A stretch of DNA of 25,314 bases from a virus: IMG/VR virus record IMGVR_UViG_3300046001_009447, positions 1 through 25,314 of that record. One strand, written 5' to 3'. A program made the translations under genes and the position numbers. Below, in pieces: positions 1 to 25,314 of the stretch; position 1 is the first letter of the stretch; each line of letters begins with the position of its first letter. The notes below the pieces were generated by a model that worked only from the letters and a program-made list of their open reading frames with translations, made no database searches and had not been told where the DNA came from.

Positions 1-2482
1 ATTTAATTTCTCTAAATACTGAAGCTGCATAATCTACTAGATCACTTGAAATGTCTCCACCATTAGACAATTCTCTACCTTTTTCAAGGTATCCTAAACT
101 TGTTAAGATTGTTCTTAATCTATCAGCGTTTGGTGTTCCGGCTGTTGATTGGGTTGTTCCTCTAGTATCTTCACGTTGTGATGCTGCAGCCACAGGACTA
201 CTTCCTTCTATTGAACCAAATGGATTCTTAGGAATAGCAAATGATTCAATTTGAGTTACCCATTCATTTCCAGAAATAGTATGATTAATACTACGAATAA
301 TAAATTCTAGAGCGGTTGGATAGTTTGAAGGTAAATATGAAGTATCAATAGTAAACTTTTGATAAATTTTCATACCCGAAAGTCCATCCATTGTTAAGGA
401 TAAGTCAAATGGTAAAAATCCACTGTTTGGAGAAGCAGCAAATTTATTTGTTTTAGTTGCATTTATAGTTTGTGATGCTTGGTCATACTCATAGAATGTA
501 CGAGCAGCACTATTAAAAGCATCAACGGCTATTGTATTAAAGGTAGGAGCACCTCCATTCAAAGATCCTAATTCTCTTAAATATGTGTTGAATGCAAAAA
601 TTTGATCTTGATATTCTTTTTGTAAAGATTCAGCTGTGTATTCTTGGTTTTTCTGTGCGGTTGAAGCATAGATAGTAGATTTAAATCTATCTTTTAATCC
701 ACTGTTCATTCGAGATAATGCTGTAGCATCTTGTCCTACAACATATCCGTTTGCTTGTGCTCCTACAGTTAACATAGTAGCTAAATTAGGAGATATTGTA
801 GTTGTAAAATTTATATCTCGAATAAATCCACTATGTGAATCACCTTTTCTATCGTAATAACCATAAACATCAAATACTACTAAATCATTATTACTTAAAA
901 ATGATTCTTTTTCAGGTATTACGGTTTGGTCAATTAATTTGATTTCATTTAAATCAGGATCAACAACAAATTCTAATTGATTAAAATATCCTGTTGATTG
1001 GTTCCAACCATATGCTATAGAATTTAGAAAATCTAATAAACCTACTTTACCTGTTGATGAGTTTATTAAACTTTGCATTTTATACAAAATGAACACCATA
1101 TTAAAATAAGCATTCATTATATAACCATACTTGTTTTTTAATCCTTTAGGTTCAGTAACAAAAAAATCATCACATACACCTGCAAATTCTACTTTATCTC
1201 CATTACTAAACGTAAAACCACGTTTAAACAATAAAACTCGAGGATCAGTACTAGTTTGTCTGTCTAAACAATAAATTATATTATCTTTAACTCTATTATT
1301 TATTTTAAGTAATTTTACTTCAGGATCTTCTATATATGGAATTACATTAGTTTGAATCCATCCTAATAAAGTTGCTAACTTAACATAATATTGGTTTCCA
1401 ACAACCCCTCCAGTATAAGATTGTTTGAAAAAAGTAACTGATGGGGTAGCTTTATCATCGTATCCACTAAAAATAGGACTATCAATTTTATCTTGTTCTA
1501 TTAAAAAAGATTGACCAGCATTATTTCCTGGTTTAGGTGATAAGAGTTGTTGGTTTTTAAATAACCAAGTTCCTAATGAATGTACATTAGCTTGAGCTCT
1601 AATAAATTGTTGAGCTGAAGATTCTTCACCTACTGGTTTGGGGGTATTAACTACTGGTTTACCTGGGAGTATAATATTAGTTGTAAGAGATTCAATTACA
1701 TCTCCCATACTTCTTAGGATAAGAGTTATATCATAACTTCCGTCTCTATTAAACGTCCAGTTAAAATTAACTACTTTACCTACAACAGCATCGTAATTAC
1801 CATTAGATGCTAATATTTTTTCTCTAATTTTTTGAGGAAAATTTTCGTATTTTATTTTTCCTAAAAGGAAATCATCTGCTAGACTGTGAGGGTTGTCATT
1901 AATGTAATTTTCATTATTGTCAAAATAAGAACTATTGCCCCATTCTAATAACATAGTAAATCCTAATCGAAGATATAATAAATCAATTATATCAAATTGT
2001 TCTCTACTGTGAGCTTTGATATTAATAGTAGAAGTTCTTAAAGAACCTCGGTTTTCACTTTTAGTTGATGCTTGAATAATACCAGGCATTGGTCTTAAAC
2101 CAAACTCATTACCCCCTAAACCGTAAGCATAATCATTATAATTACCAGTCCCTGGCCACACACCTGATCTTTGTACTATTTCACTGCTTACAAAGTTTTT
2201 ATCATTATCTAAGGTGATGTTGTTTTTTGAAGTACCATTAAACAATACAAATTGAGAAGCAAATTCAAATGAATTAGCTCCCGGTTGTACTTTTATACCT
2301 CTAAGATTAGGATCATTAACATTTTCAATATCAACAGAAGAAATTAATTTACACCAACCTGTTCTAGCATTTAAATATGAAAGTTGTTCATTATTTCTAT
2401 TTTTAGAACCATAAATTTTTTGACGGACTTTTATTTGATCTATTATTTTTGGATCAAAACCTTCTCCTATTATATTACTCAT
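1..2482 (-). CDS. Large baseplate or hub-like structural protein, 3' end cut by window edge
   Basis: The frame is open from an ATG at 2482 to the left edge, giving 827 residues and no stop, so the C-terminus is missing. The start follows the stop of the LysM gene by three bases, which fixes it. The protein begins MSNIIGEGFDPKI. An N-terminal stretch (about residues 130-180) reads like a packed beta structural domain and contains RLGFTMLLEWG. No signal peptide or membrane segment is seen. The position after the tube-initiator-like and LysM genes suggests a central baseplate or hub protein, perhaps comparable to the T4 gp27/gp5 region. The last visible residues (about 790-827, including LGYLEKGRELSNGGDIS) look like the beginning of a further domain, possibly a cell-wall-active one, but the catalytic part would lie outside the window. 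The structural role is fairly sure; the exact identity is not. Confidence 0.6.
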   Translation of the reverse strand, partial: MSNIIGEGFDPKIIDQIKVRQKIYGSKNRNNEQLSYLNARTGWCKLISSVDIENVNDPNLRGIKVQPGANSFEFASQFVLFNGTSKNNITLDNDKNFVSSEIVQRSGVWPGTGNYNDYAYGLGGNEFGLRPMPGIIQASTKSENRGSLRTSTINIKAHSREQFDIIDLLYLRLGFTMLLEWGNSSYFDNNENYINDNPHSLADDFLLGKIKYENFPQKIREKILASNGNYDAVVGKVVNFNWTFNRDGSYDITLILRSMGDVIESLTTNIILPGKPVVNTPKPVGEESSAQQFIRAQANVHSLGTWLFKNQQLLSPKPGNNAGQSFLIEQDKIDSPIFSGYDDKATPSVTFFKQSYTGGVVGNQYYVKLATLLGWIQTNVIPYIEDPEVKLLKINNRVKDNIIYCLDRQTSTDPRVLLFKRGFTFSNGDKVEFAGVCDDFFVTEPKGLKNKYGYIMNAYFNMVFILYKMQSLINSSTGKVGLLDFLNSIAYGWNQSTGYFNQLEFVVDPDLNEIKLIDQTVIPEKESFLSNNDLVVFDVYGYYDRKGDSHSGFIRDINFTTTISPNLATMLTVGAQANGYVVGQDATALSRMNSGLKDRFKSTIYASTAQKNQEYTAESLQKEYQDQIFAFNTYLRELGSLNGGAPTFNTIAVDAFNSAARTFYEYDQASQTINATKTNKFAASPNSGFLPFDLSLTMDGLSGMKIYQKFTIDTSYLPSNYPTALEFIIRSINHTISGNEWVTQIESFAIPKNPFGSIEGSSPVAAASQREDTRGTTQSTAGTPNADRLRTILTSLGYLEKGRELSNGGDISSDLVDYAASVFREIK

Positions 2483-2485
2483 ATT

Positions 2486-2785
2486 TTAGGCATTTAATAT
2501 GTTAAAATCTCTTACAACATTTGCGTAAGTTGAGGGGATTCTAATCTGTAATCCTTCAGGGATTACTAATGTACTTTGATTAAGTTTATCGGAATTTGCT
2601 ATTGAAATAACCCACCATAACGAGCTATTACTATAATACTGTTGAGCTAAGGTATCAAATCTATCTCCCTGAACAGTATAAACATAAATATCATTTACTG
2701 ATAGAGGTACCTCAGGATATTTAGATGTTTGGTAAACTAAATTTCCATCAATTTTTATTTTAGGTATGTTTTGATATCTATTCAT
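2486..2785 (-). CDS. LysM-domain baseplate wedge protein (T4 gp53-like)
   Basis: This 99-residue protein has an N-terminal strand-rich segment (residues 1-30) followed by a LysM-like fold at about 35-85: YTVQGDRFDTLAQQYY, then WWVISIANSD, then the closing IPEGLQIRIP. In T4-like phages gp53, a baseplate wedge protein, carries a LysM domain, and small LysM proteins are common in contractile baseplates. There is no signal peptide, which fits a virion part better than a secreted hydrolase. Its ATG overlaps the upstream stop as TAATG, and the next gene starts three bases after its own stop, so it is translationally coupled with its baseplate neighbours. The LysM assignment is good; equivalence to gp53 is by size and context. 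Confidence 0.75.
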   Translation of the reverse strand: MNRYQNIPKIKIDGNLVYQTSKYPEVPLSVNDIYVYTVQGDRFDTLAQQYYSNSSLWWVISIANSDKLNQSTLVIPEGLQIRIPSTYANVVRDFNILNA

Positions 2786-4548
2786 TATTCAGCTGAAGTG
2801 TCTAGGAAATTATAGTTACTATTTTCATTATTTAATCCATTAGCTAATGCTATATATCTTTCATCTCCGTAAGAGTTAGCTAATCCAGTATTATTAATTC
2901 CGGCAAATGTGTTATCTTGTAAAGAAGGAATAAAATTTTGGATTGGTGTAAATGAGAATCCTGTAACTCTAATAATGTGTGGTAATTCTTTTACTGTCCC
3001 ATCTTCCGAACCGGGGGTTACACCTATTCCTATTTCCCAAGGTGTATCTTCTTGAATTTCATAAGATAAAGAAGTTATAAATCCTGGTTGTTCGTATAAG
3101 TAGCCACCAACTGTTAATTGAACTAAATTACCTTTCATATAACCATTAGACCCATAGTCTGGGGTTAAGGTTGAAGCTAGATAATTTAATTTTTTATACA
3201 TTGGAATAAGTTCAGCTTTTGATTGGGCTGCAACTGTCCAAGATAATGAAATTTGACGAGTAAACCCACCATAAGTATAAAATTGTTCACCTCTACCTAA
3301 ATAACTAATACCGTTCCATGTTGAACTGTATGAATCAGACATAGGTCCTAAAAGTGCTCTAAAATGCATAAACGTTTTAAAATTAGGACTGTCGTTATCT
3401 ATAACAGCAATTCTAAATTTAACTAAATCGTTTACAGGTTGTGAAGTATCTACATTTTCACTTCTGTAGATAGGTAATGCATTGATTTGGTCTAATGGTT
3501 TTGCAGTACCTGGTTGTGGGATACCGGCACCATTAGTATCTAAAACTCCTAAAGAATAGTTAGCATAACTTTTACCACCTCTTTGTCCGGGTTGTCCATA
3601 ATTGGTTCTTAAATCAAGAGGTCCATTATTGTTAACATATCCTGGGGATAAAGATAAAGCACCTGCGTTTTCTGCAGTTTGTCTATCTTGACCTTGAATT
3701 TGTGTTCTTAATACAGCTCTAAAATCTTGAATTTTAGGTGATGCTAAAGAACCTTGTTTAGTTGGGCCTGGAAGGTTTTGAGAACCTCCATCAGGTAAAG
3801 GAGTTACTGTTGAATATGGAGTAGAAACTAAAACTGAACTATATGTCCAGGTATTCTGTTGTGTAGAGAATAAAGTAGGTTTTTTCTTTAATAAGGTTAA
3901 AGACGAATCAGACATATATCTTATACCTGTTCGTCCTACACCTAAAGTAGAACCTGGGCCTCCATTATAATCTAAAACATTTATACCATCATTAATTCTA
4001 AATCCTTCTCTTTGTAGTACTCTTTGTTGTGTATTAGCTGTTAATAAACTAACTAATCTATTATTTTCTTTAGATTCTTCAGGGCTATTTGGATTTGGTT
4101 TTACTTTATTAAAGTATAAGTTATTATTATAAGAATAAGCACCTGTTTCTGCAAAAGGATTTTCTCCTTGTTTATTTAAATGACCACCAAATGCTATTGC
4201 ACCTGCTTGAGCTAATGTATTCAAAGGTGAATATACACCTTCATTTAAAATACCGCTAGTTTGTGTACGGGGAGCTGTACGAGATAATAATTGTTGTTTT
4301 GCAATAAAAAGTAATCCGTTTGGGGATTTAGTATCTGTAAACATTTTCCCCAAACGTTTAATATCAGTTGCGGAATCTGTTATAGCATTAATACCACCTC
4401 GTAAAATAAAATCTTCACGTGCTCCTAAATCATTAAAGCTTTCAGGGATAGGAGTTTGAATATAGGGTTGCCCACTATACCCTCCTCCAAGAGTATCCTT
4501 CCCGTATCTTAGGGATTTAAGATCAGTTTTTAGATTTATTAAAGGCAT
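2785..4548 (-). CDS. Baseplate/tail-tube-initiator-like structural protein
   Basis: This is a 587-residue protein without signal peptide or membrane segments. It begins MPLINLKTDLKSLRYGKD. The first two thirds are Asn/Gly/Pro-rich and of unknown fold. The last third (about 370-520) reads like a tail-tube-fold domain: VKFRIAVIDND, a YTYGGFTRQISLSWTV strand pair, a helix with MYKKLNYLASTLTPDYG, then LVQLTVGGYLYEQPGFITSL and EDTPWEIGIG. This order resembles the T4 gp48/gp54 proteins that cap the baseplate and start tube polymerisation. It is linked by TAATG overlaps to both the small repeat gene upstream and the LysM gene downstream. A baseplate role is well supported by context; the specific gp48/gp54 equivalence is inference from motif resemblance. 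Confidence 0.6.
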   Translation of the reverse strand: MPLINLKTDLKSLRYGKDTLGGGYSGQPYIQTPIPESFNDLGAREDFILRGGINAITDSATDIKRLGKMFTDTKSPNGLLFIAKQQLLSRTAPRTQTSGILNEGVYSPLNTLAQAGAIAFGGHLNKQGENPFAETGAYSYNNNLYFNKVKPNPNSPEESKENNRLVSLLTANTQQRVLQREGFRINDGINVLDYNGGPGSTLGVGRTGIRYMSDSSLTLLKKKPTLFSTQQNTWTYSSVLVSTPYSTVTPLPDGGSQNLPGPTKQGSLASPKIQDFRAVLRTQIQGQDRQTAENAGALSLSPGYVNNNGPLDLRTNYGQPGQRGGKSYANYSLGVLDTNGAGIPQPGTAKPLDQINALPIYRSENVDTSQPVNDLVKFRIAVIDNDSPNFKTFMHFRALLGPMSDSYSSTWNGISYLGRGEQFYTYGGFTRQISLSWTVAAQSKAELIPMYKKLNYLASTLTPDYGSNGYMKGNLVQLTVGGYLYEQPGFITSLSYEIQEDTPWEIGIGVTPGSEDGTVKELPHIIRVTGFSFTPIQNFIPSLQDNTFAGINNTGLANSYGDERYIALANGLNNENSNYNFLDTSAE

Positions 4549-4790
4549 TATTTAGGAGGATTATCCAAATATTTTGGTGGAGTTTTTCCGTCTAAATCTA
4601 ATTGTGATACCGCTAAACTTTTTTGGTATTGGGTCAGTCTGTCGTAAGCAAGAGGTGTTTTACCATCTAAATCCAATTGTGATGTAGCTAAACCTTTTTG
4701 GTATTGAGTAGCATTATCAAATGGTTGAGGATTTTTACCATCCCATTGAGTTAACTGTGAACCCTTTTTAAGTAAATCTAATAGTCCCAT
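4548..4790 (-). CDS. Small internally repeated protein of unknown function
   Basis: This 80-residue protein starts MGLLDLLKKG and then consists of about two and a half imperfect copies of a roughly 26-residue unit. The unit is visible as SQLDLDGKTP.AYDRLTQYQKSLAV, repeated as SQLDLDGKTPPKYLD and, more diverged, as SQLTQWDGKNPQPFDNATQYQKGLAT. It is rich in Asp, Gln and Lys and has no membrane segment or signal. The gene sits between the tape measure and the tube-initiator-like gene and overlaps the latter as TAATG, so it is probably a minor baseplate or tail component or an assembly factor. The AATATTTATAA motif lies 9 bases before its ATG. No family with a known function is recognised. Confidence 0.7.
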   Translation of the reverse strand: MGLLDLLKKGSQLTQWDGKNPQPFDNATQYQKGLATSQLDLDGKTPLAYDRLTQYQKSLAVSQLDLDGKTPPKYLDNPPK

Positions 4791-4799
4791 AGTTTTTTA

Positions 4800-4810
4800 T
4801 TATAAATATT
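4800..4810 (-). promoter_or_regulatory. AATATTTATAA start-proximal motif
   Basis: On the minus strand AATATTTATAA lies 9 bases before the ATG of the 80-residue repeat protein. It is one of five identical copies in this window placed just before minus-strand genes. Its function is unknown; a late-promoter element or a leader element are candidates. Confidence 0.5.
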
Positions 4811-4813
4811 AAG

Positions 4814-7216
4814 TTATTGAACTCTATAAGTACTTACAGACATGGCTGTACCTACTTTAGTTCCATCTAAGTATATGTTTCCTCCTTGTTTTACAGTAGC
4901 TATAAGTTCGTCTAATTTAGCATAAAATTTGTCAAGAGGAATTACCGCTTCTGTTCCAGCTTCACCAACTATTGCTCTAGTTGGTCTAGTAACAATGCCT
5001 CCTGTAGCCATTGGTGTTTCACTAGAATCTATACTTGAAGATTTTTTAATATCTCTTGCAGCTAATGCTGTATCTATACCTATTGAAGCTGCTGTTCCGA
5101 ATCCTGGAATAGTACCTGCTAATCCTGAAGCTACTTCACCTGCTGCTCCTAATATATCTCCATCAGCTAAACGACTTAAACCAAATCCAATACCTGCTAA
5201 AGCACCAATAATTGGGATTTTTTTAAGTACTGATTTGCCTAATGTTTTGGCTCCTACTTTTGCTGTAGTTTTTGCAGCGGTTGCTGTACCTGCTTTAACA
5301 GCGGATTGTGCCGCTGCTCCTGATACTGTTTTACCCGTTTCTTTCATAACAGCTTGAGTAACTTTTCCAGTTGCTTTTTCTCCAAATCCTAAAAATTTAC
5401 CTATACCTTTAGCAAATTCAGCTATTTTTCCAAATTGAGAAAACATTTTAGCAACTTTACTAAATAAAACAACACCACCAACAATAGTTAATATTTTAGC
5501 TAATGAATCAGCATGTTCAACTATTTTTTGCATTAATGATTGCATATTAGGGAGAACTTTACTTGCTAAATTATCCATAGATTCAGCCATTTTTTGGCTA
5601 GCTTCTAATTGTAATTCAGCTAATGATCTATTTTCTCTTTGACGAATTAATTCATCTGAACCTAATTTATCTACTAGTTGTTTTCTTGCGGCTTCAGCTT
5701 CAGAAAATTTACCTTGTTTTCTAAGAGCTTCAATTGATTGCATTTCAGCTTCAACTTTAGCATCTCGTTCTTTAGCATCTTTAGCTCCTAATCTAGTAAG
5801 AGCTTCTTGTTCCATTAAAGAAGCAGCTAATTCTTCACGAGTCATTCCAACAGATTTAGCAATTGCTTCCTGTTGTAAACGATTCATTTTACCGAATTGT
5901 TCGGCATTACCTACGTTTTTAGCAATTTCTGCTGTTAACCCAGCTATATCATTGTTAAGAGCAAATCTTCTTGCTTCTTCTAAATTTAAATCTTTACCAG
6001 TAAGTAATTCAGCTTCTAATTCTCCTGCAATAGATTCTTCAAAATTAAGTAAACTACCAGCAATAGCATCTACTTTATTTAAATCTAAACCTAATCTTCT
6101 TGCTGCAGCACCAGCATCACCTAAACTTTTACCTTGTCCTTTAACACTAAGTAAAATAGCAGCATTAGCATTACCTACATCTTTTAAAACTTTTTTATAA
6201 TCTACGGCCGCTTTGTTTCTATAATTACTAAATCTAACTTCACCTATTATATTTTGAGTAATAGATTTAGAACTTTGACCTATTGCTAAAGATAATGTTT
6301 CTAATTGTGATGCTTCATTAACGGCCAAACCTAATTGTTTGGTCATTGTAGCAAAGTTAACAGCATCTTCAGCACTAATAGCAGCTGTAGTTCCTAAAGT
6401 GTTAGCAAATTGTTCAAGAGCTGCTTGAGCGTCTTTACCTGTAATTCCGTTTACTGCAGCATCATTAAGACTCATAGCTAATTTACTAGCTTGGTCTCTA
6501 CTCATGTTTAAATTACGAGCAGCTGATGTTGTTCTTTCATCTAAGTCAACAACTGCTTTAACAAAATTTCCTACTGCAAAAGCAGCTATTGCTTTTCCTG
6601 CTAATCCTGCTAATTCTTTTCCACCAGCTGCTAAAGCACTACCACCTTCGGAAGCAGCTTCACGAGCAGCATCTGATGCTCTTTGAAAATCACCTAAAAC
6701 TTTACTTAATCCTGGGATTTGCTGAGTAAACTCAGCCATATCATCAAAGATTTTAGTTTGTTTGTTTAATTTTTCAAATTGGTCAGTAACTTTTCCAGCT
6801 GCTTTAGCTTGATCTCTTAATCTTTCAGCACCATCTTCATATCCTCTAGCTACACGATAAGCTTCTTTTGCTTGTTCTTTAGTAAAGTTTACAGCTTCTG
6901 CTCTTAAACGAGAAGCTTTAGCTTCTAATTTAGTAGCTTCTTCTTGAGCTTTACGGACTTTATCCTGGAATGTGGCTTGCTGTTTTTTGGATTTTAAGGT
7001 TTCAGAATCTACTTTAGCTAATGCATCACCTAATGATTTAGCAGCATTAAAACTTTCTTTGAAACCTGCAGTACTTTCTCCTGTTAGCTGACTAACTTTC
7101 TGAAGATTAGAATTGATGCTTTTTCCAATAGAATCTAAGTCATTTAACAGACCAATAGATTCTTGTCTAATCTTTTTGATTTCACCTTCGTTTAAGTCGC
7201 CTACTTTTTTTGCCAT
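4814..7216 (-). CDS. Tail tape measure protein
   Basis: This 800-residue protein sets tail length and is threaded inside the tube. The N-terminal third (about 1-170) is charged and strongly helical, typical of coiled coil. The middle is Ala-rich helix. About residues 620-640 (ILTIVGGVVLFSKVAKMF) and 695-750 (Gly/Ala-rich, with IPIIGALAGIGFGLSRL) are hydrophobic, as is usual in tape measures that contact the host membrane. Near the end GGIVTRPTRAIVGEAGTEAV followed by IPL (about 739-761) matches the common tape-measure C-terminal signature. The gene follows the frameshifted chaperone, as in most tailed phages. At about 1.5 angstrom per residue, 800 residues would imply a tail near 120 nm; this is a rule of thumb only. 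The ATG at 7216 is preceded by the shared AATATTTATAA motif. Confidence 0.9.
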   Translation of the reverse strand: MAKKVGDLNEGEIKKIRQESIGLLNDLDSIGKSINSNLQKVSQLTGESTAGFKESFNAAKSLGDALAKVDSETLKSKKQQATFQDKVRKAQEEATKLEAKASRLRAEAVNFTKEQAKEAYRVARGYEDGAERLRDQAKAAGKVTDQFEKLNKQTKIFDDMAEFTQQIPGLSKVLGDFQRASDAAREAASEGGSALAAGGKELAGLAGKAIAAFAVGNFVKAVVDLDERTTSAARNLNMSRDQASKLAMSLNDAAVNGITGKDAQAALEQFANTLGTTAAISAEDAVNFATMTKQLGLAVNEASQLETLSLAIGQSSKSITQNIIGEVRFSNYRNKAAVDYKKVLKDVGNANAAILLSVKGQGKSLGDAGAAARRLGLDLNKVDAIAGSLLNFEESIAGELEAELLTGKDLNLEEARRFALNNDIAGLTAEIAKNVGNAEQFGKMNRLQQEAIAKSVGMTREELAASLMEQEALTRLGAKDAKERDAKVEAEMQSIEALRKQGKFSEAEAARKQLVDKLGSDELIRQRENRSLAELQLEASQKMAESMDNLASKVLPNMQSLMQKIVEHADSLAKILTIVGGVVLFSKVAKMFSQFGKIAEFAKGIGKFLGFGEKATGKVTQAVMKETGKTVSGAAAQSAVKAGTATAAKTTAKVGAKTLGKSVLKKIPIIGALAGIGFGLSRLADGDILGAAGEVASGLAGTIPGFGTAASIGIDTALAARDIKKSSSIDSSETPMATGGIVTRPTRAIVGEAGTEAVIPLDKFYAKLDELIATVKQGGNIYLDGTKVGTAMSVSTYRVQ

Positions 7217-7231
7217 TAAGGAGATTATTTA

Positions 7232-7242
7232 TTATAAATATT
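7232..7242 (-). promoter_or_regulatory. AATATTTATAA start-proximal motif
   Basis: This is an exact minus-strand copy of AATATTTATAA, 15 bases before the tape measure ATG and just after the hairpin that closes the chaperone gene. No Shine-Dalgarno sequence is present between it and the ATG. Confidence 0.5.
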
Positions 7243-7243
7243 A

Positions 7244-7269
7244 AAAGGCGTCATTTTTTTGACGCCTTT
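7244..7269 (-). terminator. Hairpin at the chaperone stop codon, possible weak terminator
   Basis: AAAGGCGTCA and TGACGCCTTT form a perfect 10-bp stem around a six-base loop of A (minus strand). The stop codon of the frameshift extension (7253-7251) lies within the stem. The sequence after the stem is TAATATTTATAA, which is AT-rich but not a clean U tract. It may therefore be an attenuator or an mRNA-stabilising hairpin rather than a full terminator. Confidence 0.5.
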
Positions 7270-7514
7270 GTAACATATGATGGAACATTTACTTTTTTAT
7301 CAGTTCCCGCTGATTTCATCGCAGCAATTGATTGTTCTACTGTATTAGTATTGCTGTTAGTTTCCTCATAAAATTCTTTAATTCGTTTAAAAGTAAAGTT
7401 TCTTAACCAAATAGGCATGTTATAAACTGTATTCCAGTCATAACCTCCTTTACCAAAAAATACTATTTCATGGATTTGGTCGAATAAACTTACTCTATAC
7501 TCAGGCGTCAGGCC
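7251..7514 (-). CDS. Frameshift-expressed C-terminal extension of the tail assembly chaperone
   Basis: These 87 codons are in the +1 (equivalently -2) frame relative to the gene at 8244-7501 and follow its T7 run directly. The translation begins GLTPEYRVSLFDQIHEIVFF, then contains GYDWNTVYNMPIWLRNFTF and a hydrophilic Asn/Thr/Lys-rich tail, ending VTKASKK. The frame has an upstream stop at about 7544, and the first ATG falls about 32 residues into the conserved part, so there is no normal start for the whole segment. The position between tail tube and tape measure is where lambda G/GT-type fusions are made by frameshifting. Shifting at the T7 run would give a fusion of about 330 residues. A homopolymer sequencing error would give the same picture and cannot be excluded here. 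Confidence 0.7.
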   Translation of the reverse strand, partial: GLTPEYRVSLFDQIHEIVFFGKGGYDWNTVYNMPIWLRNFTFKRIKEFYEETNSNTNTVEQSIAAMKSAGTDKKVNVPSYVTKASKK

Positions 7515-8244
7515 AAAAAAAGTTAATCCCGATCGGTAGATCTACGTCCTCCTCTACGCCATCTGAATCGGTTAATACTACTTTTAAGTTTATGTCTGGG
7601 GATATTTCGTTATAATATGCTCTAAATGCTCTAGCATCTTTAGCTAAAAAATAATTATTAACGAAATCTCTAATATCTTTCTTTTCAGATGATCCATTAA
7701 TTGAAGTTATAATGTGGCTAAGTCTTACAGTAACTTCGTTAGCATTATCTTTATTAATTTTCTTTAAACCTTTAATTTCATCTTCAATCTTAATTTCATC
7801 ACCGTGATTAATCAATTTAAAAGTAACAACATTACCCGTTTCTGGTAAAGTAAAGCTAAATTCATTTTTACCACTATTTGTTACTTCAGAATGTAAAGGT
7901 TTATGTTCAAGAGTACTTAAGTCAACATTTTGTTTTTGACCATCATACATAAATTCATAGTTAGCTCCGTATGAAAGAATACGTGCTGCTATCATAATAG
8001 CATTTTTATCACCAACTAAAAGATCGTTGTAATTAATTTTACTAATAATTAAAGAACTAAGTAATTTATCAATTACTGTACCTTGTCTAATATAGTTTTG
8101 ATTAGTAAGAATATCTTCTTCTTTTGCGGTCATGTATTTCATTTCCACTTTACCTTCACGAAGAAGATTTCCTTCAGGATATAACAAACCTTTTGAAGGT
8201 AATTCTACAACCTCCGTTGGTAACTTAAATTTATTTTCTTCCAT
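7501..8244 (-). CDS. Tail assembly chaperone / baseplate-associated protein (lambda G-like position)
   Basis: This 247-residue protein begins MEENKFKLPTEVVELPSKGL and continues with a short LYPEGN turn and EMKYMTAKEEDILTNQNYIR. That N-terminal pattern is typical of the cytosolic tail assembly chaperones of T4-like phages, which are sometimes annotated as T4 baseplate protein or gp26-like. The rest alternates helix and strand and ends INFFWPDA just before a TGA at 7503-7501. Its place between tail tube and tape measure matches the lambda G position, whose product binds the tape measure during assembly. The AACTTTTTTTGG sequence at the end is a candidate shift site into the 7514-7251 frame. The start is the first ATG after the terminator and the AT-rich leader. 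The family call is good; the exact T4 counterpart is uncertain. Confidence 0.7.
   Translation of the reverse strand: MEENKFKLPTEVVELPSKGLLYPEGNLLREGKVEMKYMTAKEEDILTNQNYIRQGTVIDKLLSSLIISKINYNDLLVGDKNAIMIAARILSYGANYEFMYDGQKQNVDLSTLEHKPLHSEVTNSGKNEFSFTLPETGNVVTFKLINHGDEIKIEDEIKGLKKINKDNANEVTVRLSHIITSINGSSEKKDIRDFVNNYFLAKDARAFRAYYNEISPDINLKVVLTDSDGVEEDVDLPIGINFFWPDA
7515..7521 (-). other. T7 slippery run, candidate programmed frameshift site
   Basis: Seven T residues (minus strand) lie in AAC TTT TTT TGG at the end of the chaperone gene, four codons before its TGA. A +1 move, or a -2 slip on the T run, joins the protein to the downstream 87-codon frame. Known precedents in tail chaperones are -1 (lambda), -2 (Mu) and +1 (Listeria phage PSA). 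Confidence 0.55.
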
Positions 8245-8272
8245 AGATTATTTTTATAACTTTATTGTCGTA

Positions 8273-8281
8273 TATAAATAT
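8273..8281 (-). promoter_or_regulatory. Variant of the start-proximal motif (ATATTTATA)
   Basis: The minus strand reads ATATATTTATATAC here, between the terminator after the tail tube gene and the chaperone ATG 28 bases further on. Because a terminator lies just upstream, a promoter is expected in this gap, which makes this copy the best argument for a promoter role. Confidence 0.4.
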
Positions 8282-8286
8282 ATGAG

Positions 8287-8320
8287 AAAAAAAGAAGCTC
8301 GCGAAAAATCGCGAGCTCTT
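8287..8320 (-). terminator. Intrinsic terminator after the tail tube gene
   Basis: On the minus strand AGCTCGCGA and TCGCGAGCT form a perfect 9-bp GC-rich stem around a TTTT loop. It is followed by TCTTTTTTTCTC, a good U tract. It starts about 20 bases after the tail tube stop codon, so it probably ends or attenuates the sheath/tube transcript before the chaperone and tape measure genes. Confidence 0.85.
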
Positions 8321-8339
8321 TTAAATTTATTTTTACTGA

Positions 8340-8828
8340 TTAGAAGTTCAATACACAGTAGTCTGGTTGAACTGTCATAGTAATGTTTACAGCAGTGTTT
8401 TCAGTATCCCAGTTATAATCACCGAAGTTAGCTTCAGTAATAAGAGCACCTTTAATAATCCATTCTGATACGATATCGCCTACAGGTCCTAATACATCGA
8501 AAGTTAAATCTTTCTTGTAGAAATCACTGTAACCATCTCTACCAGTTACTGATTCATGGTGTAAACGTACCCATTCCATTACTGCCTGAGCACCTGAAGG
8601 AGTGATAGGATCAAACAATGTAAACTGAATAGGGCCCCAAGTTGTTTTACCTTTAACATAACGTTGTACGTTAATGTGGTTTAAAGCTACTGTACCTTGA
8701 GTTAGTGTTACAGCACCAACACCTTTAATTTCATAAGCAGGAATACCATCAATATACATGATGAATCGGTTTGCCTGTTTTGGTTCAAAGGCTGTGAAAA
8801 ATATTTCGTTTGGATCTAATACTGCCAT
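8340..8828 (-). CDS. Tail tube protein (T4 gp19-like)
   Basis: This 162-residue protein has the size and layout of T4 gp19-type inner tail tube subunits. After a short N-terminal arm (MAVLDPNEIFFTAFEPKQAN) comes RFIMYIDGIPAYEIKGV, then alternating strands with YVKGKTTWGPIQFTLFDP, one helix (GAQAVMEWVRLHHESV) and a final strand pair ending VQPDYCVLNF. Subunits stack as hexameric rings inside the contractile sheath. The gene lies directly downstream of the sheath gene and is followed by a strong intrinsic terminator, which fits a highly expressed sheath-tube pair. The AATATTTATAA motif lies 14 bases before the ATG, suggesting it may have its own promoter or leader element. No Shine-Dalgarno sequence is seen. 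Confidence 0.9.
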   Translation of the reverse strand: MAVLDPNEIFFTAFEPKQANRFIMYIDGIPAYEIKGVGAVTLTQGTVALNHINVQRYVKGKTTWGPIQFTLFDPITPSGAQAVMEWVRLHHESVTGRDGYSDFYKKDLTFDVLGPVGDIVSEWIIKGALITEANFGDYNWDTENTAVNITMTVQPDYCVLNF

Positions 8829-8842
8829 TTTATTTTATTTTG

Positions 8843-8853
8843 TTATAAATATT
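8843..8853 (-). promoter_or_regulatory. AATATTTATAA start-proximal motif
   Basis: This is an exact minus-strand copy 14 bases before the tail tube ATG, in the 39-base gap after the sheath gene. The rest of the leader (CAAAATAAAATAAA) is A-rich and lacks a Shine-Dalgarno sequence. Confidence 0.5.
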
Positions 8854-8867
8854 CAACTTTTAAAAAA

Positions 8868-10601
8868 TTACGCTGGGAAAGTTGCTCCAGTAGGTAAGAT
8901 GTTGAAATCCAAGTAAATGAATTCAGCAGTCTTAGTTGGTTGTAGATAAATCTGACCTACTAACTGGTTTCTATCAATTACGTCTGGAGTGTTGTTTGAA
9001 CTGTCCATTACTACTTTAAACGCGTACAAACCTTGACGTTGTTGTACTGATTCTAAGTATGGGTTAACTTGACTTAAGAAGCTATTTCTTGTAGAGATAG
9101 TATTTTGTTCGAATACTAAGTTTTGAGCTACTTGAGAAATGTAAGACTTAAGAGCAATTAATAATCTACGAACGTTAACACGATCAAGTGCTGATGCAGT
9201 TGTTTGAAGTGTTTTCTGACCGTATACTACAGTACCAATACCAGGGAATGTAGCGATTGGGTTAACTTTGTTTAAGTATAAAGTATCGCGGTTAGCTTGA
9301 GATAATTTCTTTTCAGCTCTTACTACGCTACCTAATCCACCTCTGTTAATACCAGCAGGTGCGAACCATGGCTCACTTACTGAATCGTTATATGCATAAA
9401 CACCACCAATCATAGTTGAAGCTGGTACCCATACTAATTGAGCTGAATCTGGATCGATTGTTTGAACCCAAGGCCAGTAAGCAGCAGCATATGAACTATT
9501 TTTAGCGTTTGCAGCAGATGTTGTAGCTGAAATACTTGAGCTATAAGGTACTAAATCATTTACGTAAATTGCATCACCTCTATTTTGAGTATTAGAGATA
9601 ATTGTATTTACACCTGAAGCACCTAAAGGACCTTCTGAAGCAAATAAACCAGGAGTTAATAATACGTTGTATCTGTAATCATCAGCATTTGCCATCAAGT
9701 TAATCATGTTAGTGTAACTTGCTGTGTTCAAACCTTGAATGTTATTTACACCTGAAACAATGCTGTTATAGTATTTAGCACCTCCACCAACGAATAAAGC
9801 ACCAGTAGCAGCACCGAATGATCCGGAAGCATTTACAGGGATTGAAGATGTGTATTGCGCTTTTGCTATACCAGTATTATCAAAATAGAATGGGGTTGGA
9901 GTTAATACTGAAGAAACGTAAACGTATCTTGAAGCATTAGAATAAGTACCAACTACTTCTACTTGGTTATCTACTGAGTTATATTGTTTATATTGGTCAC
10001 CAATTACTTTAGATACGTAATTAGGAGCTGTTGGGTCCATTGATAAATTAGTCCAACTTTCTAATACAATAGGAGTATTAGCGTTATCATTACCCTGTCT
10101 AACTAATAAACTAAATGTACCTGATGCTGTATCAGAATTTGTAATTTGCCATCTAATATTATCAATAGAGCCAGAAATTAATGAACCACTTACGTCCATG
10201 CTACCCGTATTGTTCATGATAGCACCTTGTGAAATAGTTTTAAATACTAAAGCTTCTACAGATGCACTTGCATAAATAGGAGTACCTGAACCTGTAGCTG
10301 TTGTTGCGCTTGTGAATGAACCTGTTACTACTCTTGATACCAATAATGTTTGACCACCATTTGCAAAGTAATTGTAAGCTGCAATAGAGGTAAAATAAGT
10401 ATAAACTTGGCTAGCACTTAAGAAAGTAGTACCAAATTTATTTTGATAATCGCTGTATGAAGTAACGATTGTAGGAACTTCAACCGGGCCTTTAACTGTT
10501 GGACCAATAAGTGAGGCCCCTACAGTAACTGGCTGCTGGGTAATAAATGACTGGTCGTTTTCAAGCGCTAAGACACCAGGAGATATTAATGTTTCTGCCA
10601 T
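8868..10601 (-). CDS. Contractile tail sheath protein (T4 gp18-like)
   Basis: This 577-residue protein begins MAETLISPGVLALENDQSFI, the usual sheath N-terminus, followed by GASLIGPTVKGPVEVPTIVT, and contains an internal Ser/Thr/Gly-rich variable insertion (about 95-300). The C-terminal half includes NRGGLGSVVRAEKKLSQANR, a VVYGQKTLQTTASALDRVNV segment and LLIALKSYISQVAQNLVFEQ. These are the conserved helices that lock sheath subunits together in phage tails and related contractile systems. It ends with the short strand YLDFNILPTGATFPA. The gene sits immediately upstream of the tube gene, the normal order. It marks the phage as a myovirus type. The ATG at 10601 is followed directly by the conserved N-terminus. 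A variant of the shared motif lies 24 bases upstream. Confidence 0.93.
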   Translation of the reverse strand: MAETLISPGVLALENDQSFITQQPVTVGASLIGPTVKGPVEVPTIVTSYSDYQNKFGTTFLSASQVYTYFTSIAAYNYFANGGQTLLVSRVVTGSFTSATTATGSGTPIYASASVEALVFKTISQGAIMNNTGSMDVSGSLISGSIDNIRWQITNSDTASGTFSLLVRQGNDNANTPIVLESWTNLSMDPTAPNYVSKVIGDQYKQYNSVDNQVEVVGTYSNASRYVYVSSVLTPTPFYFDNTGIAKAQYTSSIPVNASGSFGAATGALFVGGGAKYYNSIVSGVNNIQGLNTASYTNMINLMANADDYRYNVLLTPGLFASEGPLGASGVNTIISNTQNRGDAIYVNDLVPYSSSISATTSAANAKNSSYAAAYWPWVQTIDPDSAQLVWVPASTMIGGVYAYNDSVSEPWFAPAGINRGGLGSVVRAEKKLSQANRDTLYLNKVNPIATFPGIGTVVYGQKTLQTTASALDRVNVRRLLIALKSYISQVAQNLVFEQNTISTRNSFLSQVNPYLESVQQRQGLYAFKVVMDSSNNTPDVIDRNQLVGQIYLQPTKTAEFIYLDFNILPTGATFPA

Positions 10602-10625
10602 TGTTAGATGTTAATTAATGTTTTG

Positions 10626-10636
10626 TTATAAATATG
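10626..10636 (-). promoter_or_regulatory. Variant of the start-proximal motif (CATATTTATAA)
   Basis: This copy differs from AATATTTATAA at the first base only and lies 24 bases before the tail sheath ATG, in the 53-base gap after the 82-residue coiled-coil gene. Confidence 0.45.
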
Positions 10637-10654
10637 TTAAGTCTTTTCAAAATA

Positions 10655-10903
10655 TTACCTTGGGACTATTTCTCCCGTGGATAAATTTATGTTCGCATCA
10701 CCATATTTTTGTTGTAACAAAGCACCAATTTCTAATTCGGCCTTTTTAATTTGTGATAACTCTTCGATTAGTTGTTCTTTTTGAAGTTCAAGATCTTGTA
10801 TATTAATTTCAATCACTCCAAACTTTTCGATCAAATCTCCTCGTTTATTATTTAATTCTTGTAACTTAGATAACTCTTCTGGTGCTAGAACTTTATTTTC
10901 CAT
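10655..10903 (-). CDS. Small coiled-coil protein, copy B
   Basis: This 82-residue protein is almost entirely predicted coiled coil (about residues 5-62, heptads of Leu/Ile with Glu/Lys), followed by a short tail KYGDANINLSTGEIVPR. It is clearly paralogous to the 92-residue protein at 15311-15033: both share the pattern EFG/KFG, then a run of Leu/Glu heptads, E-E.EIG.LL..KYG...INL/IEN/TGE.(I/F)(V/I)P. The two copies flank the glycosyltransferase genes. It begins two bases after the stop of the heptosyltransferase-like gene, so it is in the same operon, and it precedes the sheath gene. Similar small coiled-coil proteins near T4-like tail genes have, to my knowledge, no assigned function. A structural or assembly role is likely but unproven. 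Confidence 0.75.
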   Translation of the reverse strand: MENKVLAPEELSKLQELNNKRGDLIEKFGVIEINIQDLELQKEQLIEELSQIKKAELEIGALLQQKYGDANINLSTGEIVPR

Positions 10904-10904
10904 A

Positions 10905-12098
10905 TTAATAAATATTAAGTATTCTATTAAGAGAATTAATTACTTGAGAGGATTCTATTGTTTTTGTGCATTCAAAATGTCGCGGAGTATCTTTATAATC
11001 TGGGCACCATTCCCAATCTCCTGGATCTAACCATTTGCGGTTAAAACATCCTTTACATGTTTTAGGATCTTCAGGGTAAACACGTTCGCATTCTTGAAAT
11101 TCAGTGTATGGGTAACTAAATCCTGAAATCATAATTGTTGGTGTGTTTAAAGACCAAGATAACCAACTTAATCCACTACCTACTCCTATAAATGCTTTTG
11201 CATCACGGATATCGATCATTCTATCTTGTAATGGTAAATCTCCGGTTTTATTAATTACTCCAGTTAAAGTACCTCCTAATTTAGAATCATGCCATTCATC
11301 ACCTAAAGGTTCTTGTGTAATCATTACAACTTTATAACCTTTATCATTCAAATAATCGATTACTGTTTGCCAACCACCTTTGTGATTCCAATACTTAGCG
11401 TGAGCCGAAGCATGTGGGGCTATTACAACATAATCACCTTCAATATCTGTTTTAGATTTTGGTGAATTTATAATAGGTTTAACTTCAGAATATTTTAACC
11501 CTAAAATTTCGCTTGCTGTTTGTTGTAAAGGATATTTTTTAAAATCAATTGGAATTTTATCAAACACAACTTTTTTACCATCGTAAAACCATCCAATACT
11601 ATACATCGCATAAATGTTATCTACTTGAAATCCAGGTTTTACAAATTCAATATTAGGATAATTTCCTTCGAACCATTCATTGTGGAATGTTGAGCAAATT
11701 ACCTCACACATAAATGTTTTTCTGAATTCTTCAATGTAAGGGAACCATGCTAAAGTATCACCCATCGCACCAGAATCAATGTGTATATAAACGCGTTTTC
11801 CTTTTGGATCCCAATTATGTTCAAATACTAAATCGCCGTTACTATAAACTTCTACACGCCAATTAACGCAGTATTTAATGTTAGTACGGGTCCACATATT
11901 ATTATTAATCGTACTTTCGTGCATTACACGATTTGTTTTACGATTAATAAATTTTACATTATATTCTCCTTCTAAAGGACCTAAAACTTCTAAAAAGGCA
12001 CCATTAACAAAATTAACATTAAAAGTATTTTGTGGTTTTTTACTTTCAATATTTAATATTTTTGTATTTGAATATTCTTTAATTAAAATATCTTTCAT
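10905..12098 (-). CDS. TibC/Aah-like autotransporter heptosyltransferase (O-glycosyltransferase)
   Basis: This 397-residue protein closely follows the bacterial autotransporter heptosyltransferase (BAHT) pattern. An N-terminal beta domain (about 24-95) contains NNNMWTRTNIKYCVNWRVEV. A GT-B core follows, with a GAMGDTLAW loop (110-118) carrying a conserved Asp, then a second Rossmann part with VVIAPHASAHAKYWNHKGGW (about 224-243) and FIGVGSGLSWLSW (303-315). A C-terminal Cys cluster (C348, C351, C365, C377) matches the four-Cys metal finger of TibC. Characterised members transfer heptose from ADP-heptose to serines of repetitive autotransporter passengers and assemble as dodecamers. Here no autotransporter is nearby; the plausible acceptor is the Ser/Thr-rich collagen-like protein upstream. 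The start overlaps the preceding glycosyltransferase gene by 20 bases. The family call is strong; donor and acceptor are inferred. Confidence 0.85.
   Translation of the reverse strand: MKDILIKEYSNTKILNIESKKPQNTFNVNFVNGAFLEVLGPLEGEYNVKFINRKTNRVMHESTINNNMWTRTNIKYCVNWRVEVYSNGDLVFEHNWDPKGKRVYIHIDSGAMGDTLAWFPYIEEFRKTFMCEVICSTFHNEWFEGNYPNIEFVKPGFQVDNIYAMYSIGWFYDGKKVVFDKIPIDFKKYPLQQTASEILGLKYSEVKPIINSPKSKTDIEGDYVVIAPHASAHAKYWNHKGGWQTVIDYLNDKGYKVVMITQEPLGDEWHDSKLGGTLTGVINKTGDLPLQDRMIDIRDAKAFIGVGSGLSWLSWSLNTPTIMISGFSYPYTEFQECERVYPEDPKTCKGCFNRKWLDPGDWEWCPDYKDTPRHFECTKTIESSQVINSLNRILNIY
10907..10916 (-). promoter_or_regulatory. Variant of the start-proximal motif (AATATTTATT)
   Basis: This variant overlaps the last codons of the heptosyltransferase-like gene and ends three bases before the ATG of the 82-residue coiled-coil gene. 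The placement is closer than for other copies, so chance occurrence in AT-rich DNA is more likely here. Confidence 0.3.
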
Positions 12099-13026
12099 GT
12101 AATATTATTAATTCTTTAGAACGATTTAACCAAGATAATTCATTTGCTGTCTGTAATGCTCGTTGACGGTAATGACCATATTCATTAATTATTGTATCTA
12201 ACCCACGCAACATTTCATTAAAATCTCTTGGTGCTCTCCATAACCCGTGGAATGTAGTATCTGTTTCTATCCAACCCAAAATAGGTAAACCACAAGCGGC
12301 AGCTTCTAACAAAGTTAAATTAGGGTGCCCAGCTTCTAATTCTGAGGGATGTAAAAATATAGTATATGAGGTATAAATTTGTCTTAGAGTTTCATTCGAA
12401 GGTTCATATATAATTGACAATTTTGGATAACCATATACCCATGAATTTTCTTCAAACCAATTTTCATTATTTTTAGGACCAACAATTGTAATAGGTAAAT
12501 TACGGGCCATTGCTATTTTAACACCTAATTCAAATCCTTTTCTATCATATGAACCGTATCCACCTAAACCATTATTTGCTAACATTAATAAATTATGTGC
12601 TAATGGAGGTGTTTCGTTAGGATAAAATGTATCTGTATTTACACCATGTGAAAAATAATGTACATTTGGTAAATTAAAATATTCTACAAGATAACGAGCC
12701 GGTACCAATGAAAATACCGAACGCTCCATTGCTTGTCTGTTTTGTTTGTAAACATCTGAGTTTTTACCATAATGATAAGCATGATGATCATGGTGTTGAA
12801 ATACATAAGGTATTCCTCGATCTGCTAATTCTAATGCTAGATTAGCAACGTGTACCATTACTAAATCATATTCACCTGATTGTACTTCACTAGCCCATTT
12901 AATATCTACCTCGTGACCTAATTGTTTAAGATTACAAGTAAATTCCCATACAATTTTTTCAACCGCACCCCATGCTGGAGGTGGGATTGGAATTCCGCAA
13001 CCTGGGTTTACTTGGCAAATTTTCAT
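12079..13026 (-). CDS. GT4-like (GT-B) glycosyltransferase
   Basis: This 315-residue protein begins MKICQVNPGCGIPIPPPAWG, the glycine-rich acceptor-side loop of GT4-type retaining transferases. It is followed by a DLVMVHV strand and a His-rich HHDHHAYHYG segment (about 79-87). The C-terminal nucleotide-sugar domain contains SHGVNTDTFYPN (126-137), DRKGFELGVKIA, and HPSELEAGHPNLTLLEA (226-242), then CGLPILG. The donor-binding glutamates here are E231 and E241, spaced by nine residues instead of the classical EX7E, a variant also seen in some GT4-like enzymes. There is no signal peptide, so it acts in the cytosol. It overlaps the upstream transferase by ATGA and the downstream one by 20 bases, so the three are translationally coupled and probably act in one glycan assembly. 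Sugar specificity cannot be read from sequence. Confidence 0.82.
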   Translation of the reverse strand: MKICQVNPGCGIPIPPPAWGAVEKIVWEFTCNLKQLGHEVDIKWASEVQSGEYDLVMVHVANLALELADRGIPYVFQHHDHHAYHYGKNSDVYKQNRQAMERSVFSLVPARYLVEYFNLPNVHYFSHGVNTDTFYPNETPPLAHNLLMLANNGLGGYGSYDRKGFELGVKIAMARNLPITIVGPKNNENWFEENSWVYGYPKLSIIYEPSNETLRQIYTSYTIFLHPSELEAGHPNLTLLEAAACGLPILGWIETDTTFHGLWRAPRDFNEMLRGLDTIINEYGHYRQRALQTANELSWLNRSKELIILHERYFN

Positions 13027-15014
13027 TTTAGTGTTAAGAATCCGTTTTTATTTAGTTTATTATCGTAATAATCCTTATTTACTATAATCTGTTTACGTTC
13101 AACAAGTTTTTGATTATGCCTATCGTGAGCATGATAATATATTTTATATGTTTTTTCAGGATTAAAGAATACCTGTCTAAACCAAGATACTTTACCTAAC
13201 ACTTTTATCGTTTCATCAAATAACATTTGATCATCCTCGTATACAGAAATTTCAATATCTCTATTATCAACTGAATTAGCTATACTTAAAAATACTGCAA
13301 ATTGATTATCATGATTTTTAACAGGTAATACTGAAAAATATTCTACTCTTGAATAATCTTTATGTTCAAAATTTTCACCTATTAATTTAGTAAAATTAGG
13401 TTCATCTTCCCAATATACCTGATCTTTGTTTTGGTTAAATGTATGGTATGTTAAATTTTCTAAACCATTAGATTCACTACCCCATTTTGTCATTAAACTA
13501 TCGTACTCTTCTGAAGTAGATATTGATGGGAAATGGTCAAGATAGAATTTAGGTGTTGATGCTAAAAAGTAAGTAATTACTGTATTACCTTCTTGTTCTT
13601 TTTTAAAACCAACATATGCTTTTTTCTGGTCTAGGATTTGAGATATATCATCTAAAAATTTAGGGTTAGATAGATAATAATCATAATTTAAAAAGTATAA
13701 TTTTTTAATACCTAAATCTTGAGCTAATGCAGCAGCATTATAATAATTTGTATAAACTGCTGGTCCATGATAAATGTCATTATCTTCTCCATTTAACAAT
13801 AAATCTACTCTCCAATTACCAAAATCAAACCATGTGTATTGATAGTAAGTATGTTTTGTTAAAAGATTATTTTTATCATAAACATAATAATCAGCAAGTT
13901 CTTGTAACTTTTCCGAAACTGGGATGTGTGATGTTAATATAACCTTTCTACCAGATGATTGAATAGATTTGATACATTCCTCTGTAGTTTTAGAAATTGA
14001 TTCTAACATTGGGTATGTTGAAATTACAACTGCTTCTTCTTCAATCTTAGGTTTATTTACATAATGTAAAGTAGATTCAATTAAACTTAAATTATAAGAA
14101 AAATCTGTAAAATCTAAGTAATTTACATTATAATCATCCCAATAATTAAGGTAAACTGGAAGATTATATATTAAAACTGGTATTTGGTATGAAACTGCCT
14201 CTCTAATTACTAAAGGCATTGTTTCTTTATCATTGTTTGTACCACGAGACGTAAATAAAAACAAATCCATTGCCTGATAGAAAGCATCTACATCTGTACG
14301 TTCATTCCACCAGGTTAAATTATTGGGTTTGTTATTCATTAACGGTTCCCAATAATGTTTAAAATTATCTGCTTGATTACCTACACAATGGAATTCATAT
14401 TGGGACAATGCTTTAGCATATTCAAAAAATTCAGCCTGATTTTTACGTGGGGTAAATAGTCCAATATGTAAAATATGTTTTTTACTTGGGTCTAATCCTA
14501 ATTTCTTTAATGCTTCTGTTCTATCAGGGCGTTCAACATATTCGATAGGGTAGTATACAACTACTTTAGGAATATCTATGTCTTTGTATTGTTGAACCTG
14601 CCATTCAGAGACAAACATGAACTTATCGGGAAAGAATTTCTTTTGAGTTGTATCGTAAGATGAATCGTGAGATGTTTCTACGATTTTATACTTTCTTTCC
14701 TTTGTATAAAGTTTTTTAGCAACCTCAAAGTCCATAAAGAATTCAGGAATTTCTTCTAAATGAACAATATCGGGTTGAACTTTATTTATAATATCGATAA
14801 GTTCGTGTTTATTTTCTCCTAAAGTAAAAAACTTGTCGGGGTCGACAAGCTTTACAATTTTATTACGAGTAACTACTAATACACCTCCTGTACAATCAAC
14901 CCATTCAACCAAATAAATTTCATAACTATCTTTTAATAGTTCAATTTTTTTAGTTAAATACTGAGGTAATCCCCCAGTTGATAAATGAGGCGCTACATAT
15001 AGTAGTTTCTCCAT
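13023..15014 (-). CDS. Two-domain glycosyltransferase (GT4 domain plus GT-A-like domain)
   Basis: The N-terminal half of this 663-residue protein (about 1-320) is a GT4-type GT-B transferase: a STGGLPQYL loop (12-20), HIGLFTPRKNQ (183-193), FTSRGT, and ETMPLVIREA (264-273), a classical EX7E pair E264/E272. The second half (about 328-500) reads like a separate GT-A-type domain: AVVISTYPM, VILTSHIPVSEKLQELADYY, a YHGPAVYTNYYNAAALAQDL helix region and FLNYDYYLS (441-449), which may hold a DxD-like metal site (NYDYY). The last 110 residues form a beta-rich domain of unknown role. The fusion suggests two successive sugar additions by one protein. It opens the three-gene transferase operon, follows copy A of the coiled-coil pair, and has AAAGG before its ATG. 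The GT4 part is confident; the second transferase is an inference. Confidence 0.8.
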   Translation of the reverse strand: MEKLLYVAPHLSTGGLPQYLTKKIELLKDSYEIYLVEWVDCTGGVLVVTRNKIVKLVDPDKFFTLGENKHELIDIINKVQPDIVHLEEIPEFFMDFEVAKKLYTKERKYKIVETSHDSSYDTTQKKFFPDKFMFVSEWQVQQYKDIDIPKVVVYYPIEYVERPDRTEALKKLGLDPSKKHILHIGLFTPRKNQAEFFEYAKALSQYEFHCVGNQADNFKHYWEPLMNNKPNNLTWWNERTDVDAFYQAMDLFLFTSRGTNNDKETMPLVIREAVSYQIPVLIYNLPVYLNYWDDYNVNYLDFTDFSYNLSLIESTLHYVNKPKIEEEAVVISTYPMLESISKTTEECIKSIQSSGRKVILTSHIPVSEKLQELADYYVYDKNNLLTKHTYYQYTWFDFGNWRVDLLLNGEDNDIYHGPAVYTNYYNAAALAQDLGIKKLYFLNYDYYLSNPKFLDDISQILDQKKAYVGFKKEQEGNTVITYFLASTPKFYLDHFPSISTSEEYDSLMTKWGSESNGLENLTYHTFNQNKDQVYWEDEPNFTKLIGENFEHKDYSRVEYFSVLPVKNHDNQFAVFLSIANSVDNRDIEISVYEDDQMLFDETIKVLGKVSWFRQVFFNPEKTYKIYYHAHDRHNQKLVERKQIIVNKDYYDNKLNKNGFLTLK

Positions 15015-15032
15015 AACCTTTGTTAAGTAAAA

Positions 15033-15311
15033 TTAGAATGAAGCTTTTTCTGTACCTTCAGTCTCGGCGGGAATAAATTCGCCGTTTTCAATGTTGATAG
15101 TACCAACACCGTACTTGTCAGAAAGGGTTTTACCTATTTCACTTTCTTCTTCTTTTAAATCATTGAAGAACTTAACAAGCTCAGTTTCTCTAGCTTCAAG
15201 TTGCAATTTAGCAATTCTAAGATTACCAAATTCAGCTACGATAGCATTGTTTTTCTGTTGGATTTCTTTAAGAGCGTCGATCTCTTTTTTGGTTAATTTT
15301 TTAATAGCCAT
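15033..15311 (-). CDS. Small coiled-coil protein, copy A
   Basis: This 92-residue protein is predicted coiled coil over about residues 4-65 (ALKEIQQKNNAIVAEFGNLR, then Leu/Glu heptads). It is followed by SDKYGVGTINIENGEFIPAE and a short acidic tail. It aligns end to end with the 82-residue protein at 10903-10655, so the pair arose by duplication. It lies between the collagen-like gene and the first glycosyltransferase, 18 bases ahead of the latter. Possible roles are trimerisation or assembly help for a fibre, or a minor structural part; none is established. The start is the ATG preceding the first conserved helix, after a leader with a variant of the shared AT-rich motif. Confidence 0.75.
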   Translation of the reverse strand: MAIKKLTKKEIDALKEIQQKNNAIVAEFGNLRIAKLQLEARETELVKFFNDLKEEESEIGKTLSDKYGVGTINIENGEFIPAETEGTEKASF

Positions 15312-15337
15312 AAATTTATTTTAATAACAGTTTGTGT

Positions 15338-15350
15338 CAATAAATATATA
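15338..15350 (-). promoter_or_regulatory. Variant of the start-proximal motif (ATATTTATT)
   Basis: The minus strand reads TATATATTTATTG about 28 bases before the ATG of coiled-coil copy A, in the 62-base gap after the collagen-like gene. It is less similar to the AATATTTATAA consensus than the exact copies. Confidence 0.35.
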
Positions 15351-15373
15351 AAAAATATTTTAAATATCCAAGT

Positions 15374-18300
15374 TTAGAATATATAACCTGGAACAGCATA
15401 TCTGTTTCCTGCATATATTATTTCAATCCATGAGTCTGGTTCTCCTAAAACGTTGTTTGGAGGAAGATTACTAAATACTAAATCTACCATGTTACCTCCT
15501 GCTGGTGGGTTAGCTGGGGGTTGAACTCCTGGAGTATCAATTTCTAAACGGTTAGTTTGTAAAATAGCTCCACTAACACCATCATTAACACGCATTAAAT
15601 CTGAAGCGTTGTTAATTGTAACAAAGTCTACAGACTGTATTGTAGTTGCAGATACTGTATAAACTAAATAGTTTGGTTGGTTGTTAAATGTACCACCACT
15701 AATACCTGAGGTACCATTAAATGATAAACCTGAAGTACCTGCTGAACCGCTTGTACCTGAGGTACCACTTGCTGCTGATAAACCTGCAGCACCTGCAATA
15801 CCTGAAGTACCTGAACTACCACTTGTACCTGCAGTACCTGATGTTCTTGAATTACCACTAGTTCCAGCTGTACCAGATGTATTTGAAGCACCTGAGGTAC
15901 CTGCTGTTCCTGAAGTATTTGAAGCACCTGAAGTACCTGCTGTACCGCTTGTACCGCTTGTACCTGAAGTACCAGAAGCACCTGAACCTCCATCTACACC
16001 CGAAGTACCAGATGAACCTGAAGTACCGGCTGTACCGCTTGTTGCACTAGCACCACTAGTACCATTTGTACCTGAAGTATTACTTGCTCCTGAGTTACCA
16101 GCTGTACCTGAAGTACCTGAATTACCTGATGTACCGTTTGAACCTGCTGTGCCTGAAGTACCACTTGTTTGGGATATACCACTAGCACCTGCTAGACCTG
16201 AAGTACCAGAACTTCCGCTTGTACCTGAAGTACCGCTTGTTGCACTAGCTCCACTTGTACCATTTGTTCCGGAAGCACCTGAAGTGCCATTTGTTCCGTT
16301 TGTACCTGAGGCACCACTAGTACCATTAGTTCCATTTGTTTGAGAAGCACCTGATGTTCCAGCTGTACCACTTGTTTGTGAAGCACCTGAAGCACCGGCT
16401 GTACCTGAAGAACCACTTGTTCCAGAAGTACCAGAAGTTGCACTAGCTGCAGAAAAACCAGCAGCACCTGCTATACCTGAAGTGCCTGATGATCCACTTG
16501 TTCCACTTGTACCATTTGTACCTGAAGTACCAGATGCACCTGAAGTGCCACTTGTACCTGAAGCTCCTGAAGTTCCGCTTGTACCTGAAGTTCCTGAAGC
16601 ACCGCTTGTACCATTTGTTCCGTTTGTACCTGAAGCACCGCTTGTACCATTTGTACCTGCCGTACTAGAAACACCTGAAGTTCCAGTTGTACCGTTTGTA
16701 CCTGAAGCACCTGAAGTGCCATTTGTACCTGAAGTTGCTGCAGCTCCTGAAGTTCCATTTGAACCTGAAGTGCCTGATGTTCCGCTTGTGTTTGATATAC
16801 CACTAGCACCTGCTAAACCTGAAGTACCTGATGAACCTGAAGTACCTGATGTTCCGCTTGTACCAGAAGATCCTGATGTACCTGAAGTTGCAGATACACC
16901 TGATGTTCCATTTGTTCCGTTTGTTCCAGAAGCACCTGAAGTTCCTGAAGAACCACTTACACCTGATGTACCTGAGGTACCATTTGTACCTGCGGTTCCG
17001 CTTGAACCACTTCTTCCTGAAGATCCTACTAAACCTGAAGTGCCTGAACTTCCACTTGAACCTGAAGTACCTGAAGTAGAGCTCTGACCGCTATTACCTG
17101 CGGCACCACTTGATGCATTACTACCACTTGAACCTGAAGTTCCGCTTGTACCTGAAGTACCTGATGCTCCTGAACCCCCATCTACACCTGAAGTACCTGA
17201 ACTGCCTGAAGTACCACTTGTTCCGTTTGTACCACTAGTACCTGCAGTTCCTGAAGTTCCACTGGTTCCACTAGAACCTGATGTTCCAGATGAACCTGAA
17301 GTGCCTGAACTTCCGGCTACTCCAGAGGTACCGTTTGTGCCTGAACTACCTGAAGTACCAGATGTACCATTTGTACCTGAAGAACCAGCTGCTCCTGAAG
17401 TACCGTTTGTACCAGAAGAACCACTTGTTCCACTTGTTCCGCTTGTACCAGAAGATCCAGCATTACCTGATAAACCTGAAGTACCAGTTGAACCAGAACT
17501 TCCGCTTGTGCCTGAAGTTGCTGATTGACCGCTATTACCAGATGCACCACTTGAACCTGAAGATCCAGATGTACCTGAAGTACCATTTGTACCTGAAGTA
17601 CCTGAAGTTCCACTTGTACCTGCTGAACCTGATGTACCTGCTGTACCTGAAGATCCAGATGTACCTGAAGTACCAGAAGTAGCACTTACTGCTGAAGCAC
17701 CTGCTGCACCGGCAATACCTGAAGTACCTGAACTACCTGAAGTACCACTTGTACCACTAGTTCCTGCTGTACCGTTTGTACCAGAAGATCCGCTTGTACC
17801 TGAGGTACCGTTTGTACCTGAAGTTCCTGCAGCACCGCTTGTGCCTGAAGAACCGCTTGTACCTGAAGTACCTGAAGTGCCATTTGTACCTGATGTACCA
17901 GATGTACCTGCTGTACCAGAAGATGCTGCTAAACCTGAAGTACCAGTTGAACCTGAGCTTCCTGAAGTACCTGAAGTTGAACTTTGACCGCTATTACCGG
18001 CAGCACCATTTGATCCTGAGGATCCTGAAGTACCGCTTGTACCTGAAGTTGCTGAGGCACCTGAAGTACCATTTGTACCTGTTGAACCAGATGAACCTGA
18101 ACTTCCACTAGTTCCACTTGAGTTAGATGTTCCAGATGAACCTGAAGTTCCTGAACTACCACTTGTTCCTGAAGAACCAGAAGTACCACTAGTTCCTGAT
18201 GAACCGCTTGAACCACTTGTACCAGAAGAACCAGAAGTACCGCTTGTACCACTTGTATTTGATATACCACTAGCACCTGCTAGACCTGAGGTACCAGAAC

Positions 18301-20272
18301 TACCTGAGCTTCCGCTTGTGCCTGAACTTCCAGAGGTACCTGCTGTACCTGAAGTTCCTGACGAACCTGATGTTCCTGAAGAATCTGATGTACCGCTAGT
18401 TCCTGCAGTACCATTTGTACCTGATGTACCTGAACTACCTGAAGTTCCTGCACTACCTGAAACACCAGATGTACCTGAAGTACCTGATGTACCAGAATTA
18501 CCGGCTAAACCTGAAGTACCTGAGCTTCCACTTGAACCAGATGTTCCAGAAGTAGCAGATTGACCACTATTACCAGAGTTACCATTTGTTCCGTTTGAAC
18601 CTGATGTACCTGAAGTGCCATTTGTGCCTGAAGATCCTGAAATACCAGATAAACCTGAAGTGCCTGTACTTCCACTTGAACCTGAAGTACCAGAAGTGGC
18701 GCTTTGACCACTATTACCGTTTGCACCAGATGAACCTGAACTACCTGATGAACCTGATGTTCCGCTTGTGCCTGAAGTTCCTGCTGAACCACTTGATCCA
18801 GATAAACCTGAAGTACCAGTTGAACCTGAACTTCCACTTGTACCTGAGGTTGCACTTTGTCCTGAGTTTCCGTTTACACCTGAAGAACCACTTGTTCCAG
18901 ATGTACCTGAACTACCTGATGAACCTGAAGTACCACTTGAACCTACTAAACCTGAAGTACCTGAACTGCCTGAGCTACCGCTTGTACCTGAGGTTGCACT
19001 TTGACCACTATTTCCTGATACACCAGAAGATCCGTTTGATCCTGAACTTCCTGAGCTACCTGATGAACCTGAAGTACCTGACGAACCTACTAAACCTGAA
19101 GTACCTGTACTTCCACTTGAACCTGAAGTACCAGAAGTTGCACTTTGTCCTGAATTTCCAGCAATACCTGATGATCCATTTGAACCTGAGCTACCAGAAG
19201 ATCCTGAAGTGCCTGAAGTGCCTGACGAACCTACTAAACCTGAAGTACCTGATGAACCTGATGAACCTGAAGTACCTGAAGTTGCACTTTGTCCTGAATT
19301 TCCAGCAATACCTGATGATCCATTCGAACCACTAGATCCTGATGAACCTGAAGTACCACTTGAACCTGATGAACCAGTTAAACCTGAGGTACCAGATGAA
19401 CCTGAGCTACCGCTTGTGCCTGAAGTTGCTGATTGACCGCTGTTACCAGAAACACCATTTGAACCACTACTACCACTAGAACCAGATGAACCTGAACTAC
19501 CAGAAGATGCCGCTAAACCTGAAGTACCTGTACTACCAGAAGAACCTGATGTTCCTGAGGTAGCACTTTGACCACTATTTCCTGCTATACCAGAAGATCC
19601 ATTTGAACCTGAACTACCTGAAGAGCCAGATGTACCAGATGAACCAGACGATGAGGTTAAACCACTTGTACCAGAAGAACCTGATGTTCCACTTGTACCT
19701 GAAGTTGCAGATTGACCACTATTACCACCAGCACCCGCTGAACCAGATGAACCTGAAGATCCACTTGTACCTGCTGTACCTGAAGAACCAGCACTTGCTG
19801 AGCTACCAGAAGTACCGCTTGTACCTCCACTTGTACCTGAAGAACCTTCTATACCAGAACTACCTGAAGAACCAGATGATCCAGAAGATCCACTTGTGCC
19901 AGAAGTACCAGATGAGCTAGAAGTACCTGAGGTACCTGCTGTTGATCCTGAAGTACCTGAAGTACCATTTACACCTGAAGTACCATTTGTACCTGATTGT
20001 CCACTTGAACCTGTTATACCTGATGTACCAGAAGAACCTGAAGTACCGCTAGTACCTGATGTACCAGATGTACCTGTTGTACCACTTCCTCCGCCTCCTC
20101 CTTGAACTAACGATACAACACCCTCATCATCAATTGTTAAGACATATCCCTCCCATCCTTGTGTTACGATAGGTAAGTTATATTTGTTAAAGCCAAGTGA
20201 TCTATCAAAGAAACCCCTACCTTGGTTTGGGTTGTCTAATCGATTATTACCACTGTACCTGTTTTCAGCCAT
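15374..20272 (-). CDS. Collagen-like Gly-Thr-Ser repeat protein, probable virion fibre
   Basis: The protein has 1632 residues. Residues 1-60 are a unique head (MAENRYSGNNRLDNPNQGRG, ending LVQGGGGG). About 61-1529 are nearly unbroken Gly-X-Y triplets dominated by GTS, GSS, GTN, GTA and GSN. About 1530-1632 form a unique beta-rich C-terminal domain ending NRYAVPGYIF. The repeat has essentially no proline and almost no charged residues, unlike typical bacterial and phage collagens. Collagen-like segments occur in many phage fibres. If it were fully triple-helical, about 1465 residues at 0.29 nm would reach roughly 420 nm. There is no signal peptide. The position between tail completion and sheath genes implies a virion part such as whiskers, neck fibres or decoration. 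The next genes include glycosyltransferases, so O-glycosylation of Thr/Ser is plausible. The role is inferred; the repeat is certain. Confidence 0.85.
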   Translation of the reverse strand: MAENRYSGNNRLDNPNQGRGFFDRSLGFNKYNLPIVTQGWEGYVLTIDDEGVVSLVQGGGGGSGTTGTSGTSGTSGTSGSSGTSGITGSSGQSGTNGTSGVNGTSGTSGSTAGTSGTSSSSGTSGTSGSSGSSGSSGSSGIEGSSGTSGGTSGTSGSSASAGSSGTAGTSGSSGSSGSAGAGGNSGQSATSGTSGTSGSSGTSGLTSSSGSSGTSGSSGSSGSNGSSGIAGNSGQSATSGTSGSSGSTGTSGLAASSGSSGSSGSSGSSGSNGVSGNSGQSATSGTSGSSGSSGTSGLTGSSGSSGTSGSSGSSGSNGSSGIAGNSGQSATSGTSGSSGSSGTSGLVGSSGTSGTSGSSGSSGSNGSSGIAGNSGQSATSGTSGSSGSTGTSGLVGSSGTSGSSGSSGSSGSNGSSGVSGNSGQSATSGTSGSSGSSGTSGLVGSSGTSGSSGSSGTSGTSGSSGVNGNSGQSATSGTSGSSGSTGTSGLSGSSGSAGTSGTSGTSGSSGSSGSSGANGNSGQSATSGTSGSSGSTGTSGLSGISGSSGTNGTSGTSGSNGTNGNSGNSGQSATSGTSGSSGSSGTSGLAGNSGTSGTSGTSGVSGSAGTSGSSGTSGTNGTAGTSGTSDSSGTSGSSGTSGTAGTSGSSGTSGSSGSSGTSGLAGASGISNTSGTSGTSGSSGTSGSSGSSGTSGTSGSSGTSGSSGTSGSSGTSNSSGTSGSSGSSGSTGTNGTSGASATSGTSGTSGSSGSNGAAGNSGQSSTSGTSGSSGSTGTSGLAASSGTAGTSGTSGTNGTSGTSGTSGSSGTSGAAGTSGTNGTSGTSGSSGTNGTAGTSGTSGTSGSSGTSGIAGAAGASAVSATSGTSGTSGSSGTAGTSGSAGTSGTSGTSGTNGTSGTSGSSGSSGASGNSGQSATSGTSGSSGSTGTSGLSGNAGSSGTSGTSGTSGSSGTNGTSGAAGSSGTNGTSGTSGSSGTNGTSGVAGSSGTSGSSGTSGSSGTSGTSGTAGTSGTNGTSGTSGSSGTSGVDGGSGASGTSGTSGTSGSSGSNASSGAAGNSGQSSTSGTSGSSGSSGTSGLVGSSGRSGSSGTAGTNGTSGTSGVSGSSGTSGASGTNGTNGTSGVSATSGTSGSSGTSGTSGTSGSSGTSGLAGASGISNTSGTSGTSGSNGTSGAAATSGTNGTSGASGTNGTTGTSGVSSTAGTNGTSGASGTNGTNGTSGASGTSGTSGTSGASGTSGTSGASGTSGTNGTSGTSGSSGTSGIAGAAGFSAASATSGTSGTSGSSGTAGASGASQTSGTAGTSGASQTNGTNGTSGASGTNGTNGTSGASGTNGTSGASATSGTSGTSGSSGTSGLAGASGISQTSGTSGTAGSNGTSGNSGTSGTAGNSGASNTSGTNGTSGASATSGTAGTSGSSGTSGVDGGSGASGTSGTSGTSGTAGTSGASNTSGTAGTSGASNTSGTAGTSGNSRTSGTAGTSGSSGTSGIAGAAGLSAASGTSGTSGSAGTSGLSFNGTSGISGGTFNNQPNYLVYTVSATTIQSVDFVTINNASDLMRVNDGVSGAILQTNRLEIDTPGVQPPANPPAGGNMVDLVFSNLPPNNVLGEPDSWIEIIYAGNRYAVPGYIF
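15700..20092 (-). repeat. Tandem Gly-X-Y coding repeat, about 4.4 kb
   Basis: About 490 nine-base triplet units encode Gly-Thr-Ser-like triplets. The synonymous codons are mixed: glycine is often GGT, but Thr appears as ACT or ACA and Ser as TCA, AGC, AGT or TCT in neighbouring units. The amino acid repeat is therefore far more regular than the DNA. The absence of stops in other frames creates many false open frames on both strands. Confidence 0.95.
18430..19726 (-). repeat. 48-residue superrepeat within the collagen-like gene
   Basis: From residue 183 to about 615 the triplets are organised in nine tandem copies of a 45- to 51-residue (mostly 48, 16-triplet) block. Each block opens with GNSGQSATSGTS, where Ala replaces the expected Gly, and carries GTSGL plus a small residue about 18 residues later. 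Three further isolated GNSGQS(A/S)TS blocks occur downstream. Confidence 0.85.
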
Positions 20273-20288
20273 GCCTTAAAAACGTTTC

Positions 20289-20299
20289 TTATAAATATT
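20289..20299 (-). promoter_or_regulatory. AATATTTATAA start-proximal motif
   Basis: This is an exact minus-strand copy 16 bases before the ATG of the collagen-like gene, in the 49-base gap after the gp15-like gene. A weak AAGG precedes the ATG. Confidence 0.5.
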
Positions 20300-20321
20300 A
20301 AAACTTATATTGATAAAACTG

Positions 20322-21164
20322 TTAAGGCAGCTTATTTACAGTAGTTTCTGATATCAATACCTGAGTTGTGTTTGAGAATTTCGATATAGCTGTTACATCT
20401 TTCTGTAATGTGTCTGGAATGATGTAGCCGTTAATTCTTAAATCGAATGTACTTCTAATAATACGTTCGTCGTTGTTAGTTAGTTCGGTTTGAAAACCAA
20501 AAGAATCGATCATTGTTTTAAATTGGTATCTTTCAGGATTACCCCAGTATGCATCAGAAGCATATTCAATTGCCTCAACTATTTTGTTTAGTTGCTCAAC
20601 ATAGTACGTAAATGCCGCGCATGTATACGTTATAGTAACATAATCAGGCACAACTGTGGCGTAGTATTGAATTTCAGGAGTTCGGTTATTTAATACGTTA
20701 AATTGACTATATTCGTTTCGTGCGTCATAGCTTTTTTTAGAAACACTATAGTTGTTTGGGTTGTTAGCGTCTAACTTGTTTGTAATAGTTCTGTTTTTTG
20801 TAATATCTGTTCTTTTGAACATGATAAGAGGTGCCATAATTTTACCTTTTATATCTCGGTAAAATCCATCTCTTTGATATGATTTCCATTTTTCAGGAGA
20901 ACCATAAATTACGGGAACAGGTAAACGTTCACCATTTTGCAATACTGAAGGTTTAATTACTTCATTAAAATAATAAAAAACGGCTTCATCAATGTCTTGA
21001 ATACCAACGCTAAATGGTTTTACATCATCTCCTTTCCACGATACCTGTTGTGAGCGATTTGGCTTTAATCTATCGTTTGGATTTCCCCATTCAGGAGCAG
21101 TTGCCTTATGTTGAGATAAGCTTATCTCTTTTTGGGTTTTTGGAGTCGGTTTTCTAGTAGCCAT
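20322..21164 (-). CDS. Tail completion / sheath stabiliser protein (T4 gp15-like)
   Basis: This 280-residue protein has a basic, disordered N-terminus (MATRKPTPKTQKEISLSQHK), then VGIQDIDEAVFYYFNEVIKP, RLPVPVIYGSPEKWKSYQRD and IKGKIMAPLIMFKRTDI. A strand-rich core with YYATVVPDYVTITYTCAAFT follows and ends in LRINGYIIPD. This matches the layout of T4 gp15-type tail terminator proteins, which cap the tail and join it to the neck. It is the last of three genes linked by TAATG overlaps (21164 is shared with the gp14-like gene). In T4 the same order 13-14-15 precedes the sheath; here the collagen-like and glycosyltransferase block separates it from the sheath gene. The assignment is by motif pattern and synteny and is fairly confident. 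Confidence 0.72.
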   Translation of the reverse strand: MATRKPTPKTQKEISLSQHKATAPEWGNPNDRLKPNRSQQVSWKGDDVKPFSVGIQDIDEAVFYYFNEVIKPSVLQNGERLPVPVIYGSPEKWKSYQRDGFYRDIKGKIMAPLIMFKRTDITKNRTITNKLDANNPNNYSVSKKSYDARNEYSQFNVLNNRTPEIQYYATVVPDYVTITYTCAAFTYYVEQLNKIVEAIEYASDAYWGNPERYQFKTMIDSFGFQTELTNNDERIIRSTFDLRINGYIIPDTLQKDVTAISKFSNTTQVLISETTVNKLP

Positions 21165-21685
21165 TATATTCTTTGATTAACAATTCCAACACGATCAGCA
21201 GGTACATAGTGAGCATCACATATTACACTTACATTGTAACCAAACTCATTCAAATCAGTTTCTAATGGGTTAACATTATTAGCATCCGTATATGGATAAG
21301 CAGGATCTTTACCTACAAAGAATTGACTTGTGTTTACGTTGTCAATTTCCCAATATCCATTTTGGAACATTATAAAGTCACCTACCTCAGGTTGAACATT
21401 AGCGTCAACTAAATCATCTCGTAAGAATCTATATTGAACACTCCATTTAAAGTCAACACCAAAATCATCAACTGGGTTTTCAAAATTGCTGGTTTCGATT
21501 AAAGCATATATAAGTAAAGGTTGTTGAAATACTCTTCCCATATTTGCCTCACCATACATATTTGTTTTTGTTTCTGTAAGGTTTACTTTATAAAATACTA
21601 CTTGTTGAGAAATAATGTTTTGCATCAACTCGCGGTTGATGTATCTAAACATTGAAATATCTCTAGCTTGTCCAAATAGTGCCAT
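21164..21685 (-). CDS. Neck protein (T4 gp14-like)
   Basis: This 173-residue protein begins MALFGQARDISMFRYINREL. It continues with a strand-rich domain containing QQVVFYKVNLTETKTNMYGE, PLLIYALIE, VDFKWSVQYRFLRDDLVD, and PEVGDFIMFQNGYWEIDNVN (about 99-118). The FY.V....TN.YGEA pattern followed by the EVGDFI...G.YEI-type turn is typical of gp14-like neck proteins that help close the head-tail connector. It is coupled on both sides by one-base TAATG overlaps, upstream to the gp13-like gene and downstream to the gp15-like gene. The order 13-14-15 supports the assignment. A generic head-tail connector label is the safe alternative. Confidence 0.65.
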   Translation of the reverse strand: MALFGQARDISMFRYINRELMQNIISQQVVFYKVNLTETKTNMYGEANMGRVFQQPLLIYALIETSNFENPVDDFGVDFKWSVQYRFLRDDLVDANVQPEVGDFIMFQNGYWEIDNVNTSQFFVGKDPAYPYTDANNVNPLETDLNEFGYNVSVICDAHYVPADRVGIVNQRI

Positions 21686-22881
21686 TATCCTATAAAGATT
21701 GTCATTGGTGATTGATTCAATTCATTTTGTCTTGCAGTAGATTCTGCTGATCTTCTTTCTAATAATGCTTGACGAGATGTTGAATCAAAATATTCTCTTA
21801 ATCTTGTAATTAAATTTTCTTTTTCTGTAGTAGCAGCTGTAACTAATGTATCACCATTTAATGTTACTTCTGCCCCTGGAATTGGTATTGAAGAATATTT
21901 GTTACGAGTGTAACCTAACATTTCTTTAGATAATGCTAATGTGTATTCAAATATCCAAGATCTACCTACAGAGTTAATATCGTTATAGTTAGGGTTAGTG
22001 TATGGAACGTTTGAGGCGTTTGAAATTTTTCCTATACCATTTGTTACAGCTGAGTTTAATCTGTCTTCTACTTTAATAAAGTCGAATACTAAGATTTCAC
22101 CATATCCTAAACCGTCTGCCCCATCAAAATCACCATCACCCATTCCAGTACCAGGTACTGGGAATACTGTAATAATATTATTTATAATATTAAAGGTATA
22201 GTTAGATAAAGTTACAGTGTTTTGCATTTCAATTGCTTGAAGATTCTGCATTGTGTAACTTGTAGGCATCATAAGATAGTTAGAGTATCCATATCCAAAG
22301 CCATAAACACCAGCTGCAGGAACACCTCCTAAACCAGCACCTCCACCTTGACCTAACATGTAGGGAGAATATAATTGGTTAATTGCTGGAGGTGGTTGAT
22401 ACCAAACGTTTTTAATTTCTATACCGCCTGAAATTCCATTTTCAATAGCCCATGCTTTTAGGTCATATTGTTGAACAGATGCTGTAAGCATTAATTGACC
22501 TTTAAGCCAAGTTACGTTACCACCAGCTCCTGCTTCCTCACCATACTGTTGAGACAGTCTAACAATGTTTGCCATTGAAGGTGTGATGATACTGTCGTTA
22601 ACATCAATAGATTGTGTTACACCTTCTAAAGATAAATAGTTATCTCTTAATTGATATGCGTATAATTCGTTGCCGTAAACTGTAGTTGCTTCTTCAAAAG
22701 CAGTGTAAAAGTTTACAGCTTGCAGTTCTACGTTTTCGATAGGGTAACCTAAACGAATAGCACAGAACTTTGCTACTTTATCAGCATCAACTTGGAAATC
22801 ATATTGATTATCGTAAAAACCAAAAGGCGTATCTCCAGGGAAAAATGATGATGAGCCAGGCCAAATAGGAACGTTTGCCAT
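21685..22881 (-). CDS. Neck / head-completion protein (T4 gp13-like)
   Basis: This 398-residue protein begins MANVPIWPGSSSFFPGDTPF. A helical N-terminal domain includes VDADKVAKFCAIRLGYPIEN and a NFYTAFEEATTVYGNELYAY segment (about 57-76). A Gly/Tyr-rich flexible middle follows (about 170-205), then a beta region with FNIINNIITVFPVPG and a C-terminal helix pair ending NELNQSPMTIFIG. In T4-like phages gp13 is the larger neck protein that joins the portal-filled head to gp14 and the tail. It is the first of three TAATG-coupled genes and stands 9 bases after the shared AATATTTATAA motif, so it may open its own transcript. The assignment rests on order, size and general pattern. Confidence 0.65.
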   Translation of the reverse strand: MANVPIWPGSSSFFPGDTPFGFYDNQYDFQVDADKVAKFCAIRLGYPIENVELQAVNFYTAFEEATTVYGNELYAYQLRDNYLSLEGVTQSIDVNDSIITPSMANIVRLSQQYGEEAGAGGNVTWLKGQLMLTASVQQYDLKAWAIENGISGGIEIKNVWYQPPPAINQLYSPYMLGQGGGAGLGGVPAAGVYGFGYGYSNYLMMPTSYTMQNLQAIEMQNTVTLSNYTFNIINNIITVFPVPGTGMGDGDFDGADGLGYGEILVFDFIKVEDRLNSAVTNGIGKISNASNVPYTNPNYNDINSVGRSWIFEYTLALSKEMLGYTRNKYSSIPIPGAEVTLNGDTLVTAATTEKENLITRLREYFDSTSRQALLERRSAESTARQNELNQSPMTIFIG

Positions 22882-22890
22882 ACTTTTTAT

Positions 22891-22901
22891 TTATAAATAT
22901 T
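22891..22901 (-). promoter_or_regulatory. AATATTTATAA start-proximal motif
   Basis: This is an exact minus-strand copy 9 bases before the gp13-like ATG. The leader after it is AATAAAAAGT and has no Shine-Dalgarno sequence. Confidence 0.5.
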
Positions 22902-22920
22902 AAAAAAGAAAGCAACTGTC

Positions 22921-23100
22921 CTACCCTATCTGTTCTACTTTGTATTGTCTTCCTGTTGGATCGTTAGCTTGCAATTCAGCAGCTTTTAATTCTGCTTCCT
23001 CTAAATTATCGTAATCGTAAATCGGATCGTCTGATTCTAGTTGTGCTACCCAAATATCATCTAAACCCGGAATAAACTGCATAAATATTCTGTAGATCAT
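22921..23100 (-). CDS. Short acidic protein of unknown function (59 aa)
   Basis: This small frame runs from ATG 23100 to a TAG at 22921-22923. It encodes MIYRIFMQFIPGLDDIWVAQ, an Asp/Glu-rich middle (ESDDPIYDYDNLEEAELKAA) and ELQANDPTGRQYKVEQIG. It begins two bases after the stop of the upstream fibre-like gene and ends just before the gp13-like leader, so it fills an otherwise empty gap and keeps coding character throughout. A second in-frame ATG seven codons in is an alternative start. No signal peptide, membrane segment or known domain is recognised. It may be a small structural or regulatory protein of the late operon. Confidence 0.65.
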   Translation of the reverse strand: MIYRIFMQFIPGLDDIWVAQLESDDPIYDYDNLEEAELKAAELQANDPTGRQYKVEQIG

Positions 23101-23102
23101 AA

Positions 23103-23660
23103 TTAAACTTGATATGTTATATAACCAGAAAGTACACCTCCATTTACAGCATTGTATAAAGATCTACCATTTAACCCAAAACCATTAGCACCAGAATCAT
23201 AATAATCTATAATAATTCTACTTTCACCACCAACAATATATCCTTTAACTTGAGTACCTGCTGCACCTGCACCTAATAAACCTCCTTCAGTGATTATTAA
23301 AGAGGAAAATACTCCAATACTTGAGTTTGAAGCATATGGTAAATCATCAATAGTTCCAGTACCTGTGTTTGCACTTAAAGTAATATCATTTACCTCAATA
23401 TCAAACCAAGCGTGAACTACATTTCCAATACGAGTATAAAGTCCAACTGGATCAGTAGTGTAGTTTACAGTACCTAAATTATTATTAGTGGTATCAAGAG
23501 AAGGAGTCCAAACACCTTCTTCATAAAAATTTAAAGTAGTTTGTCCAAAATTAATTGATGAACCGGAAATTGCTCCGGATACATGAAGTTTAGTTCCGGG
23601 AGTTGCTGTTCCAACCCCTAAATTTCCTTTTCTAACTATAAAATCGTAATCTGTTGCCAT
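23103..23660 (-). CDS. Tail-fibre-like protein with VGIGT module
   Basis: This 185-residue protein has three visible parts. Residues 1-35 contain a GNLGVGTATPGTKLHVSGAI module, a short beta-repeat adaptor widespread in fibres of Bacteroidota phages. Residues 45-85 contain EEGVWTPSLD and VGLYTRIGNVVHAWFDIEV, a pattern shared by many phage fibre C-terminal domains (E-G-x-W-T-P, then Y-T-(K/R)-I-G-N). The rest is beta-rich and ends VLSGYITYQV. Such proteins are usually trimeric distal fibre parts that contact the host surface. It starts 12 bases after the stop of the larger fibre gene and is in the same operon. A receptor-binding role is plausible but not shown. Confidence 0.7.
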   Translation of the reverse strand: MATDYDFIVRKGNLGVGTATPGTKLHVSGAISGSSINFGQTTLNFYEEGVWTPSLDTTNNNLGTVNYTTDPVGLYTRIGNVVHAWFDIEVNDITLSANTGTGTIDDLPYASNSSIGVFSSLIITEGGLLGAGAAGTQVKGYIVGGESRIIIDYYDSGANGFGLNGRSLYNAVNGGVLSGYITYQV

Positions 23661-23672
23661 AACTATGTTTTA

Positions 23673-25314
23673 TTATAATGCTCTATATGCTGTTTTTACT
23701 TCCCAAGTTCCGCTTGAGATGTTTGCTGTTAATACTAAACTACCGGCTACAATAGATGTTGAGAAATCTACGGCCGCTGTAGTACCGATATCGGCTGTAC
23801 TTGTGTCTGTGTATCGTGAGGTTGAATTGTTGTGTACTGCCATTACTGTTCCGGCTCTCATGTTTACTGAACCCGAGGCAACATAGTAATCAAAGAATGC
23901 TGCTTTAAAGGATGCTGTTGGAACAGAAGCAATGTTTGTGTTTGTGGTAAGTGAACCTGAGAAGGTTGTTGTTTCAATAGTTGTTGTACCTTGATTCTCT
24001 ATTGCAATTGCGCCTGAGACTTGGAGTTTGTATGATGGTGAGGTTGTTCCAATACCTACGTTACCTGTTGCTCTTTTAAATGTTACTGCATCATTACTGA
24101 TTCCATAAGAATAAAAAATTAAATCTCCATTCCCAGCACCGTTTGTTAATTGCCAATCATTAGCGTTATCTCTATTAAATAATATACCACCATCTTGACC
24201 GCTTTTCTTGTTTAAATATAAGTAATAATTAGCTGCTGCATTATTAGCATTAAGCTGAATGTTACCACCTTCAACACTTAATTTCTGGTTTGGGGTAGTA
24301 GTACCAATACCTACGTTACCACCTGTTAAAACAGTAAAATAAGAAGAAGGCCAATCACTAAAGGTTGATGGGGTATTTGATGCTCTGTATCCTATCATAA
24401 AAGCATCAGCAGTACCCCATTGTGAATTTCCTTGACCTATTTGCCAACTTGAAGTTGTTTGAGCTCCATAAAACAAAATAGAAGGTCTATCGTTAGTACC
24501 AGCATTATCTGTTTTAAATTCAGCTACAATTCCATAACTGTGATTTCCATTAACGTTAATAAAACTAGCTGCTGGGTAATAAACTCCTAATCCGTTAACT
24601 GAGTTTTGGAATACAGATAAACCTATATCATCAACCGCAGCACCTGATACGTGTAGTTTAGCTAGTGGAGTAGTAGTACCAATACCTACTTTACCTCCAT
24701 AAGGTTGAAGTTGGATGTTACCGTCATTTCCTCCGTTATTAGTTTGAATTTGGTATTCACCGGCTCCTGCTTGACGGAAGTACATTAAATCAGATGTACT
24801 AGCACCCATAGTAAGCATGACTGAAGATCCTAATATTGATAGTTTAGCTGTACCTCCAGTTGTGAATGAACTAGTAATACCAATACCTACGTTACCCTCT
24901 ATAATAGCTCCGTTTGAAGGAGGAGTAGTAGCTTGATAATTACTACCGATAGAAGCACCTCCTCGTACTAATAATCCAAAAGCACCAGTGTTAACAGGTA
25001 CTGAACCTCTATCGTATCCGATCCATGTATTACCCTTACCGTCAACTCTTAATGGACCTACTGTTCCATCATAAGTAATATTAATTAAACTAGCATTAGT
25101 TGCATCAGTATCGGTATAGTCAAATCGACCTAGCTGCATACTAAATAAACCTGTAGTATCTACTGTGCCAGGACCATTGTTTGTTTGATCACTTATTAAA
25201 ATAGCAGGTTGGCTAGTCCATGAACCTGGAGCTGCTCCAGTTCCATGTCTTAGTACTGCGATAGCATAGTCTGTATTATCAGATGTTGCTTGTTTACCAA
25301 CTGTTAAAGTATAG
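23673..25314 (-). CDS. Tail-fibre-like protein, 5' end cut by window edge
   Basis: The frame is open from the right edge (no stop through position 25313) to TAA at 23673-23675, giving about 546 visible residues. An internal ATG at 25139 is not the true start, because the upstream 58 codons are also protein-like. It carries at least four degenerate GNVGIGTTxPxxKLxVSG modules separated by beta-rich spacers, including NGGNDGNIQLQPYGGKVGIG. A C-terminal domain contains FFDYYVASGSVNMRAGTVMA, STADIGTTAAVDFSTSIV, and SGTWEVKTAYRAL, a terminal domain recurring in phage structural proteins. There are no membrane segments. It is probably the upstream partner of the 185-residue fibre protein in a host-recognition structure. 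Its true N-terminus, and therefore the virion attachment site, lies outside the window. Confidence 0.75.
   Translation of the reverse strand, partial: YTLTVGKQATSDNTDYAIAVLRHGTGAAPGSWTSQPAILISDQTNNGPGTVDTTGLFSMQLGRFDYTDTDATNASLINITYDGTVGPLRVDGKGNTWIGYDRGSVPVNTGAFGLLVRGGASIGSNYQATTPPSNGAIIEGNVGIGITSSFTTGGTAKLSILGSSVMLTMGASTSDLMYFRQAGAGEYQIQTNNGGNDGNIQLQPYGGKVGIGTTTPLAKLHVSGAAVDDIGLSVFQNSVNGLGVYYPAASFINVNGNHSYGIVAEFKTDNAGTNDRPSILFYGAQTTSSWQIGQGNSQWGTADAFMIGYRASNTPSTFSDWPSSYFTVLTGGNVGIGTTTPNQKLSVEGGNIQLNANNAAANYYLYLNKKSGQDGGILFNRDNANDWQLTNGAGNGDLIFYSYGISNDAVTFKRATGNVGIGTTSPSYKLQVSGAIAIENQGTTTIETTTFSGSLTTNTNIASVPTASFKAAFFDYYVASGSVNMRAGTVMAVHNNSTSRYTDTSTADIGTTAAVDFSTSIVAGSLVLTANISSGTWEVKTAYRAL

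Follow-up and report, generated by a model that had tools for sequence, protein, structure and literature searches.

Why should a phage keep three glycosyltransferase genes beside a collagen-like gene among its tail genes, and does it use the former to modify the product of the latter? The question is raised by 25,314 nucleotides of DNA from an uncultured T4-like phage (IMG/VR record IMGVR_UViG_3300046001_009447), a stretch that is called the window here. We conclude that the phage probably uses them to coat its fibre with sugar, because the repeat and the transferases tend to occur together in phages; no sugar was measured. Such a system would bring to phage fibres a family of enzymes familiar from the autotransporters of bacteria, and it would suggest, in concrete terms, what some of the unexplained glycosyltransferases of aquatic phages use as acceptor and as donor.

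Organization of the Tail Locus

The gene order and adjacency described in the initial annotation were reproduced in full: six genes, all on the minus strand and all at the positions first given, form a block with neck-type genes on one side and the tail sheath gene on the other. The two flanks named at that time are not equally secure. The assignments of sheath and tube were upheld by PHROG, the sheath gene (8868..10601, minus strand) matching PHROG 23 at 3.8e-71, and the gp15-like neck protein (20322..21164, minus strand) rests on synteny only, with no match in Pfam and a single weak PHROG match of unknown function (0.0011). Two members of the block encode small coiled-coil proteins, one of 92 aa (15033..15311) and one of 82 aa (10655..10903), and the former is a paralogue of the latter (33% identity, 7e-14). 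Because a relative of the 82-aa gene precedes the sheath in many relatives that lack the module too, this gene is a core tail gene and not module-specific, and its earlier inclusion in the module has to be withdrawn. An Rfam scan of the window yielded no RNA element above gathering scores. Promoter-like sites are about as numerous as expected (48 versus 46.8), and therefore we claim no internal promoter; terminator-like sites number 7 versus 6.0 expected. No match for a defence role was returned by PADLOC for the five proteins given to it.

The Collagen-Like Repeat Protein

The largest gene of the block (15374..20272, minus strand) encodes a protein of 1632 aa, of which 788 are Ser or Thr (522 and 266, respectively), with only 12 Pro and one Lys. 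It contains 447 Gly-X-Y triplets, in which X is Thr in 214 and Ser in 121 while Y is Ser in 341, and therefore the order of the repeat is Gly-Thr/Ser-Ser; the long Gly-X-Y array seen at the outset is real, and the Gly-Thr/Ser-X order then assigned to it is not. A 201-aa piece matches PF01391 at 1e-22 (80.1 bits, cut-off 27.2), and the repeat is a genuine collagen-type array. The near absence of proline argues against an ordinary triple helix. The protein consists of a conserved N-terminus of about 57 aa, the repeat, an end-of-repeat segment of roughly 46 aa and a C-terminal tip. The end-of-repeat segment is common to the relatives and the tip is unlike in most of them; two fibres that relatives carry at this site terminate in Peptidase_S74 chaperone domains. 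Neither the N-terminal nor the C-terminal pieces have a Pfam match, and the presence of this protein in the virion is inferred.

The Three Glycosyltransferases

The transferase genes a (663 aa, 13023..15014), b (315 aa, 12079..13026) and c (397 aa, 10905..12098), all on the minus strand, overlap by 4 nt (a/b) and 20 nt (b/c), in agreement with the translational coupling originally proposed. The description of the first two as GT4-type is borne out by PF00534, which is matched by gene a at 8.9e-13 (48.6 bits) and by gene b at 2.1e-6 (27.8 bits) against a cut-off of 26.4. Gene a is the only one of these two whose fold was examined, and its AlphaFold2 models and structure matches indicate a GT4-type GT-B domain (about 1-321), a GT-A-like domain (about 325-550) and a beta-sandwich (about 556-650). 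A structure search with the C-terminal half returned many GT-A-type folds with low TM-scores, so no family is given for it. Relatives of gene b are fused to a TibC-like domain in other phages, where GT4 and TibC-like domains form one protein, including the 735-kb phage LR756501.

Enzymes of the Aah/TibC family add heptose to serines of bacterial surface proteins, and the known TibC acceptors are beta-helical autotransporters rather than collagen-like chains. The likeness of gene c to this family had been suspected from the start and is now well founded, since it passes the NCBIfam equivalog model TIGR04414 for Aah/TibC O-heptosyltransferases (BAHT) with 310.7 bits (cut-off 200). Its residues 22-393 align with TibC chains at 2e-56, and there is a further Pfam match to PF01075 (1.6e-11). 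Evidence for an N-terminal beta-barrel domain like that of the family is mixed: the TibC alignment begins at residue 22, but Pfam TibC_1st reaches only 14.6 bits against a cut-off of 27. Site residues were taken by eye from the alignment to TibC chains, in which D114, S231, K235, R293 and W312 correspond to TibC Asp110, Thr226, Lys230, Arg286 and Trp305, the fourth site thus having Ser in place of Thr, and four cysteines (C348, C351, C365, C377) make up the iron finger. The roles of the catalytic, sugar-site and iron-finger residues are those given for TibC in PMC4358343. Of 93 phage rows gathered for their similarity to gene c, none lacks the catalytic Asp, the sugar-site Lys and Trp or any of the four iron-finger Cys; the fourth site is Ser or Thr in all 93, and the Arg is kept in 68. 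We propose that gene c puts the first sugar on Ser/Thr; its heptose transfer and iron binding are inferred.

A Pfam scan of proteins and protein pieces from the window, which left out small ORFs (7251-7418, for example), matched no autotransporter model. As this is so and the neighbour is collagen-like, we file gene c as a member of the BAHT enzyme family and not of the two-gene BAHT-autotransporter system. A repetitive Ser-rich candidate partner is encoded beside gene c as in that system, but the partner is a collagen-like phage protein, and two more transferases are coupled to gene c or, in relatives, fused to it. The words "phage" and "collagen" are both absent from the main text of PMC4358343.

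Co-Occurrence of Repeat and Transferases

Transferases that regularly occur without any Ser/Thr-rich repeat protein in related phages would have refuted the initial annotation, and for the most part this is not what is found. From locus maps we hand-picked 50 long contigs, some bearing transferases and some not, which are no random sample; after dereplication (40 records) the repeat was present in 23 of the 24 that bear transferases and in 1 of the 16 that do not. Kinship was not removed from this comparison. Among 42 complete gp15-to-sheath intervals, 37 have neither component, 4 have both and 1 has transferases only; as only proteins of the window served to label the intervals, other transferases in the 37 would go unseen. 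L137, whose path to the window on the sheath tree is the shortest, lacks both components. Independent pairs on this tree vary in the same way in 3 to 6 of 7 cases and never in the opposite way, and a tree-based co-occurrence test is borderline (median p 0.06).

A wider comparison started from the repeat alone. Among the matches listed, a TibC-like gene is visible in 20 of 46 repeat-selected records, versus none of 30 G-P-X control records; all are at least 30 kb long, the 46 derive from the 80 repeat loci listed (at least 80 exist) and the 30 from the G-P-X loci listed, and duplicates and one already known contig were excluded. Single G-P-X matches in GC-rich DNA may arise by chance. The other 26 listed records, without a visible TibC-like gene, are mostly fragments. 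In the fetched region of the 20 records, 12 show a Ser/Thr-rich repeat ORF, one a proline-rich ORF (L532) and 7 none; 12 exceeds the 6.1 expected by chance for one repeat gene per record (P 0.0025) and is not above chance for two (9.5 expected, P 0.15).

Of 83 transferase clusters in all, 40 are truncated too close on the upstream side to be counted (6 of these still show a Gly-X-Y ORF). A Gly-X-Y ORF accompanies the transferases in 35 of the 43 clusters having at least 4 kb upstream, and it is Ser/Thr-rich in 30 and not so in five (L135, L112, L083, L167, L178). None was seen in the remaining eight (L005, L136, L115, L207, L189, L184, L243, L193), although the whole record of L115 contains the repeat pattern, nor in L013, which has transferases, nor in L540, where 21 kb of a contig from a Chloroflexi MAG encode a GT-TibC fusion. 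There is also a second arrangement (L105, L109, L110, L114), in which the transferases have no tail gene in view and a divergent repeat gene adjoins them. One sub-lineage has its TibC-like gene next to a proline-rich collagen; in L167, L178 and L532 the scored repeat of the neighbouring collagen contains 17-21% Pro and no more than 4-6% Ser+Thr. The cultured Microcystis phage Mel-JY01 has a TibC-type domain, and its record opens with a Gly-X-Y reading frame. On the whole, related and unrelated phages tend to have the repeat and the transferases together.

Source of the Sugar Donor

In L243 and L372, HldE-like kinase and adenylyltransferase genes adjoin the TibC-like gene, and in L372 these genes also lie beside a Ser/Thr-rich collagen gene, which is indirect support for heptose transfer from ADP-heptose to Ser. 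That phages carry ADP-heptose genes as a rule was considered and rejected, as TIGR02199 was over cut-off in none of 38 records, with weaker matches in 2. Therefore the sugar donor of the window phage would probably have to be supplied by the host.

Proposed Model and Alternative Explanations

With good though incomplete confidence, we read the locus as a gain-or-loss cassette for a glycosylated collagen-like virion fibre, in which the TibC-type enzyme heptosylates and the other two transferases extend the glycan. In the host cytoplasm gene c would transfer heptose, or a similar sugar donated by an ADP-sugar, to Ser/Thr residues in the Gly-[Thr/Ser]-Ser repeat, both acceptor and sugar being inferred, and genes b (GT4) and a (GT4 and GT-A-like) would then lengthen it, in an order that is likewise an inference. 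The inferred benefit is that a dense sugar coat could hold a repeat with next to no proline in an extended, soluble state, and may shield or tune a fibre whose C-terminal tip differs among relatives. The sugar-coated module first suggested is hence supported by co-occurrence, enzyme family and the HldE-like genes; the proline-rich collagen loci, the loci without a Gly-X-Y ORF and the second coiled-coil gene do not fit it.

It is unlikely, yet not to be dismissed, that the three transferases act on a different virion protein (another fibre, the sheath or the baseplate), with the collagen-like protein merely inherited alongside them in an island for host recognition. TibC-like genes do persist beside proline-rich, Ser/Thr-poor collagens, and a further gene upstream in the window (23673-25139) matches tail-fibre PHROGs weakly, but it is the Ser/Thr-rich repeat that goes along with the transferases, including in records chosen for the repeat alone. 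The joint presence or absence of both at one locus also opposes the very doubtful idea that the repeat is an unglycosylated collagen or polyglycine-II-type fibre, linked to the transferases by hitch-hiking in variable islands. This idea draws on the 26 listed repeat-selected records without a visible TibC-like gene and on the E. coli prophage collagen EPclA, which was unglycosylated when recombinant; in PMC3368898 the stability of EPclA is credited partly to proline and charged residues. Both are few in the window repeat.

The cassette stands among tail genes, 37 of 42 intervals lack both it and the repeat gene, and it includes an enzyme, gene c, whose family acts on proteins. These points make it quite improbable that the transferases change the host surface polysaccharide and so keep other phages out, a role suggested for pelagimyophages, even if GT4 enzymes often act on polysaccharides. 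The glycosyltransferases of T4-like pelagic phages are read as host-surface modifiers in PMC7029224. That the enzymes glucosylate phage DNA like T4 AGT is scarcely credible: the GT-B domain of gene a does align to DNA alpha-glucosyltransferase (1y8z, Z 17.6), but other GT4-type enzymes in the same VIA structure list, which spanned model residues 1-321 only, align equally well or better, and neither location nor partner genes fit.

Comparison with Known Systems

The transferases of some glycosylated mycobacteriophages are reportedly phage-encoded. Their glycans are on the C-termini of capsid and tail-tube proteins (Freeman et al. 2023, as cited in PMC12619734). Glycans on virion proteins are likewise proposed for the window phage, but there on a Ser/Thr repeat fibre and through a TibC-type enzyme. 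BclA of Bacillus spores has Gly-Pro-Thr repeats and depends on other enzymes. This collagen-like protein of bacteria carries glycans (PMC8968730), and as a spore surface protein it is unlike the proposed phage fibre. Mimivirus also encodes both collagen-like proteins and a modifying enzyme, L230, which hydroxylates Lys and adds Glc (PMC9614988), whereas the window cassette has no hydroxylase and its repeat protein one Lys. Collagen repeats in phage fibres are described for the side tail fibres EPclA and EPclB, in contrast proline-rich and charged (PMC3368898).

The cassette makes it possible to ask whether a collagen-like chain almost without proline can be stabilised by dense O-glycosylation. 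It is possible, though no more than a tentative suggestion, that the evolution of aquatic phages has produced a parallel to the processing of collagen in animals, an exchangeable collagen-maturation toolkit at one tail locus. Ser/Thr sugars would then stand in for proline hydroxylation in proline-free fibres, and sisters with proline-rich fibres would rely on a prolyl-hydroxylase-like enzyme together with a fusion of the lysyl-hydroxylase/galactosyltransferase type. An LH3/GT25-like fusion is present in the L178-type sister phages, and through their lysyl-hydroxylase and GT25-like regions the proline-rich sister loci would widen the range of collagen modification to include bacterial viruses.

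Gene order and source

The 25,314-base virus record is a fragment of an uncultured virus. The initial annotation had placed a collagen-like gene and three glycosyltransferases in one block of the tail region (10655–20272), and its positions were confirmed, on the minus strand, for all genes of interest. In coding order, fibre-like genes are followed by a head-tail adaptor (PHROG 211, 3.5e-9), two neck-type genes and the 1632-residue repeat protein, and then by a 92-residue coiled coil, the three transferases, an 82-residue coiled coil, and the sheath, tube, baseplate and tape-measure-like genes; the neck and tape-measure names rest partly on synteny. The two small coiled-coil genes (15033–15311 and 10655–10903) are paralogs of 33% identity. 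They flank the transferase block, and as the downstream copy is a core gene that precedes the sheath, its duplication may have been the block's route of entry. A terminator-like hairpin of 10 pairs with a T-rich tail lies 3' of the tail tube gene (8295–8318, minus strand) and is a possible transcript end; terminator-like sites show no excess over the whole region.

Among the phage records compared, the nearest sheaths are those of Flavobacterium phage immuto (52%) and Microcystis phage Mel-JY01. Relatives of gene a, the 663-residue transferase, were found in three MAG contigs, of Winogradskyella (L538), Flavobacteriales (L539) and Chloroflexi (L540). The first two both carry a Ser/Thr-rich collagen gene and the other transferases, and L538 has sheath and tube genes in addition. 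In the Chloroflexi contig (PAAV01000055.1) the gene a relative adjoins a GT4-TibC fusion, and the 21 kb examined lack a Gly-X-Y ORF. Given these relatives, a Bacteroidota host for the window phage is plausible, though not shown.

The transferases and the repeat protein

Gene c (10905–12098, 397 residues) is assigned by its sequence to the TibC/Aah family. It passes the cut-off of the NCBI equivalog model for Aah/TibC (310.7 bits against 200) and aligns to TibC chains over residues 22–393 (2e-56). PMC4358343 names Asp110, Thr226, Lys230, Arg286 and Trp305 as key TibC residues; in the alignment to TibC chains, D114, K235, R293 and W312 of gene c correspond to the Asp, Lys, Arg and Trp, and S231 to the Thr, while the iron-finger cysteines are C348, C351, C365 and C377. 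We gathered 93 phage rows by likeness to gene c, including the window and one copy from its own cluster; the Asp, Lys, Trp and four cysteines are kept in 93/93, a Ser or Thr occupies the Thr site in all 93, and the Arg is found in 68.

The N-terminal part of gene a (13023–15014) is a GT4-type GT-B domain by structure comparison (Z up to 19.0), followed in the AlphaFold2 model by a GT-A-like domain and then a beta-sandwich (mean pLDDT 85.5 over the full protein and 94.5 over its second half). Gene b (12079–13026, 315 residues) is identified as GT4 by Pfam only. GT4-type and TibC-like domains are fused in one protein in other phages, for instance in several records and in LR756501, a phage of 735 kb, which suggests that they function jointly.

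The repeat protein (15374–20272) contains 447 Gly-X-Y triplets, with X chiefly Thr/Ser and Y chiefly Ser; Ser and Thr make up 788 of its 1632 residues, with 12 Pro and a single Lys. The Pfam collagen model matches a 201-residue piece of it (1e-22). Relatives share its N-terminal ~57 residues and a ~46-residue stretch where the repeat ends, and most matches to the C-terminal piece break off at or close to that stretch, the pattern one would expect if fibre tips were exchangeable. In relatives, two fibres from the same site have a Peptidase_S74 chaperone domain at their end (L188, 1.9e-17; L532, 2.1e-7), which favours a role as virion fibre; that the window protein is one too is inferred.

Co-occurrence of the repeat and the transferases

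The initial annotation proposed that the repeat protein and the transferases form one module, and their co-occurrence in relatives mostly agrees with this. Fifty long contigs were picked, some with transferases and some without: (G-[S/T]-[S/T])x4 occurs in 33 of the 34 that match gene a or gene c versus 1 of the other 16; merging near-identical contigs gives 23/24 versus 1/16 (Fisher 6e-9), with kinship not removed. For the two exceptions, L117 and L249, the examined stretch ends within a Gly-X-Y gene. At least 4 kb upstream is visible in 43 of 83 transferase clusters, and 35 of these 43 have a Gly-X-Y ORF in the locus, which is Ser/Thr-rich in 30. On a sheath tree of 102 rows the transferase label needs 11 changes, and across seven independent pairs the repeat changes in the same direction in three to six and in the opposite direction in none (median p 0.06). 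In a second lineage (L105, L109, L110, L114, L117, L134) no tail gene was seen near the transferases, and a Gly-X-Y gene stands divergently beside them.

Of 42 complete gp15-to-sheath intervals, 37 have neither, four have both and one, L243, has transferases only; L137, which lies closest to the window on the sheath tree (86% identity), has neither. A wider test took records of at least 30 kb chosen solely for (G-[S/T]-[S/T])x6, with controls chosen for a G-P-X pattern. Among the matches listed, a TibC-like gene occurs in 20/46 repeat-chosen records versus 0/30 controls (Fisher 7e-6), and GT4 models exceed their cut-off in 22/46 versus 5/30. In the other 26 repeat-chosen records, which may be fragments, the repeat appears without a TibC-like enzyme, so this is a frequent observation. 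Around the TibC-like gene of the 20 positive records, a Ser/Thr-rich collagen ORF is found in 12, nothing but a proline-rich one in one and none in seven, and the nearness of the repeat ORF exceeds chance only under the assumption of roughly one repeat gene in each record.

Proline-rich sister loci stand against a strict pairing. L167 and L178 encode a TibC-like fusion (214.6 bits in L178), yet their collagen has 17% Pro and 4–5% Ser+Thr; that of L532 has 21% Pro and 6% Ser+Thr (66 residues scored). Either the TibC-like enzyme has a different acceptor there, or there are few acceptor sites. The proline-rich fibres occupy the same site. All three loci (L178, 1379–4354; L167, 1538–4516; L532, 13200–16210) also encode a 786–795-residue protein; that of L178, next to the fibre gene and the only one scanned, combines a GT4-like region with GT25-like (procollagen galactosyltransferase, 1.5e-12) and LH3-like (procollagen lysyl hydroxylase, 1.2e-20) ones, and is followed by a 2OG-Fe(II) oxygenase gene (PF13640, 7.9e-15). 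ORFs resembling those of L178 in size and order are observed in L167 and L532. The fibres contain very little Lys, so which residue such enzymes would target is unclear. In L188, which has a related fusion, the collagen is of a proline-free Ser/Thr type and the fibre and fusion genes adjoin. Collagen processing thus seems to be what these loci share, but three loci versus one is thin support.

Donor sugar and known systems

At the same tail site, L243 carries relatives of genes a and c followed by an HldE-like adenylyltransferase (best model TIGR02199, 115 bits against a cut-off of 181.5), a protein that weakly matches a phosphatase model (TIGR01689, 0.0002) and an HldE-like kinase (best model TIGR02198, 112.7 bits against a cut-off of 345), with no Gly-X-Y ORF in view. 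Contig L372, picked up solely through the repeat, encodes a GT4-TibC fusion (TIGR04414, 296.7 bits) together with the adenylyltransferase and the kinase, and a Ser/Thr-rich collagen gene follows in convergent orientation. An HldE-like kinase (TIGR02198, 115.7 bits in L315; by likeness to that of L243 in L355) is also encoded in L315 and L355, with a single small gene between it and a Ser/Thr-rich collagen gene; neither examined stretch contains a TibC-like gene. The identity of the sugar is not settled, because all donor genes scanned score under the curated cut-offs and the L243 adenylyltransferase is closer to cytidylyltransferases in a search of solved structures. No HldE-like donor gene was found among the window proteins scanned with Pfam, and host supply of ADP-heptose is therefore assumed.

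Known TibC/Aah systems pair the enzyme with an autotransporter, whereas the window is not that two-gene system. Phage virion glycosylation (cited in PMC12619734), viral collagen glycosylation by mimivirus L230 (PMC9614988) and phage collagen fibres (PMC3368898) are each already known; a limited search of the open-access literature found no paper uniting the three.

Other transferase islands

Genes for carbamoyltransferases, FkbM methyltransferases and a sulfotransferase occur as well in the transferase islands of relatives (L105, 14291–15847 and 12754–13347; L035, 9318–10004; L116, 9179–9997; L525, 15200–16783), which suggests further glycan decoration. PF13640 oxygenase genes occur in two more islands: in L525 (4034–4633) a Ser/Thr-rich collagen ORF is nearby, and in L022 (1748–2989), which also has a DUF6445 gene, the contig starts before any collagen is visible. 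In LR756501 (580–586 kb, L003, and 400–420 kb, L006) two giant Gly-X-Y ORFs, of 3487 and 2830 residues, lie ~160 kb from the transferase cluster, next to which the opposite strand carries a smaller ORF that has 87 repeat residues. In PP395634 (L004, 2–3052 and 4750–8430) a TibC/Aah-type domain (317.4 bits, cut-off 200) forms the end of a gene product annotated as 'methyltransferase FkbM', and a Ser/Thr-rich Gly-X-Y frame runs just upstream from the record's first bases, where the annotated genes are mostly on the opposite strand.
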